55,255 nt of DNA from Bacteroidota bacterium (GTDB taxonomy: Bacteria; Bacteroidota; Bacteroidia; Palsa-965): assembly GCA_013298545.1 (NCBI GenBank), contig JAAFIA010000013.1, positions 1 through 55,255 on the forward strand, given 5' to 3'. The notes beneath the pieces are model-generated. The model was given only the letters and a program-made list of their open reading frames with translations. It did not search any database and was not told the DNA's origin. Both the position numbers and the translations under genes were made by a program. How positions within the stretch are numbered: position 1 is the stretch's first letter; each line of letters starts with the position of its first letter. Shown here piece by piece: positions 1 to 55,255 of the stretch.

Positions 1-170
1 TCGCACAATTCGTGGACCTCTCCCCGCAGATGCTAGCGGCGTAGGTTATTGTTACATTTCCTTCGCGTTCTTTGCGATTGCTTTGCGCCCTTCGCGGTTA
101 TTTTTTTTGGGGAACACTCCCTTCGCATGCTTTGCAGTAAATTTTTTTTTGGTGCGTTACGTAAAAAGAT
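1..170. repeat. Gene-free left edge with degenerate TTTGCG/TTCGCG intergenic repeats
   Basis: No credible gene lies in 1-372. Positions about 61-105 contain repeated short words of the form CTTCGCG, CTTTGCG, GCTTTGCGC and CTTCGCGG at intervals of roughly 10-13 bases, followed by long T runs near 102-110 and 144-152. Positions 6-16 carry CAATTCGTGGA. From general knowledge, words like these (TTCGTGG plus TTTGCG strings) recur in intergenic DNA of many Flavobacteriia, so I read this as a dispersed intergenic repeat. Positions 171-350 show nothing beyond a short hairpin (ACTTCG/CGAAGT at 188-202). Confidence 0.5.
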
Positions 171-350
171 GTAACAAAAATCTAGCTACTTCGATGCGAA
201 GTGGGTATTTATTCTAGCCTCGATTGAGCCAAAGGAGCGCGCGGCGTTTTCTGGAATGTGTTTGTGCGAAAATTAATTGTGTTGGCAAAGACGCGGCGAA
301 AGCGGGTGCCAAGGTACTTTGAGGCGCTACACAATCGCTCCTTAACAATA

Positions 351-368
351 TAGTTGATATATCAACTA
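351..368. repeat. 18-bp perfect palindrome downstream of the cysteine desulfurase
   Basis: TAGTTGATATATCAACTA reads the same on both strands. It sits five bases beyond the minus-strand cysteine desulfurase stop codon. No T-run follows it on the minus strand, so it is a poor intrinsic terminator. It could be an mRNA 3'-end hairpin or a site for a dimeric DNA-binding protein. The inner TTGATATATCAA resembles an FNR half-site pair but with a 2-bp rather than 4-bp spacer. Confidence 0.5.
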
Positions 369-372
369 AAGT

Positions 373-1518
373 TTAGCGTAAAGTTGGAATGGTATGAAGC
401 AAGCGTTCAATAACCCAATCTGTTTCTTCGATGGTGTTGTTTTTTCCCCACGAGAGGCGAATGGTGGCGTAGGCTTCGCTCTCGCTCAAACCCATAGCGC
501 GTAAGACGTGCGAGGGTTCGGGATGTGCCGATGTACAGGCCGATCCGGCAGCGATACCAATTTGTGGAAGTTTGGCCATGAGTTTATCGGCTTGTATGCC
601 CAAAAAGGTTAGGCTCGATGTATTAGGCAACCGGTTTTTTACACTGCCGTTGATGAAGGTTTGGGGCAATTCGGTTACGCGGTGTTCGAGGCGTGTGCGG
701 AGCGAGGAGGTGTGCATAGCATATTCCCACCAATTGGCTGCGGCTAGTTCTGCGGCTTTGCCCAAGCCGGCAATGCCCGGCACGTTGAGTGTTCCCGACC
801 GCAAGCCACGCTCGTGTCCGCCGCCATGCAAAATGGGATCGAGGCTCACACGTGGATTTTTGCGCCGCACAAATAAAGCGCCAACACCTTTTGGACCATA
901 AAATTTATGCGCCGAAAGGCAGAGCAAATCAACGCCCCAATCGTTTACGTCGATGGCCGTTTTTCCGGCAGCTTGAGTGGCATCGCAAAGGAGCAAACTC
1001 CCCCGCGCATGCACCCGCGCAGCGATTTCGGAAATGGGTTGCATGGTTCCTGTTTCGTTGTTGGCGGCCATTACGACTACTAAAAGTGTATCGTTGCGTA
1101 GCGCCTGTTCGAGTTCGTTGAGTTCGATTAAGCCTTCGCGGTTTACGGGAAGCACGGTGATTTCTGCGCCGCGTTTTTCGAGGGCTTTGCAAGTATCGAG
1201 AACGGCTTTGTGTTCGGTGGCAACGGTGATGATGTGTTTGCCTTTGGTGGCATATCGCTCAAACACGCCTTGAATAGCGAGGTTGAGGGCTTCGGTAGCG
1301 CCGGAGGTAAAAATAATTTCTTGCGGCTCGGCGTTGATGAGTGCGGCGGTTTGTGCGCGGGCGGTATCGATGGCTTGCGCGGCGGCCCATCCTTGCGCAT
1401 GAGTACGACTAGCAGCATTGCCATACGTCTGCGTAAAAAACGGAAGCATGGTTTCCAACACCAAAGGATCGACAGGTGTGGTGGAGTTGTGATCGAGGTA
1501 AATAAAATCTGAAGCCAT
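373..1518 (-). CDS. Cysteine desulfurase (NifS/IscS-like, class V aminotransferase)
   Basis: This is a PLP enzyme that removes sulfur from L-cysteine as an enzyme-bound persulfide, for Fe-S cluster or thio-cofactor assembly in the cytoplasm. The 381-residue protein starts with the family hallmark YLDHNSTTPVD. It contains the PLP lysine in SAHKFYGPKG (K205), the HGGGHERGLRSGT phosphate/PLP loop (231-243) and the persulfide cysteine in GSACTSAHPEPSHVL (C328). I chose the ATG at 1518 because the family N-terminus begins there; the longer open frame to 1722 is unrelated sequence crossing the promoter. No IscU, IscR or SUF genes are nearby, so it could serve Fe-S assembly or tRNA thiolation. The family is certain; which paralogue is not. 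Confidence 0.95.
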   Translation of the reverse strand: MASDFIYLDHNSTTPVDPLVLETMLPFFTQTYGNAASRTHAQGWAAAQAIDTARAQTAALINAEPQEIIFTSGATEALNLAIQGVFERYATKGKHIITVATEHKAVLDTCKALEKRGAEITVLPVNREGLIELNELEQALRNDTLLVVVMAANNETGTMQPISEIAARVHARGSLLLCDATQAAGKTAIDVNDWGVDLLCLSAHKFYGPKGVGALFVRRKNPRVSLDPILHGGGHERGLRSGTLNVPGIAGLGKAAELAAANWWEYAMHTSSLRTRLEHRVTELPQTFINGSVKNRLPNTSSLTFLGIQADKLMAKLPQIGIAAGSACTSAHPEPSHVLRAMGLSESEAYATIRLSWGKNNTIEETDWVIERLLHTIPTLR

Positions 1519-1522
1519 GCAG

Positions 1523-1530
1523 CAAAAGTA
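1523..1530 (-). promoter_or_regulatory. Bacteroidota -7 box (TACTTTTG) for the cysteine desulfurase gene
   Basis: On the minus strand TACTTTTG matches the Bacteroidota -7 consensus TAnnTTTG and ends only 4 bases before the ATG. Transcription would begin at or within a few bases of the start codon, giving a nearly leaderless mRNA. I see no clear -33 TTG at normal spacing. Confidence 0.55.
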
Positions 1531-1625
1531 CGGCGCAAAAAAACAACGAGCGCCATCTCCCGTCGGCGCTCGTTGAAAATTGTATCCCGACCACACACAC
1601 GCGACGGGATAGGAAGAATTAAATA

Positions 1626-2225
1626 CTACGGACGGAGGACAACAATCCGAGTACTCACCGCACTTCCGGCGGATTCTAGCCGAAGCAGATAGGTGCCCGC
1701 TGGTAATCCGCTTACATCCCATGCTTCTTGTGTTTGCCCGGCAGAAAACGTTTCATCCGCTAGCGTCAGGGCCAGACTGCCGCGGAGGTCATACAAACGC
1801 ACACGCACACGCGCTGTTGTTTGCATGTTGATATTGAGTGTCAATTGATCGCTGATCGGATTTGCTCCGCTAACAATGGCTTGAATGATGGGTGTTTCGG
1901 GTACTGCGGTTTGCGAAAAATTAGAGACTTGATTGCAGGTTGAATCGCAAGGGTTTTGTATTGTATCGGAAATGTAAAGGCAAACATTGTAGTAGCCGAA
2001 AGTCGAGTAGGCGTGAGAAGGACTGTGTGTATTGTCGTAACTATTATCGCCGAAATCCCAGAAAAACACAACATTGTTTGGGTCGTAGCCCGTTGATGTG
2101 TTGATGAAAAACACATATCCCAATGAATCAATGGTGTAGAAAGAAGCATCGCACTGAGCTTTGGCGCGAGGCGAAAACCCGAACAGCAACACAAATACAA
2201 ACGAAAAATAGAATAGCCGATTCAT
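1626..2225 (-). CDS. Secreted PKD-domain protein with T9SS sorting domain
   Basis: This 199-residue exported protein of unknown function starts with a signal peptide (MNRLFYFSFVFVLLFGFSP, ending near AKAQ). A short PKD-type immunoglobulin fold follows, with the signature VVFFWDFGDNSYDN and a SHAYSTFGYYNVCLYI strand. The C-terminal ~75 residues (from NPISDQLTLNI to a terminal RIVVLRP) have the shape of a T9SS type A sorting domain: an N-P start, a DLRG turn and LPAGTYLLRLE. It is therefore probably exported by T9SS and attached or released at the cell surface. Several cysteines in the PKD region may form disulfides. I preferred the ATG at 2225 over a longer start at 2252 because the signal peptide begins there. 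It stands alone downstream of no obvious partner. Confidence 0.8.
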   Translation of the reverse strand: MNRLFYFSFVFVLLFGFSPRAKAQCDASFYTIDSLGYVFFINTSTGYDPNNVVFFWDFGDNSYDNTHSPSHAYSTFGYYNVCLYISDTIQNPCDSTCNQVSNFSQTAVPETPIIQAIVSGANPISDQLTLNINMQTTARVRVRLYDLRGSLALTLADETFSAGQTQEAWDVSGLPAGTYLLRLESAGSAVSTRIVVLRP

Positions 2226-2351
2226 AGTTTCTTTAGAAATTGAACGATACAAACATCGTTGCTAAAAAACAACTGTGCAAGAATATTAATAAAAAATCTT
2301 ACGCGTTCAAAAAGGCTATTGAAAGCCCCTTTTTCTCCGTGCCGGAAACAG

Positions 2352-2359
2352 TACCTTTG
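2352..2359 (+). promoter_or_regulatory. -7 box (TACCTTTG) for the EamA transporter gene
   Basis: TACCTTTG matches TAnnTTTG and lies 11 bases before the ATG at 2371, a typical distance for short-leader mRNAs in this phylum. Confidence 0.6.
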
Positions 2360-2370
2360 CGTCATCATCT

Positions 2371-3339
2371 ATGTCTGGCTCAAAGCTTCGCAATTATTTC
2401 CTGCTGCATTTCATTGTCTTTATTTGGGGCTGGACGGCTGTACTCGGTAAACTCATTACCCTGCCGGCGGTGAAGCTAGTTTGGTTGCGTTTGCCCATTG
2501 CTGTAAGTGGCATTTTGGTGTACATGCTTTGGAAAAGAATTTCCTTGCGTGTGGGGCTTAAAAACTTCTTGACTTATTCGGGTATTGGTTTGATTGTCGC
2601 CATTCACTGGATTTTTTTCTATGGTGCGGTGAAACTTAGCAACGTTTCGGTTACACTCGCTTGTTTTTCTACCATTTCAATTTTCACCGCCTTGCTCGAA
2701 CCGCTTTTGTACAAACGTAAAGTTCGGATGTATGAATTGTTTTTTGGGTTGATTGTGATTGCTGCATTGGTGTTGATTTTCTTTGTTGGTAAAAAAGAAG
2801 AGTCTGTTTTTCTGCTCGCAGTACGAAGCTTTTTTGATGAAGGAAAAAACTATGAACTGGGTATGTTGTTTGGGGTTTTGGCGGCATTAACGTCTTCCCT
2901 TTTTTCGATCCTGAATGGCGTGTTGGTTAACCGCAAAAATGAGCAGCACGAACCTGCCTCCATGTCGTTGTGGGAATTGACGGGCGGTTTTTTGGGAATG
3001 ACGATTTATGTGTTGTTTGCCAATCCATACAGCGGTGAATTGATTGGTATGTCAACAGAAAATTTTGTTTGGATGCTGACGCTAGGATTGGTCTGTACCT
3101 CGTTGCCGTTTTTGATTTCGATGAATATTTTAAAAACATTAAGTCCTTACACCATATCATTGACCTTGAATCTGGAAACGGTTTATGGAATTTTGTTTGC
3201 GTGGTTTATTTTTCATGAGGACAAGCAGATGAGTTTGTGGTTTTACATTGGCGCAGCGCTGATTTTATCGACTTTGGCACTTAATGCGTGGTTTAAAGCG
3301 CGCGAAGAACGCAAACAGACTGAACTTCGGGCCGATTAA
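2371..3339 (+). CDS. EamA/DMT-superfamily membrane transporter
   Basis: This 322-residue protein has about ten hydrophobic helices arranged as two EamA repeats. The first covers roughly residues 8-135 (starting LRNYFLLHFIVFIWGWTAVLGK) and the second roughly 165-310. The phrase FIWGWTAVLGKLI is the usual DMT helix-1 signature, and the second repeat ends in FAWFIFHEDKQMSLWFYIGAALIL, also characteristic. Such proteins export or exchange small metabolites across the inner membrane; the substrate cannot be read from sequence. The charged tail (FKAREERKQTELRAD) is cytoplasmic. It is followed after 70 bases by ispG, which has its own promoter-like box. Confidence 0.9.
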   Translation: MSGSKLRNYFLLHFIVFIWGWTAVLGKLITLPAVKLVWLRLPIAVSGILVYMLWKRISLRVGLKNFLTYSGIGLIVAIHWIFFYGAVKLSNVSVTLACFSTISIFTALLEPLLYKRKVRMYELFFGLIVIAALVLIFFVGKKEESVFLLAVRSFFDEGKNYELGMLFGVLAALTSSLFSILNGVLVNRKNEQHEPASMSLWELTGGFLGMTIYVLFANPYSGELIGMSTENFVWMLTLGLVCTSLPFLISMNILKTLSPYTISLTLNLETVYGILFAWFIFHEDKQMSLWFYIGAALILSTLALNAWFKAREERKQTELRAD

Positions 3340-3385
3340 ATTGTTTGTTTTTGTGAAAAGCGATGCCTTTCCGCGTGGGCTTTTC

Positions 3386-3393
3386 TACCTTTA
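3386..3393 (+). promoter_or_regulatory. -7-like box (TACCTTTA) for ispG
   Basis: TACCTTTA differs from TAnnTTTG only at the last base and lies 16 bases before the chosen ispG ATG at 3410. It supports that start over an upstream in-frame ATG at 3284 inside the preceding gene. Confidence 0.45.
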
Positions 3394-3409
3394 CACTTTC
3401 TTACTTACT

Positions 3410-5374
3410 ATGAGCCAACTTCTTTATTGCAACAGCCTAACGGAATTTAAACGTTGGAAAACACGTATTGTGGACATTGGTGGTGTGCCGCTCGGCGGCG
3501 ATCATCCCATTCGTGTACAGTCGATGACCACTACCGATACGCTTGATACGAAAGCAACAGTAGCACAATCGATTCGTATGATTGAAGCGGGTTGCGAGTA
3601 TGTACGCATTACGGCTCCTAGCCTCAAAGAAGCTCAAAATTTAGAAGCGATTAAAAAAGAGTTGCGGGCGGCAGGATTTCAAACGCCAGTTGTTGCCGAT
3701 ATTCACTTTACACCCAACGCCGCAGAACTCGCCGCGCGTCTGGTCGAAAAAGTGCGCGTCAACCCGGGCAATTATGCGGATAAGAAAAAATTTGAACACA
3801 TCGAATACACGGATGCGACTTACACAGCCGAACTGGAACGCATTCGCGAACGGTTTCGACCACTCGTAAAAATTTGCAAAGAATACGGAACGGCCATGCG
3901 TATTGGAACCAATCACGGTTCGTTGAGCGATCGCATCCTTAGTCGGTATGGCGATACACCGCTTGGCATGGTTGAATCGGCGATGGAATTTTTGCGCATC
4001 TGCGAAGAAGAAAATTACCACAACATCGTCTTGTCGATGAAGGCCAGCAATGCGCAAGTTATGGTACAAGCGTATCGTATGCTTGTGCAACACATGCAAG
4101 AAGTGGGCATGAATTATCCGCTGCACTTGGGTGTAACTGAAGCTGGTGATGGCGAAGATGGACGCATCAAATCGGCTGCCGGAATTGGAACATTATTGGA
4201 AGATGGCTTGGGCGATACCGTTCGTGTTTCGTTGACAGAAGATCCAGAATTTGAAATTCCGGTTGCGAAGGCCCTCATCAGTCGTTACGCCACCCGCGCC
4301 GCCCACGCGCCAATCCCCCCGCTGCCCATGCGCGATGGCAATCCGATTCTCGCTTATTCGCCGTACGATTATGCGCGACGGAAATCTTCCGAAATAACCA
4401 ATATCGGCGCAACGCACGTACCGCGCATCATTGCCGATTTGAGCGAACGCGCAGAAATTACGCCCGCTAGTTTATTCGCTGTGGGCTATCAGTATTCCGT
4501 TCCGCTCGATAAATGGAATTTAACCGATCAAGCCTGTGATTATGTCTATGCCGGAGATACGGAAGTAAGTTTTGAAATTCCCGGAACACTCGGCATTATC
4601 TACGCTTCGGCAACTTGGGAAAAATTTGCAACGCGCGAACGAACCTATCCTTTGTTTTGCGATGAAGAATATTTTACTGCAACAAAAAAATCGGATCGAC
4701 TCAATTTTGTTGCCGTTGTTTTAGCTTCGCTGACCACAGATTTTATACAACGCATCAGCCGCGAAAAAAATGTAGTGCTTGTCCTCGATACGTTTCACGA
4801 GCATGGCATGGCCGAGCAACGCCGCGCTTTCCAACTGCTTGCCGAAGAAAATTGCACTTTGCCAGTAATCATCAAACGCAATTACCAGCATCTTTCCGAG
4901 AGCGATTTCCAACTCCATGCCTCAACCGATACCGCTGCTTTATTGCTCGATGGTATGGGCGATGGCTTGTGGCTCAAAGCACATGCTTGTGGGTCGCCGC
5001 AACTCATCAACAGTACCGGATTTGGAATTTTGCAAGCCACCCGCACCCGCATCTCGAAAACAGAATATATTTCCTGTCCATCGTGCGGCCGCACCTTGTT
5101 TGATTTACAGGACACCACCAATAAAATTCGGCAACGCACCTCACACCTCAAAGGCGTGAAAATTGGGATCATGGGTTGCATTGTCAATGGCCCTGGCGAA
5201 ATGGCCGATGCCGATTACGGGTATGTAGGAACGGGCGTAGGAAAAATTACCTTATATAAAGGTCGCGAAGTAGTACAACGCAATGTGGAAGAGGAAAATG
5301 CGGTAGAAGCCTTGGTCGAATTAATTCGTACTCATGGCGATTGGGTAGAAGCACCTGAAATGAGCCACCAGTAA
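3410..5374 (+). CDS. ispG: 4-hydroxy-3-methylbut-2-en-1-yl diphosphate synthase, long form
   Basis: IspG (GcpE) reductively converts MEcPP to HMBPP in the penultimate step of the MEP isoprenoid pathway, using a [4Fe-4S] cluster. The N-terminal TIM barrel opens with TRIVDIGGVPLGGDHPIRVQSMTTTDT and contains VADIHFTPNAAELAAR and VRVNPGNYAD. The C-terminal cluster domain has C556 and C559 (CPSCGRTLFDLQ) and C590 (GIMGCIVNGPGE), the three expected Fe-S ligands. At 654 residues it is much longer than the ~370-residue E. coli type. The extra ~250 residues between barrel and cluster domain match the insertion seen in plant, Chlamydia and Bacteroidota enzymes. DXS, the first enzyme of the same pathway, is encoded 4.4 kb downstream. 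Confidence 0.97.
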   Translation: MSQLLYCNSLTEFKRWKTRIVDIGGVPLGGDHPIRVQSMTTTDTLDTKATVAQSIRMIEAGCEYVRITAPSLKEAQNLEAIKKELRAAGFQTPVVADIHFTPNAAELAARLVEKVRVNPGNYADKKKFEHIEYTDATYTAELERIRERFRPLVKICKEYGTAMRIGTNHGSLSDRILSRYGDTPLGMVESAMEFLRICEEENYHNIVLSMKASNAQVMVQAYRMLVQHMQEVGMNYPLHLGVTEAGDGEDGRIKSAAGIGTLLEDGLGDTVRVSLTEDPEFEIPVAKALISRYATRAAHAPIPPLPMRDGNPILAYSPYDYARRKSSEITNIGATHVPRIIADLSERAEITPASLFAVGYQYSVPLDKWNLTDQACDYVYAGDTEVSFEIPGTLGIIYASATWEKFATRERTYPLFCDEEYFTATKKSDRLNFVAVVLASLTTDFIQRISREKNVVLVLDTFHEHGMAEQRRAFQLLAEENCTLPVIIKRNYQHLSESDFQLHASTDTAALLLDGMGDGLWLKAHACGSPQLINSTGFGILQATRTRISKTEYISCPSCGRTLFDLQDTTNKIRQRTSHLKGVKIGIMGCIVNGPGEMADADYGYVGTGVGKITLYKGREVVQRNVEEENAVEALVELIRTHGDWVEAPEMSHQ

Positions 5375-5428
5375 GCCTCTTGTGGGGTTATTAACAATTT
5401 GGGCCTTACAAGTTAATAACTCACAGCC

Positions 5429-5460
5429 TTGTGTCGTAGTAAGGTTTCGGACTACTTTTG
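5429..5460 (+). promoter_or_regulatory. Promoter: TTG - 21 bp - TACTTTTG
   Basis: TTG (5429-5431) and TACTTTTG (5453-5460) are separated by 21 bases, close to the Bacteroidota -33/-7 arrangement. The box ends 32 bases before the ATG at 5493. Confidence 0.65.
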
Positions 5461-5492
5461 CGTTGTACGCATATTGCGGAAAAACCGGACGC

Positions 5493-6884
5493 ATGAAAAA
5501 AATTATCCTCACTACCTTTTTTGCATTGACTGTGTTTACAGGCTTTGCGCAAATTACGGTAACAACCGCTTTCGTGCCTACGCGCATGGAAGGCAAGAAC
5601 GGAACAAACAACGACCGACTTCCAATCTGGTTTTGGGCCGAATTGACAGGACTTACGCCTAATGCTACTTACCGGTATTATACGTCGATGGATTCCATCA
5701 ACGCTGCCGTTAGTTCAAACGGTGCGGGAAATCCATATTTGATCAATATGGTTAGTGGAACTGTTCGTCGCACCGCTAATGCTTCGATGAGCAATAGTGC
5801 AGGGCACGATTCGCTCGTGGCCGATTCAACGGGTTTTTATGCGGGCTGGTTTGGTGTAGAACCGACTGGAAACGGACGTTACAAACCAAACAACATACTT
5901 GTACCACAAATTATGCTCAACAATGGCGCTGGAGGAATATCCATTGCTACGCGTGTGCGCATGATTGCTTATCCGGTTAAAATCATCAAGTTTGGTAGCT
6001 CTTCGGCAGATTCACTAGGCTCGGCAATCTATGATTCGCTCGACGCGCAGCCCAAAAACTTTATTGCTATTTACGATAACGTTACCGCAACAGGCCGTCC
6101 AATCAATATCGCGATGGTAGAAAGTGACGGTTTGAACGTAACAGCCGTAACACAAATTGCATCGTTTTACAGAAACAATGTCGATACAATGGCTATGCAC
6201 TGGGGCGCAATCATTCCAAACGACCTCGCCAATGGTGTTCGCGCACTTGAAGAGCGAGCCTTCACAACGGGCCTTCCGATAGATACCGTTACAGACGCAG
6301 ATGGTTGGTGGTGTTCGGGTGTGAATACCGTCAATATGGCTACCGGAACTATTCCCCAGTTTTTAAACTCTACGTTTGTATTAAGCTCAAGTGCAACTAT
6401 TCCTGATACTGCTTACACCACACAAACAACATTTTTTACCGCCAACTCAAACGATCCTGTTGCTTATTACAACTGGGATTTTGGCGACAACTCACTTCCT
6501 GCCACCGGAGCAAATGCGCAACATGTTTATACCTTGCCCGGCGTTGTAACCGTAACACTCGTGATCTCCAATGGCGCTTGCACCGATACGATTACGCATA
6601 CCGTTGTGGTATTGCTCGGCACAAACATTCCACGTGCTCCCGGATTTGGATTTGTAATTGCACCCAATCCAACCGACGGACAATTTACCATCAGCGGCAT
6701 GCGCGGAAACAACGAACGCGAAATTGTCATTACCAATTTGCTTGGCGAAGTGCTCTTTACACACAATGCCGTTGGTTCCAACATCCAACTTGATTTAACG
6801 GGTTATCCGGCTGGAATTTATCTGGTACAAGTGCGCGATAAAGATTCTGGAAAAACAGGCGTGCGTAAAATCAGCGTGCGCTAA
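5493..6884 (+). CDS. Large secreted PKD-domain protein with T9SS sorting domain
   Basis: This 463-residue protein starts at MKKIILTTFFALTVFTGFAQ, a clear signal peptide; the longer open frame upstream crosses the promoter. Residues ~20-310 form a region I do not recognise, rich in beta-type sequence. A PKD domain follows, with YYNWDFGDNSLPATGANAQHVY and a VTVTLVISNGACTDTITHTVVV strand. The last ~75 residues (from FVIAPNPTDGQFTIS to RKISVR, with NLLGEVLF and PAGIYLVQV) are a T9SS type A sorting domain. It is probably a surface or extracellular protein; enzymatic function cannot be assigned. A strong bidirectional terminator follows. Confidence 0.8.
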   Translation: MKKIILTTFFALTVFTGFAQITVTTAFVPTRMEGKNGTNNDRLPIWFWAELTGLTPNATYRYYTSMDSINAAVSSNGAGNPYLINMVSGTVRRTANASMSNSAGHDSLVADSTGFYAGWFGVEPTGNGRYKPNNILVPQIMLNNGAGGISIATRVRMIAYPVKIIKFGSSSADSLGSAIYDSLDAQPKNFIAIYDNVTATGRPINIAMVESDGLNVTAVTQIASFYRNNVDTMAMHWGAIIPNDLANGVRALEERAFTTGLPIDTVTDADGWWCSGVNTVNMATGTIPQFLNSTFVLSSSATIPDTAYTTQTTFFTANSNDPVAYYNWDFGDNSLPATGANAQHVYTLPGVVTVTLVISNGACTDTITHTVVVLLGTNIPRAPGFGFVIAPNPTDGQFTISGMRGNNEREIVITNLLGEVLFTHNAVGSNIQLDLTGYPAGIYLVQVRDKDSGKTGVRKISVR

Positions 6885-6902
6885 AGGCGAAAAACAAATT
6901 TT

Positions 6903-6941
6903 AAAAAAGCGAGATGCATGAAAATGTGTCTCGCTTTTTTT
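6903..6941. terminator. Bidirectional intrinsic terminator between convergent genes
   Basis: AAAAAAGCGAGA (6903-6914) pairs perfectly with TCTCGCTTTTTT (6929-6940) around a 14-base loop. The A-tract and T-tract let it act for the plus-strand PKD gene and the minus-strand glycosidase gene alike. Confidence 0.85.
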
Positions 6942-6958
6942 GTATTGTATTTAAAAGG

Positions 6959-8890
6959 CTAGAAAGAGGGATTGACTGTTGTGCGATAAATAATTCGCGA
7001 TATTGCCCAAGCACAATCAAATTTGGTCGGCATGGTTAATGTAATTGTTCCATTTATTCCAGATTTTACATCTTCTTGTTTGATGATTTTTCCTGCAATG
7101 CGTGTGTCGTAATACACAATACGGTACAAGGTTCTTTTTTCAAATCCACCTACTTCAATTGTTTTTCCGGTGTAATCTTGCATGGCCGCTAGCTTGTCAT
7201 TATCGTGTGGCGGAAGCATTTTTTTTCCATTTCTGTCTTGGCACGAATCGCTTACATTTTGCCACCACCAGCTTCGGTTGTGTAACCAGCCACAAGCCTT
7301 TGATTGGTTGACAACTTGATAATAGCAGTCAAATTCTGTGTTCTTATCAAAAGCATAAACTGTTTTTTCTGGATTCCAATTAATCTTCAACAAAACACTA
7401 TCTGCAAACCAACGCAAAGCCGGAAAATTATTTTTTCGAAACGCATCATTTGACCATTGCCACCAAGGCAAGCCGCTACCATATCCGCCCGAAAGCGCCG
7501 ATGCCCAAAGCGCCGTATGAAAACTCACGTCGTTGCAAAGCTCATAATCACTCGGATCAGCAGCATTTACAGGACCAGCAATCATACCTGTCTCCGTAAA
7601 TAAAAACGGTTTTTCCCACCGCCGCCAAACGCCCCGCTGCTCTCGAATTGGATGACGCCCATTGATGTCGATCCACCGCGATTCGTTTACATTATAATTA
7701 TTTCCATACGGATGCAAACTCGTCAACTGCAACCCATCGATACCGAAAATTGACCCAAGTGGATGAGTTGAAAAGCAAGTCGTCAGCAAATGCCGGTTGT
7801 CTTTTAAATCCTCCCGAATAAAGCGGCACATCTCTACATGCCAGTCGATAAACCGTTGCTCATTTCCTTTGTAATCGCTCCATCCATTCATTTCGCTCAT
7901 CAACTCAATTGCTGCTAAATGCGGCGAATGTCCCCAACGCGCAAGCATATACCGCAGTTTTTGTTTGTACATCAAACGACACGAATCATTGACTAAAAAA
8001 TCTGATGGCCGCGCATTTGCAGGTAAAAATTTCCGGTACGGATTTTTTTTCCACGAATAATTTTCGTCAAAACTTTCCTGAAAATTAGTGTGCATTTCTA
8101 AACACAATTGAATATAGATCCCACGTTGTTCGGCAATGCGCAAAATACTGTCAAGCACCGCAGCGGATGTTTGGTTGTAATGACCTGCTTCTTCCCATTC
8201 TATGCTCATGGTCCAAGGGACTAAAACAATGCGCACATAGTTTCCGCCATTAGCCCCGAGGTTATGGATATAATCGAAAATGTCGTAATAGCCCGAGCTA
8301 TAAACAGGAAATGGCCCCGATTTTCCACGCAAAACAGGCATATCTGTCCAAGCAATGTTTTGCCCAATTGCAAAAAATGGTTTTTGATTTTCAAACATCA
8401 ACAACCGTTGTCCTTGTTTGGCTTGTAGCCATCCCGGATTTTTTCCCGCCACACACCGGATTTCAATTTCCGTAGGCATGGGCATACGCTCGCCCGAGGG
8501 ATCGCCGAGTAAAACAGAAGCCATCCACAATCCGGTATCGGGCGGGCAAAACCGCACCCGAAAAGGCCATTCCGAAAAATTTGTTTGCAAAACATTTAAG
8601 GTTTTAATCGGAGTTGGGTCTTCATAATAAAACGCATCAACGATGTAATGTGTTTTACCATTCGAAAACGCTACTTGAATCGCAATGTCCGAAGCGAGGT
8701 AGGGATTGCGCGATGGAATACCGTTACTCGAATAATTTTGTAAAAGACGCCTATACGCCGGAACATTTAAACCAAGTTCAATGGTTTCAAAACGACCCAC
8801 TTGAGACGCACACAAACGCTTGATTTCAAAAGGTTGCGCTTGGAGCGAAAAGGAGAAAATAAAAGAGAAGAGAATGAAAAGGTTTCGCAT
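6959..8890 (-). CDS. Secreted clan GH-A glycoside hydrolase (cellulase/mannanase-like)
   Basis: This 643-residue exported protein begins MRNLFILFSFIFSFSLQAQ (signal peptide). Residues ~20-155 form a beta-sandwich consistent with the DUF5060-type module often placed before such barrels. From ~170 (FFAIGQNIAW) to ~560 there is a TIM barrel with clan GH-A features. These include GGNYVRIVLVPW, LRIAEQRGIYIQLCLEMH, a candidate acid/base glutamate E333 in ELMSEMNGW and a candidate nucleophile E433 in FLFTETG. The usual residue before the acid/base is Asn; here it is Ser, so the enzyme is divergent. A C-terminal beta domain (~570-643) follows. No T9SS domain is present, so it is likely periplasmic. 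Retaining beta-glycosidase activity is inferred; the substrate is unknown. Confidence 0.75.
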   Translation of the reverse strand: MRNLFILFSFIFSFSLQAQPFEIKRLCASQVGRFETIELGLNVPAYRRLLQNYSSNGIPSRNPYLASDIAIQVAFSNGKTHYIVDAFYYEDPTPIKTLNVLQTNFSEWPFRVRFCPPDTGLWMASVLLGDPSGERMPMPTEIEIRCVAGKNPGWLQAKQGQRLLMFENQKPFFAIGQNIAWTDMPVLRGKSGPFPVYSSGYYDIFDYIHNLGANGGNYVRIVLVPWTMSIEWEEAGHYNQTSAAVLDSILRIAEQRGIYIQLCLEMHTNFQESFDENYSWKKNPYRKFLPANARPSDFLVNDSCRLMYKQKLRYMLARWGHSPHLAAIELMSEMNGWSDYKGNEQRFIDWHVEMCRFIREDLKDNRHLLTTCFSTHPLGSIFGIDGLQLTSLHPYGNNYNVNESRWIDINGRHPIREQRGVWRRWEKPFLFTETGMIAGPVNAADPSDYELCNDVSFHTALWASALSGGYGSGLPWWQWSNDAFRKNNFPALRWFADSVLLKINWNPEKTVYAFDKNTEFDCYYQVVNQSKACGWLHNRSWWWQNVSDSCQDRNGKKMLPPHDNDKLAAMQDYTGKTIEVGGFEKRTLYRIVYYDTRIAGKIIKQEDVKSGINGTITLTMPTKFDCAWAISRIIYRTTVNPSF

Positions 8891-9017
8891 CGTTTCAAAG
8901 GTGCGATTTTTTGAGAGAAGGTAGATCCGAGAAAAACAAATTTCATCAATCAATCTTACCACTTTCTCAAACAATTTCCCCAGTCAATCGTTTTGTTTTA
9001 AATTCGATTCACACTAT

Positions 9018-9644
9018 ATGCCAAACCACGAAAACGACGATTCTTTTGAACCCGCAATTTTTGAGCGCGTAGCAAAAATTGCGCCTTTGAAAGTATTGAT
9101 GTTCTTTGTCATACTTTCGATTTCTATTCTTTTCGCGGTCTTACTTTTTGTCTTTACCAAAACCGATCCGGCCATGCGTTTGGGCGGGCAACACTTCCCC
9201 AAACTGTTTTTTCTAAGCTCCGTATTGCTCATCGCATGCAGCTATTTACTCGAACAGGCCAAAAAAGCATTTTATACCGATAATCATGCTCGTTTGCAAA
9301 ACATGTATTTGCTCACACTGGTATTTAGCATCGGATTTTGTATTGCTCAGGTTTTTGGCTGGCAACAACTCTGGGAAACAGGAATTGGATTGAGAGGCGA
9401 ACGGAGCGGTGCGGCACTTTACATCATTTCGGGCTTACACGTACTGCATTTGTTGGGCGGCATGGTTTTTTTATTTGTGGCTTTATTTCGCATTGCCGGA
9501 CTTGGTGGCGATCCAGTCAAGGCATTGGTTCACTTTTCCGACCCCATGCAACGCCTTCGCGTCGAAATGCTCGTGCGTTATTGGCATTTTTTAGATATTC
9601 TTTGGTTGATTTTATTTTTCTATTTCCTTTGGTTTTTCCTCTAA
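9018..9644 (+). CDS. Heme-copper oxidase subunit III-like membrane protein (orphan)
   Basis: This 208-residue protein has about five transmembrane helices and the layout of cytochrome c oxidase subunit III. It has an N-terminal amphipathic stretch, LGGQHFPKLFFLSSVLLIACSYL, GLHVLHLLGGMVFLFVALF (helix with the conserved GLH) and the terminal RYWHFLDILWLILFFYFLWFFL, the standard COX3 ending with W-H-F-x-D-x-x-W. Subunit III stabilises the oxidase in the inner membrane. No subunit I, II or cytochrome genes are adjacent, so it stands alone between a glycosidase and dxs. It may be a detached subunit of an oxidase encoded elsewhere. Confidence 0.82.
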   Translation: MPNHENDDSFEPAIFERVAKIAPLKVLMFFVILSISILFAVLLFVFTKTDPAMRLGGQHFPKLFFLSSVLLIACSYLLEQAKKAFYTDNHARLQNMYLLTLVFSIGFCIAQVFGWQQLWETGIGLRGERSGAALYIISGLHVLHLLGGMVFLFVALFRIAGLGGDPVKALVHFSDPMQRLRVEMLVRYWHFLDILWLILFFYFLWFFL

Positions 9645-9770
9645 AAACAGCCTGTTTTGCCCGTTTTTGCCCGATTTAACAATCCTTAACCCTGTTTTGT
9701 CCGTAAATCACACACGAACCTGTTGAAATTCACGTTTCTGCCCCGCATGAAACGTTCAACATTTTTGAAG

Positions 9771-9778
9771 TACCTTTG
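9771..9778 (+). promoter_or_regulatory. -7 box (TACCTTTG) for dxs
   Basis: TACCTTTG is an exact match to TAnnTTTG and ends 10 bases before the ATG at 9789. This supports the 9789 start rather than the in-frame start at 9723, which lies upstream of the box. Confidence 0.65.
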
Positions 9779-9788
9779 TTCTAAGAAC

Positions 9789-11732
9789 ATGGCCACACCT
9801 GCCGATCAATCCGATTTCCGCCCGGGCGACTTGCTCCGGCAAATCAACTATCCTGCCGATCTCCGAAACCTTTCGGAAGAACAACTCACGCAGGTATGCA
9901 ACGAGCTTCGTCAATACATCATCGATTTGGTTTCCGTTAAAGGTGGCCACTTCGGTGCAAGCCTTGGCGTTGTTGAATTAACAGTTGCACTTCATTATGT
10001 TTTCAATACACCATACGATCAACTTGTTTGGGATGTTGGACACCAAGCATACGGGCATAAAATTTTGACGGGTCGTCGCCCTGTATTTCACACCAATCGT
10101 CTTTACAAAGGCATTAGTGGTTTTCCAAAACGCAGCGAAAGCGAATACGATACATTTGGCGTTGGCCACTCCTCAACCTCCATTTCTGGAGCTTTGGGTA
10201 TGGCTGTTGCCGCAAATTATAAAAAAGAAGACCGTCAAACCGTTGCCGTTATTGGTGATGGTGCCATGACTGCTGGCCTTGCGTTCGAAGGACTGAATCA
10301 TGCCGGAATCGAAAAAAGCAATTTACTCGTTGTCCTCAACGACAATTGCATGAGCATAGATCCAAATGTAGGCGCACTCAAAGAATACCTCAACGACATT
10401 ACCACGTCCCACACATACAATAAAGTAAAAGACGAGGTTTGGAAAATGCTCGGTAAAATGAGCAAGTTCGGCCCCGACGCACAAAAAATTGCAACGAAAG
10501 TTAGCGATGCGCTCAAAACCGCCCTGCTCAAACAAAGTAATTTATTTGAATCGTTTCAGTTCCGTTATTTCGGCCCTGTTGATGGACACGATGTAGAACG
10601 CCTCGTGAAAGTCATGCAAGACCTCCGTGATATTCCAGGCCCCAAAATTTTGCACGTCCTCACCCGCAAAGGGCACGGCTATAAATTTTCGGAAGAAGGA
10701 AATCCTACGGTTTGGCACGCGCCCGGTTTATTCGATAAAAATACCGGACAACTCATCAAACCTATGGCAAACGGGCCACAAGCCCCACGCTACCAAGATG
10801 TTTTCGGAAATACGATGGTTGAATTGGCCGAGAAAAATCCGAAAATCATGGGCATTACACCTGCCATGCCTTCTGGATGCTCGCTCAATATTATGATGAA
10901 AGCCATGCCCGATCGCGCATTCGATGTGGGCATTGCCGAACAACACGCTGTTACTTTTTCTGCGGGTCTCGCCACGCAAGGCATGATTCCGTTCTGCAAT
11001 ATTTATTCCTCTTTCATGCAACGTGCCTACGATCAAGTGGTGCATGATGTAGCCTTACAAAATTTACATGTTGTGTTTTGCCTCGATCGCGGTGGCTTGG
11101 CTGGTGCCGATGGTCCAACACACCATGGCGCATTTGATTTGGCCTACTTCCGCTGCATTCCCAACATGGTGGTGAGCGCGCCGATGAATGAACAGGAATT
11201 GCGCAACTTAATGTTTACCGCACAGCTCGAAAAAAATGCTGGACCGTTCAGCATTCGTTATCCACGCGGAAATGGCGTAATGCCCGAATGGCGTACACCG
11301 CTCGAAGAAATTCAGATCGGGCAGGGGCGCGTGGTGCGCGAAGGAAACGACCTCGCTATTTTGACCATTGGGCATCCCGGAAATTTTGCTGTGAAAGCCT
11401 GCGAAAAACTAGACTTACACGATATCGATGCGGCACATTACGACATGCGTTTTGTGAAACCGCTCGATGAAAAATTACTCCACAAAATTTTTGCAAAACA
11501 CAAACACATCATCACCGTTGAAGATGGCTGTGTGCAGGGCGGATTTGGTAGTGCGGTGCTGGAATTTATGGCCGATCACGGTTACACCGCACACGTCATG
11601 CGTCTCGGTATTCCCGACAAATGGGTGGAACACGGCGAACAAGCCGAACTCTGGAAAGAATGTGGTTTTGATGCCGATGCAATTGTAGAAAAAGCCCTTT
11701 CATTTAAGAAAGAACGCGTCCACAAACATTAA
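9789..11732 (+). CDS. dxs: 1-deoxy-D-xylulose-5-phosphate synthase
   Basis: DXS condenses pyruvate and glyceraldehyde 3-phosphate, using thiamine diphosphate, to make DXP, the entry step of the MEP pathway. The 647-residue protein has the expected length and order. An N-terminal TPP domain carries GGHFGASLGVVELTVALH, WDVGHQAYGHKILTGRR and the GDGAMTAGLAFEGLNHAG...LNDNCMSI Mg-TPP motif. A pyrimidine domain carries GIAEQHAVTFSAGLATQG and DRGGLAGADGPTHHGAFDLAY. A C-terminal transketolase-like domain with VEDGCVQGGFGSAV follows. The gene has its own promoter and terminator. With ispG it places two MEP genes in this window without clustering. Confidence 0.97.
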   Translation: MATPADQSDFRPGDLLRQINYPADLRNLSEEQLTQVCNELRQYIIDLVSVKGGHFGASLGVVELTVALHYVFNTPYDQLVWDVGHQAYGHKILTGRRPVFHTNRLYKGISGFPKRSESEYDTFGVGHSSTSISGALGMAVAANYKKEDRQTVAVIGDGAMTAGLAFEGLNHAGIEKSNLLVVLNDNCMSIDPNVGALKEYLNDITTSHTYNKVKDEVWKMLGKMSKFGPDAQKIATKVSDALKTALLKQSNLFESFQFRYFGPVDGHDVERLVKVMQDLRDIPGPKILHVLTRKGHGYKFSEEGNPTVWHAPGLFDKNTGQLIKPMANGPQAPRYQDVFGNTMVELAEKNPKIMGITPAMPSGCSLNIMMKAMPDRAFDVGIAEQHAVTFSAGLATQGMIPFCNIYSSFMQRAYDQVVHDVALQNLHVVFCLDRGGLAGADGPTHHGAFDLAYFRCIPNMVVSAPMNEQELRNLMFTAQLEKNAGPFSIRYPRGNGVMPEWRTPLEEIQIGQGRVVREGNDLAILTIGHPGNFAVKACEKLDLHDIDAAHYDMRFVKPLDEKLLHKIFAKHKHIITVEDGCVQGGFGSAVLEFMADHGYTAHVMRLGIPDKWVEHGEQAELWKECGFDADAIVEKALSFKKERVHKH

Positions 11733-11748
11733 AACATAAACGAAAAGG

Positions 11749-11780
11749 TAACGTCGCTCGAAAGGCGGCGTTATTTTTTT
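11749..11780 (+). terminator. Intrinsic terminator of dxs, overlapping the convergent gene's 3' end
   Basis: TAACGTCGC (11749-11757) pairs with GCGGCGTTA (11765-11773), one G-U pair, followed by seven T (11774-11780). The right arm contains the stop codon of the convergent lipoprotein gene, and the T-run encodes its terminal lysines. Confidence 0.75.
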
Positions 11781-12376
11781 GCTGGACTTGCCGCGGGTTT
11801 TTTCAGCACAAACGAATCCATGAATTTACCGATCGAAGCATTGTTGAGGTTTACATTGTCGGTAATGACGAGCAACGTAAACAACCGTTTGCCCAAAGCA
11901 AATTTGCGCAGTGTAACAACACCCGTATTGGAAGGCATGAGCACTTTAAATTCGTAGCCTTGAACACCGCCGCTTTTCACCGCTTTTCCTTCGCCAGCAA
12001 TTTCGCCACCCATCGACCACGCATAAATTTTCGCATCGGTTGTTAATGCTTCTTTCAAATTGTTGAGCGAGTCGATGGCTTCGGGCAAAGAATAAACAGA
12101 AACCGCATAATAGACATTCTCATCAATCGACTCAAAACCCGGCTCATAAAAAACACGAATGCCGCCTGTTTGCCCTTCAATGGTAACCGTATCGCGAGGC
12201 GTTCCCGGAAAACGAGCGGTATATTCGGTTGAGTCAAAATCTTTCCAACCATCATTAGAGCACGAGGAGAAAAAAAGCAAACTGCAAAAAAGCACAAACA
12301 CGCCAAAAGGCTTCCTGATTTTCGCGAAGGAAAAAAAGAAGGGTAGAAAGCGATGTGGTTGCATTTTTGCTAACAT
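11771..12376 (-). CDS. Small lipoprotein of unknown function
   Basis: This 201-residue protein has a basic N-terminus, a hydrophobic stretch FGVFVLFCSLLFFSSC and a lipobox-like SSC, so it is predicted to be lipidated. The mature part begins SNDGWKDFDSTEYTARFPGTPRDTV, has alternating beta-type sequence and ends in a Pro/Ala/Lys-rich tail. I do not recognise a family with certainty; the opening (a field-of-vision motif of the kind SxxFxxxFPGxP) resembles small surface-stress lipoproteins. The ATG at 12376 is 13 bases after the pgk stop, suggesting co-transcription with pgk. An ATG at 12364 is an alternative. The longer open frame reaching into pgk is a shadow. Confidence 0.7.
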   Translation of the reverse strand: MLAKMQPHRFLPFFFSFAKIRKPFGVFVLFCSLLFFSSCSNDGWKDFDSTEYTARFPGTPRDTVTIEGQTGGIRVFYEPGFESIDENVYYAVSVYSLPEAIDSLNNLKEALTTDAKIYAWSMGGEIAGEGKAVKSGGVQGYEFKVLMPSNTGVVTLRKFALGKRLFTLLVITDNVNLNNASIGKFMDSFVLKKPAASPAKK

Positions 12377-12389
12377 GAAAAATAAGTAC

Positions 12390-13598
12390 TTAATGCGTTG
12401 CCGGATTGTTATTGACTGCATCAACGCCAGGCAATGAGCCAGCTTCGATGTATTCGAGCAACGCGCCGCCACCCGTAGAGACATAACTAACCTGTTCGGA
12501 AAAACCATATTTGTTGACTGCAGCAACAGAGTCGCCACCACCGATGAGTGAATAAGCACCGTTTTGTGTTGCAGCAACAACAGCCTCTGCAGCCGATTTG
12601 GTACCATGTTCAAAATTCGACATTTCAAAAACACCCATTGGCCCATTCCACAAAATGGTTTTGGATTGCGCAATCACAGCAGCATATTGCTTCGCTGTTT
12701 CTGGGCCAACATCAAGGCCCATCCAACCATCGGGAATGGCATGGGTGGCACACGTTTGGATATTAGCGTCGTTTGCAAAATTGTCGGCGCAAACGGCATC
12801 AACAGGAAGATGAATCTGAACGCCCAATTTTTTTGCTGTTTCGAGAATATTTAACGCATTGGGAATCCGGTCTTCTTCAAACAACGATTTTCCGATTGTT
12901 CCGCCCATGGCTTTGATGAAGGTAAATGCCATGCCGCCACCAATGATGATGTGATCGGCTTTCTTCATCAACTGTTCAAGGATCAGAATTTTATCAGAAA
13001 CTTTTGCGCCACCCATGATGGCTGTAAATGGCCGTGCAGCGTTATTCAATACTTTATCAATGCTATTCAATTCGCCCGACATCACAAAACCGAAACATTT
13101 TTTACCTGCAAAGTAATCAGCTATGATTGCGGTAGAAGCATGTGCACGGTGTGCTGTGCCAAACGCATCATTCACATAAAAATCGCCGAGTTTAGCCAAT
13201 TCCTGAGCAAAAGCCGGATCGCCTTTTTCCTCTTGCTTATAGAAGCGCAAATTTTCGAGTAGCAAAACTTCGCCCTGCTGTAAATCAGTAGCCGCTTTTT
13301 GTGCCGTTTCGCCCATGCAATCGGATGCAAATTTTACCGAAATGCCGCCCAACAGGTGCGATAAATGCGCAACCAAATGTTTCAACGAATATTTTTCGGT
13401 AGGCCCTTCTTTTGGGCGACCTAAATGCGACATGAGAATACAAGCGCCTCTATCGTTCAGGATTTTACGAATCGTAGGAATGGCGGCTCGCATGCGCGTA
13501 TCGTCTGTGATTGCAAATGTATCATTGAGGGGCACGTTGAAATCAACGCGAATCAAGACTTTCTTTCCGGCAAAGTTGAAATCAGCAACATTTTTCAT
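12390..13598 (-). CDS. pgk: Phosphoglycerate kinase
   Basis: Pgk transfers the acyl phosphate of 1,3-bisphosphoglycerate to ADP in glycolysis (reversible in gluconeogenesis). The 402-residue protein is full length. It has the substrate-binding N-terminus [15 protein letters not shown], the [10 protein letters not shown] loop, [15 protein letters not shown], the interdomain [14 protein letters not shown], the NGPMGVFE nucleotide-binding loop and the C-terminal [14 protein letters not shown]...[27 protein letters not shown] promoter box lies upstream. It appears to be followed in the same transcript by the small lipoprotein gene. Confidence 0.98.
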
Positions 13599-13617
13599 GA
13601 TGAATCAGATTGGGTTG

Positions 13618-13625
13618 CAAAAATA
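13618..13625 (-). promoter_or_regulatory. -7 box (TATTTTTG) for pgk
   Basis: On the minus strand TATTTTTG matches TAnnTTTG and ends 19 bases before the pgk ATG at 13598. Confidence 0.55.
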
Positions 13626-13651
13626 CACAATGCCCACTTATTGTCAGAAAA

Positions 13652-14848
13652 TTATTCTACATCAGTTTTGGTAAAACGCATCCGCAAGAAAAGTACAACC
13701 AAGCGACTATTAAAAATATACACACCTTTCTCAGAGGATGAGCTAATCACACGTAGGCGCTTTAGTTTTTGAAGAAAATTTGTCAGTTTACTTTTTTCAG
13801 ACGCACTGAGTTTTTTTTCGAGTTCAGATTTGTCGAAGCTTAGGCTGTCGAGATCATCGACCAATTTGGAAAGAATACTTTTATAATCTTTACTTTCAAT
13901 TGTTGCAAGAACCTGGTTGTCGATAAATTTTTGGCCAATGTCTTTTGCCGATTGAACAATACCACGAACACAATCATCAAAACTTATTTGCTCATCCTTG
14001 TTAATCCAAAAACAATTATCACCCAAAACCTGCATCGCTTTTGGATGCCCATCGGAGTATTCGCAAAGCATTTTTAAGCTACCACTTTTTATCTCAACAC
14101 CGACAGAATGAAAAGCTTGTTTGTAAAATAAGCGGATGTCTTTCTCTTCCATTTGTTCTACCGGAACTAAGTCAAAAATGCGATCTATGGGTTGGTGATT
14201 GGCGATCATCTCTAGGCGGCGATCTTCAGTCCCACAGAGCAGTAATAAAAACGGTACGGGATTTTTACTCAATGCATTCCCATCGATCAACGTCTTGATG
14301 AAATGAGCAAAATCGGGGTTTTTAACAATACCATTTAATTCATCGAAAATAAGCACGATACCTTTTGTCCCCGATGTCGATAAACGCGTATATGCTTCGC
14401 GCAGAAAAGGCAAAAAACCTGCCGAAAGGGTAGGAGCATCAACCTTAATTGTACTTAAATCGACCTGTATGCCCATAACCGATTGTTGCCCGATATACTT
14501 AGCAAGCCAATTTCTAATTTTTTCAGAAACTTTCGGCGAGTAACTATCTTCTTCGATCAAACGTTGCAGTGTTCTTTCTGAAAGATCGTTGATTGTTTTG
14601 GCACCACCTAATAACACATGAATCCCAAGCAACTTATACTTCGACTCGCCAATATGACGAATAGCTTGAGCCAAAGAAGATTTGCCAATACCATATTCGC
14701 CCGTCAAAAAAACAGCTTGTGGTTTGCCCAAAGAAACTTGTTTTAATGCCCGTTCTATACGCTCAATCTGCGAGAGCCTACCTACGAAAAATTCAAGTGG
14801 CACTGGCTGCCCAGGATAAAAAGGGCTACGATCTTTTATTAACGACAT
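13652..14848 (-). CDS. P-loop (AAA/STAND-like) ATPase with C-terminal winged-helix-like region
   Basis: This is a 398-residue cytoplasmic ATPase. Walker A is GEYGIGKSS (50-58) and Walker B is IVLIFDELNG (164-173). An arginine-containing sensor region TEDRRLEMI and a GHPKAMQVLGDNCF segment typical of AAA_16/ATPase_2 proteins follow. The last ~80 residues (DDLDSLSFDKSELEKKLSASEKSKLTNFLQKLKRLRVISSS) look like a helix-turn-helix lid. Family members act as regulatory or defence-linked ATPases that bind another protein or DNA, but no partner gene is adjacent. It lies between pgk and the polyphosphate genes, with a 43-base gap from ppx. Function is unassigned. Confidence 0.75.
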   Translation of the reverse strand: MSLIKDRSPFYPGQPVPLEFFVGRLSQIERIERALKQVSLGKPQAVFLTGEYGIGKSSLAQAIRHIGESKYKLLGIHVLLGGAKTINDLSERTLQRLIEEDSYSPKVSEKIRNWLAKYIGQQSVMGIQVDLSTIKVDAPTLSAGFLPFLREAYTRLSTSGTKGIVLIFDELNGIVKNPDFAHFIKTLIDGNALSKNPVPFLLLLCGTEDRRLEMIANHQPIDRIFDLVPVEQMEEKDIRLFYKQAFHSVGVEIKSGSLKMLCEYSDGHPKAMQVLGDNCFWINKDEQISFDDCVRGIVQSAKDIGQKFIDNQVLATIESKDYKSILSKLVDDLDSLSFDKSELEKKLSASEKSKLTNFLQKLKRLRVISSSSEKGVYIFNSRLVVLFLRMRFTKTDVE

Positions 14849-14891
14849 GCTTCAAAAATAACACCAACAACGAACACAAAGCAAATAAAAC

Positions 14892-15800
14892 TTATTCGTG
14901 AAAAACAATCCCTTTACGACGTTCGGTTTTATAGTTTTCGTAAAGCAGATGGATCAATCCATCGGCCATTCCAATTTGTGGTACATATATCTGTTCAATG
15001 GCTGCAGCCTTCATCACCGTCAGAAAAATTTTACCAGCCGGAACAATCACATCTGCTCGATCTGGATTCAACCCAAGATCTTCAATGCGTTGGCGCAGTG
15101 TAAACGATTCCAAATAATCATTCAGTTCACGCAGTTTGGAAAATGCCAGCGGACGATTTTGTTTTTTGCGGCTCATCTTAAAAATTTTATTGATGTTGCC
15201 TCCCGAACCAATGGCCGTTAACGGATGGTAGTCTTGTGTTTCGGTGCGTACCCAATTTTTAAACTCGTTCCAGTCTTCGCGGCTAACGATGTTATTAAGT
15301 AGCCGGATGGTGCCCACATTGAACGAACGCGAAGCCACAATTTTTGTTTTTGAAAACAAGGTTAGCTCCGTACTTCCACCACCCACATCAATGTATAAAT
15401 AATCACTCGCCGGATCAAGCGACTCAGCAGTATGATTGGCGTATATAATTTCGGCCTCCGTTTTTCCATCAATGATTTCAATATCAATGCCCGTTTCTTT
15501 CCGAACACGATCAATGATGTCTTGCCCATTTACAGCTTCGCGCATAGCCGATGTGGCACACGCTTTAAAGCCAAGAACCTCGTTCAAGTCAATGAGGTGG
15601 CGAAATGCCTTCATGGCTAAAATCAATTTTTCAATCTTAGCTTCTGAGATTTTTTTGTGCAGAAAAGCATCCTCGCCCAATCGAATCGGAATGCGTACTA
15701 AATCCGCTTTTTTGAACGAAGGACCATTTATACCTTCATACACATGACTGAAGAGTAAACGAACGGCATTAGAGCCAATATCGATAGCAGCAAATTTCAC
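14892..15800 (-). CDS. ppx: Exopolyphosphatase / Ppx-GppA family phosphatase
   Basis: This 302-residue protein of the ASKHA fold has the N-terminal phosphate loop AAIDIGSNAVRLLF, ATSAMREAVNG, the second loop LYIDVGGGSTELTLFS and AIGSGGNINKIFKMSR. These are the Ppx/GppA motifs. At ~300 residues it is the short form lacking the C-terminal HD-like domain of E. coli Ppx. It should remove phosphate from polyphosphate and/or convert pppGpp to ppGpp. It begins 17 bases after the ppk1 stop on the same strand, so synthesis and breakdown of polyphosphate are coupled in one operon. The neighbourhood favours polyphosphate as substrate. Confidence 0.92.
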   Translation of the reverse strand: MKFAAIDIGSNAVRLLFSHVYEGINGPSFKKADLVRIPIRLGEDAFLHKKISEAKIEKLILAMKAFRHLIDLNEVLGFKACATSAMREAVNGQDIIDRVRKETGIDIEIIDGKTEAEIIYANHTAESLDPASDYLYIDVGGGSTELTLFSKTKIVASRSFNVGTIRLLNNIVSREDWNEFKNWVRTETQDYHPLTAIGSGGNINKIFKMSRKKQNRPLAFSKLRELNDYLESFTLRQRIEDLGLNPDRADVIVPAGKIFLTVMKAAAIEQIYVPQIGMADGLIHLLYENYKTERRKGIVFHE

Positions 15801-15817
15801 GTTTCATAGCAGGATGC

Positions 15818-17875
15818 TCAACGCGTTTTCTTTCCGATAAGTGCTAAAACAGCCTCTTGTGCATTCATTGCAGTTGCCGTATTTCGGCGATACGTGTTTT
15901 CCTTTGTACCGCCCAACAGACGCAATTTACAATTGTCGAGAAACTGCATATCAATGATTTTTTGCAATTCCTTTTGTGCCGCTTCATCATAAATCGGAAC
16001 AGCAACTTCTGAACGATAGTCCAGATTGCGAGTCATCCAATCTGCCGAAGATATGAAATACTTTTGCTCCCCACCATTGTGAAATATAAACACCCGACTA
16101 TGTTCCAGAAAACGCCCCACCAAGCTATACACTTCAATGTTTTCGCTAAACTTTGGAATGCCCGGAACAAGCGCACAAATACCACGAATGAGCAATCTGA
16201 TTTTTACCCCCGCTTGGCTAGCTGCATACAATTTCAAAATCATTTCGGGATCAACCAGGTTGTTCATTTTTAAAACAATCGAAGCCGGCTTTTTGTCTTT
16301 CGCAAAATCAATTTCTGTTTCAATCAATTGAATTAATCGTTTGCGCATCGAAAACGGCGACACCAACAAATGCTTATAACTCCCCGGCTTTAGGTTGTCG
16401 CGGTAAAACGCAAAAATCTTTTCCACTTCACTTGTAATTCGCTTGTCTGCTGTCAACAACGTCTTATCGGTATAAATAACAGCCGTTTTTTCGTTCAGAT
16501 TGCCGCTGCCAATATGAGCATACTGCACCGCTTTTCCATTTTCACGCCGCCGGATTAAAAATAATTTCGAGTGTACTTTTAAGTTTGGCACACCAAAAAT
16601 CACTGTTGCTCCTTCTTCTTGCAATTTATTTGCCCAGTAGATGTTGTTTTCTTCGTCAAACCGCGCTTGCAATTCCATCACAACCGTTACACGCTTGCCA
16701 TTTTTACTGGCATTGATGAGTGCTTTAACGATGTTGGAATTGTTGGCAACACGGTACAACGTAATGTCAATGGCTTCTACACGCGGATCAATCGATGCTT
16801 CGCGGAGCAAGTCAATGATGTGGTGAAACGACTGATAGGGATAGTGCAACATCACATCCTGTTGCAAAATCGCAGCAAACATGCTCTCGCCTCGTTTAAA
16901 ACGAGGATGCGATTTGGGTTTAATCGTTGGCCAAGCCAGTTCTTTGTGTTCTAAATCGGGAAACGAAATAAAATCTTTGAAATTATGATAACGCGATCCC
17001 GGAACAAGCGTATCGTGTTTGATCACTTGCAGTTTGCGCCGCAAAAAAGCAAGCATATCGAGCGGCATCGCTTCGTCATACACAAATCGAACCGGAACAC
17101 CTTTTTTGCGTTTCTTCAAACTCCCCGAAATTTTCTCGACAAAACTTTTTGAAAAATCAGTTTCAATTTCCAATTCCGCATCGCGCGTGAGCTTGATCGT
17201 GTATGCGTTTACTTGTCCGTATTCGTGTGCCGGAAAAATATCGTGCAAACAATGCCGAATAACATCGTCGAGCAACATCACATAACGCTTAGTACCAACA
17301 GCCGGCAACACCAAAAAACGCGAAATCTCATCTGTGGGAACTTCCATCAACGCATACCGGCTTTTTTTCTCTTTCAATACCCGCTGCAGTTTGATGGCGA
17401 GGTAAATGGATTTGTCTTTGAGATAAGGGAATTTTGGTGCATGATCTACCATGACCGGAAACAAATGTGGAAGCACCTGCTCACTGAAATAATTCCGCAC
17501 AAAAACACTTTGTTCGCGAGTTAAATGTTTCTCATCAACAATATAAATGCCTTGTTGTTCTAGCTCGCGAACAATAGCACGATAAATACGATCAAATTTT
17601 TGTGTCGAACTTAAAACGCGCTTGTGAATTTGCTCTAAAATGACATCAGGATCGCCACCAATAGCCTCGCGCACACGCTTCCCGAGTTTGGCCATACGCT
17701 TGAGCGTAGCCACGCGCACCCGAAAAAACTCATCGCGGTTGTTTGAAAAAATTCCGAGAAAACGAAGGCGTTCCAGCAACGGATTGGAAGTGTCTTCGGC
17801 TTCCTGCAATACCCGTTCATTGAACGAAAGCCAGCTTAATTCACGATTGACAAGCGGAATTTTTTTAATGTTCAT
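15818..17875 (-). CDS. ppk1: Polyphosphate kinase 1
   Basis: Ppk1 polymerises the gamma-phosphate of ATP into polyphosphate, reversibly, with an autophosphorylated histidine. The 685-residue protein opens NRELSWLSFNERVLQEAED and contains FRVRVATLKRMAKLG (N-domain). It then has two phospholipase-D-like C-domains: YAHIGSGNLNEKTAVIYTD with the catalytic histidine, and HNGGEQKYFISSADWMTRNLDYRSEVAVPI with the second conserved histidine. The length and order fit the family. I start at the ATG at 17875; a TTG two codons upstream is less likely. A TATATTTG promoter box lies 25 bases upstream, and ppx follows after 17 bases. Confidence 0.97.
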   Translation of the reverse strand: MNIKKIPLVNRELSWLSFNERVLQEAEDTSNPLLERLRFLGIFSNNRDEFFRVRVATLKRMAKLGKRVREAIGGDPDVILEQIHKRVLSSTQKFDRIYRAIVRELEQQGIYIVDEKHLTREQSVFVRNYFSEQVLPHLFPVMVDHAPKFPYLKDKSIYLAIKLQRVLKEKKSRYALMEVPTDEISRFLVLPAVGTKRYVMLLDDVIRHCLHDIFPAHEYGQVNAYTIKLTRDAELEIETDFSKSFVEKISGSLKKRKKGVPVRFVYDEAMPLDMLAFLRRKLQVIKHDTLVPGSRYHNFKDFISFPDLEHKELAWPTIKPKSHPRFKRGESMFAAILQQDVMLHYPYQSFHHIIDLLREASIDPRVEAIDITLYRVANNSNIVKALINASKNGKRVTVVMELQARFDEENNIYWANKLQEEGATVIFGVPNLKVHSKLFLIRRRENGKAVQYAHIGSGNLNEKTAVIYTDKTLLTADKRITSEVEKIFAFYRDNLKPGSYKHLLVSPFSMRKRLIQLIETEIDFAKDKKPASIVLKMNNLVDPEMILKLYAASQAGVKIRLLIRGICALVPGIPKFSENIEVYSLVGRFLEHSRVFIFHNGGEQKYFISSADWMTRNLDYRSEVAVPIYDEAAQKELQKIIDMQFLDNCKLRLLGGTKENTYRRNTATAMNAQEAVLALIGKKTR

Positions 17876-17900
17876 ACGCAAAAAGAAATTTTCTTGGCAG

Positions 17901-17908
17901 CAAATATA
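17901..17908 (-). promoter_or_regulatory. -7 box (TATATTTG) for the ppk1-ppx operon
   Basis: On the minus strand TATATTTG matches TAnnTTTG exactly and ends 25 bases before the ppk1 ATG at 17875. Confidence 0.6.
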
Positions 17909-17962
17909 CAGCGATTGCTATGCGCGTTTGGGAATTAACATAGACTTCATATTGTTTTGCGC

Positions 17963-18460
17963 TCACTCCATTTCTTTTTTCGGGAAATCGAGTGTTTGTA
18001 AATGTCCTTTGCTTAAATCAAACGCAGCCCATTTTGAAGCCTGAAATACGATGGTTGCAATACCCGAAGTTGGCAAATTTTCGAGCGAGGCATCGGTAAG
18101 CGAATTGACTAAGGATGTTAATGTTGGGTTATGTCCAAAAATCGCAACCTGCTTGATGTGATCTGGCAATGAAGCGCAAAGATCGTGGTAGTTTTTTTCG
18201 GGTGCTTCATACAATTCTGCCGCAAGTTGAATTTTATTTTCTGAGTACCCAATGGCTCGTGCAAAAATAAGTGCTGTGGTAATGGCCCGATTTGCACCAC
18301 TCGAAAGCATTAAATCAGGAACACTTTTGTTTTGTTTCCACCGCGCCGCCATCGCATACGCATCGCGCAACCCACGCGCATTCAACGGACGATCAATATC
18401 TGCTACTTCAGGAAAATCCCACGAAGATTTTGCATGACGAATTAAGTGCAAGGTCAACAT
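17963..18460 (-). CDS. SixA-like histidine phosphatase (phosphoglycerate mutase superfamily)
   Basis: This 165-residue protein carries the RHG-type motif at its N-terminus, MLTLHLIRHAKSSW (H9 as the phospho-acceptor). LSSGANRAITTALIFA and IFGHNPTLTSLVN follow, the latter giving the second catalytic histidine. The length and the KSSW variant fit the SixA branch, whose E. coli member dephosphorylates phosphohistidine in signalling and phosphotransfer proteins. The ATG at 18460 is used; a TTG at 18475 would add five residues. It lies 87 bases upstream of ppk1 on the same strand but the ppk1 promoter box lies between them, so the two are probably separate units. Confidence 0.88.
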   Translation of the reverse strand: MLTLHLIRHAKSSWDFPEVADIDRPLNARGLRDAYAMAARWKQNKSVPDLMLSSGANRAITTALIFARAIGYSENKIQLAAELYEAPEKNYHDLCASLPDHIKQVAIFGHNPTLTSLVNSLTDASLENLPTSGIATIVFQASKWAAFDLSKGHLQTLDFPKKEME

Positions 18461-18580
18461 CTGCCGAAGGTACAATCACTTTTCTAAAAAAGCCAATTAT
18501 CCCCGATTGATCTGGTGCAGCACCAAATGCCAGCATTAAAAATATAGTGCTATGCGTGCATAGTATTCTCCGCAAAGAAT

Positions 18581-18588
18581 TATATTTG
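18581..18588 (+). promoter_or_regulatory. -7 box (TATATTTG) for the FadL-like porin gene
   Basis: TATATTTG is an exact TAnnTTTG match ending 4 bases before the ATG at 18593, again implying a nearly leaderless transcript. Confidence 0.55.
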
Positions 18589-18592
18589 AGCA

Positions 18593-19822
18593 ATGCAACG
18601 CATTTTCCTCTTTTTATTCTGCTGTGTTTTTGCTGCCAATATGCATGCTGGCGGGTTTCAACTCAATGCCCAAGGCCAACGCCAATTGGGAATGGGGCAT
18701 ACCGGAACAGGTTTACTCCTCAATAACAGTACACTCTTTTTTAATCCAGGTGGTTTATCCTTCCTCGATACTTCGTGGCAGTTTTCGGTGGGTGCCTCCC
18801 TACTTTTTCCGCGCACCGTTTACGGCGAAATTAGTCCAGGTGTTTATACTTCCGAAACCGTGCACAACATCGGAACACCCTTTCAACTATACGCTAGCGG
18901 CCGTTTTGCTAAAGCACCCAAGTTGGCCGTTGGTCTCGGCGTTTATACACCATTCGGCTCACGCGTGCAATGGCCCAACGACTGGAAAGGACAATTTCTG
19001 ATTCGTGAAATTAACCTCAAAACAATTTTTATTCAACCCACAGCTGCATATCAAATCAATGAACACATTGGCGTTGGTGCCGGATTTGTTTATGCAACCG
19101 GCGGATTTAGTTTGCGAAAAGGTGTTCCCGTTCAAGACACAACAGGCGCTTATGGCGAAGCCGTTCTCGATGGAAAAGCTTCTGGAATTGGATTTAATGC
19201 TGGAATCTACCTGCGTTTTACAGATAATTGGTCGCTCGGATTGAGTTACCGATCTGCGGTAAACGTTGCCGTAGAAAACGGATCGGCAGATTTTACAGTA
19301 CCCCATTCACTAGCAGAATATTTTCCTGAAAACACATTTTCTACTTCCATTAAACTTCCGCAAGTCATCAATGTGGGCATTGGCTACAGCCACAACAAAT
19401 GGAAATTTGCGTTAGATGTCAATTATGTTGGCTGGAAAAGTTACGACACCCTGCGCATCGACTTTGCAACCAATACCGATAAGCTTGACGATATTCGCTC
19501 GCCACGTCAGTATAAAAATTCATCCATTGTGCGTCTTGGCGCAGAATATGCACTCACCCCAAAAATTCAAGTACGTGCTGGATCATATCTTGATTTTACA
19601 CCCGTTCAAGATGGCTATTTAACACCCGAAACACCCGACAACGACCGTTTAGGAATAACGTGTGGAGCAAGTTTCCAGCTCACTAATAATTTCGGAGCAG
19701 ATGTTTCGCTGTTGTTTACGCACGCTAAACCACGCACCGATACGAATTTAGAAACCGGATTTTCCGGAACATTCCAAACCCGCGCCATTGCCCCCGGCTT
19801 TGCGCTACACTACGCCTTCTGA
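18593..19822 (+). CDS. OmpP1/FadL/TodX-family outer-membrane transport protein
   Basis: This 409-residue outer-membrane barrel has a signal peptide (MQRIFLFLFCCVFAANMHA). The mature N-terminus, GGFQLNAQGQRQLGMGHTGTGLLLNNSTLFFNPGGLSFL, is the FadL hatch signature with its NPA/NPG-like element. The rest alternates amphipathic strands with loops and ends in an aromatic residue (HYAF), as expected for BAM-inserted barrels. Family members import long-chain fatty acids or aromatic hydrocarbons. The esterase gene starts 14 bases downstream, so the pair may release and take up a hydrophobic acid; that link is inference. Confidence 0.92.
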   Translation: MQRIFLFLFCCVFAANMHAGGFQLNAQGQRQLGMGHTGTGLLLNNSTLFFNPGGLSFLDTSWQFSVGASLLFPRTVYGEISPGVYTSETVHNIGTPFQLYASGRFAKAPKLAVGLGVYTPFGSRVQWPNDWKGQFLIREINLKTIFIQPTAAYQINEHIGVGAGFVYATGGFSLRKGVPVQDTTGAYGEAVLDGKASGIGFNAGIYLRFTDNWSLGLSYRSAVNVAVENGSADFTVPHSLAEYFPENTFSTSIKLPQVINVGIGYSHNKWKFALDVNYVGWKSYDTLRIDFATNTDKLDDIRSPRQYKNSSIVRLGAEYALTPKIQVRAGSYLDFTPVQDGYLTPETPDNDRLGITCGASFQLTNNFGADVSLLFTHAKPRTDTNLETGFSGTFQTRAIAPGFALHYAF

Positions 19823-19836
19823 AAACCAAAAACCAA

Positions 19837-21108
19837 ATGAAAAAAATCTACCTCACGCTTTTTGTTGCACTGCTTGCACTCACGCAATCGCTCCATGCAC
19901 AGATCAACTGCAACGGACTTCGCTACCACGATTTTGTCTTTCAAGACTCTTCCGTTACCAATATTGTTTACGGATCAAATGTGGCAGCCAACGGAAATAA
20001 TTTTTCGTTGAAAATGGATATTTGGATGCCTAAAGGTGATGTTGAGCAATTGCGCCCGCTCATTATCCTCGCGCATGGCGGAAACTTTCTCGGCGGCTCA
20101 AAATCAGGCCCCGATGTGTTGCAACTGAGCAAAGACCTGTCTAAAATGGGCTATGTGGTTGCCTCAATTGATTACCGCGTTGGAATGACGAATTTTCCTT
20201 TCCCCGGTCCAGACAGTACCGATGCTACGGAAGCCGTGATCCGTGGTTTGCACGATGCCCGCGCCGCCGTTCGCTTTTTCCGTAAAAATGTGGCAACGAG
20301 CAACAACCAATACCGCATCGATACCAGCAATATCTATTTTGCAGGCGTTTCGGCAGGTGGTTTCATGGCCCTTCACCTCGCTTACCTCGACAATATTTCC
20401 GAATTCCCAACATGGGCTGATACCACAAATCAACCCGGATTGACAGGAGGCTTGGAAGGGAATAGTGGAAATCCAGGTTATTCTTCCAACGTCAAAGCCG
20501 TGATCAATATCTGTGGCGCACTTGGCGATAGCGCATGGATTCAGGCTGGCGATGAACCAGCACTTCTCTTGCATGGCGATGCTGACGGAACTGTTCCTTA
20601 CGGTTCGGCACAAATTGTTTTGTTGGGTGTTTATCCGTTGTTGCAAGTTGATGGCTCGTTCTCTGTCAATCACCGACTTGATCAAATGGGTGTAACCAAT
20701 TGCTTTGAAACACACGAAGGGCAAGACCACGTTCCGCACATGAACGATCCTGCTTATTATGACACAACGATTGTACTCATGCGCAATTTTCTCGTACATT
20801 ACGTCTGTGGCGATCCGTTGAATTGCAATTACACAACCGCAGTAGGAATAGACGAAAATCATGCACTCGGAAGTGTATTGCCCGTATTCCCCAATCCAAA
20901 CAATGGAAATTTCACCGTAGATCTTTCGCGGTTGGCTGGATCCGATTTTACTGTTGACGTAATTGATGCGCGTGGTGCGGTTGTTGCTTCATACACCGGA
21001 TTAGGAAACGAGCAACTGATGATTCAAGAAAATTTGAATGCAGGAATGTATATTGTCCGCGTAAAAGGAAACGATTTGCAATACATCCGCAAAATTGTGA
21101 TTCAGTAA
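19837..21108 (+). CDS. Secreted alpha/beta-hydrolase esterase with T9SS sorting domain
   Basis: This 423-residue secreted protein starts with MKKIYLTLFVALLALTQSLHAQ. The hydrolase core has the oxyanion HGGN (80-83), the nucleophile elbow GVSAGG (S172), an acid in LHGDADGTVPY (D248 or D250) and a histidine in GQDHVPH (H298). This matches carboxylesterase/acyl esterase types. The C-terminal ~75 residues from VFPNPNNGNFTVDLS to YIRKIVIQ form a T9SS type A domain. The enzyme is thus likely displayed on the cell surface, and it is probably co-transcribed with the FadL-like porin 14 bases upstream. A strong terminator-like hairpin begins 56 bases after the stop. Confidence 0.88.
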   Translation: MKKIYLTLFVALLALTQSLHAQINCNGLRYHDFVFQDSSVTNIVYGSNVAANGNNFSLKMDIWMPKGDVEQLRPLIILAHGGNFLGGSKSGPDVLQLSKDLSKMGYVVASIDYRVGMTNFPFPGPDSTDATEAVIRGLHDARAAVRFFRKNVATSNNQYRIDTSNIYFAGVSAGGFMALHLAYLDNISEFPTWADTTNQPGLTGGLEGNSGNPGYSSNVKAVINICGALGDSAWIQAGDEPALLLHGDADGTVPYGSAQIVLLGVYPLLQVDGSFSVNHRLDQMGVTNCFETHEGQDHVPHMNDPAYYDTTIVLMRNFLVHYVCGDPLNCNYTTAVGIDENHALGSVLPVFPNPNNGNFTVDLSRLAGSDFTVDVIDARGAVVASYTGLGNEQLMIQENLNAGMYIVRVKGNDLQYIRKIVIQ

Positions 21109-21133
21109 ACCAAATCTATTTTACAACTACCTT

Positions 21134-24118
21134 GTGTTGTATCTGAACGAGTTTTTTCGATCGAACAAAGCCGCCTTCCTGTTAAGCAGGTTGGCGGCTT
21201 TGTTGTTTTTGGCGATCTCTTCCGAAAAAGCATGCGCCCAAAATCGCCAGATACGCACAGTCGAACAATTTAAAATAGACGAAGGACTGACTCAGAATAA
21301 TAACGACGTAATTGAGATTGATAGCCAAGGAAAAATATGGGTAAGTGGGCCAGGAGGAACGCAATGGAGCAATGGACGAGAATTTTTTGCCATAGAAAAG
21401 AATAAAACAAGCCACGGATTGCCCAGCACGGAGCAAACGCAGATGATGTCCTTGAAAGATGGACGAATGCTTTTTCGAACAACAGAAGGATTAAGTTTCT
21501 ATGACCCACAAACACATCGATTTGAGCATCATGCCTGTCAAGCAATCAAAAACGAATTCGTAAAACGCATCCTACTCGAAACACCAACGCAAATTTGGTT
21601 TGCCTGTGTTGAAAAAATAATCGTTGTCCGAAAAAAAGACTTTCTGCTTGAGCGAAAAATTCCACTCGCTAATTTCAAACTACCTAGTTTTCAAGCACTA
21701 GATACGCTTAATAACACACTCTGTATCTATGGCGATTCGCTTGCTTTCATAGACATTAAAAAAATGGAAATTAGCGCAAAAATCCCCGCGCCAAAAATCA
21801 TAGGGGAAAATAAAATATGGGGATTTCATCTCATTACGCCAAAATCGGTTGCTATTTATTTTTCCGATCAAATTTGTGTCTATGATACACGTTCCTTGCT
21901 TGTAACAAAGCACTTTAATTGGGATCCCGCTATGCGATTCATTAAGCCCGGATGCCAATTGCAATACATTAGAAGAAGTGCGTACAGTTATGTTGTTGCC
22001 GCTTCAAACCAGCTATTTGAAATCAACTTTAAAACAAACACATGGACACAGTTTTTAACAAGTAAAGGACTACTTTTTGATCAAGGCAATTTTACAGACA
22101 TTGGTTTGGACAGCCATGTAATTTGGCTGACAACAAGTACACAAGGTGTTTTTAAAATGAACTTGTTTGACGAACGTGTTCGGTATTTCGGAACAGGGAT
22201 TGAAGCAGAAAACTTTATCAAATGTATTCATGTTAGCAAAAAAAGCAATTGCGTTTTAGCTGGAACCTTTGAAAAAGGCTTGCTCATTTTTGATACGCTT
22301 GGCAATTTAATTCATCGGAGAACACTTATTGACGAACGTTTTCCAAACGGCAAAACCGTTTCCGCAATCATCGATTTTGATGCAGATTCTTGGTTGCTTG
22401 CTATGTATGAAACAGGCCGTATTTATAGGCTATATGCCAAGGATTGGCGTATCGAATATGTTGGTGGAAATGGCGACAAACAAATTAGTTATTATGGCGA
22501 GTTTCGTAAACTTCAAGACGGACGTATTCTGTATGGCGAAGATATTTTGATATACGATGGCGTAAACTTTAAGGTAGATCAAATGGCTGTTTTGAGTGGT
22601 AGCGTGTTGCAGACTAAAGCTGGTGTGTTGTGGTATTACCGGAATAAGAGCACTTCTATTGTTGCTAAAAATAACGTACGCAAAGACATTTCAATGCCCA
22701 GCAATGCCCGCATCAAACAGCTTGCCGAAGATCAACACCAGCAAGTGTGGATGGCAACAGATCAAGGCTTGCTCTTGTACACTGAGCAAGGAGAATTTAT
22801 TCGTTCATACACCCGCAAAGATGGCTTGCCCGACGATCAAATATACGCTTTGGCTATTTCGCAAGATGGTGCTGTTTGGTTCAGTCACAACAAAGGATTG
22901 ACGTGCCTGAGAAACAATGTGTTTGTAAATTTTCCAGCCCATTTCGGATTGCAAGACAATGAATTCAACTCATCCTGTGTATTTCAATCTCCCGATGGGC
23001 AGCTTTTTTTTGGTGGTATCAATGGTATTACAGCGTTTTATCCAAACGATTTACTGAATCGCATACGTCCTCCACAAATAAAAATTGCTGCACTTCGTGT
23101 CAATGACAATCCGTTTTTTGCAGATTCATGCTATTGGAAAATTGATCGGCTGGATTTGTCTTATGCACAACACATTCTAGCAATAGATTTTTTTGCATCA
23201 GGTATGTTGCCGTATTCCGATTATGTTTATCAGTACCGCGTTATTGGTGTTGATCGCGAATGGGTCAATGCTGAAAACTCAGGAGCACTCCGATACCAGT
23301 TAGATCCAGGTTCATACACAATAGAACTGTATGCCGGAACAAAATTCGATTCCTCAGCGAAAGCACAAAAAGTAATTCAAGTTCTTGTGCATAAGCCGTG
23401 GTACCAAATGTGGTGGTTTATACTTTGTGTTGCTATGCTCATCCTTCTTCTGATATGGCAACTCGTAAACTACATCAATCGGTTGCGTTATCGAAAACAA
23501 TTGCAAGAACTAAAAATTCAACAAGAACTCGAAAACGAACGCCAGCGCATCAGCCGCGATTTGCACGACAATATGGGTGCCTATACATCGGCCCTGATTG
23601 CCAATGTACAACAACTGGAAGCTAAAATTGGCGCATCGCCAGACCTTGGTAAAATGCAAAGTAATGCAGAACAAATTCTTTCCAGTCTGCGCGAAACAAT
23701 TTGGGTACTCAACAACCGTGAAGTGAGTATGCAATCGTTTAGCGATACATTTAAAAACTATTGTTTTAAAGTGCTGCGCAATTTTGAAGACATTGCGTTT
23801 GATGCAGAAGAAAATTTTTCTGGAGAAGAAAAAATGTCCGCTACACGAGCCATTCACCTGCAAAAAATCCTTCAAGAAGGCATTCAGAATACAATTAAAC
23901 ACACACAAGCAACCCAAATTCGGTTTTTGATTGAAAACACAAACGGCTTGAAATTGACCTTGGAAGATAATGGCCTAGGATTCTCTGTCGATTCTATCGA
24001 AAAAGGACACGGTCTCGAAAATATGCATTGGAGGGCCGAAAAAGCAGACTGCACCCTTGAAATCAAATCACTTGCTAGTCAAGGAACAAAAATCACCATT
24101 ACGGCAAATCAAACCTAA
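21134..24118 (+). CDS. Two-component sensor kinase: beta-propeller, Y_Y_Y, TM, HisKA_3, HATPase
   Basis: This ~994-residue membrane sensor has a signal peptide/anchor (residues ~12-36, ending EKACAQ) and a periplasmic region of two-component-regulator propeller repeats (~45-640, for example LPDDQIYALAISQDGAVWFSHNKGL). A Y_Y_Y domain (~655-755) follows, then one transmembrane helix (WWFILCVAMLILLLIWQLV) and a short coiled coil. The HisKA_3 dimerisation domain has H811 in RISRDLHDNMG, and the ATPase domain has EGIQNTIKHT, DNGLGF and GHGLENM. It should phosphorylate the NarL-type regulator encoded 55 bases downstream. No ATG is available; the GTG at 21134 is the best start, with TTG 21137 as the alternative. 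The start is uncertain because a terminator hairpin follows it at once. Confidence 0.85.
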   Translation: MLYLNEFFRSNKAAFLLSRLAALLFLAISSEKACAQNRQIRTVEQFKIDEGLTQNNNDVIEIDSQGKIWVSGPGGTQWSNGREFFAIEKNKTSHGLPSTEQTQMMSLKDGRMLFRTTEGLSFYDPQTHRFEHHACQAIKNEFVKRILLETPTQIWFACVEKIIVVRKKDFLLERKIPLANFKLPSFQALDTLNNTLCIYGDSLAFIDIKKMEISAKIPAPKIIGENKIWGFHLITPKSVAIYFSDQICVYDTRSLLVTKHFNWDPAMRFIKPGCQLQYIRRSAYSYVVAASNQLFEINFKTNTWTQFLTSKGLLFDQGNFTDIGLDSHVIWLTTSTQGVFKMNLFDERVRYFGTGIEAENFIKCIHVSKKSNCVLAGTFEKGLLIFDTLGNLIHRRTLIDERFPNGKTVSAIIDFDADSWLLAMYETGRIYRLYAKDWRIEYVGGNGDKQISYYGEFRKLQDGRILYGEDILIYDGVNFKVDQMAVLSGSVLQTKAGVLWYYRNKSTSIVAKNNVRKDISMPSNARIKQLAEDQHQQVWMATDQGLLLYTEQGEFIRSYTRKDGLPDDQIYALAISQDGAVWFSHNKGLTCLRNNVFVNFPAHFGLQDNEFNSSCVFQSPDGQLFFGGINGITAFYPNDLLNRIRPPQIKIAALRVNDNPFFADSCYWKIDRLDLSYAQHILAIDFFASGMLPYSDYVYQYRVIGVDREWVNAENSGALRYQLDPGSYTIELYAGTKFDSSAKAQKVIQVLVHKPWYQMWWFILCVAMLILLLIWQLVNYINRLRYRKQLQELKIQQELENERQRISRDLHDNMGAYTSALIANVQQLEAKIGASPDLGKMQSNAEQILSSLRETIWVLNNREVSMQSFSDTFKNYCFKVLRNFEDIAFDAEENFSGEEKMSATRAIHLQKILQEGIQNTIKHTQATQIRFLIENTNGLKLTLEDNGLGFSVDSIEKGHGLENMHWRAEKADCTLEIKSLASQGTKITITANQT
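21164..21210 (+). terminator. Strong intrinsic terminator/attenuator hairpin inside the sensor-kinase leader
   Basis: AACAAAGCCGCC (21164-21175) pairs perfectly with GGCGGCTTTGTT (21193-21204). The 17-base loop contains a further CCTG/CAGG stem, and GTTTTT follows. It is well placed to terminate the porin-esterase transcript. It also lies within the open frame of the next gene, where it encodes part of the signal peptide. Confidence 0.75.
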
Positions 24119-24172
24119 AATAGTCTTTAGCGATTAGGCGAAAATCATTTTGAATAGTGGATATTTGTTCCT

Positions 24173-24844
24173 ATGCCAATTCAACTTGCACTTGTTGACG
24201 ATAAACCCATCAACCGCCAAACGGTAAAAGATAAAATTGCGGGTTATCGCGAAATTCGTCTTTTGCTCGAAGCACGTGATGGCGTCGATTTTATTACACA
24301 GCTCAAAGCCAGTTCTGTCTTGCCCGATGTGGTACTCATGGATTTGGAAATGCCTCAAATGGATGGTATTCGGACAATCTATGAAGCAACAGCGCTTTAC
24401 CCACAAATTAAGTTTATTGTACTCACGGTTTTTGAAGACACCGACAAAATTTTTGACGCGATTCGCGCCGGCGCAAGTGGCTATTTACTAAAAGAAGATT
24501 CTGCCGTCAACATTGTCGATGCCATTACCAATGTATATGAATACAACGGTATTCCCATGAGTCCGGGAATTGCCCGTAAAGCGATGGATATTCTTCGCCA
24601 AATGCCCGTGCATACGCACATCGAGGCAGAAGAAAAATCAACAATTGACGAACCGGGCCTGAGCGACCGTGAAATGGATATTTTGCGCGAACTGATTAGC
24701 GGGAGAAACTATAAATTTATTGGCGAAAAACTTTTCATTTCCCCGTTAACCGTGCGCAAACATGTAGCGAATATTTACAAGAAACTACACGTTAGTAGCC
24801 GCGCCGAAATCATCAACCTCGCACATAAAAAAAAATGGATTTAA
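24173..24844 (+). CDS. NarL/FixJ-type response regulator (REC + LuxR HTH)
   Basis: This 223-residue regulator has a receiver domain (residues 1-125; acidic pair D9-D10, phospho-acceptor D57 in VVLMDLEMPQMDG, T/K switch residues). A linker leads to a C-terminal GerE/LuxR helix-turn-helix (~158-220; LSDREMDILRELISGRNYKFIGEKLFISPLTVRKHV). It lies directly downstream of the propeller sensor kinase, its presumed partner. In Bacteroidota such pairs control nutrient-uptake or envelope genes. The adjacent envelope genes 25023-27044 and the upstream porin-esterase pair are candidate targets by position only. Confidence 0.93.
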   Translation: MPIQLALVDDKPINRQTVKDKIAGYREIRLLLEARDGVDFITQLKASSVLPDVVLMDLEMPQMDGIRTIYEATALYPQIKFIVLTVFEDTDKIFDAIRAGASGYLLKEDSAVNIVDAITNVYEYNGIPMSPGIARKAMDILRQMPVHTHIEAEEKSTIDEPGLSDREMDILRELISGRNYKFIGEKLFISPLTVRKHVANIYKKLHVSSRAEIINLAHKKKWI

Positions 24845-25022
24845 TGTCCCAAAATCATTTAGCCATTCGTTCCGAGGGATGAAAAACATGCCCGACACAA
24901 TTCAACAACACGATCTCGGCTAACCTCAACGCAATTTTATCGCTAGTGAGTATTGCCTGAGATAGTCCATCAAACTACTTTAGCCACTCAAAATGATCCC
25001 AACTAAAAACAAAATACGATCT

Positions 25023-25769
25023 ATGAAACGAATAGGAAAAGGAGTATTCCTTCTTTTGATGTTCACGGTATGGTGTGGTTTTGTGCAAGCCCAATCGTAT
25101 TTCTACGGTGGTTATTCGTTTGCACGTTACAATACACTAGAAATTGCCACACAGAACTACATCACCAAATTTAATTTAGGGTGGAACTATACACAGAATT
25201 TCGGATCGGCAGCGGTTCCTGCCTTTAAGCCCGACACCATTGTTCGCAAACTCGAAAACCCTGCCCAATGGGGAAGTATTTCCTCCGGTATTACCTTCGG
25301 TTTTGTAGCCAATATGTCGAGTAACGTAGGTATTGAAATGGGTTTTCGTCGTTGGACACAAACGGCATCTGGTCGCCGTACAAACATGGCCACCAATGCA
25401 GAAGAAAAATTTTGGATTCAATCGCGACTGGGGGCTGTATTTGTAAACTTTATTGGAACTAAAAATGAAGCTTTCATGCCTTATGTTGGTGCAGATTTTT
25501 ATGCCTTCAAACTTCGTTATAGCTTTGAATCGAGCGAGTATGATGTGAAGAAACAACGCATCGGCATTAAAAAGAAAGTAGCAGTACCCTCATTTAATTT
25601 TGGTGCACATGTACGCATTCTGAATTTCAATGATCAAGTCTCCGTTAAACTTGTACCACAATACCAATTGCATATTGTACCTGACGAAATTCCGGTTGAC
25701 GCATTCAATGATTTAAAACTCAATCACAACAATTTTAGTCTAGGTATTATCCTTGCGCTCCACCTTTAA
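25023..25769 (+). CDS. Secreted outer-membrane beta-barrel-like protein, unknown function
   Basis: This 248-residue protein begins MKRIGKGVFLLLMFTVWCGFVQAQ (signal peptide). The remainder alternates aromatic and polar residues in strand-like segments (SYFYGGYSFARYNTLEI, GITFGFVANMSSNVGIEMGFRRW, FMPYVGADFYAFKLRYSF) and ends LGIILALHL. This is consistent with an 8- to 12-stranded outer-membrane barrel. I do not recognise the family. It is the first of three close genes (10- and 14-base gaps), followed by a similar protein and a lipoprotein, so the three probably work together in the envelope. I chose the ATG at 25023 over one at 24993 because the signal peptide starts there. The 178-base gap before it holds a TACTTTAG sequence at 24976. 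Confidence 0.72.
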   Translation: MKRIGKGVFLLLMFTVWCGFVQAQSYFYGGYSFARYNTLEIATQNYITKFNLGWNYTQNFGSAAVPAFKPDTIVRKLENPAQWGSISSGITFGFVANMSSNVGIEMGFRRWTQTASGRRTNMATNAEEKFWIQSRLGAVFVNFIGTKNEAFMPYVGADFYAFKLRYSFESSEYDVKKQRIGIKKKVAVPSFNFGAHVRILNFNDQVSVKLVPQYQLHIVPDEIPVDAFNDLKLNHNNFSLGIILALHL

Positions 25770-25779
25770 GAAACAGACG

Positions 25780-26529
25780 ATGAAAAAACTATTTGCACTC
25801 CTCGCACTTGTGTTGGTCTGTTTTGGTCAGGCAAAAGCACAATTTGAATTTACGCTTTATGGCGGCGGTTCCATCAACAAACTTCAATTCAAAGAATTTG
25901 AAACCTTTGTTTTAAATTACAATACAGCCAATGCGGCAGATCTCACCGAACCTATGAAGTTTAAATCGCTAGGTATTGGTTACGATATGGGTTTCACCTG
26001 TAACGTAGGACGCTATTTTTCATCTATTGGCGGTGGTGGTAACAAAACACGCGAAAGCGTTGCCATTACAAAATTTGCAGAGCGGCATATTTATTTCCGT
26101 ACTTGGGATTTAGATATAAAAGTAGGTGCAAGCCTTGGGCAAAATAAAGGCATTACACCTTATATCAGTATGACTACCATGGCCATGCAAATTCGCTCGT
26201 ATTCCCAATATGGCGATGTAAAGAGCTATGGTTCCGATCGCTTGTTAAATGGTGTGTTTACCTCATGGAAACTAAACATGTGTTTGGGTCTTCGTCTTAC
26301 AAAAGGAAGATTTTACATGGATTTTGCTTTCCCGTTGAATGCAAAAACTTATGGCGGAGGATCATTTGATAAGACAACAAACTCAACAGACGATTATTCC
26401 TTCCCAATAGATCCTGCTCAAATTGGAACAACATCGCCAGTTCTACTTACACCAATTACAGAAACATACCGCAACATCCGCCTCTGTTTCGGAATATCCA
26501 TTCCATTCAATCGCGATATAAACGAATAA
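25780..26529 (+). CDS. Secreted outer-membrane beta-barrel-like protein, unknown function
   Basis: This 249-residue protein has a signal peptide, MKKLFALLALVLVCFGQAKAQ, then beta-rich sequence (FEFTLYGGGSINKLQF, LGIGYDMGFTCNVGRYFSSIGGGGNK, RTWDLDIKVGASLGQNKGITPYISMTTM). It ends near FGISIPFNRDINE. It is similar in size and general pattern to the preceding gene product and starts 10 bases after it, so the two may be distant paralogues or partner barrels. No catalytic motif is visible. The ATG at 25780 is used in preference to an in-frame start within the preceding gene. Confidence 0.72.
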   Translation: MKKLFALLALVLVCFGQAKAQFEFTLYGGGSINKLQFKEFETFVLNYNTANAADLTEPMKFKSLGIGYDMGFTCNVGRYFSSIGGGGNKTRESVAITKFAERHIYFRTWDLDIKVGASLGQNKGITPYISMTTMAMQIRSYSQYGDVKSYGSDRLLNGVFTSWKLNMCLGLRLTKGRFYMDFAFPLNAKTYGGGSFDKTTNSTDDYSFPIDPAQIGTTSPVLLTPITETYRNIRLCFGISIPFNRDINE

Positions 26530-26543
26530 ATCAACGGATAACG

Positions 26544-27044
26544 ATGAAACGCAACTTTATTTTTCCGCTTTTACTCATGCTACTCGTGAGTGCAACAGGC
26601 TGTTTTAAAAGCAATCCCGATAAAGAAACCATGCAAGCTGGTGGTTCATGGAAAATCGAAAAGGTTACCATAACCAATTACGATTCACTTGGTGTTGAGA
26701 AGAACTCAGCAACATCAGAAGAAGCCGGATTTCTCATGCTTTCGCATACCGATGATTTTTTGTTTGAAAACGGCTTTAGTGCCGAGTATTATCTAGATCG
26801 TTTGACGAATAGCGAAATGTATGGGTTATTTGGCTCTGCCGATGTTTGGGGGGTTGCACCCTCTGGACGAAATTTCAATTTAGGAAGTGTTGATCCATCA
26901 AGTGGATATACTTTTTCTGTTGCAAGTTTCTCGATTCTGAAACTCAACAACCGTAAAATGGACTTACAATATGTGCGTTTGCATCCGATAACCGGAGCAG
27001 TTGTTTTTGTAGAGTTATGGCAATTGAAACGCGCCACGCATTAA
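26544..27044 (+). CDS. Lipoprotein, lipocalin-like, unknown function
   Basis: This 166-residue protein has a lipoprotein signal, MKRNFIFPLLLMLLVSATGC, with cysteine 20 as the predicted lipidation site. The mature part contains GGSWKIEKVTITNYDSLGVEK near its start, the opening common to Bacteroidota lipocalin-like lipoproteins, and ends VVFVELWQLKRATH. It is the third gene of the 25023-27044 group (14-base gap) and is followed by a clear terminator. It may be the periplasm-facing partner of the two barrel proteins. Confidence 0.72.
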   Translation: MKRNFIFPLLLMLLVSATGCFKSNPDKETMQAGGSWKIEKVTITNYDSLGVEKNSATSEEAGFLMLSHTDDFLFENGFSAEYYLDRLTNSEMYGLFGSADVWGVAPSGRNFNLGSVDPSSGYTFSVASFSILKLNNRKMDLQYVRLHPITGAVVFVELWQLKRATH

Positions 27045-27063
27045 CACATTCCAACTCCTACAC

Positions 27064-27095
27064 AAAGCCATTTGCAACAGCAGATGGCTTTTTTT
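27064..27095 (+). terminator. Intrinsic terminator of the 25023-27044 envelope group
   Basis: AAAGCCAT (27064-27071) pairs with ATGGCTTT (27084-27091), extended inward by TTGC/GCAG (one G-U) to a four-base AACA loop, and is followed by more T to 27095. Confidence 0.85.
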
Positions 27096-27169
27096 GATTT
27101 TATGAATTAGCTTCGTAGTTGGAAATTCAAAATCTTTGTGTCTCTTTGTAAAACAAAACAACGATAACC

Positions 27170-27916
27170 ATGAGCACCAACCGTCGCGATTTTTTGAGAT
27201 TAGGAACCTTAGCAACAATCGGTCTCTCCTTCATTGGCCGCAAGGCTTTTGCTGCTGCCAACCGCATTGAGCGAAAATTGATTCAACAAACTATGGGGCC
27301 ATTCACACTTGCTGCGCTTCCTTATGCATACGATGCCCTTGAGCCACATATCGACCGCACTACGATGGAAATTCACCACACCAAGCACCATCAAGCATAC
27401 GTCAATAACCTGAACAAAGCGATAGAAAGTCTGAAAGAGCAACCCAAAACGCTCGACGATATTTTCAGAAACATCAGCACCTATTCTGCGGGTGTTCGCA
27501 ACAATGCTGGCGGCCATTGGAACCATACTTTTTTCTGGAACATTATGCGTGCATCGTATGCTGTTGCTGCAAATGCGCCAAGTGGAAAATTGGCAGAAGC
27601 CATTAACGCCAGTTTTGGTTCATTCGAGAAATTCAAAGAACAATTTGTGCAAGCGGGCAAAGATCGTTTTGGTTCGGGTTGGGTTTGGCTTGTGATCAAT
27701 GCTGAAAAAAAATTAGTCATCTGCTCAACGCCCAATCAAGACAACCCACTCATGAGCGACGCGCCTGTAAAAGGAACGCCTGTGCTTGCATTAGATGTTT
27801 GGGAGCATGCGTATTATTTGAAGTATCAAAATAAACGTCCCGATTACTTGGCCGCATGGTGGAATGTGGTGAATTGGGAGCGCGCCGGAGAATTGTTTGA
27901 AGGGAAATATCGATAA
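27170..27916 (+). CDS. Superoxide dismutase (Fe/Mn family) with Tat signal peptide
   Basis: This enzyme converts superoxide to O2 and H2O2. The 248-residue protein has a twin-arginine export signal ([20 protein letters not shown], cleavage near AFAAA). A complete Fe/Mn-SOD follows: [14 protein letters not shown], metal ligand H69 in [20 protein letters not shown]119 in [13 protein letters not shown], and D209 and H213 in [19 protein letters not shown]. The GGH motif before the second ligand is the Mn-type pattern, so Mn or cambialistic use is likelier than Fe only. Tat export of an already folded, metal-loaded enzyme puts it in the periplasm. The gene appears monocistronic. Confidence 0.95.
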
Positions 27917-27930
27917 AAACTTTATTTTAC

Positions 27931-27962
27931 TTGACAACGGCATGGTTGAGACTATATATTTG
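27931..27962 (+). promoter_or_regulatory. Promoter TTG - 21 bp - TATATTTG for the three-gene cassette
   Basis: TTG (27931-27933) and TATATTTG (27955-27962) have the same 21-base spacing seen at 5429-5460. The box lies 52 bases before the ATG at 28015, so the AT-rich cassette has its own promoter. Confidence 0.6.
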
Positions 27963-28014
27963 TAGTTTTTGGAAGGGTTGAGTTATAGTTGCAAGTTATT
28001 TTAAATCTATTCTT

Positions 28015-28767
28015 ATGGGCACTACAAAAAAATACAAGAACCCACCCTTATTAGAGGTGGTCTGTGAGTTTAAGTTTAAGAAGACAGACAATGGTATTAA
28101 TAAAGAAGAGCTAGATAACCGATTTGCAGAGATTGTAAAAGAATACCTACCCGATCGACAACAAAAAATCAACTTTGATATTTTAATTAAAGCAGATGAA
28201 GGTCAGATAACAGCGCAAAGTACTGAGTCCCAAAACGGAATGACTCAGTTTAAAGACAAAGACAATAAATTAATGGCACAGCTAGGTGATGGGCTTCTTG
28301 CTATTAACCATTTAACGCCATATTCATCATGGGAAGAATTTTCTCCTTTCATACAAAAAATATTGGGTATTTATATAAAAGAATCCAAATCTTATGAATT
28401 TGAAAAAGCTTCTATTAGCTGCATAAATAGAATAAATATTCCAAGCAATGAGATAGCTCCTCCGGACTATTTTAATTTTTTTGTTGTTATTCCGTCAAAT
28501 GTATCTGAAAGTATTGCTAATTTTGTAATTAAAACAGAACATCGATACAATAATGATGCTGATTTGCTACAGATGACGCTCTACAATACGCCGAATAATA
28601 ATTCAAATGAAATTTCATTTATCTTTGATCTAAATTTTTCAATGATTAATGCTAGTGTTTCTTCGTTAGAAGAAGTAGAGAAATGGCTTGAAAAAGGCCA
28701 TGAGGCTCTAAATAGAGCGTTTGAAGAATCATTAACAGATAAATGTAAAAACATATTCGACTTATGA
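28015..28767 (+). CDS. TIGR04255-like protein (sporadic family, unknown function)
   Basis: The 250-residue protein opens TKKYKNPPLLEVVCEFKFKK, the N-terminal signature I associate with the sporadically distributed TIGR04255 family (N-P-P-[LI]-x-E-V-V-x-E-F). The length also fits. No catalytic motif or membrane segment is visible. The sequence has strand-helix character, with a WLEKGHEALNRAFEESLTDKCK helical C-terminus. It is the first of three overlapping genes, sharing an ATGA overlap with the next. The region is clearly more AT-rich than its neighbours, with AAA, AAT and ATA codons common, suggesting acquisition. Function is unknown; the cassette context suggests a defence or toxin-antitoxin-like role. 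Confidence 0.72.
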   Translation: MGTTKKYKNPPLLEVVCEFKFKKTDNGINKEELDNRFAEIVKEYLPDRQQKINFDILIKADEGQITAQSTESQNGMTQFKDKDNKLMAQLGDGLLAINHLTPYSSWEEFSPFIQKILGIYIKESKSYEFEKASISCINRINIPSNEIAPPDYFNFFVVIPSNVSESIANFVIKTEHRYNNDADLLQMTLYNTPNNNSNEISFIFDLNFSMINASVSSLEEVEKWLEKGHEALNRAFEESLTDKCKNIFDL

Positions 28768-29282
28768 TCGCCGCTCCAGCAATTGACGAAAACCTGTTTG
28801 AAAAAGAAGGTAAAAAATTAATAACTCGATTTAAATCTGAATCATTGTGCAAGCAGACTACAAGCATAATGACTCGAAATGAAGTCGGAATTTATCCGCA
28901 TTCGACTTTTATAAAAAATCAAGACAATAACTCTAATACAAACTATTTATTTCAAATTAAAAAAATCCTCTCGGATTATGAGTTTATAGAAGAGAACTTG
29001 GTATTGTTATACATCAATAAGAACCCGAAGATTTTGGATGTTCTTATTGCAGCACCCCCTAAATTACATTCATTTTTCAATGAAAATATTGAGGTTAAAT
29101 TGTCAGTATTTGAGAATCCAGAGGAAGAAACACAAATTCTAAATGCTAATATTTTTCATGAGTTTAGTATTGAGGATGGATTTGTGCGTGAACAAAAGTT
29201 TTTTGATGAATGGTTTGAACCAAGTTTTCCGAGTTTGTCTAGTAAAATATTATTTAGAGAATTTTCAAAAGATGTCTTTTAG
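28764..29282 (+). CDS. Hypothetical protein, middle gene of AT-rich cassette
   Basis: This 172-residue soluble protein matches no family I recognise. It starts MIAAPAIDENLFEKEGKKLITRFKSESLCKQT, has a central LSDYEFIEENLVLLYINKNPKILDVLIAAPPKLHSFF segment and an acidic, aromatic C-terminus (FHEFSIEDGFVREQKFFDEWFEPSFPSL). Its ATG overlaps the stop of the TIGR04255-like gene (ATGA), and its own end overlaps the start of the HEPN-like gene by 11 bases. This indicates tight translational coupling of three products. Lysine, asparagine and AT-rich codons dominate. It may bind one of its neighbours, but this is inference. Confidence 0.7.
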   Translation: MIAAPAIDENLFEKEGKKLITRFKSESLCKQTTSIMTRNEVGIYPHSTFIKNQDNNSNTNYLFQIKKILSDYEFIEENLVLLYINKNPKILDVLIAAPPKLHSFFNENIEVKLSVFENPEEETQILNANIFHEFSIEDGFVREQKFFDEWFEPSFPSLSSKILFREFSKDVF

Positions 29283-29646
29283 CTTTGACGAGTTCGAAGA
29301 AGTAGCGAATAAACTAGCTGAATCAGATGACGAGGGTAGTATTAGATCGGCTATTAGTCGTGGGTATTATTGTATATTTCATCGGGCAAAGAAAATTTCA
29401 GGTTTTACCACAAATCAATATGGAGCTACACATGAATCTGTTATAAGAAAAATTAGAGAGAACCATGAAATAACGAACAACAATAAAATTGCCAAAACTC
29501 TAGAGGAATTAAAGCAAGATCGAGTAACTGCGGATTATCACTCTATGCCGCCAAGTCAAGTAGTGTTCAATAAGAATTATTTTAAGAGATTCAAAATCAG
29601 ATTTGACAACTTATCGAGTATGCTTGAGCAAGCATTCCATGAATAA
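29272..29646 (+). CDS. HEPN-like protein (possible RNase/toxin component)
   Basis: This 124-residue, largely helical protein has two features of HEPN/UPF0332-type proteins. One is the segment SIRSAISRGYYCIFHRAKK (23-41), like the RSAISRAYYAAFHAA helix of that family. The other is DRVTADYH (83-90), which combines the R-x-x-ADY pattern with an R84-x5-H90 spacing matching the RX4-6H ribonuclease motif. HEPN proteins in toxin-antitoxin and defence loci often cleave RNA. No MNT antitoxin gene is present; the two overlapping upstream genes would be the candidate regulators. The ATG at 29272 is chosen since homology-like sequence begins there, although the frame is open further upstream. Confidence 0.68.
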   Translation: MSFSFDEFEEVANKLAESDDEGSIRSAISRGYYCIFHRAKKISGFTTNQYGATHESVIRKIRENHEITNNNKIAKTLEELKQDRVTADYHSMPPSQVVFNKNYFKRFKIRFDNLSSMLEQAFHE

Positions 29647-29783
29647 TGACTATGCTTTATGTTTTAATTTGATTGAAAATGGCGTGCCAAATATGACAAA
29701 AATCATATTTTCGACTAGGTTGCGCTTTTACCTTCGTACATCATCCGTATTTTACCATAACAGAATCGCGATGCGCAACACGT

Positions 29784-30971
29784 ATGGAACGTAACGAAGG
29801 CATAGATAATCTTTTTTTATTCGCAACGGAAGGGATTTTGGTCGCTAATGAGCGTGGAGAAATTGTTCGCATTAACCCAAGTGCAGAAAAACTCTTTGGG
29901 TATCAAACTGGCGAACTTGTTGGACAGAAAATAGAAAGCCTCATTCCAAAACGACTTACGGAGAAGCATGTCGCACATCGCGAAAATTTCAACCGCAATC
30001 CGCACCCACGCGCGATGGGTGCTGGAAAGATGTTGTTCGCGATGAAAAAAGATGGCTCAGAGTTTCCAGTCGAAATTAGTTTGAGTCCATACACAACATC
30101 CGAAGGAAAATTTACGATTGGTTTTGTTGTCGATATTACAGAACGCATAGTAGCCGAAGAAAAATTGAAAAACTACTCCATTGAACTGGAGCGACAAGTG
30201 AAAAACAGAACATTAATTCTGGAAGAAGCCATCGAAGAACTGGAAAAAACAAAAAGAGATTTGCACAATGCTTTGGAAAAAGAGCGAGAATTGAATGAAT
30301 TAAAATCGCGTTTCGTTTCCATGGCGTCGCATGAATTTCGGACACCACTCACAACCATGATGTCTTCGCTTTCACTAATTACAAAGTATGGCGACCAAAA
30401 CGACAAAGAGAATCAGAGCAAACACGTTACCAAGATTAAAACCTCCATTCATAACCTCACCGATATTCTGAATGATTTTTTATCCATAACCAAGTTCGAA
30501 GAAGGGAAGATCGAAAATCAGCCAGAGCAAATAAATATCCGACTGTATATCGGAGAAATTGTTTCTGATATGCAACCTACAACAAAGGCGTCGCAACAAC
30601 TTTTCTATACACACGAGGGTAGCGAAACGGTTGTGCTCGATGTCCAACTAATCAGAAATATTTTATTCAACTTGATTTCCAATGCCATTAAATTTAGTCC
30701 GGTCGATGGAAAAATTCAGGTGCACTCATCGGTTACCAAAGAGTCGTTGGTGCTATCTGTGATGGATAATGGTGTTGGTATTCCAGATGCTGATCAACGC
30801 CACTTGTTTGAACGATTTTTTCGCGGAAATAATGTAACACATATTCAAGGAACGGGGCTTGGCCTTGCCATTGTTGCGCGTTATGTGGAACGTATGAACG
30901 GCACCATTCATTTTGAAAGTCAGGAAAATAAAGGCACAACATTTACCTTAAGCATTCCGCAGAACCTATGA
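29784..30971 (+). CDS. PAS-domain sensor histidine kinase
   Basis: This 395-residue soluble kinase has an N-terminal PAS domain (~5-120; GILVANERGEIVRINPSAEKLFGYQTGELVGQ and FTIGFVVDITER). A long coiled coil (~125-175), a HisKA domain with H183 in SMASHEFRTPL and a HATPase domain follow, the last with NLISNAIKFSP, MDNGVGIP, LFERFFRG and GTGLGLAIVARYVERMNG. There is no membrane segment, so the input is cytoplasmic, possibly redox, oxygen or a bound cofactor. It overlaps the next gene by 4 bases; that product is a receiver-Crp fusion, clearly its partner. A TACCTTCG box at 29729 is a possible promoter. Confidence 0.95.
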   Translation: MERNEGIDNLFLFATEGILVANERGEIVRINPSAEKLFGYQTGELVGQKIESLIPKRLTEKHVAHRENFNRNPHPRAMGAGKMLFAMKKDGSEFPVEISLSPYTTSEGKFTIGFVVDITERIVAEEKLKNYSIELERQVKNRTLILEEAIEELEKTKRDLHNALEKERELNELKSRFVSMASHEFRTPLTTMMSSLSLITKYGDQNDKENQSKHVTKIKTSIHNLTDILNDFLSITKFEEGKIENQPEQINIRLYIGEIVSDMQPTTKASQQLFYTHEGSETVVLDVQLIRNILFNLISNAIKFSPVDGKIQVHSSVTKESLVLSVMDNGVGIPDADQRHLFERFFRGNNVTHIQGTGLGLAIVARYVERMNGTIHFESQENKGTTFTLSIPQNL

Positions 30972-32026
30972 AAAAAATACTGTTGATCGAAGACAATAAA
31001 GATATTCGTGAGAATACGGCTGAAATTTTGACGCTTGCGGAATATAATGTCATAACGGCTGAAAATGGTAAAGTAGGAATCGATTTAGCGCGAGCAGAAC
31101 GACCCGATCTGATTATTTGCGACATCATGATGCCCGTTTTAGACGGACATGGCGTTCTCCATTTGTTGTCGAAGCACGAGGAAACAGCCAGTATTCCTTT
31201 TATTTTTCTAACTGCAAAATCTGAACGAAGCGATTTCAGAAAAGGCATGGAAATGGGTGCCGATGATTACATCACCAAACCTTTTGATGATGTAGAATTG
31301 TTGAACGCCATCGAAAGCCGTTTGAAAAAGAACGAAGCCTTGAGGAAGAAATACGAAAACAATATTTCAGGAATAAACGAATTTATAAGTGAAGCAAAAG
31401 GCTTAGAAACATTGCAGAAAATTTCTGAACAACGCGACGCTCGAATTTATAAAAAGAAAGACACCATTTACACCGAAGGCCATTACCCAAAAGGTGTTTA
31501 TTTTGTTGGGAAAGGAAAAGTGAAAGTTATTCAGACAAGCGAACTCGGAAAAGAATTAATTACCGAATTGCATAACGAAGGCGATTTTTTTGGGTACTTA
31601 CCACTCATGCAAAATGAAAAGTACACCAATACTGCCATTACCTTGGAAGACGCGGAAGTTTATATGATTCCGCAAGATGATTTTTTTGCGCTGCTATACA
31701 AAAACGCTGCCGTCTCCCGAAAATTTATTGAAATGCTCTCCAACAACTTGGCGGAAACGGAAAGAAGGTTGGTTAAATTGGCCTATAATTCGGTTAGAAA
31801 ACGTGTTGCCGAAGCGCTCATCACGCTTTCTGATAAATACAAGAAAGAAGGAGAACAAACATTCAGCATGAAAATATCGCGCGAGGATCTTGCCAATATC
31901 GTAGGAACGGCAACCGAAACGGTCATTCGTACATTGAGCGATTTTAAGGAAGAGAAATACATTGATCTTTCGGGAAGCACCATTACCATTTTGAATTACG
32001 ATAAGCTCGCCCATTTAAAAAATTAA
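30968..32026 (+). CDS. Response regulator fused to Crp/Fnr regulator (REC + cNMP-binding + HTH)
   Basis: This 352-residue fusion has a receiver domain (1-125; D9, phospho-acceptor D52 in IICDIMMPVLDG, T82, K104 in YITKPFDD), then a cyclic-nucleotide-binding-like beta-roll (~145-265; IYTEGHYPKGVYFVGKGKVKVIQ, GDFFGYLPLM). A Crp-type winged helix (~275-350; ISREDLANIVGTATETVIRTLSDFKEEKYIDL) completes it. Phosphorylation by the upstream PAS kinase (4-base overlap) would directly control a Crp-type DNA-binding module. No Fnr-type cysteines are visible, so it is unlikely to hold an Fe-S cluster. The stress-type genes downstream (32175-34176) are plausible targets by position. Confidence 0.94.
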   Translation: MKKILLIEDNKDIRENTAEILTLAEYNVITAENGKVGIDLARAERPDLIICDIMMPVLDGHGVLHLLSKHEETASIPFIFLTAKSERSDFRKGMEMGADDYITKPFDDVELLNAIESRLKKNEALRKKYENNISGINEFISEAKGLETLQKISEQRDARIYKKKDTIYTEGHYPKGVYFVGKGKVKVIQTSELGKELITELHNEGDFFGYLPLMQNEKYTNTAITLEDAEVYMIPQDDFFALLYKNAAVSRKFIEMLSNNLAETERRLVKLAYNSVRKRVAEALITLSDKYKKEGEQTFSMKISREDLANIVGTATETVIRTLSDFKEEKYIDLSGSTITILNYDKLAHLKN

Positions 32027-32135
32027 CTTTTGAATCGCGAAGCGAAACGCCTAAGTTGGAGTTAAACGCCAAGAATCCTGACAACAATCATGTTCTGAAT
32101 TGATGCCGCTCATCTAGGCTGCGAAGGGTATAGGC

Positions 32136-32143
32136 TACTTTTG
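32136..32143 (+). promoter_or_regulatory. -7 box (TACTTTTG) for the 32175-34176 gene group
   Basis: TACTTTTG matches TAnnTTTG exactly and lies 31 bases before the DoxX-like gene's ATG. The four closely spaced genes that follow have no other clear promoter, so this may drive all of them. Confidence 0.6.
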
Positions 32144-32174
32144 TTCATAGCTAACTGCTAAAAACAAAAGAAAC

Positions 32175-32612
32175 ATGCACACACTGATCTACTCACACGA
32201 AGCATTGGCAGTATTCATTGCCCGTGTGTTCCTTGGTTTGCTGTTTTTTTTTCAAGGGTACGATGCTGTGTTTAAGGTTCGCATTAAAAACATCGTCGAA
32301 ACAGTTGAACGGCCTTTTGGAGAAAAAGGAGTTCCCCGATTTTTGACCGTTGCAGCTGCATGGTTTACATCGTATTCGGAACTGATTGGTGGTGCCTTGC
32401 TTGTTGTTGGGTTGTTTGAATACTTCGCACTTTTTCTACTCGGCGCAAATATATTGGTTGCAGCCATTGGCTTCGGAATAACCAATCCGGTTTGGGATTT
32501 GCAACACGTATTTCCACGGTTAATGCTACTGCTTTTTTTACTCCTCGTTCCAGCATCGTGGCATGCATGGTCGTTGGATCATCTCGTTAATTATCTAAAA
32601 AATAACCTTTAA
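32175..32612 (+). CDS. DoxX-family inner-membrane protein
   Basis: This 145-residue protein has four transmembrane helices. The first contains the DoxX-like phrase FIARVFLGLLFFFQGYDAVFK, then SYSELIGGALLVVGLFEYFALFLLGANILVAAIGFG and a C-terminal helix with HVFPRLMLLLFLLLVPASWHAWSLD. DoxX proteins are small membrane proteins linked to thiosulfate:quinone oxidoreduction or redox homeostasis; the exact role here is unknown. It is the first of four genes (11-, 12- and 17-base gaps) ending with universal stress and small conserved proteins, suggesting a redox/stress operon. Confidence 0.85.
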   Translation: MHTLIYSHEALAVFIARVFLGLLFFFQGYDAVFKVRIKNIVETVERPFGEKGVPRFLTVAAAWFTSYSELIGGALLVVGLFEYFALFLLGANILVAAIGFGITNPVWDLQHVFPRLMLLLFLLLVPASWHAWSLDHLVNYLKNNL

Positions 32613-32623
32613 AAATACACAAC

Positions 32624-32935
32624 ATGAACGCTACACTCACATCAAATCAAACAGCAACTGCTGCAAATGTTTCAGCTACAAACTCAAAAACAGCCATTTG
32701 GGAAGCTGCTGAAAAAAACCGTTTTGGCATCGTACCATTTTTACTTGTCCTGATTGCATGTCTTGGCGGTTATGCCGGAGCAATAGCCGTACAAGAAAAC
32801 CCAATTATGCTCGCGGTTATTGCCGCGGTTACAGGCCTTACCGAAGCATTGATTTTATCTGTTGCAAGCATGCGTGCCATTATCATTTCATCGGCGATTG
32901 TTGTAGCAATTAGCCTCTCCGTTATTCTTTTTTAA
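32624..32935 (+). CDS. Small three-helix membrane protein, unknown function
   Basis: This 103-residue protein has a Thr/Asn/Ala-rich N-terminus (~1-30), then about three hydrophobic helices: IVPFLLVLIACLGGYAGAIAV, IMLAVIAAVTGLTEALILSVA and AIIISSAIVVAISLSVILF. No family recognised. It sits 11 bases after the DoxX-like gene and 12 bases before the universal stress gene, so co-transcription is likely. The low-complexity polar N-terminus may be cytoplasmic. Confidence 0.72.
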   Translation: MNATLTSNQTATAANVSATNSKTAIWEAAEKNRFGIVPFLLVLIACLGGYAGAIAVQENPIMLAVIAAVTGLTEALILSVASMRAIIISSAIVVAISLSVILF

Positions 32936-32947
32936 AGAAACCACACT

Positions 32948-33772
32948 GTGAAAACAATACTTGCACCAACCGATTTTTCTAAAGCTGCAACCAACGCGAT
33001 CAATTACGCCGTGGAGCTTGCAAAAATTGCGCGTGCAAAATTGATTCTTTTTCACGTGTACAGCATTCCTGCCGTCCCAGTCGAAGCAGCAGTCGTTGTC
33101 AATATACAGGATGTTGAAACGGCTGTTATGGAAGAACTGAAAAAAACGGAGCAAAACATACTTGCGCATACCGATGTTGATATCAGTATTGAATGTGCCG
33201 TTGCCAGCGGATTGACCGCCGACGAAATCAACCGTTTTGCGCTGGAACATAAAGTCGATCTTGTTGTTATGGGAATGCATGGAGAAGGCTTTCTCGCAGA
33301 ACAAATTTTTGGTAGCACGTCAACGGATCTGATTCGAAAAGGTCAATCGCCTGTATTGGTCATCGGTAAAGACATTCGATTTTCTAATCCAACAAAAATT
33401 GCTCTTGCAAGCGATTATTTTAAAAGTGAAAAGACTCAAGACTTTGCGCTACTAAAAGAAATGGCATCGCTCTTTAAGTCTCACATCTTTATTCTAAACG
33501 TTTTACAAGACCCCAGTTTGTTGCCATCGGTCGATAATGCCGTTGCGGGTATCCAACTCAATCACGCATTGTCAGAAACCGATCATTCATTTCATTACAT
33601 CGCGCATGAAGATGTGGTAGCTGGAATCAATCAATTTATTGAAGCAAATAATATCGACTTGTTGTTTATGATTCCACGCGAACATTCTTTTTTACACCGC
33701 TTGCTCAATCAAACCCATACCAGACGTATGGCATTTCATGCCTTAGTTCCGCTGCTGGCGATACACGAATAA
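32948..33772 (+). CDS. Universal stress protein, tandem UspA domains
   Basis: This 274-residue protein has two UspA folds. The first (1-140) starts KTILAPTDFSKAATNAINYAVELAK and ends with the nucleotide-binding loop VVMGMHGEGFLAEQIFGSTSTDLIRKGQSPVLVI (G-x2-G-x9-G-S-type). The second (~150-274) begins KIALASDYFKSEKTQDFALL and is more divergent, lacking a full ATP loop. Tandem Usp proteins are common in Bacteroidota and are induced by starvation, oxygen limitation or redox stress. The start is a GTG at 32948, 12 bases after the previous gene. Confidence 0.92.
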   Translation: MKTILAPTDFSKAATNAINYAVELAKIARAKLILFHVYSIPAVPVEAAVVVNIQDVETAVMEELKKTEQNILAHTDVDISIECAVASGLTADEINRFALEHKVDLVVMGMHGEGFLAEQIFGSTSTDLIRKGQSPVLVIGKDIRFSNPTKIALASDYFKSEKTQDFALLKEMASLFKSHIFILNVLQDPSLLPSVDNAVAGIQLNHALSETDHSFHYIAHEDVVAGINQFIEANNIDLLFMIPREHSFLHRLLNQTHTRRMAFHALVPLLAIHE

Positions 33773-33789
33773 TTTAAAAAAGGGATGCC

Positions 33790-34176
33790 ATGCGCAATCA
33801 GACCATAAACATAGCGATTAACGATAGCCGAAAGATTCTCGACATTCAAGATGAATTCAATGCTGTTTTTCCGTATTTAAAAATGGAATTTTTCTCGCGA
33901 CCACATAAAAACAACGAAGGATCGGCACGGAAACTCATGCTCCGAACACAGCAAACACTTGGCGAGTGCCGCACCCGACATGTTCAAGGCGAACTAAAAA
34001 TTAACCCTGAAATGACCGTGCTAGATTTAGAGCAAGGATTCAACGAAATGTATGGATTAAATATCCAAGTTTTCAGAAAGTCTGGAAAGGTCTGGCTCGA
34101 GACTACAGTAACGGATGGTTGGACACTTGATGAACAAAACAGACAAGGTGAAGAACTGAGCAGCATTGCAGGATAA
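33790..34176 (+). CDS. Conserved small protein of unknown function
   Basis: This 128-residue soluble protein opens MRNQTINIAINDSRKILDIQDEFNAVFPYLKMEFFSRPHKNNEGSA. It continues with ECRTRHVQGELKINPEMTVLDLEQGFNEMYGLNIQVFRKSGKVWLETTVTDGWTLDEQNRQG. I recognise no named domain. The pattern suggests an alpha/beta fold with a conserved QVFRKSGKVWLET strand and GWTL near the end. It starts 17 bases after the universal stress gene and is followed by a strong terminator, so it is probably the last gene of the stress operon. Function unknown. Confidence 0.75.
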   Translation: MRNQTINIAINDSRKILDIQDEFNAVFPYLKMEFFSRPHKNNEGSARKLMLRTQQTLGECRTRHVQGELKINPEMTVLDLEQGFNEMYGLNIQVFRKSGKVWLETTVTDGWTLDEQNRQGEELSSIAG

Positions 34177-34199
34177 TTTTCAAAACAGCGTACCCCTTC

Positions 34200-34227
34200 A
34201 AACCTAGCCAATTGGCTAGGTTTTTTT
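34200..34227 (+). terminator. Intrinsic terminator ending the stress gene group
   Basis: Positions 34200-34223 are a perfect 24-bp palindrome (arms AAACCTAGCC and GGCTAGGTTT around AATT), with T continuing to 34227. This is a strong intrinsic terminator. Confidence 0.9.
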
Positions 34228-34228
34228 A

Positions 34229-34471
34229 ATGCGGTTAACAGGTTGCGTCGTTGTTGGAGCGTTAGCTGCATTTCTCGAACAACAGTTCAATCCGTTTCAC
34301 CTGTACGTTGGGGTTTCTGGTGGCGCCATTGCGGCGTCGTATTGTGTTGTGGATGAGCCTGAACAGTGTTTTAATGCCATTCATTTTCTTTCGGCAAACA
34401 AACGCATTGATTGCTTGTTGACAAAGAGGTTAACTATTTTAACTAGTTTTGATAACTTAGAGCCTGTTTAA
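34229..34471 (+). pseudogene. Remnant of a patatin-like phospholipase gene
   Basis: The 80-codon frame encodes VVVGALAAFLEQQFNPFHLYVGVSGGAIAASYCVVDEPEQCFNAIHFLSANKRI. This matches the start of YjjU-type patatin-like phospholipases, including the nucleophile elbow G-V-S-G-G and the following FLxANKR segment. The glycine-rich oxyanion motif normally before it is missing or degraded, and the rest of the ~280-residue family length is absent. The stop codon lies inside the terminal repeat of the MITE-like element starting at 34460. It has no promoter, as it begins right after a terminator. I read it as a decayed fragment. Confidence 0.65.
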
Positions 34472-34622
34472 AATTTGTTTTTGAGAATTGTTATGATGGC
34501 TTTTTGTGCCAGACGAGGCGCGTTTTGAAGGCCATAGCAGCGCGCCTACGGTCAAAAAACGCAACGAAGTATGGTGCAAAAAGGCGCATAACAAACTCAA
34601 AGGATGAAATTTAAACAGGCTC
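34460..34622. mobile_element. MITE-like element, 163 bp, 13-bp perfect TIRs, TTA target duplication
   Basis: GAGCCTGTTTAAA at the left end (34460-34472) is exactly complementary to TTTAAACAGGCTC at the right end (34610-34622). The inverted similarity continues imperfectly inward (TTTGAG, TTGTTATG and GCGCG blocks), so the whole element can fold into a long hairpin. TTA flanks both ends (34457-34459 and 34623-34625), consistent with a 3-bp target duplication. There is no transposase gene. GAG-starting ends with a T-N-A duplication fit the IS5/IS1031 group, which would supply transposase in trans; that assignment is inference. Confidence 0.75.
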
Positions 34623-34638
34623 TTAAATCAGCAAAATT

Positions 34639-35283
34639 TTGATTACAATTTTTGCCATTCTTTTTTTTGCAGCGCTAACTAGTTTTGTTGGGTCCCTTCA
34701 ACTTGGCCCAGTCAATCTTTTTGTGATCAATACAGTTTTGTATAGTGGGCGGCGCGAGGCTTTGTGGGTTGCGCTCGGTGGCTCATTGCCAGAGTTTTTG
34801 TACTGTGCCTTGGCTGTGTTTGCCAATCATTTTTTGGAGGAGTACGCTCTCGTTCAACTCATCTTCAGGATTGCTTTTGTTCTCATTCTGATCGGTATCG
34901 GATTTCGGTTTCTTTTAAAAAAGACAATATCGGTTGAACATATAGCAGAACAACACGCTCAAATTTCAAGTCCACTACGCTTAACGCTAAAGGGATTTTC
35001 ACTTGCGGCCTTGAATCCACAACTCTTACCCTTCTGGATTTTTGTTCAGGTTTATTTTAACTCGTTCCCTGTTTTGAGCATCCAATCCACAGCGCAAAAA
35101 ATCTCGTTTATACTGGGTGCTGGTATTGGTGCTTTCTTTTTACTGTTTACCGCAACGCAACTGGTTTATCGTTACAAAACAAAACTGTTGAACTATGCTA
35201 CCAATAAATACTATTTTAAAATATTAGCAGTGTTGTTTTTTGCTATTGCTATTCAACAAATCATCGCATTCTTTTTCCCATGA
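34639..35283 (+). CDS. LysE-family amino-acid exporter
   Basis: This 214-residue membrane protein has six predicted helices and the LysE/RhtB opening FAALTSFVGSLQLGPVNLFVINTVLYSGRREALWVALGG, where the GP-N-x-x-VI segment is diagnostic. A mid-protein ALNPQLLPFWIFVQVYF segment follows, also typical. It would export amino acids or similar compounds. No ATG is present at the expected N-terminus. The TTG at 34639 is used; an in-frame stop at 34624 lies just upstream, next to the MITE-like element, whose insertion 17 bases away may have removed the original start or promoter. It overlaps the following Crp-type gene by 4 bases. Confidence 0.82.
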   Translation: MITIFAILFFAALTSFVGSLQLGPVNLFVINTVLYSGRREALWVALGGSLPEFLYCALAVFANHFLEEYALVQLIFRIAFVLILIGIGFRFLLKKTISVEHIAEQHAQISSPLRLTLKGFSLAALNPQLLPFWIFVQVYFNSFPVLSIQSTAQKISFILGAGIGAFFLLFTATQLVYRYKTKLLNYATNKYYFKILAVLFFAIAIQQIIAFFFP

Positions 35284-35957
35284 AAACAGACAATAAATAC
35301 TGGTATCTCAGAAACCATAAACTATTTGATCAGCTTAGTACGAAAGAAGTTGATGACTTGTGCATTATTTCAAACATGAAGAATGCGCAAAAAAACGACA
35401 TTATCTTCTTTTCAGATCAAGAGGTTAAAAAAGTTTTTATCCTAAAAGTAGGAACGGTAAAAATTTGCCGCGAAGGCGAAAACGGGAAAGAGATTATTTC
35501 CGAAATACTCACCGAAGGCGATATTTTTGGACATATTCATACTACAAACACCCATAAATTAGAATATGCCAAAGTAATCAGCGATCAAGTACGTCTTTGC
35601 TTTTTTGAAGCAGATAATTTTTACCGCGTTCTACAAAACAATCCTGCTCTTTCTATTCGTTATGCGGATGCGGTACAAGAAAAAATGCTTTCGTTCCAAC
35701 AAAAATATGAAGACTTGATTTTCAAAGACGTTGATACGCGCGTGTTGGAATTCTTTAAGCGTTATGCCAAACACCACGGCAAATACAACGGCACGAGTGT
35801 AGAAATGGAAATGATGCTAACGCACCAAGATATTGCCGATTATACCGCTTCCTCGCGTCAATCGGTTACTACTATTGTAAACCGGTTAGTCGAAAAAGGA
35901 AAAATCATTTACGAAGGACGAAAAAAAGTGATTATCCCCAATATCGAACAACTTTAG
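35280..35957 (+). CDS. Crp/Fnr-family transcriptional regulator
   Basis: This 225-residue protein has an N-terminal cyclic-nucleotide-binding-like roll (~10-125; DIIFFSDQEVKKVFILKVGTVKICREGENGKEIISEILTEGDIFG). A dimerisation helix and a C-terminal Crp helix-turn-helix (~170-215; LTHQDIADYTASSRQSVTTIVNRLVEKG) follow. No N-terminal cysteine cluster is seen, so it is not an Fnr-type oxygen sensor. It overlaps the LysE gene by four bases. Next downstream are a DM13 lipoprotein and the type III PKS operon, which are possible targets by position only. Confidence 0.93.
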   Translation: MKTDNKYWYLRNHKLFDQLSTKEVDDLCIISNMKNAQKNDIIFFSDQEVKKVFILKVGTVKICREGENGKEIISEILTEGDIFGHIHTTNTHKLEYAKVISDQVRLCFFEADNFYRVLQNNPALSIRYADAVQEKMLSFQQKYEDLIFKDVDTRVLEFFKRYAKHHGKYNGTSVEMEMMLTHQDIADYTASSRQSVTTIVNRLVEKGKIIYEGRKKVIIPNIEQL

Positions 35958-36021
35958 TTCGTGTCAGGCAAAAGACATTTCGTGTGTTTTGTAAACCTTA
36001 GTTTAGCAAAAAATATGCGTT

Positions 36022-36438
36022 ATGAAAAATATCCTATTCCTGTTTTTAGCCTTGTCCTTGTTTTCGGCTTGTAAAAAAGAAGAACAGCAAGACGCTATGC
36101 TCAACGAGGTTTTTGATACGTCGCAAGCAACACTTCTTGTTCAAGGAACATGCGTTACAAACGCTCATCCCACATCTGGTACAGTAAAAGTCTATTTAAA
36201 AAACGGATCGAAGTATTTGGTTTTTTCTGGATTTAAAACTGATGCTGGTCCCGATTTGCGCGTTTATTTTTCGCGTACAACGAACAATACCGATTTTATT
36301 GATTTGGGTGCATTGAAATCCATAAATGGTAATTTTTATTACGATGTGGGTAGCACCATCAACACAACGAATTATAACCATGTGTTAATTTGGTGTGAAG
36401 ACGCTTCTGTACTATTTGGCCACGCACAACTACAATGA
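36022..36438 (+). CDS. DM13-domain lipoprotein
   Basis: This 138-residue lipoprotein has the signal MKNILFLFLALSLFSAC (C17 lipidated). A DM13 domain follows: GTCVTNAHPTSGTVKVYLKNGSKYLVFSGFKTDAGPDLRVYFSRT, ending DVGSTINTTNYNHVLIWCEDASVLFGHAQL. The conserved G-H-x-x-x-G start and D-x-G-P-D-L-x-V-Y motif fit DM13, and the paired cysteine (WCEDASV) is typical. DM13 is proposed to take part in electron transfer or redox chemistry in extracytoplasmic proteins. It shares an ATGA overlap with the following DoxX-like gene. Confidence 0.85.
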   Translation: MKNILFLFLALSLFSACKKEEQQDAMLNEVFDTSQATLLVQGTCVTNAHPTSGTVKVYLKNGSKYLVFSGFKTDAGPDLRVYFSRTTNNTDFIDLGALKSINGNFYYDVGSTINTTNYNHVLIWCEDASVLFGHAQLQ

Positions 36439-36851
36439 AAAAAGCAGCAAAAATTAGTTCTTGGGTTTCTGCTTCGTTAGCGGCATTAATTATGCTACAA
36501 ACCCTATACTTTAAGTTTTCGGCAGCACCCGAAAGTGTTTATATTTTTTCTACACTCGGTCTTGAGCCGTATGGACGAATTGGAACGGGTGTTGCAGAAC
36601 TGATCGCGTCATTTTTACTGCTCATTCCAAGCACACGTATTTATGGTGCTGGACTATCCGTAGGAATCATGATCGGGGCAATTATTGGACATTTAACCAA
36701 ACTCGGTATCGAAGTGATGGATGATGGCGGATACTTGTTTATCTTGTGTCTGATTGTAACACTTGCATCTGCTGGATGTCTTTTCATAGAACGCACGAAA
36801 ATTAGTTCACTGCTCAAACATGTTTTTACTGCCCGACAAAAACACGGTTAA
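36435..36851 (+). CDS. DoxX-like inner-membrane protein
   Basis: This 138-residue protein has four hydrophobic helices with the DoxX-like signature LQTLYFKFSAAPESVYIFSTLGLEPYGRIGTGVAELIASFLLLIPSTRIYGAG. A basic C-terminal tail (FIERTKISSLLKHVFTARQKHG) follows. It is the second DoxX-type protein in the window. It overlaps the DM13 lipoprotein gene (ATGA) and the UbiA gene by 32 bases, so these are translationally linked. DoxX-type proteins are usually tied to quinone or redox chemistry; the exact role is unknown. Confidence 0.82.
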   Translation: MKKAAKISSWVSASLAALIMLQTLYFKFSAAPESVYIFSTLGLEPYGRIGTGVAELIASFLLLIPSTRIYGAGLSVGIMIGAIIGHLTKLGIEVMDDGGYLFILCLIVTLASAGCLFIERTKISSLLKHVFTARQKHG

Positions 36852-37695
36852 ACTTTTACGGATTCCGTTTTCGTTTTTCTTAATGCCTTTATTTCTCTTG
36901 GCATTAAGTCAGGCAGAACACATTCATGTTGGGCATACACTCGCCGCATTTTTAATCATTCATTTTCTGGTTTATCCCGCTAGCAATGGCTATAACAGCT
37001 ATGTCGATCGTGATGAAACAAGTATTGGTGGACTGGAACGCCCGCCATTACCAACAAAAGCCTTGTTTCACTTAACATTGGTGATGGATGTGCTTGCTGT
37101 GCTATTGTCTGTTGTGTTTGTGAGCAGCCTATTCGCCGGCTGTATTCTGGCGTACATCCTTGCTTCGCGCGCATACAGCTCACGTCAAGTTCGGCTGAAA
37201 AAATATGCTGTTGTCGGATTTCTAATTGTTACATTTTTTCAAGGGGCATTTACCTATTTCATGTGTTCTCTTGGCGTTTCGGATGCACCGTTTGATTTCT
37301 CGTTTGCAAATAACATGCTTTTATGTGCGTGTTCGTTACAAATTGCGGGTGTTTATCCGCTCACACAAATCTATCAACACGAGGCCGATCTTGCCGATGG
37401 CGTAACAACACTCAGTTATAAACTTGGGTACCGCGGAACATTTCTGTTTACTGCGGCAATGTTTGCCGTCTGTAATGTCTGCTATTTTTTATACTTCGAT
37501 GGTCATGGAATCGCGAATCAGTTTTACGTTTTGCAAGCATTCTTTTTGCCCGTGATTGCATTTTTTGTTTACTGGTTCTTACAAGTGATTAAAAGTACAT
37601 CAGCCGCCAATTTCAAAAATACCATGCGCATGAATGCGATTGCCGCCGTGTGTATGAATGCCTGTTTTCTGGTTTTCTATTTTTTAAATCATTAA
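36820..37695 (+). CDS. UbiA-family prenyltransferase
   Basis: This 291-residue integral membrane protein has about eight helices. The first aspartate-rich motif is in NGYNSYVDRDETSIGGLERPPLP (N-x3-D-x2-D region) and the second in QIYQHEADLADGVTTLSYKLGYRGT (D-x2-D). Both match UbiA enzymes that attach prenyl groups to aromatic or quinone precursors using Mg2+ and a prenyl diphosphate. The start overlaps the DoxX-like gene by 32 bases and the type III PKS gene follows after 4 bases, so its acceptor is probably the polyketide-derived aromatic. The ATG at 36820 is used because the LLRIPFSFFLMPLFLLAL helix needs sequence before it. Confidence 0.9.
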   Translation: MFLLPDKNTVKLLRIPFSFFLMPLFLLALSQAEHIHVGHTLAAFLIIHFLVYPASNGYNSYVDRDETSIGGLERPPLPTKALFHLTLVMDVLAVLLSVVFVSSLFAGCILAYILASRAYSSRQVRLKKYAVVGFLIVTFFQGAFTYFMCSLGVSDAPFDFSFANNMLLCACSLQIAGVYPLTQIYQHEADLADGVTTLSYKLGYRGTFLFTAAMFAVCNVCYFLYFDGHGIANQFYVLQAFFLPVIAFFVYWFLQVIKSTSAANFKNTMRMNAIAAVCMNACFLVFYFLNH

Positions 37696-37699
37696 TTGC

Positions 37700-38782
37700 G
37701 TGAGTTATATAACAGCCATTGAAACTGCAGTACCCGATTTTTGCCATACACAAAATGCGTTGGCAGACTTTTACATGCTTGCAACCGATGATGAAAAGGT
37801 CAGACGTAAAATCAAAGCGATTTCAGAAAAGGCAGCTATTCAAAAGCGCTATTCTGTGTTGAGTGATTATAGCAGTAAGCCAGAAGCATTTACGTTTTTC
37901 CCTAAAAATAATGCGCTAGAACCTTTACCTGGCTTAAATCAACGCATGGCTGTATTTAAAACAGAGGCATTGGCGTTGTCGTTAAAAGCAATTTTGAAAA
38001 TACCGAATTTTGAAGCGGAGAAAAAATCAATTACACACATCATCACGGTTACCTGCACCGGACTATTTGCACCCGGGCTAGAAACAGAATTGATTAAAGA
38101 ACTTAATCTTAGTTCGAAAACACAACGGAGCAGTATCAATTTCATGGGCTGCAATGCCGCAATCATTGCGCTGAATAGCGCCCATGCAATTTGCTCAAGC
38201 ATTCCCGATGCGAAGGTGTTGGTCGTTTGTACCGAATTGTGCACACTGCATTTTCAAAAAAATTACAGCGACGATTATATCCTTTCAACAGCCTTGTTTG
38301 GCGATGGATGTGCTGCGGTTATTGTTGATGCTAGGCCCCCAACAGCTGGACGTAAAGTCAAAATGGATGCGTTTCATTCACAGTTGATTCACGATGGGTC
38401 GAACGAAATGGCTTGGCAACTTTCTGAAACTGGTTTTTTGATGAATTTGACATCGTATGTTTCAGGCCTCATCAACGGACAAATGAAGCAATTGCTCGAT
38501 TCGATCGCGCTCGACGCCAAAGACATTGCGCTTTGGTCAATTCATTCGGGAGGGAAAAAAATCCTAGATGATTTTACGAAAGTCTTACAACTTCCAGAAA
38601 CAGCCTTACAAGAATCGTATGATGTGCTTCGGAATTATGGCAACATGTCATCGGCAACGGTTTTGTTTGTGTTGAAACAAGTTCTTGAAAAACACACGCA
38701 TGTTCCGTCCGGTAGTAAAATTTTCGCAGCAGCTTTTGGTCCAGGGTTGAGTATTGAAACCATGCAATTGAGTTATGTTTAA
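37700..38782 (+). CDS. Type III polyketide synthase (chalcone/stilbene synthase family)
   Basis: This 360-residue ketosynthase-type homodimer condenses malonyl-CoA units onto a starter acyl-CoA without an acyl carrier protein. The triad is visible: C151 in INFMGCNAAI, H282 in LWSIHSGGKKIL and N315 in LRNYGNMSSAT. AVPDFCHTQN at the N-terminus, LFGDGCAAVIVD and the C-terminal FGPGLSIETM also fit. Bacterial homologues make alkylresorcinols or alkylpyrones from fatty starters. The following methyltransferase and FAD enzyme match the srsABC gene set of Streptomyces. The start is a GTG at 37700, and the frame overlaps the next gene by 8 bases. Confidence 0.93.
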   Translation: MSYITAIETAVPDFCHTQNALADFYMLATDDEKVRRKIKAISEKAAIQKRYSVLSDYSSKPEAFTFFPKNNALEPLPGLNQRMAVFKTEALALSLKAILKIPNFEAEKKSITHIITVTCTGLFAPGLETELIKELNLSSKTQRSSINFMGCNAAIIALNSAHAICSSIPDAKVLVVCTELCTLHFQKNYSDDYILSTALFGDGCAAVIVDARPPTAGRKVKMDAFHSQLIHDGSNEMAWQLSETGFLMNLTSYVSGLINGQMKQLLDSIALDAKDIALWSIHSGGKKILDDFTKVLQLPETALQESYDVLRNYGNMSSATVLFVLKQVLEKHTHVPSGSKIFAAAFGPGLSIETMQLSYV

Positions 38783-39470
38783 GCAACGTAGCACCCAAAA
38801 AGAATTACTCGATGCGGAATTTATTCCGGAGGCCGATTTATTTCAAAATCTCCGTGAGTTGCATCGCATCAATTCGTTGCTTGGTGGCTATGCCATTAGC
38901 ATGCGGGCCTTGAAACGCGCACTTGGTGGTAAGAAAAGCTATTCACTGGTTGATATTGGCTGTGGCGGAGGCGATACCGTGAAAGAAATTTTTCAATGGA
39001 ATCAGAAACAAAAAATTGACGCTAAACTGTATGGTGTTGATTTAAAACAAACGTGCATTACTTATTCCAAATCAAACAATCCGGTTCCTGAAATTGAATT
39101 TATTTGTAACGATTACCGAAACATATTCGATCACATCACACACGTTGATTTTATTCATGCGTGTTTGTTTTGCCACCATTTATCGGACGACGATATTGTT
39201 CAACTGATTCAGTTTGCACAAAAGCATAAAGCAACATTAATCATCAACGATTTAGAACGAAATGCGTTTGCGCATTATGCCATTCGCTTGCTCACGCGTA
39301 TTTTTTCAAAGTCGTATTTGGTTAAAAATGACGCACCGCTATCTGTTTTGCGCGGATTTAGAAAACACGAATGGCAAAACATGCTCGAACGTTCTGGCGC
39401 TAAACGATTTTCTGTCAACTGGCGTTGGGCGTTTCGCCATGAAATAATTGTGTTTGCCGATGGACAATAA
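38775..39470 (+). CDS. SAM-dependent methyltransferase
   Basis: This 231-residue class I methyltransferase has motif I SLVDIGCGGGDT (57-68), an acidic loop after beta-2 (LYGVDLKQTC) and FICNDYRNIFD. The HACLFCHHLSDDDIVQLI helix and a KATLIINDLERNAFAHY strand are typical of small-molecule O- or C-methyltransferases. Its start overlaps the PKS stop region by 8 bases, and its end overlaps the FAD enzyme by 11 bases. By analogy with SrsB it probably methylates the aromatic product of the PKS; the exact position is inference. Confidence 0.88.
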   Translation: MFKQRSTQKELLDAEFIPEADLFQNLRELHRINSLLGGYAISMRALKRALGGKKSYSLVDIGCGGGDTVKEIFQWNQKQKIDAKLYGVDLKQTCITYSKSNNPVPEIEFICNDYRNIFDHITHVDFIHACLFCHHLSDDDIVQLIQFAQKHKATLIINDLERNAFAHYAIRLLTRIFSKSYLVKNDAPLSVLRGFRKHEWQNMLERSGAKRFSVNWRWAFRHEIIVFADGQ

Positions 39471-40584
39471 CCAACCATACGATTGCGCTATTGTTGGCGG
39501 TGGCTTGGCGGGCTTATGCTTATCCATTCAGCTTGCGCAGAAAAATTTCCGCGTAGTATTAATTGAAAAGAACACCTATCCGTTTCATAAAGTTTGTGGG
39601 GAATACATTTCGATGGAGAGTTGGGATTTTCTTGAAAATCTTGGTTTATCGCTTTCGCGCATGAATCTTCCTCAGATTCGTAAGCTTCATGTAACAGCAC
39701 AAAATGGTTTTCAAATTGCCTCTCCATTGGATTTAGGTGGATTTGGAATCAGTAGATACACCTTGGATTTTGAACTATCCAAACTATCCAAAACTGTTGG
39801 TGTTGTTGTGCTTGAACAGTGTAAGGTTCAATCGGTTGTTTTGCAAGATGATTTATATGTGGTCGAAACGAGCCAAGGAAAAATGAATGCGCGTATAGTT
39901 TGCGGGGCTTACGGAAAAATTGATCCGGCATTCATGGAGCGGGAAAACGCAAACAAGGAAGGCGGATACGTGGCCGTTAAGTATCATCTAAAAACAGATT
40001 TTCCAGCCGATTTGATCGAGTTACATAATTTCAAAGATGGCTATTGTGGTATTTCAAAAGTTGATCACGATACCTTTTGCATGTGTTACCTGACAACGGT
40101 AAAAAATCTTCAAGACAACAACAACGATATAAAAACGTTGGAGAAAAATATCTTGCGAAAAAATCCTGCTTTAGATCGTTATTTTTCAAGTGCGACATTT
40201 CTTTATGATAAACCTTTAGCCATTAGCAAAATTGGCTTTCAGAAAAAGCAAGCCTATCGGCAAGATATGTTGATGCTTGGCGATGCGGCGGGTGCGATTG
40301 CGCCTTTGTGTGGAAATGGAATGAGTATAGGAATGTGCGCCTCAAAAATTCTAGCGCATTACATCACTGACTTTTTGCATGGAAAAATCTCCAAGCAAGA
40401 ATTAATTAAACGTTACACAAACGAATGGAATGCTAATTTTTCGATGCGTATTAAAACAGGGTTTTATTTGCAAAAACTGTTCGGAAAGCGATTAACAACC
40501 TTGTGGGCATTGAAATTTCTCGGTCGCTCGCCACGCATTTTGCGAAAAATTATTTCCTTGACTCACGGGCAGAAATTCAGCTAA
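39460..40584 (+). CDS. FAD-dependent oxidoreductase (geranylgeranyl-reductase / hydroxylase-like)
   Basis: This 374-residue flavoprotein has the FAD-binding Rossmann motif CAIVGGGLAGLCLSIQLAQKNFRVVLIEKN (9-38; GGGLAG at 13-18). It also has KVCGEYISMESW, and the second FAD motif LMLGDAAGAIAPLCGNGMSIGMCAS (GDAAG at 274-278). This is the lipid-type p-hydroxybenzoate hydroxylase/geranylgeranyl reductase fold. In the srsABC phenolic-lipid pathway a flavoprotein hydroxylates the ring to give an alkylquinone; this gene is the positional equivalent. Alternatively it could reduce prenyl double bonds. I use the ATG at 39460, 11 bases before the methyltransferase stop. Confidence 0.9.
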   Translation: MDNNQPYDCAIVGGGLAGLCLSIQLAQKNFRVVLIEKNTYPFHKVCGEYISMESWDFLENLGLSLSRMNLPQIRKLHVTAQNGFQIASPLDLGGFGISRYTLDFELSKLSKTVGVVVLEQCKVQSVVLQDDLYVVETSQGKMNARIVCGAYGKIDPAFMERENANKEGGYVAVKYHLKTDFPADLIELHNFKDGYCGISKVDHDTFCMCYLTTVKNLQDNNNDIKTLEKNILRKNPALDRYFSSATFLYDKPLAISKIGFQKKQAYRQDMLMLGDAAGAIAPLCGNGMSIGMCASKILAHYITDFLHGKISKQELIKRYTNEWNANFSMRIKTGFYLQKLFGKRLTTLWALKFLGRSPRILRKIISLTHGQKFS

Positions 40585-40660
40585 AGGCTACAAAACGCTG
40601 ATTTTTGGAATAGTCGTATAGCCGACAATTGATTTGCTTGTGTTTTTGTTTCTTTGGGAG

Positions 40661-41245
40661 ATGAAACAAATCGCCTTTTTAGGAATTCTTTCTAGTTTGC
40701 TCTTTTCGTTTGTACTTACGGGCGATCCTGTTGGATTGCAAGTAGGAGACAAAGCACCCGGCTTTACCGCTAAAAACCAGAAAGGCGAACAGGTTCACTT
40801 AGCTGAAAAACTGCATCAAGGCAAAGTCGTCTTGTTTTTTTATCGCGGCGAATGGTGTCCTTTTTGTAACCGCGAATTACAAGCGTTTGAAGATTCGCTG
40901 TCGCTCCTAAAAGCAAAAAACGTAAGCGTTATTGCCGTTTCTCCTGAAAATGCAGAAAACATTAAAAAATCGCAGGAGAAAACAAATGCTAGTTATGATT
41001 TGATCTCGGATAGCACCGGAAGTATTATGAATGCCTACAAAGTAGCATTTGTGCTTGATAGTACCACAACTGTAAAATATAAAAAGTATGGCATTGATCT
41101 GAACGAGCGCAATGGCGCTGCGGGCAATTCGCTGCCAGTACCCGCTGTGTATATTATCGGTCAAGATGGCCAAATAACGTATCGTTTTTTTGATGTCAAT
41201 TATAAATTACGTCCGAGTGTAAAAGAAATCTTGAGCAAGCTATAA
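40661..41245 (+). CDS. Exported peroxiredoxin-like (AhpC/TSA family) thiol protein
   Basis: This 194-residue protein has a hydrophobic N-terminus (MKQIAFLGILSSLLFSFVL) followed by a thioredoxin fold. It contains LQVGDKAPGFTAKNQKGEQVHLAEKL, the CxxC site FYRGEWCPFCNRELQAF (C66, C69) and the cis-proline PVPAVYIIGQDGQITYRFFD. It belongs to the peroxiredoxin-like group that carries two adjacent cysteines rather than the classic PxxxTxxC. It likely reduces peroxides or acts as a periplasmic thiol reductase. The start at 40661 follows the spacing to the signal. Its stop codon overlaps the start of the Omp85-like gene by one base. Confidence 0.85.
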   Translation: MKQIAFLGILSSLLFSFVLTGDPVGLQVGDKAPGFTAKNQKGEQVHLAEKLHQGKVVLFFYRGEWCPFCNRELQAFEDSLSLLKAKNVSVIAVSPENAENIKKSQEKTNASYDLISDSTGSIMNAYKVAFVLDSTTTVKYKKYGIDLNERNGAAGNSLPVPAVYIIGQDGQITYRFFDVNYKLRPSVKEILSKL

Positions 41246-42354
41246 TGGTTTTAATTCTAAAAAACATAAGCTCTTTTTTGAATCGCACGAAGCATTTCTT
41301 GCCCATGCTGGTGTTGTTTCTGTGGAGTCAAGTAAATGCAAATCCTAACGATTCAACGCGTTTCAAAATCGGAGCATTGCCTTCTGTATTTTATACGCCT
41401 GAAACACGACTTGGTTTTGGAGGATTGGTTTTCACGAATTTTAAATTCGACAAAACCGATTCTTCGCTTCGCAAATCAAATTCTCAAACCTATATTTCAT
41501 ACACGCTCAATAAGCAGTTTGCCGTTGAAAACGATTTTCAATTTTGGATGGCTCAAAACAAGGTTTATGTTACAGGCAATCTTGATTACAGCCGTTTCCC
41601 AGAATTGTTTTTTGGGATAGGGAACGATACAAAATGCGAAGAGCATAGCATGATTTCGTTTGACTTAATTCGGGTGCAAACAAAATCCTTGCTTCGCATC
41701 AATCAAAATCTTTATGGTGGACTCCTATTTCAGTATCAGAAATTATATAAACTGGATGATAAATTGATGGCTGGAGCGGGTAAAGAAATACACGGCGATA
41801 TGGGTTATTCCGCTTGTGGAATTGGCCCCGTTCTAATTTTTGATAAGCGCGATAACCCACTTAATCCTTGTCGTGGTAGTTATTTTGAGGCATCGTATGT
41901 CGATTATAAAAACATTATTCGCAATACACACATGTTTACATCGATTACGGTTGATGCGCGTAAGTATGCTACCTTTTTCAATCGTTTGGTTTGGAATGGG
42001 AATGTTTATTTTTCACACAATAGCGGCGACGTTCCATTTCGGATGTTGCCAGAAATTGGAGGCGCACGTTTTTTAAGAGGTTATTACCGCGGACGTTTTC
42101 GCGATAACAACATGGTACTCGTTCAACAAGAATTTCGGATGCCTGTTTATAAACGTGTCGGCGTCGCCGCTTTTGTTGGTGCAGGTGCTGTATCGAAAAA
42201 CGTATCGCAATTATTGGCAAGAGAAATTCATGCGAGTTATGGACTTGGCTTGCGTATTTGCATCGATAAAAAAGAAAACACTAACCTTCGTATTGATTAT
42301 GGTTTTGGAAAAGACTCGCAAGGACTTTATGTTGTTTTTGCCGAAGCATTTTAG
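41245..42354 (+). CDS. Omp85/BamA-barrel family outer-membrane protein
   Basis: This 369-residue protein starts with a hydrophobic leader (KHFLPMLVLFLWSQVNAN), then 16-strand-like barrel sequence. The surface-antigen motif GGARFLRGYYRGRFRDNNMVLVQQEFRMPVYKRVGVAAFVGAGAV is near the C-terminus, with the (V/L)RGY signature of the Omp85 superfamily. It ends QGLYVVFAEAF with an aromatic terminus. It has few or no POTRA domains, so it is a barrel-only member like those with unknown substrate in Bacteroidota. Its gene overlaps the peroxiredoxin stop (1 base) and the peptidase start (26 bases), so the three are probably one unit. Confidence 0.85.
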   Translation: MVLILKNISSFLNRTKHFLPMLVLFLWSQVNANPNDSTRFKIGALPSVFYTPETRLGFGGLVFTNFKFDKTDSSLRKSNSQTYISYTLNKQFAVENDFQFWMAQNKVYVTGNLDYSRFPELFFGIGNDTKCEEHSMISFDLIRVQTKSLLRINQNLYGGLLFQYQKLYKLDDKLMAGAGKEIHGDMGYSACGIGPVLIFDKRDNPLNPCRGSYFEASYVDYKNIIRNTHMFTSITVDARKYATFFNRLVWNGNVYFSHNSGDVPFRMLPEIGGARFLRGYYRGRFRDNNMVLVQQEFRMPVYKRVGVAAFVGAGAVSKNVSQLLAREIHASYGLGLRICIDKKENTNLRIDYGFGKDSQGLYVVFAEAF

Positions 42355-43015
42355 TTTACTTGTCGCAAGTTTGTTGCTTTTCGCGACTATGCGTGGGCAA
42401 GAGGTAACACGTGTTTTCCATGCCGACTCCGTTAGTGTTTATCTTGCTTCGGAGAAAAACACAGTCAATAAAATTATTCCCAAAGAATACGAAGCGGTGA
42501 TTAAAATAGCATTGCTTTATTTTCCCGAATTAGCTGAAACGGCCATAGAATTTCGTGTTAAAAAACAAGTTGCCCCGCTTTCGGCTAGGCCCAAAATTTG
42601 GAGTGTTTTTGTAAAATCAAGTAAACGCAAGTACGTGATCAACATCAGCAATCAAACAATAGAAAAATTGAATGCTATTTTGCTGAGTAATTTGAGTTTT
42701 AACGCGCAAATTGGGGTGATTGGACATGAACTAAGCCATATTGTTGAATACGATTCCAAACGCGGTATATTTTTTATTGGTTTGGCCTTACGGCATGTAA
42801 GCAAGCGAAGCATGGATCGTTTTGAGTATAATACCGATAAACGGTGTGTGGAACATAAGCTCGGTTATCAATTATTGAGTTGGAGTGAAGAAGTGCGTTC
42901 CAAACTTGGACAAGAAAAATGGGGCGGAGCCAACAAACCCAAACGAGAACGGTATATGAATCCAGCAACCATTCGTGAGTTGATTCGAGTGCTGCCTTGC
43001 TATCAGGGAAAGTAA
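42329..43015 (+). CDS. M48-like zinc metallopeptidase, exported
   Basis: This 228-residue protein has a hydrophobic N-terminus (FSLLVASLLLFATMRGQ). The zinc-binding motif is HELSH (133-137) in IGVIGHELSHIVEYDSKRG, with a downstream E-x3-D (E166-D170) in FEYNTDKRCVEHKLGYQL that resembles the third zinc ligand of M48-type peptidases. Its start lies inside the last 26 bases of the Omp85-like gene. Processing of an outer-membrane or lipidated partner is plausible from context only. The frame is open upstream but the signal begins here. Confidence 0.8.
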   Translation: MLFLPKHFSLLVASLLLFATMRGQEVTRVFHADSVSVYLASEKNTVNKIIPKEYEAVIKIALLYFPELAETAIEFRVKKQVAPLSARPKIWSVFVKSSKRKYVINISNQTIEKLNAILLSNLSFNAQIGVIGHELSHIVEYDSKRGIFFIGLALRHVSKRSMDRFEYNTDKRCVEHKLGYQLLSWSEEVRSKLGQEKWGGANKPKRERYMNPATIRELIRVLPCYQGK

Positions 43016-43101
43016 ACACATGCTAGTGTCGTATGCCTGACAAAAGTGTTGATTCAATTCACGTTTCTTTGTTTCACATAAAAACACCAAATCATTCAAC
43101 G

Positions 43102-43848
43102 ATGTTTAAATACAGTTCACTTTTAATTGCTAGTTTGTTTGTGTTTCTTGCAACGAACACGCATGCTCAAGAAACAACAGAAGCGCCAAAAGGATTTAAA
43201 TACAACACCAATGCAGATGTGTCGCTTGCTAGTAATGGCGCACAAACCCTTGCCGCTTTGTCATTCACGAAGTTTCATGCAGTTACAAAAAAGCAACGGT
43301 TTAAAATTGGATACGGCATTCGGTTCAATTCACAATTTGGGAAGAACTTGACCTATACTACTGCACCGGCCATCCTCACTTCTGGACAGCGCGGCCCACA
43401 AGTTTTTTTCACAGAAATCATTGCGAAAAATATCGATTCGCTAGATGTTGCTTCAACGCAATTCAATGCCATAAACATCAATATCCATTTACAATATACA
43501 TTCAAAGAAAAATTTGATGTGGGATTCAACATTGATGCGGTTGGTTTTACCTTTGGGAAAAGTGTTACAGGTAAATACAGCGCATATCAATCTCTCGAAA
43601 ACGGAACAATGCAAACCGCTAGTCCTACTTCTTTTAATGTGTTGCTGGTCAGTGATAATGATATTGGCACATTGAATTCAGAATTATATTTCCGATATTG
43701 GTTAAATTCCAGCTGGGCAATCAAGGCTGGTGCAAGTTTTTTATTTACAGAATATACAACAACAAACAAGCTTCGGCTTGATAACGACCGCTGGAGAAAT
43801 AAATCACTCATGGGTTTAGTGGGTGTTTCATTTTCTCCGTTTAATTAA
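43102..43848 (+). CDS. Secreted outer-membrane beta-barrel-like protein, unknown function
   Basis: This 248-residue protein has a signal peptide (MFKYSSLLIASLFVFLATNTHAQ). About eight to ten strand-like segments follow (GFKYNTNADVSLASNG, HAVTKKQRFKIGYGIRFNSQFG, NININIHLQYTFKEKFDVGFNIDAVGFTFGKS, LYFRYWLNSSWAIKAGASFLF), ending GLVGVSFSPFN with aromatic F near the terminus. I do not recognise the family. It has a 7-base gap to the DinB-like gene, so co-transcription with it is likely. Confidence 0.75.
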   Translation: MFKYSSLLIASLFVFLATNTHAQETTEAPKGFKYNTNADVSLASNGAQTLAALSFTKFHAVTKKQRFKIGYGIRFNSQFGKNLTYTTAPAILTSGQRGPQVFFTEIIAKNIDSLDVASTQFNAININIHLQYTFKEKFDVGFNIDAVGFTFGKSVTGKYSAYQSLENGTMQTASPTSFNVLLVSDNDIGTLNSELYFRYWLNSSWAIKAGASFLFTEYTTTNKLRLDNDRWRNKSLMGLVGVSFSPFN

Positions 43849-43855
43849 GAAGCAC

Positions 43856-44359
43856 ATGCTCACTTCAATAGCTATTTCGCAATTATCAAATCTGAAAAAT
43901 GTTCTTGGCCAAATCAAGGACGAAGATTATGCCCTTCCGCTCAACACACTCAAAGGCATGTCGATTGGCAAACACGTACGTCATGTAGTTGAGTTTTACG
44001 AATGTTTACTCTTCAATACGGTCGATAATACGCTTTGTTACGACGATAGAAAGCGAAATATGCTATTGGAGGAGAATGTCAAATACACGCTCGACTACAT
44101 TACCGAAATCACCGATGCGTTGGAACGTATCGAATCCAATAAACGCTTGTTGTTGGTTGCGATCTATCAAGAACAACGCATTTCTATGGAGTCGTCTCTT
44201 TATCGCGAGTTGACGTACAACATTGAGCATGGTGTTCATCACATGGCCATTATTGGCATCGCGCTTCCCATTCATTTCTCGTACATTCAAGTACCCGAAA
44301 AGTTTGGGTTTGCCGACTCGACGATTCAGTATTTGAAAACACAGCAAGTTGCTCGTTAA
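43856..44359 (+). CDS. DinB-like (YfiT/DUF) four-helix protein
   Basis: This 167-residue helical protein has the DinB/YfiT arrangement: an early helix with LKGMSIGKHVRHVVEFYECLLFN (H40 and H43) and a later NIEHGVHHMAIIGIALPI, giving the three histidines of a metal site. Members are bacillithiol- or metal-dependent S-transferases, or of unknown role. Its gene is closely followed by the NRDE protein gene (3-base gap). I chose the ATG at 43856, right after the previous gene. Confidence 0.8.
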   Translation: MLTSIAISQLSNLKNVLGQIKDEDYALPLNTLKGMSIGKHVRHVVEFYECLLFNTVDNTLCYDDRKRNMLLEENVKYTLDYITEITDALERIESNKRLLLVAIYQEQRISMESSLYRELTYNIEHGVHHMAIIGIALPIHFSYIQVPEKFGFADSTIQYLKTQQVAR

Positions 44360-44362
44360 CGT

Positions 44363-45091
44363 ATGTGTACGGTTACTTTTTTACCGTTGAATAAACGCGA
44401 TTTCATCCTCACATCAAATCGTGATGAGGATGTTTCGCGCCCAGCAGCGCTGCCTGTGCACACCTACGCGATTGGTGAACGCACAATTTATTTTCCCAAA
44501 GACCCGAAAGCAAACGGCACATGGATTGCGTACGACGAGCGTGGATATACCTTATGTTTGCTCAACGGGGGATACAAGCCGCACGTTTCAACGGGCAATT
44601 ATAAAAAGAGCCGAGGACTTGTCCTGCTTGATTTCTATGCATTTGGCGAACCCGAAGCGTTTGCCACACAATACGATTTTTCGGGAATCGAACCATTTAC
44701 CTTGGTGCTTGCGTATTCTTGTTCAGATACAGATAGTGTCCTTTTGTATGAACTGAAATGGGATGAACAGCAGGCCCGTTTGACGCGTTACGATTCCTCA
44801 CTTCCGCACATTTGGTCGTCTGTTACACTTTATACACCCGAAGTTGTTGCACAGCGCGAATCGTGGTTCAACGATTGGCTTACGAAGCAGCAAGCATTTA
44901 CGCCCGATCAGATTTTGTTTTTCCATCATTTCGGAGGAACAGGATTGAGTGATACTGATTTGGTGATGAATCGCGGCTCAAAAAAAACAGTCAGTATTTG
45001 TTGTATCAACAAAACCGAATCGCATACGGAAATTGTTTACGAAGATATCATCAACAAGAAATTATACAAAAACAAAATCATTCCCTGTTGA
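44363..45091 (+). CDS. NRDE (TANGO2-like) family protein
   Basis: This 242-residue protein begins MCTVTFLPLNKRDFILTSNRDEDVSRPA. The N-terminal Cys and N19-R-D-E motif identify the NRDE family, which includes eukaryotic TANGO2. FPKDPKANGTWIAYDERGYTLCLLNGG and SWSVTLY-like segments follow the family pattern. The N-terminal cysteine may be a nucleophile as in Ntn hydrolases; proposed roles in TANGO2 proteins concern heme or lipid metabolism, but nothing here confirms that. Its stop codon overlaps the ATP-grasp gene start (TGATG). Confidence 0.92.
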   Translation: MCTVTFLPLNKRDFILTSNRDEDVSRPAALPVHTYAIGERTIYFPKDPKANGTWIAYDERGYTLCLLNGGYKPHVSTGNYKKSRGLVLLDFYAFGEPEAFATQYDFSGIEPFTLVLAYSCSDTDSVLLYELKWDEQQARLTRYDSSLPHIWSSVTLYTPEVVAQRESWFNDWLTKQQAFTPDQILFFHHFGGTGLSDTDLVMNRGSKKTVSICCINKTESHTEIVYEDIINKKLYKNKIIPC

Positions 45092-46128
45092 TGCGTTTAC
45101 CTCTCTTTGTCATCAAGTACATTAAGTTTGAATACTGGCCGTGGTGGTTTTTTTACATTCCCATATTGCCTTATTGGCTTGTATTGTCTATAAAAAATCG
45201 TTCGCTGGCTTTTTTTAGTGCGGCCAATCCGGGCATTGAATTGGGTGGTTTTTTTGGAGAAAGCAAATCCGATATCCTTAGTAAAATCGATCCGCGCTAT
45301 TTGCCCAAGAGCATTGATGTTGGTCAAATGCGTTTTGACCAATTGAAAGAAAATATTGCAGAACAAGAAATTGCATTTCCGCTTATTGCCAAGCCCGATA
45401 TTGGTGGACGAGGTGTTGATGTGGAGAAAATAGATTCTTTAGCCTTGCTTGAAAGTTACCATAACCGCGCAAAAGGAAAGTACATCATCCAAGAGTATGT
45501 AACGTACGCAATCGAGCTAGGTGTTTTTTATAGCCGTATGCCGAATGAACAAAAAGGATTGGTTACATCAGTAACGCTAAAAGAATTTTTAACAGTTACC
45601 GGCGATGGCCATTCTACGATTGAAGCCTTGATGGAACAAAGTACGCGCGCACGTTTTCAGATTGATCGGTTGCGACAAACAAGCGGGAATCTACTGGATA
45701 CGATTTTGCCTCTTGGTGAAGAAAAAGTTTTAGAACCGATTGGCAACCATTGCCGCGGAACACGATTCATCGACGCCAATTACCTCATCAATGAAAATTT
45801 GCACCGTGTGTTCGATGCGATCAGTTTACCGATTGCTGGTTTTTATTACGGACGTTTTGATTTGAAGGTGCGGAGCGTCGAAGATTTGTATGCGGGAGAA
45901 CATATACGCATCATGGAACTAAACGGTGCAAGTTCTGAGCCTGGCCATATCTACGATTCATCAAACACGGTGTTTCGCGCATACCGCGATTTGGCGGCAC
46001 ATTGGAAGCGATTGAGCGAAATTTCAAAAGCCAATATGCTTGATGGGCACAAGCCTGTTTCATTTTGGTTGATTGTACGCTCGTATTTTCGATTTGTGGT
46101 GATGAAGAAGCAGGATGTTAAAGCTTAA
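45091..46128 (+). CDS. ATP-grasp-fold protein, membrane-associated, unknown substrate
   Basis: This 345-residue protein has an N-terminal hydrophobic stretch (EYWPWWFFYIPILPYWLVLSI) that may associate it with the inner membrane. An ATP-grasp core follows: FPLIAKPDIGGRGVDVEKI, GKYIIQEYVTYAIELGVFYSR, LTVTGDGHSTIEALMEQ, and FDLKVRS...RIMELNGASSEPGHIYD, the acidic metal-binding block. Related enzymes form amide or ester bonds from ATP, an acid and a nucleophile. It is the third gene of a tightly overlapping set with the DinB-like and NRDE genes. Its end overlaps the convergent regulator gene by 11 bases. Substrate unknown. Confidence 0.8.
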   Translation: MRLPLFVIKYIKFEYWPWWFFYIPILPYWLVLSIKNRSLAFFSAANPGIELGGFFGESKSDILSKIDPRYLPKSIDVGQMRFDQLKENIAEQEIAFPLIAKPDIGGRGVDVEKIDSLALLESYHNRAKGKYIIQEYVTYAIELGVFYSRMPNEQKGLVTSVTLKEFLTVTGDGHSTIEALMEQSTRARFQIDRLRQTSGNLLDTILPLGEEKVLEPIGNHCRGTRFIDANYLINENLHRVFDAISLPIAGFYYGRFDLKVRSVEDLYAGEHIRIMELNGASSEPGHIYDSSNTVFRAYRDLAAHWKRLSEISKANMLDGHKPVSFWLIVRSYFRFVVMKKQDVKA

Positions 46129-46789
46129 ATCCGCGGGCAACTGGAATTGTAAATCCGTTTAAAAATAAATGTCCTTTTTGAAATTTTTCCACGTATGTTT
46201 TGTTTACAACAAATGATTTGTGAACACGAAGAAAGTGAGGTGGTAATTTTTCATGAAACCGACTAAGACTTTCAAGATGTATGTATTTAGCTGTTTTCGT
46301 TTGAATTTTGATGTATTGCTTCATGGCTTCTACATAAAGAATATCGGAAATTATTATTTCTTTGAAAAGGCCATTGTGTTTAATCGAAATAGTTTCTTTG
46401 CTTATCGCAAGTTGTTCTCCTTGCTCTTTTTTCGATAAATAGTATTTTGCTTTTTCGAGTGTTTTCTTGAATCGTTGTTGCGAATAGGGTTTTAGTAAAT
46501 AGTCAACCACATCGAGGTCAAAAGCCTGTTGCGCATATTCAGCATAAGCTGTAACAAGGACCAAAATAGGTTTATAATCGAGTTTACGAATTAAGTTAAG
46601 GCCCGATAATTGTGGCATTTGAATATCGGCAAAAATAAGATCTGGCTTTTCGATGGCGATGAATGCACTCGCTTTTTCAGGCGATGTAAAGGAGCCAATC
46701 AATTCAAAATCGTTTTCTAGCGATAAGAAGTGTTGAAGTAAATCAACCGCAAGATCTTCGTCATCAACAACAATACAACGAATACTCAT
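46118..46789 (-). CDS. LytTR-type response regulator
   Basis: This 223-residue regulator has a receiver domain (1-120; D9-D10, phospho-acceptor D55 in LIFADIQMPQLSG, K in LLKPYS) and a LytTR DNA-binding domain (~130-223; ISIKHNGLFKEIIISDILYVEAMKQYIKIQTKTAKYIHLESLSRFHEKLPPHFLRVHKSFVVNKTYVE). It is the partner of the histidine kinase just upstream on the same strand (4-base overlap). Its 3' end overlaps the convergent ATP-grasp gene by 11 bases. Confidence 0.95.
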   Translation of the reverse strand: MSIRCIVVDDEDLAVDLLQHFLSLENDFELIGSFTSPEKASAFIAIEKPDLIFADIQMPQLSGLNLIRKLDYKPILVLVTAYAEYAQQAFDLDVVDYLLKPYSQQRFKKTLEKAKYYLSKKEQGEQLAISKETISIKHNGLFKEIIISDILYVEAMKQYIKIQTKTAKYIHLESLSRFHEKLPPHFLRVHKSFVVNKTYVEKFQKGHLFLNGFTIPVARGFKL

Positions 46790-47805
46790 AGCTGAAGGAT
46801 GAGTTGAACAAAATAACTAGTTTCTTCATTTTCAATCGACAGCTCATGTTTTTTTGGATAAAACGCATTGAGCCGTGCTTTGACATTTTCGATACCAATA
46901 CCACTGATATGATCTTTTTGTTGATTTTTCCGAATCGTATTCCGACAGGTAAAAACCAACTGCTGCGGTGTAGTTGAAATGGCAATGTGTAACGAATCTG
47001 CATCTCCATCGAGCGAGCCATGTTTGATGGCATTTTCAATAAAATTAATAAAAATGAGAGGTATAATTTGAACATCAGCGGCAATCGATTTTTCAAAGTG
47101 CACTTTACCATCCAACCGTTTTTTCATGGATGTTAGTGTCAAATAGTTTTCAATGTAATTCACTTCGGCATGAATAGAAACGTATTCTTTTTTGCCATCG
47201 TAAATGACATAGCGCAATAAGTCAGAGAGCATCACAACCGTATCGGATGCTTTTTCATGATTGGTATGAATCAAACTGTTGAGGTTATTCAAGGCATTGA
47301 ATAAGAAGTGTGGACTAATTTGCGCTTTCAGCATATTCAATTCGGCTTCGTTTTTCAATTTTTCTAACTCAATTTGTTCCTTTCGTTGTTTATGATAATT
47401 TGCTCGAATGTTGATCCAATTTATAATCAGACTAAGAATTAAAAAATACGGAACGCGTGAGAGCAGATGCTCGTAGGTTAAAAACCAATCGGGCGCAACC
47501 TCAGGAATAAATAGTTTATCGATGTATGCAAAGCCGCTTGACGCTATGATAAAGACGATTAAAACAAGCGAGAAAAAAAGTATATATTTTTTTTGTGCAA
47601 AAATTTTTCCTTTAAGATAAAGTACGAAATATGGAATCGGGATGAAACAAATCATGTAAACTACCGTGAAGATGAAGAGACGAAGCGGCGAAACAAAGAT
47701 TCCTTTGAGTGGAAGAAATTCGGCATAAAACGACCACGCAATAAAAAAATAAACAAGCCACACGAGGATGTGGTTGATCGTATTAGAAAACAGGAATTTT
47801 ACCAT
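46786..47805 (-). CDS. LytS-type membrane sensor histidine kinase
   Basis: This 339-residue protein has about four to six hydrophobic N-terminal helices (residues ~1-140), then a His_kinase domain with the phospho-histidine in KAQISPHFLFNALNNLNSLIHTN. The ATPase motifs include FINFIENAIKHGSL and GIGIENVKARLNAFYPKKHEL. It belongs to the LytS/YehU type, phosphorylating LytTR regulators such as the one encoded immediately downstream (4-base overlap). The ATG at 47805 is preferred over a TTG at 47826. Its promoter region is shared with the divergent discoidin-domain gene. Confidence 0.92.
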   Translation of the reverse strand: MVKFLFSNTINHILVWLVYFFIAWSFYAEFLPLKGIFVSPLRLFIFTVVYMICFIPIPYFVLYLKGKIFAQKKYILFFSLVLIVFIIASSGFAYIDKLFIPEVAPDWFLTYEHLLSRVPYFLILSLIINWINIRANYHKQRKEQIELEKLKNEAELNMLKAQISPHFLFNALNNLNSLIHTNHEKASDTVVMLSDLLRYVIYDGKKEYVSIHAEVNYIENYLTLTSMKKRLDGKVHFEKSIAADVQIIPLIFINFIENAIKHGSLDGDADSLHIAISTTPQQLVFTCRNTIRKNQQKDHISGIGIENVKARLNAFYPKKHELSIENEETSYFVQLILQL

Positions 47806-47911
47806 GTTGCAAATATCAACAATCAATTAGTGTAAGCCTCTTTTTTCTGAAGCTGTTCGTTCATAAATTTTGCCGTTGGTTCATTATTTTATTTCAGTAT
47901 TTTCTGATTTG

Positions 47912-47919
47912 TATTTTTG
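47912..47919 (+). promoter_or_regulatory. -7 box (TATTTTTG) for the discoidin/T9SS protein gene
   Basis: TATTTTTG matches TAnnTTTG and ends 16 bases before the ATG at 47936, within the divergent 130-bp gap with the LytS-type kinase gene. Confidence 0.5.
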
Positions 47920-47935
47920 CTTCATCACTAACGAT

Positions 47936-50428
47936 ATGGTCATGTTAAACAAAAGCATTTCTAATTTGCCCGCTGCACCAAAGACACAGTGGTGGAAACA
48001 GAAAACGAATGCGGCTCTTTTGGGGGTTGCCGTTTTTATGAGTGCCTGTTTGCCTCCGGCAGAGCCTTACCCAACACAAAATCCAGCATCTATTGTTGCA
48101 CAAGCACAACAACTTTCGGATAGTTTGGAGTCTTACATTATGCGTTGGACACAAAATCAAGTTGGCGATAGTATTCCAGACTCGCTGATTCCAGATGGAA
48201 TTACAGATAGCCGTGATTTTTATTTGAAAGATCCAGCATTGGCTACAGATGCCGAGACTTGGGCTATTCGTTATGCGAAACCAATTGACAAAGACTCACT
48301 TTATTCAGGGATTCCTGATCCTAAAATCACGTATTTGTTTTTAGGAACAGCTTTAGCTCCTTTTGGAAGTAAGCTCGTTATCGAAGGACAATACCCACAT
48401 TGCCGTTTTTTTTCGATTCAAATTTCGCCACCACTGAATGGTGAAGAGTATTATGCACAACGTCAGTTTGGAACAGCCGAAGTGTCTATTGTTGATGCTG
48501 ATATTGAACCCAATCCGGGAAGTGTGAATCCATTTCGTGTGGGTGCAAACCGCAACGCGCCCAACCGCGATTATAAAATGGAATTTGAGTTAACAACAGG
48601 CAATCCAACCGCACTCAACGACAGCGCGCATGATTATCCTTATCGTAAAAATGTCAATACACGAAAAGGAGCTTTGATGGTTTGTCAAGGACCCTTGGGT
48701 TTTGAAACGATTGCCAATACACCATTGCCTCTGAACAAGCAAGGTATGTGGGATTTGGGTTGCGTCTGGATTCGCTATTACGAACCAGATTCCGCCGTTG
48801 GTCCATTGGGTGGAGTTCCCTTGCCAAAAGTCTATTTTGAATTGCCCAATGGCTCGCGCTATTTTATTGGGTCAAATTTTACGGAATTGGTAAATCGTGC
48901 CAATACAACCAGCCCCAACCGTGTTACAACAGGTTATATGAATCCAAACTTTGGCCCGAAAGTAGGTTGGTACAAATCGTGGGGCATTGTGCGTAGTATT
49001 TTCAACGGTATTGCACAATCCAATGGATGGAGCCGCGTGGATAGCAGCGCACACATTCGCGCCTTGGATTTGGGTTATACCGGAAGAAGCGAATTTCGTC
49101 CTGCTCCGGCCAACATTGAACCACATGCGACAACCAATAACTACTGTACCTACATGGGGCGCGATGTGGGTATTCCAGAAGGTATGGTGGCCGTGCTTAC
49201 GGGTAAATTACCCACTTTTCCGCAAACCTATCAAGGACAAACAACCATGACGGCTGGGGATGTGCGTTACTGGAGCATTGTAGGAATTGATACCGATCCT
49301 TTTTCGCCGCTTCCGGCCACCACCATCCATGCAATCGCAGATGATGAAGTGGTGTTAGATAACCAGCGAAATTATGTGATCGCATACTCGCGCACAACAG
49401 ATCGACCAACGAATGCAACTGCGGGCAATGGCGTTTCGTGGGTCGATTGGGGAACACAGACCAATGTGGGTTTACTCATGCGTTGGGTGAATGTTGGTCC
49501 TGAATGGCGTTTCTCGCTTGCACCACAAGAACATAATTTATCTTTTCTGCGCTCCGATTGGGGAAGCCCACAATACGATAGTACATTGATTGGAGTGAAT
49601 TGGCGCAATGGATTTATGCAATGTTATCTGCCACAAGTGCATTACATGACCAAAGCAGAATTTGAAGCACTAGGAAATAATTTAACTGCTGAAGTGATTC
49701 CAACATGGGTTGATAGTAGTTATACACTAGCTGGAGCAGCCGAATCCATTCGTGGTTTAGCGGGTGCATCTTCTGCACTAACCAATAATGCCGCAGATCA
49801 AGCATTTAATGCAAACGATGGAAATGTTGCTACTTTTTGGAGTAGTGCTTGGGGCATGCCGAATCAAATTATTGCGATTGATTTGGGTGCGGTGAAAAAA
49901 ATCTCCGCAGTAAAATTAAACTGGGACTGGATTTTCTTCGGAAAAGATTATACGGTTGAAGTGTCAAATGATAGTATCAACTGGACGGTTATTGCGACGG
50001 TTACGAATGAAAATGGGCAGATTGATTTGTATCGCAATTTGATGAATATCAGTGGTCGTTATGTACGGTTGAATTTGACTGCGTATAATGCGGGTTATTA
50101 CCGCTTGGCAGAGTTTGAAGTCTATACAACAGATTGTAGCTGTTCTGCGCCGCCAACTGGAATGAGCGAATCGCAATTGATGCGGAGCCGTATTCAGCTA
50201 TTTCCAAATCCAGCAAATGATTTTTTACAGTTTAATTTAGTTGGCATTCCGAACGAAGAGGTGTATCAAACGCGTATTTATTCGCTCGAGGGTAAATTGC
50301 TTTTAGATCAAGCACAGCAACAGCAAACGGGAAGAATTGATGTTTCGTCTTTAAATTCGGGTGTTTATCTTTTTGTTGCCGAAGGGCAATCGTGGAGGCG
50401 TTCGTTAAAATTTATGAAAGCAAACTAA
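47936..50428 (+). CDS. Large surface protein with F5/8C (discoidin) domain and T9SS sorting domain
   Basis: This 830-residue exported protein has an N-terminal hydrophobic segment (NAALLGVAVFMSAC) ending in a lipobox-like MSAC, so it may be a lipoprotein. A Pro/Gly-rich region of ~500 residues without a clear family follows. It contains an F5/8 type C (discoidin) domain (~630-740; SALTNNAADQAFNANDGNVATFWSS, IAIDLGAVKKISAVKLNW, VEVSNDSINWTVI, GRYVRLNLTAYN), which normally binds carbohydrates or lipids. The C-terminal ~65 residues from LFPNPANDFLQFNL to SLKFMKAN form a T9SS type A domain. ATG 47936 or 47942 could be used. A lipobox combined with a T9SS domain would be unusual. Confidence 0.8.
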   Translation: MVMLNKSISNLPAAPKTQWWKQKTNAALLGVAVFMSACLPPAEPYPTQNPASIVAQAQQLSDSLESYIMRWTQNQVGDSIPDSLIPDGITDSRDFYLKDPALATDAETWAIRYAKPIDKDSLYSGIPDPKITYLFLGTALAPFGSKLVIEGQYPHCRFFSIQISPPLNGEEYYAQRQFGTAEVSIVDADIEPNPGSVNPFRVGANRNAPNRDYKMEFELTTGNPTALNDSAHDYPYRKNVNTRKGALMVCQGPLGFETIANTPLPLNKQGMWDLGCVWIRYYEPDSAVGPLGGVPLPKVYFELPNGSRYFIGSNFTELVNRANTTSPNRVTTGYMNPNFGPKVGWYKSWGIVRSIFNGIAQSNGWSRVDSSAHIRALDLGYTGRSEFRPAPANIEPHATTNNYCTYMGRDVGIPEGMVAVLTGKLPTFPQTYQGQTTMTAGDVRYWSIVGIDTDPFSPLPATTIHAIADDEVVLDNQRNYVIAYSRTTDRPTNATAGNGVSWVDWGTQTNVGLLMRWVNVGPEWRFSLAPQEHNLSFLRSDWGSPQYDSTLIGVNWRNGFMQCYLPQVHYMTKAEFEALGNNLTAEVIPTWVDSSYTLAGAAESIRGLAGASSALTNNAADQAFNANDGNVATFWSSAWGMPNQIIAIDLGAVKKISAVKLNWDWIFFGKDYTVEVSNDSINWTVIATVTNENGQIDLYRNLMNISGRYVRLNLTAYNAGYYRLAEFEVYTTDCSCSAPPTGMSESQLMRSRIQLFPNPANDFLQFNLVGIPNEEVYQTRIYSLEGKLLLDQAQQQQTGRIDVSSLNSGVYLFVAEGQSWRRSLKFMKAN

Positions 50429-50445
50429 ATAATATCCGTTTCATC

Positions 50446-50483
50446 AAATCCGGTTTTGCCAAGCAGCAAAACCTGATTTTTTT
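50446..50483 (+). terminator. Intrinsic terminator downstream of the discoidin/T9SS gene
   Basis: GGTTTTGC (50452-50459) pairs with GCAAAACC (50466-50473), flanked by AAATC and GATTT, and followed by seven T. A good intrinsic terminator. Confidence 0.8.
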
Positions 50484-50531
50484 ATGTACAAACTCATATT
50501 TCTGAAAAATCCGCAGAACCATTAGGCTTCG

Positions 50532-50539
50532 TATCTTTA
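50532..50539 (+). promoter_or_regulatory. -7-like box (TATCTTTA) for the dCMP deaminase gene
   Basis: TATCTTTA differs from TAnnTTTG only in the last base and ends 7 bases before the ATG at 50547. Confidence 0.4.
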
Positions 50540-50546
50540 CCAGATT

Positions 50547-51035
50547 ATGTCTGATCTGGCTACAAAAAAACACCGTCCTTCCTTCGACGAGATTTATATG
50601 GATTTGGCGCAAAGTTTGGGTTTGCGCTCGCATTGTGTCAAAGCAAAAGTTGGTGCTGTGCTGACTAAAGATTCCCGCGTGATTTCGCTTGGGTATAACG
50701 GCCCGCCAGCAGGCACACACAATTGCGATATGGAATGGCCCGAACATGGCTGCCCGCGCGATAGCAAGGGCAGTTGTTCGCTTGCGTTACATGCAGAACA
50801 GAATGCGATTTTGTATGCAGCCAAAAACAATGTTCCAATCGAAGGATCAACCTTGTATGTTACGCTTTCGCCGTGTATTTCGTGTGCGCGTATTATTTAT
50901 ACAACCGGAATTAAACGTGTGATCTATTTGGATTCGTATGCGCAGTTTAAAGGTCTTCCTTCTGACGAAGGCGTTGATTTTCTGCGCAAGTTTGGTGTGA
51001 AAGTAGAACGTTATGAAACACCCGTTTCTGCATGA
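50547..51035 (+). CDS. Deoxycytidylate (dCMP) deaminase family enzyme
   Basis: This 162-residue zinc deaminase converts dCMP to dUMP, supplying thymidylate synthase. The zinc and catalytic residues are visible: H82-A-E84 in LALHAEQNAILYAA and C110-x2-C113 in TLSPCISCARIIY. VGAVLTKDSRVISLGYNGPPAGTHNC matches dCMP deaminase rather than cytidine or tRNA deaminase. Additional cysteines (C60, C69, C77) near the nucleotide site fit ComE-like dCMP deaminases. The last 4 bases overlap the CtpA gene, so the two are translated together although functionally unrelated. Confidence 0.95.
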   Translation: MSDLATKKHRPSFDEIYMDLAQSLGLRSHCVKAKVGAVLTKDSRVISLGYNGPPAGTHNCDMEWPEHGCPRDSKGSCSLALHAEQNAILYAAKNNVPIEGSTLYVTLSPCISCARIIYTTGIKRVIYLDSYAQFKGLPSDEGVDFLRKFGVKVERYETPVSA

Positions 51036-52597
51036 AACATTTGCCGTTATTCGTTCCGCTTTTTTGTGGAACAACATTTGCACTCGGTATTTTCATTGGT
51101 TCGTATATCAGTGGAAATGCTCCATCTTACAATCAAAAATACGATAAGCTTAAAGCGGTTTTAGGTATTGTAGAGCACGATTATGTGGATTCGGTGAATA
51201 GCAAAGAATTGGTGGATGAAACGATTGGTGCGATGCTCGATAATTTGGATCCGCATTCGGGTTATTATTCAGCCGATGAAACGCGGGCGATGAACGAACC
51301 TTTGCAAGGAAATTTTCAGGGCATTGGTATCGAATACAACATCGTTCGCGATACGGTAATTGTTGTGAATGTGGTGAAAGGCGGGCCATCGGAAGTGGCC
51401 GGATTGCGCTCGGGCGATCGCTTGCTTACGGCTGACAAAGCGCCATTGACAGGAAAAGATTCGGAAGAAAAAAGCATTCGCGAAAAATTGCGCGGGCCTG
51501 GCGGAACTTCTGTAAGCGTAAGTGTATTGCGACAAAAGAAGAAACTGGAGTTTTCGATCACACGCGGAACGGTTCCGATTTATAGTGTGGATGTGGCGTA
51601 CATGATGAACAGCGAAGTGGGTTATTTAAAATTGGCGCGTTTTGCTGAAACGAGTTACGACGAATTTAAAAAAGCCACCGATGATTTGCTCCAATCGGGG
51701 ATGAAAAAAATGATATTTGATTTGCGCGGAAATGGCGGCGGTGTTTTGGAATCAGCGGTTGATATTGCAGATGAATTTCTTTCGGGTGGAAAAATGATTG
51801 TTTATACGCAAGGTCGTGTGGAGGGTCGAATTGATTATCGCGCAACATCAAAAGGGCGGTTAGAAAAAATTGCGTTGGTTGTGCTGGTCGATGAAAATTC
51901 GGCTTCGGCGAGTGAAATTATTGCGGGTGCTATTCAGGACAATGATCGTGGAAAAATTGTTGGTCGTCGTACGTTCGGGAAAGGATTGGTTCAGGAGAAT
52001 CGTCGTTTGGCAGATGGATCGGGATTTCGGTTGACGATAGCGCGTTATTATACACCAACGGGGCGGTGCATTCAGAAACCTTACGATAAAGGACATGCGG
52101 CATACGAAGAAGAGGAGCGCGATCGGTATGCGCGTGGGGAATTGTTTAGTGCAGACAGTATTCGTTTTGCAGATTCGTTGAAATTCAAAACGCCCGCTGG
52201 AAAAATTGTATATGGTGGCGGTGGCATCATGCCAGATGTTTTTGTGCCGTTAGACACAAGTGGTAATTCGTCGTATTTGAGCGAGTTGTTTTTCAACAAT
52301 GTGTTTACGCCATTTGGGTTGGATTACAAGGAAAAAAATATTACGACACTTGAGAACATGGGCCGCGAGAATTTTATGGCATCGTTTGTGGTTTCGGATG
52401 GGTTGCGAAATCAGTTTTTAGATTATGCAACAGTAAGCGGGGTGGCGCGAAGCGCGCGGGGGGCAGCAAATTCAGACACGCAAATTCGTTTGTACATCAA
52501 AGCATACATTGGTCGTGTGATGTGGGACGACTTGGGTTTTTATCCGGTTTGGAATGCGGTGGATCCTGCGGTGAAGAAGGCGTTGGAGGTGATTTGA
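51032..52597 (+). CDS. S41-family C-terminal processing protease (CtpA/Prc-like)
   Basis: This 521-residue protein has an N-terminal signal anchor (LFVPLFCGTTFALGIFIGSYI) and a short helical segment with VEHDYVDSVNSKELVDETIGAMLDNLDPHSGYYS. A PDZ domain (~90-175; GIGIEYNIVRDTVIVVNVVKGGPSEVAGLRSGDRLL) and the S41 catalytic domain follow, with nucleophile S292 region in DENSASASEIIAGAIQD and lysine K317 in RTFGKGLVQ. It cleaves periplasmic proteins at their C-termini. The gene overlaps the deaminase by four bases. A 239-base gap follows with no gene or clear signal. Confidence 0.95.
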   Translation: MKHLPLFVPLFCGTTFALGIFIGSYISGNAPSYNQKYDKLKAVLGIVEHDYVDSVNSKELVDETIGAMLDNLDPHSGYYSADETRAMNEPLQGNFQGIGIEYNIVRDTVIVVNVVKGGPSEVAGLRSGDRLLTADKAPLTGKDSEEKSIREKLRGPGGTSVSVSVLRQKKKLEFSITRGTVPIYSVDVAYMMNSEVGYLKLARFAETSYDEFKKATDDLLQSGMKKMIFDLRGNGGGVLESAVDIADEFLSGGKMIVYTQGRVEGRIDYRATSKGRLEKIALVVLVDENSASASEIIAGAIQDNDRGKIVGRRTFGKGLVQENRRLADGSGFRLTIARYYTPTGRCIQKPYDKGHAAYEEEERDRYARGELFSADSIRFADSLKFKTPAGKIVYGGGGIMPDVFVPLDTSGNSSYLSELFFNNVFTPFGLDYKEKNITTLENMGRENFMASFVVSDGLRNQFLDYATVSGVARSARGAANSDTQIRLYIKAYIGRVMWDDLGFYPVWNAVDPAVKKALEVI

Positions 52598-52836
52598 GGG
52601 GGGCAATAGAGGGCTAAGACAGGTTAACTTGTTCAAAAACTTCAATGTTATAATTCTCCCCCATAAAATTAGGTCATCAAACTTAAGGTAGTTCCTTCAT
52701 TTGAGTTGTCAGTTGTTGCCTACACCACGCTATGCGAAAGCGAGCGCGAGTTTCAGAAAGTGGGGCATGTGAATTTGATTTGGTGAGGAGACTGAGAAGA
52801 TGCTTTTGAATTCAAGTAAATAAAAGCTAGCTTAGT

Positions 52837-54420
52837 ATGCTTGATCTATTTGATATGTTCCGCTTGTTTCGTTTTGTTTTTTTCTTTTGGTGCTGTATGG
52901 TTTTGTTCACGACAAGGCTGTGTGGACAAATTACAATTGACTGGGAAAAAAACTATGGCGGTTCGTCGCATGATTTTCTAAATGCGGTACAGGCTACCCA
53001 AGATGGAGGATATTTACTTGTTGGGCATTCCGGATCTAGTGATTTTGATTGCGATACATCTTATGGGAGCAATGATTTTTTTATAATTAAAACAGATAGC
53101 ATCGGGCAAATTCAGTGGAGCAAACATTTTGGTGGCACCGACTGGGATGCAGCTTATGATGTTATTGAGATCAGCAGCAGTAATTTCATCATCGCAGGGC
53201 GAACACTTTCCTCGAATACAGATGTGACATTTTCTCATGGAAGTTGGGACATTTGGATCATTCAAATCGATGCTACAGGAAATTTGATTTGGGAAAAAAC
53301 GTATGGTGGTTCTTCGTTTGAAGGCGTTTGGGATATGGAAGAAGCTTCGCCTAATGCGTTTCTACTCGCCGGATATTCTGCTTCAAACAACGGCGATCTG
53401 GGTTCGGGTTTTGGACAAACAGATGCCGTAGTGATGAAAATAGATTCGCTCGGTAATTTAAGTTGGTTGCATCAATTTGGAGGTAATGGCGATGATTGGT
53501 TTTATGATCTTCAAACAATATCCGATGGAGGTATTGTTGTTACGGGTAGCACAAATTCGGTTAACGGGCAAGTTGCCAACAACTATGGAAATGCTGATGC
53601 TTGGGTTGTATGGCTCGATTCTCTTGGCAATCTGATTTCGAACAAAACGTACGGAGGTAGTCTGTACGATAATTTTCAAAATGCGCTTGTGCTTGCCAAT
53701 GGCGATCTTCTGCTTACAGGAACAACGGAATCGTATGATTATGACGTAACAAATAATTATGGACAGAAGGATTATTGGCTTGTGAGAACAGATAGCTCAG
53801 GTCTTATACTTTGGCAAAAAAACTATGGCGGATCAGGAAACGATATTGCAAATAAAACCATTGCACCCAATGCTTCCGAATTTATACTATGCGGGTATTC
53901 ATCTTCTACCGATAACGACGTTACAGGAAACTATGGGTTGACAGATTTTTGGGTGGTACAGATGGATTTCTTTGGTCAGCTTGTTCAAGAAAATCACTTC
54001 GGTAGTTCGTTAGATGAAGGTGGGAGTATTTATCTTGTAGATAGTGCAAATTTTGTGTTGTATGGAAGTTCGGAGGGATACGATTATGACATAGCGACAA
54101 ATTATGGTGGGCGCGATTATTGGTTTGCAGCCATGCAATATCAATCCGTTACCGGAATAACATCCATCTCTACACCATCAAGACGAGTCGGATTTCCTGT
54201 TCCGGCAACAGATCAATTTAGTTTTTCGTTGCTCGAAGGAGAAGTAGTAAACGCTATTGCACTATACGATCTTGCTGGAAAACTGATCGGCAAGCCTATG
54301 GGCACAAGCAATAAAAACACCTATACAATTGATATTGGAGAATTGCCGAATGGTATTTACATCACCACCGTCCAAACATCGCGAGGAAGTTTTATGATGC
54401 AGACGATTGTGATGCGTTAA
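52837..54420 (+). CDS. Secreted seven-repeat beta-propeller-like protein with T9SS domain
   Basis: This 527-residue protein has a hydrophobic N-terminal signal (FRLFRFVFFFWCCMVLFTTRLCG) followed by seven copies of a ~55-residue unit. Its pattern is W-x-K-x-Y/F-G-G-S ... D-G-G-[YI]-[LV]-[LV]-x-G ... Y/F-G-x-x-D-x-[WF]-[IV]-[IV]-[KR]-x-D-S-x-G; good examples begin WEKNYGGSSHDF, WSKHFGGTDWDA and WQKNYGGSGNDI. Such repeats are expected to close into a seven-bladed propeller. The C-terminal ~75 residues from GFPVPATDQFSF to MMQTIVMR form a T9SS sorting domain. Probably a surface-exposed protein; ligand unknown. ATG 52837 is used; 52855 is an alternative. Confidence 0.85.
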   Translation: MLDLFDMFRLFRFVFFFWCCMVLFTTRLCGQITIDWEKNYGGSSHDFLNAVQATQDGGYLLVGHSGSSDFDCDTSYGSNDFFIIKTDSIGQIQWSKHFGGTDWDAAYDVIEISSSNFIIAGRTLSSNTDVTFSHGSWDIWIIQIDATGNLIWEKTYGGSSFEGVWDMEEASPNAFLLAGYSASNNGDLGSGFGQTDAVVMKIDSLGNLSWLHQFGGNGDDWFYDLQTISDGGIVVTGSTNSVNGQVANNYGNADAWVVWLDSLGNLISNKTYGGSLYDNFQNALVLANGDLLLTGTTESYDYDVTNNYGQKDYWLVRTDSSGLILWQKNYGGSGNDIANKTIAPNASEFILCGYSSSTDNDVTGNYGLTDFWVVQMDFFGQLVQENHFGSSLDEGGSIYLVDSANFVLYGSSEGYDYDIATNYGGRDYWFAAMQYQSVTGITSISTPSRRVGFPVPATDQFSFSLLEGEVVNAIALYDLAGKLIGKPMGTSNKNTYTIDIGELPNGIYITTVQTSRGSFMMQTIVMR

Positions 54421-54470
54421 AAGGATGGGATAACTTTATAATTTTAGGAAGAAGATACTCCATCGCTAAA

Positions 54471-54510
54471 AAAAAGAGGCTGCTCTCGACTTTTGAGACA
54501 GCCTCTTTTT
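54471..54510. terminator. Bidirectional intrinsic terminator ending the propeller gene and array
   Basis: AAAAAGAGGCTG (54471-54482) pairs with CAGCCTCTTTTT (54499-54510). An inner TCTC/GAGA stem is offset by one bulged base. It terminates the plus-strand propeller gene and, in the opposite direction, the minus-strand repeat array. The hairpin sequence differs from the one at 54859 although both occupy the same place in the unit. Confidence 0.85.
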
Positions 54511-54571
54511 CGCTCCCCCTCCTGGACTCGAACCAGCTCCGATAGTTATCGGAGCCATGATTAAGAGTCTC
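54511..54571 (-). pseudogene. tRNA-Asn-like 3' fragment, unit 1
   Basis: On the minus strand the fragment reads from an anticodon-loop-like CTCTTAA through an interrupted variable region to a T-arm, CTGGTTCGAGTCCAG, and an acceptor strand AGGGGGA followed by discriminator G. This matches the 3' half of a tRNA-Asn from this phylum. There is no D arm or 5' acceptor half, and the variable loop is replaced by a hairpin (arms GCTCCGAT/ATCGGAGC). It begins directly at the stop codon of the GIY-YIG gene and cannot be a functional tRNA. Confidence 0.65.
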
Positions 54572-54851
54572 AATATTTTAAGAGAAGTTTTTCATTCATC
54601 TCAGGATATTTTTTCAGGTTACGGATGTAAGTTGCACTTTTCATTTTTTTGATGTGAGACTCGATCCTCATCGCTTGCTTTTTTGACACACACAAAATCG
54701 TATGGAATAAACCCCAATCATCTGCTTTTGCCGTGTATTTATGCGCTTCTGCATTTGCATGAAATTCTAAACGCTCGACAAGATTCCCACTCATTCCCGT
54801 ATAGAAACGATTCAATTTTTCAGAATAAAGGATATATACAACGTATTGCAT
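54570..54851 (-). CDS. GIY-YIG nuclease-domain protein, copy 1
   Basis: This 93-residue protein consists of a single GIY-YIG domain: MQYVVYILYSEKLNRFYTGMSGNLVERLEFH. Its VYILYS and FYTGMS segments correspond to the GIY and YIG strands, with R in VERLEFH as the conserved arginine. SKKQAMRIESHIKKMKSATYIRNL holds the glutamate-containing catalytic helix. Such single-domain proteins cut DNA as mobile or repair nucleases. The ATG at 54851 lies 4 bases after a terminator's T-run, so no separate promoter is apparent. The TGA stop touches the tRNA-like fragment. The second copy encodes an identical product. Confidence 0.88.
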   Translation of the reverse strand: MQYVVYILYSEKLNRFYTGMSGNLVERLEFHANAEAHKYTAKADDWGLFHTILCVSKKQAMRIESHIKKMKSATYIRNLKKYPEMNEKLLLKY

Positions 54852-54858
54852 GGCTAAA

Positions 54859-54892
54859 AAAAAGTCCCGAAACATGCGTTTCGGGACTTTTT
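54859..54892. terminator. Intrinsic terminator between array units
   Basis: AAAAAGTCCCGAAAC (54859-54873) pairs perfectly with GTTTCGGGACTTTTT (54878-54892) around an ATGC loop. On the minus strand it follows the unit-2 tRNA fragment and precedes the copy-1 ATG at 54851 after 4 bases. Confidence 0.88.
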
Positions 54893-54953
54893 CGCTCCCC
54901 CTCCTGGACTCGAACCAGCTCCGATAGCTATCGGAGCCATGATTAAGAGTCTC
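54893..54953 (-). pseudogene. tRNA-Asn-like 3' fragment with perfect 20-bp palindrome, unit 2
   Basis: It matches unit 1 except C instead of T at 54928, which makes positions 54918-54937 a perfect 20-bp palindrome, GCTCCGATAG followed by CTATCGGAGC. The T-arm TTCGAGT loop and AGGGGGA acceptor strand are intact. The 5' half of the tRNA is missing. Confidence 0.65.
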
Positions 54954-55233
54954 AATATTTTAAGAGAAGTTTTTCATTCATCTCAGGATATTTTTTCAGG
55001 TTACGGATGTAAGTTGCACTTTTCATTTTTTTGATGTGAGACTCGATCCTCATCGCTTGCTTTTTTGACACACACAAAATCGTATGGAATAAACCCCAAT
55101 CATCTGCTTTTGCCGTGTATTTATGCGCTTCTGCATTTGCATGAAATTCTAAACGCTCGACAAGATTCCCACTCATTCCCGTATAGAAACGATTCAATTT
55201 TTCAGAATAAAGGATATATACAACGTATTGCAT
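54952..55233 (-). CDS. GIY-YIG nuclease-domain protein, copy 2
   Basis: This 93-residue product is identical to copy 1, with the same GIY-YIG features (VYILYS, FYTGMS, R-x-E helix). The identical coding DNA indicates a recent duplication or continuing homogenisation by gene conversion. It ends at the TGA touching the unit-2 tRNA fragment. Its start at 55233 is followed by AAAAAAAAGTCCCGAAAC, the left arm of another terminator, cut by the window edge. Confidence 0.88.
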   Translation of the reverse strand: MQYVVYILYSEKLNRFYTGMSGNLVERLEFHANAEAHKYTAKADDWGLFHTILCVSKKQAMRIESHIKKMKSATYIRNLKKYPEMNEKLLLKY

Positions 55234-55240
55234 GGCTAAA

Positions 55241-55255
55241 AAAAAGTCCCGAAAC
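55241..55255. terminator. Left arm of a third terminator hairpin, cut by the window end
   Basis: AAAAAGTCCCGAAAC is identical to the left arm at 54859-54873, and the spacing from the copy-2 ATG is the same. It shows that at least one more unit boundary lies beyond the window. Confidence 0.7.

What the first reader, a model, noticed from the sequence alone, without database searches (positions are those of the whole stretch)
54511..55255. Tandem array of GIY-YIG genes each joined to a tRNA 3' half and terminator
Two 382-bp units carry identical 93-residue GIY-YIG nuclease genes whose stop codon abuts the 3' half of a tRNA-Asn-like gene, followed by an intrinsic terminator. The next nuclease ATG comes 4 bases after the terminator, and the array continues beyond the window. 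I interpret each unit as the footprint of an insertion that split a tRNA near its anticodon loop and regenerated the 3' half, with a small homing-type nuclease as cargo. I know of no described element with exactly this layout, though small GIY-YIG genes near tRNA genes do occur in Bacteroidota.
Basis: partly seen in the sequence, partly recalled or inferred. Interest (0 to 1): 0.85.

Follow-up and report, generated by a model that had tools for sequence, protein, structure and literature searches.

The report
tRNA-bound nuclease cassettes with palindrome scars
Many Bacteroidota carry tiny nuclease genes, often in tandem, lodged directly behind a tRNA gene and followed by a broken copy of that same tRNA in which a short palindrome replaces one segment; this looks like a widespread, apparently undescribed mobile gene that invades tRNA genes while keeping the tRNA working.

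Summary
The window ends at a 10-N scaffold gap. Beyond it is a third, cut GIY-YIG copy, then an intact tRNA-Asn(GTT), so transcription order is tRNA, terminator, nuclease, tRNA 3' remnant, terminator, nuclease, remnant, different terminator. This is one case of a general system. Of 173 distinct related nuclease clusters in Bacteroidota, 126 sit behind a same-strand tRNA (median 50 nt), 17 before one, and 1 has an opposite-strand tRNA. Of those 143, 130 carry a degenerate copy of the same tRNA, and most copies hold a palindrome (typically TCC...GGA, 15-20 nt) at isotype-specific tRNA positions. Nuclease clades follow tRNA isotype across host families (50 changes on the tree, 97 when shuffled). 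The window's nuclease clade nearly always goes with the palindrome core GATAGCTATC. An empty locus and nuclease-free tandem units occur in congeners. I found no description of this. Best reading: tRNA-specific homing-type cassettes that regenerate the tRNA and displace its old end, like mitochondrial endonuclease elements with duplicated gene ends. Cutting and mobility are inferred. How the regenerated tRNA escapes self-cleavage, and what the palindrome does, are open.

The parts
54952..55233 (-). GIY-YIG nuclease gene, copy B (93 aa)
   Evidence: ORF; Pfam PF01541; catalytic-type residues Y6, Y17, G19, R27, H31, E64, K68 invariant in 18 homologues
54894..54951 (-). tRNA-Asn 3' remnant after copy B (tRNA positions 31-75), holding a palindrome
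54918..54937 (.). 20-nt palindrome GCTCCGATAGCTATCGGAGC replacing the variable-loop segment of the remnant
54859..54892 (-). intrinsic terminator between remnant B and copy A; the ATG of copy A follows its T-run by 4 nt
   Evidence: 15-bp arms, 4-nt loop
54570..54851 (-). GIY-YIG nuclease gene, copy A (93 aa, identical to copy B)
54512..54569 (-). tRNA-Asn 3' remnant after copy A
54536..54555 (.). palindrome in remnant A, GCTCCGATAGTTATCGGAGC (one change from perfect)
54471..54510 (-). last terminator, different in sequence from the internal ones; read as the native tRNA terminator displaced by the cassettes
   Evidence: 12-bp arms
55234..55255 (-). start of the next terminator; the window ends here at a 10-N gap. 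Beyond it (C35:55263-55487): partial copy C, terminator and intact tRNA-Asn(GTT)

Best explanation
A tRNA-specific, homing-type mobile cassette without an intron. Shown by sequence: a ~90-aa GIY-YIG gene lies directly downstream of an intact tRNA, usually starting at or near the T-run of its terminator, and is followed by a degenerate copy of the same tRNA. In that copy a short palindrome replaces a segment whose position is typical for the isotype. Units are often tandem. Nuclease clades follow tRNA isotype across host families. Inferred: the nuclease cuts the uninterrupted tRNA gene in or near that segment. Break repair copies in the unit, which brings a new tRNA 3' part (so the tRNA stays functional), usually a terminator, and the nuclease gene, and displaces the old 3' end as the remnant. 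The nuclease is transcribed from the tRNA promoter, often by terminator read-through. The palindrome marks the junction and probably makes the remnant uncuttable or is bound by the nuclease. Repeated events or unequal recombination give tandem arrays; loss of the gene gives nuclease-free units.
For: 126/173 distinct clusters have a same-strand tRNA upstream, 17 downstream only, 1 on the opposite strand. 130/143 carry a degenerate copy of the same tRNA. Palindrome positions are isotype-specific, e.g. Met 37/48, Val 28/46, Ala 27/45, Lys 25/43, Asp 50/59. Isotype changes on the nuclease tree: 50, against 97 shuffled (min 90) and, for rows with a known family, 48 against 83 shuffled within host family (min 76). 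In the sampled sequences the putative catalytic residues are invariant. The same tRNA-Asn/pfkB locus is empty in congener G003, and G004 and G006 have nuclease-free units. In at least 20 loci both the intact tRNA and the last remnant are followed by terminator-like sequence that differs, as displacement of the native end predicts. No intron by Rfam. Same logic as mitochondrial mobile-ORF elements, one with a GIY-YIG enzyme in atp9 (PMC3630166).
Against: The regenerated tRNA should still be a target, and I found no consistent change that would protect it. In 57 of 99 loci both terminators match, which tandem duplication explains as well. Tandem units without a nuclease exist. No cleavage or mobility data. 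The nuclease tree is poorly resolved (81 columns, 76 of 159 forks open). Many host genomes are draft assemblies or MAGs.
Confidence: 0.6

Rival explanations
1. Tandem duplication with a passenger: tRNA genes of Bacteroidota duplicate locally, the spare copies decay and collect common intergenic palindromes, and a selfish or useful GIY-YIG gene only rides on the strong tRNA promoter.
For: 57 of 99 loci have the same terminator after the intact tRNA and after the last remnant. Nuclease-free tandem units exist (L127, L129, L022, L024). The palindrome TCCCGATAGCTATCGGGA also occurs away from tRNAs.
Against: Palindromes sit at fixed, isotype-specific positions with different inner sequences but conserved ends and pairing. 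Nuclease clade follows tRNA isotype even within host families. In at least 20 loci the last terminator is a different one.
Confidence: 0.2
2. Nuclease-palindrome partnership: the GIY-YIG protein acts on the palindrome itself (hairpin or cruciform) and mobilises or amplifies it, much as RAYT transposases do for REP elements; tRNA loci are only its home.
For: The window's nuclease clade carries the palindrome core GATAnnTATC in 21 of 23 remnant-bearing loci, against 4 of 101 others; the 4 exceptions belong to the same clade as drawn. Genomes with this clade carry TCCCGATAGCTATCGGGA far more often: 8/10 against 14/285 and 11/11 against 24/106, mostly away from the nuclease locus.
Against: Other clades have many different inner palindrome sequences. 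Several genomes carry many palindromes but no nuclease of this clade (e.g. G110, G388). No HUH/Y1 transposase is present.
Confidence: 0.13
3. Host-useful module: the nuclease or the tRNA-like remnant protects or regulates the tRNA locus, for example against integrases that target tRNA genes.
For: Wide distribution (181 of 296 Bacteroidota genomes) and conserved active-site residues.
Against: Patchy within one genus, with empty, nuclease-free and array states. Degenerate copies in the window's own genome. Sequence-identical tandem amplification looks selfish. No match to a known defence family.
Confidence: 0.05
4. Assembly artefact: the tandem copies are collapsed or misjoined repeats.
For: The window ends at a scaffold gap inside the array.
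Against: Arrays of 3 to 10 copies occur in single-contig or long-contig genomes (G331, G397, G291, G237, G117), and the isolate Pseudochryseolinea flava has two (L066).
Confidence: 0.02

Closest known systems
Mobile-ORF endonuclease elements with duplicated gene 3' ends in fungal mitochondria (Allomyces atp6; Glomus atp6, atp9, cox2, nad3; PMC3630166)
   Same: Intron-less endonuclease ORF (GIY-YIG in Glomus atp9) between a regenerated gene 3' end and the displaced native 3' end.
   Different: Here the targets are bacterial tRNA genes of many isotypes. Units are tandem, the displaced copy carries a palindrome, and the regenerated end is not visibly foreign.
Freestanding GIY-YIG homing endonucleases of phages (Seg family of T4, some next to tRNA genes; from general knowledge)
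   Same: Small intron-less GIY-YIG genes; some lie in a tRNA cluster.
   Different: Not known to me to regenerate a tRNA or to have a palindrome-marked tRNA copy. The window protein has no match in the phage collection or in PHROGs.
REP/REPIN-RAYT systems (PMC3116915, PMC3733652; abstracts only)
   Same: Short palindromic repeats co-distributed with a single nuclease-like protein, plus non-autonomous copies.
   Different: RAYTs are HUH tyrosine transposases, not GIY-YIG; REPs are not described as sitting inside tRNA copies.
Palindromic elements inserted in genes (Rickettsia palindromic elements; double-hairpin elements of fungal mtDNA; from general knowledge)
   Same: Hairpin DNA inserted into structured genes.
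   Different: Not known to be tied to a nuclease gene or to fixed tRNA positions.
Integrative elements in tRNA genes (prophages, ICEs)
   Same: The tRNA is restored on one side and a 3' fragment remains on the other.
   Different: No integrase. The unit is about 0.3-0.45 kb with one gene, and the remnant carries a palindrome.

Membership tests
GIY-YIG superfamily | GIY-YIG catalytic domain with its Tyr, Tyr, Arg and Glu residues | tested here: met
   Pfam 5.6e-12; Y6, Y17, R27, E64 invariant in 18 homologues
Freestanding homing endonuclease | encoded outside an intron, beside or inside its target gene | tested here: met
   no intron family in Rfam; tRNA linkage 143/173
Freestanding homing endonuclease | occupied and empty alleles of one locus | tested here: met
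   tRNA-Asn/pfkB locus: array in G000, empty in G003
Freestanding homing endonuclease | cuts the allele that lacks the element | not testable with these tools
   needs biochemistry
Freestanding homing endonuclease | insertion makes the occupied allele resistant | tested here: inconclusive
   the remnant is interrupted by a palindrome, but the intact tRNA remains uninterrupted
Mobile-ORF element with duplicated 3' end | displaced native 3' end downstream of the nuclease ORF | tested here: met
   3' remnants in 111 of 126 upstream-tRNA loci; different last terminator in at least 20 loci
Mobile-ORF element with duplicated 3' end | imported 3' end differs from the native one | tested here: not met
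   remnant and intact tRNA 3' ends are usually identical
REP/RAYT | HUH tyrosine transposase | tested here: not met
   the protein is GIY-YIG
REP/RAYT | palindromes dispersed in the genome | tested here: met
tRNA-integrating element | site-specific recombinase | tested here: not met
   the only gene in the ~380-bp unit is the GIY-YIG gene
Group I intron with GIY-YIG gene | intron RNA fold | tested here: not met
   only the intact tRNAs matched in four loci
Known anti-phage defence family | match to a PADLOC model | tested here: not met

The most novel reading that the evidence does not exclude
A new class of bacterial mobile element in which each GIY-YIG nuclease lineage is paired with one tRNA isotype and with its own palindrome. 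The nuclease breaks the tRNA gene and the cassette supplies a replacement tRNA end, while the palindrome permanently kills the displaced copy. Losing the cassette by recombination between the copies would then leave a dead tRNA, so the element is both a natural cleave-and-rescue homing drive and addictive.
Probability: 0.3. Interest if true: 0.95.

Novelty: new variant of a known kind. Interest (0 to 1): 0.85.

Why it matters
If right, about 60% of sampled Bacteroidota genomes carry a family of minimal one-gene parasites of essential tRNA genes that had gone unnoticed, probably because the genes are annotated only as small GIY-YIG proteins and the tRNA remnants not at all. It would give a bacterial counterpart of mitochondrial end-replacing homing elements, a naturally varied set of tRNA-gene-specific nucleases whose targets can be read from their neighbours, a possible origin for a common Bacteroidota palindromic repeat, and an explanation for assembly breaks and tRNA pseudogenes at these loci.

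Tried and rejected
Intron: rejected, no intron family in Rfam. Phage origin: no match in the phage collection or PHROGs. Known defence gene: none. Palindrome confined to tRNAs: true in the window's own genome, but in other genomes most sampled sites are intergenic or, in places, coding, some inside hairpins. Terminator test as proof of insertion: mixed, 57 same and 42 different. Literature: no paper found in the held library for tRNA pseudogenes with GIY-YIG, for palindromic repeats with GIY-YIG in Bacteroidetes, or for the palindrome sequence; subscription journals are not covered. Covariation test uses palindromes chosen by a hairpin scan and is partly circular; the check by flanking anchors gave 53 of 107 extracted inserts with stems of 5 bp or more in exact register, against 10% for mixed halves; several others are palindromes shifted by one base. 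No structure prediction was run, since the domain is clear from sequence.

Full report
CHECK OF THE OBSERVATION. The finding is correct, but all its features lie on the minus strand. Two 382-bp units encode identical 93-aa proteins at 54570-54851 and 54952-55233. The protein is a GIY-YIG nuclease (Pfam E=5.6e-12; nearest solved chain 1zg2, UPF0213, E=1e-4). Each stop codon abuts tRNA-Asn positions 31-75, followed by an intrinsic terminator, with the next ATG 4 nt after its T-run.

BEYOND THE WINDOW. The window ends exactly at a 10-N scaffold gap. After it come the first part of a third nuclease copy, the same terminator and an intact tRNA-Asn(GTT). In the direction of transcription the order is: tRNA, terminator, nuclease, [gap], nuclease, remnant, terminator, nuclease, remnant, a different terminator. 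Copy number here is thus at least three and not fixed by the assembly.

A GENERAL PATTERN. The window's genome has two more, degenerate, GIY-YIG genes directly behind tRNA-Val and tRNA-Leu. In relatives and across the phylum the same nuclease family was found in 181 of 296 genomes. I fetched 183 loci and took 173 distinct nuclease clusters. 126 have a tRNA upstream on the same strand within 260 nt (median 50 nt to the start of the nuclease domain), 17 have one only downstream, and 1 cluster has one on the opposite strand; 14 of the 30 without a tRNA lie near contig ends. The tRNAs include Asn, Met, Asp, Val, Ala, Gly, Leu, Phe, Pro, Lys, Ser, Arg and Thr. 51 clusters hold two or more copies; spacing is typically 300-460 bp and copies are often identical. 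Arrays occur in single-contig genomes, and ten copies with a 457-bp period lie in a 994-kb contig. One locus from another phylum, a Falkowbacteria MAG, shows tRNA-Asp, nuclease and a palindrome-bearing tRNA-Asp copy (L073).

REMNANTS AND PALINDROMES. 130 of the 143 tRNA-linked clusters carry a degenerate copy of that same tRNA: 114 on the 3' side, 45 on the 5' side, some on both. 171 of 187 remnants contain a hairpin of at least 6 bp, against 40 of 123 intact tRNAs. The palindromes are mostly 15-20 nt, usually begin TCC and end GGA, and replace a segment at positions that depend on the isotype: Met 37/48, Val 28/46, Ala 27/45, Lys 25/43, Pro 28/46, Asp 50/59, Gly 25/34 and 48/57, Asn 25/36 or the D- or T-loop. 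In many clades the inner sequence varies while pairing is kept (the test is partly circular because hairpins were selected).

NUCLEASE, tRNA AND PALINDROME GO TOGETHER. On a tree of 163 nucleases, tRNA isotype changes 50 times, against 97 for shuffled labels (minimum 90). For rows with a known host family it changes 48 times, against 83 when shuffled within families (minimum 76). Clades for Met, Val, Pro, Ser, Ala and Asn each span several host families. The window's clade carries the palindrome core GATAnnTATC in 21 of 23 remnant-bearing loci, against 4 of 101 others; those 4 fall inside the same clade as drawn. Genomes with nucleases close to the window's carry TCCCGATAGCTATCGGGA far more often than others: 8 of 10 against 14 of 285 in the phylum sample, and 11 of 11 against 24 of 106 in the relatives sample; one genome is in both samples. 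Relatedness of hosts may contribute to this.

STATES OF ONE LOCUS. At the tRNA-Asn/pfkB locus, congener G003 is empty (tRNA and terminator only), G004 and G006 carry 105-110-bp units of palindrome, tRNA 3' end and terminator without a nuclease, and the window's genome has the array. In G006 and in the window the last terminator differs from the internal ones. Over 99 loci the terminator after the last remnant matches that of the intact tRNA in 57 and differs in 42; in at least 20 of the latter both look like terminators. Displacement of a native end explains the different ones; local duplication or same-species homing explains the matching ones.

MECHANISM. The best-supported reading is a homing-type cassette that enters a tRNA gene, restores it with its own 3' part and pushes the old end downstream. 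Architecture, isotype specificity, allele states and conserved putative active-site residues are shown; cutting, repair-driven copying and the role of the palindrome are inferred. In 87 of 111 close upstream-tRNA loci a run of five or more T lies between tRNA and nuclease, and in a few the ATG starts at the end of the tRNA, so transcription from the tRNA promoter, often through a terminator, is likely. The main weakness is that the restored tRNA should remain a target.

RELATION TO KNOWN SYSTEMS. The nearest described case is the mobile-ORF element of fungal mitochondria with a duplicated gene end, one of which uses a GIY-YIG enzyme (PMC3630166). It differs in target, tandem layout and palindromes. 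It is not a RAYT, an integrase element, an intron or a known defence gene. Searches of the held literature found no description; subscription papers are not covered.

VERDICT. A real, widespread and apparently undescribed association, most likely a new variant of homing element; interest 0.85.

Noticed in passing
L022 (G000:C77:19717-19857) and L024 (G000:C100:90492): 5' partial copies of tRNA-Leu(TAG) (twice in tandem) and tRNA-Leu(TAA) with TCCCGATAGYTATCGGGA inside, directly upstream of the intact tRNA and without any nuclease gene.
   Followed up: partly
L098, L101, L105, L113: Away from tRNAs, TCCCGATAGCTATCGGGA often sits between inverted repeats, as if it had entered the loop of an existing hairpin or terminator.
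   Followed up: no
L111 (G013:C24:41143-41308): 74-bp tandem repeats of a tRNA-Val-like 5' part with the palindrome in the D-loop.
   Followed up: no
L045 (G110:C12): Between two identical tRNA-Val genes lie two nuclease copies and several partial tRNA copies whose anticodon arms match the neighbouring tRNA-Lys, a mixed tRNA remnant.
   Followed up: no
L073 2710-3300 (Falkowbacteria MAG): The same layout (tRNA-Asp, nuclease, palindrome-bearing tRNA-Asp copy) outside Bacteroidota.
   Followed up: partly
L088 2129-2431 and L076: In several units the nuclease reading frame runs into the tRNA remnant and palindrome, so the protein's C-terminus is translated tRNA sequence.
   Followed up: partly
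L129 (G006:C6:231670): Longer palindromic repeats (TCCCGATCGCAGCGAAGCGGGGTATCGGGA) with tRNA-Asn 3' ends in tandem, plus a similar palindrome unit downstream without tRNA sequence.
   Followed up: no
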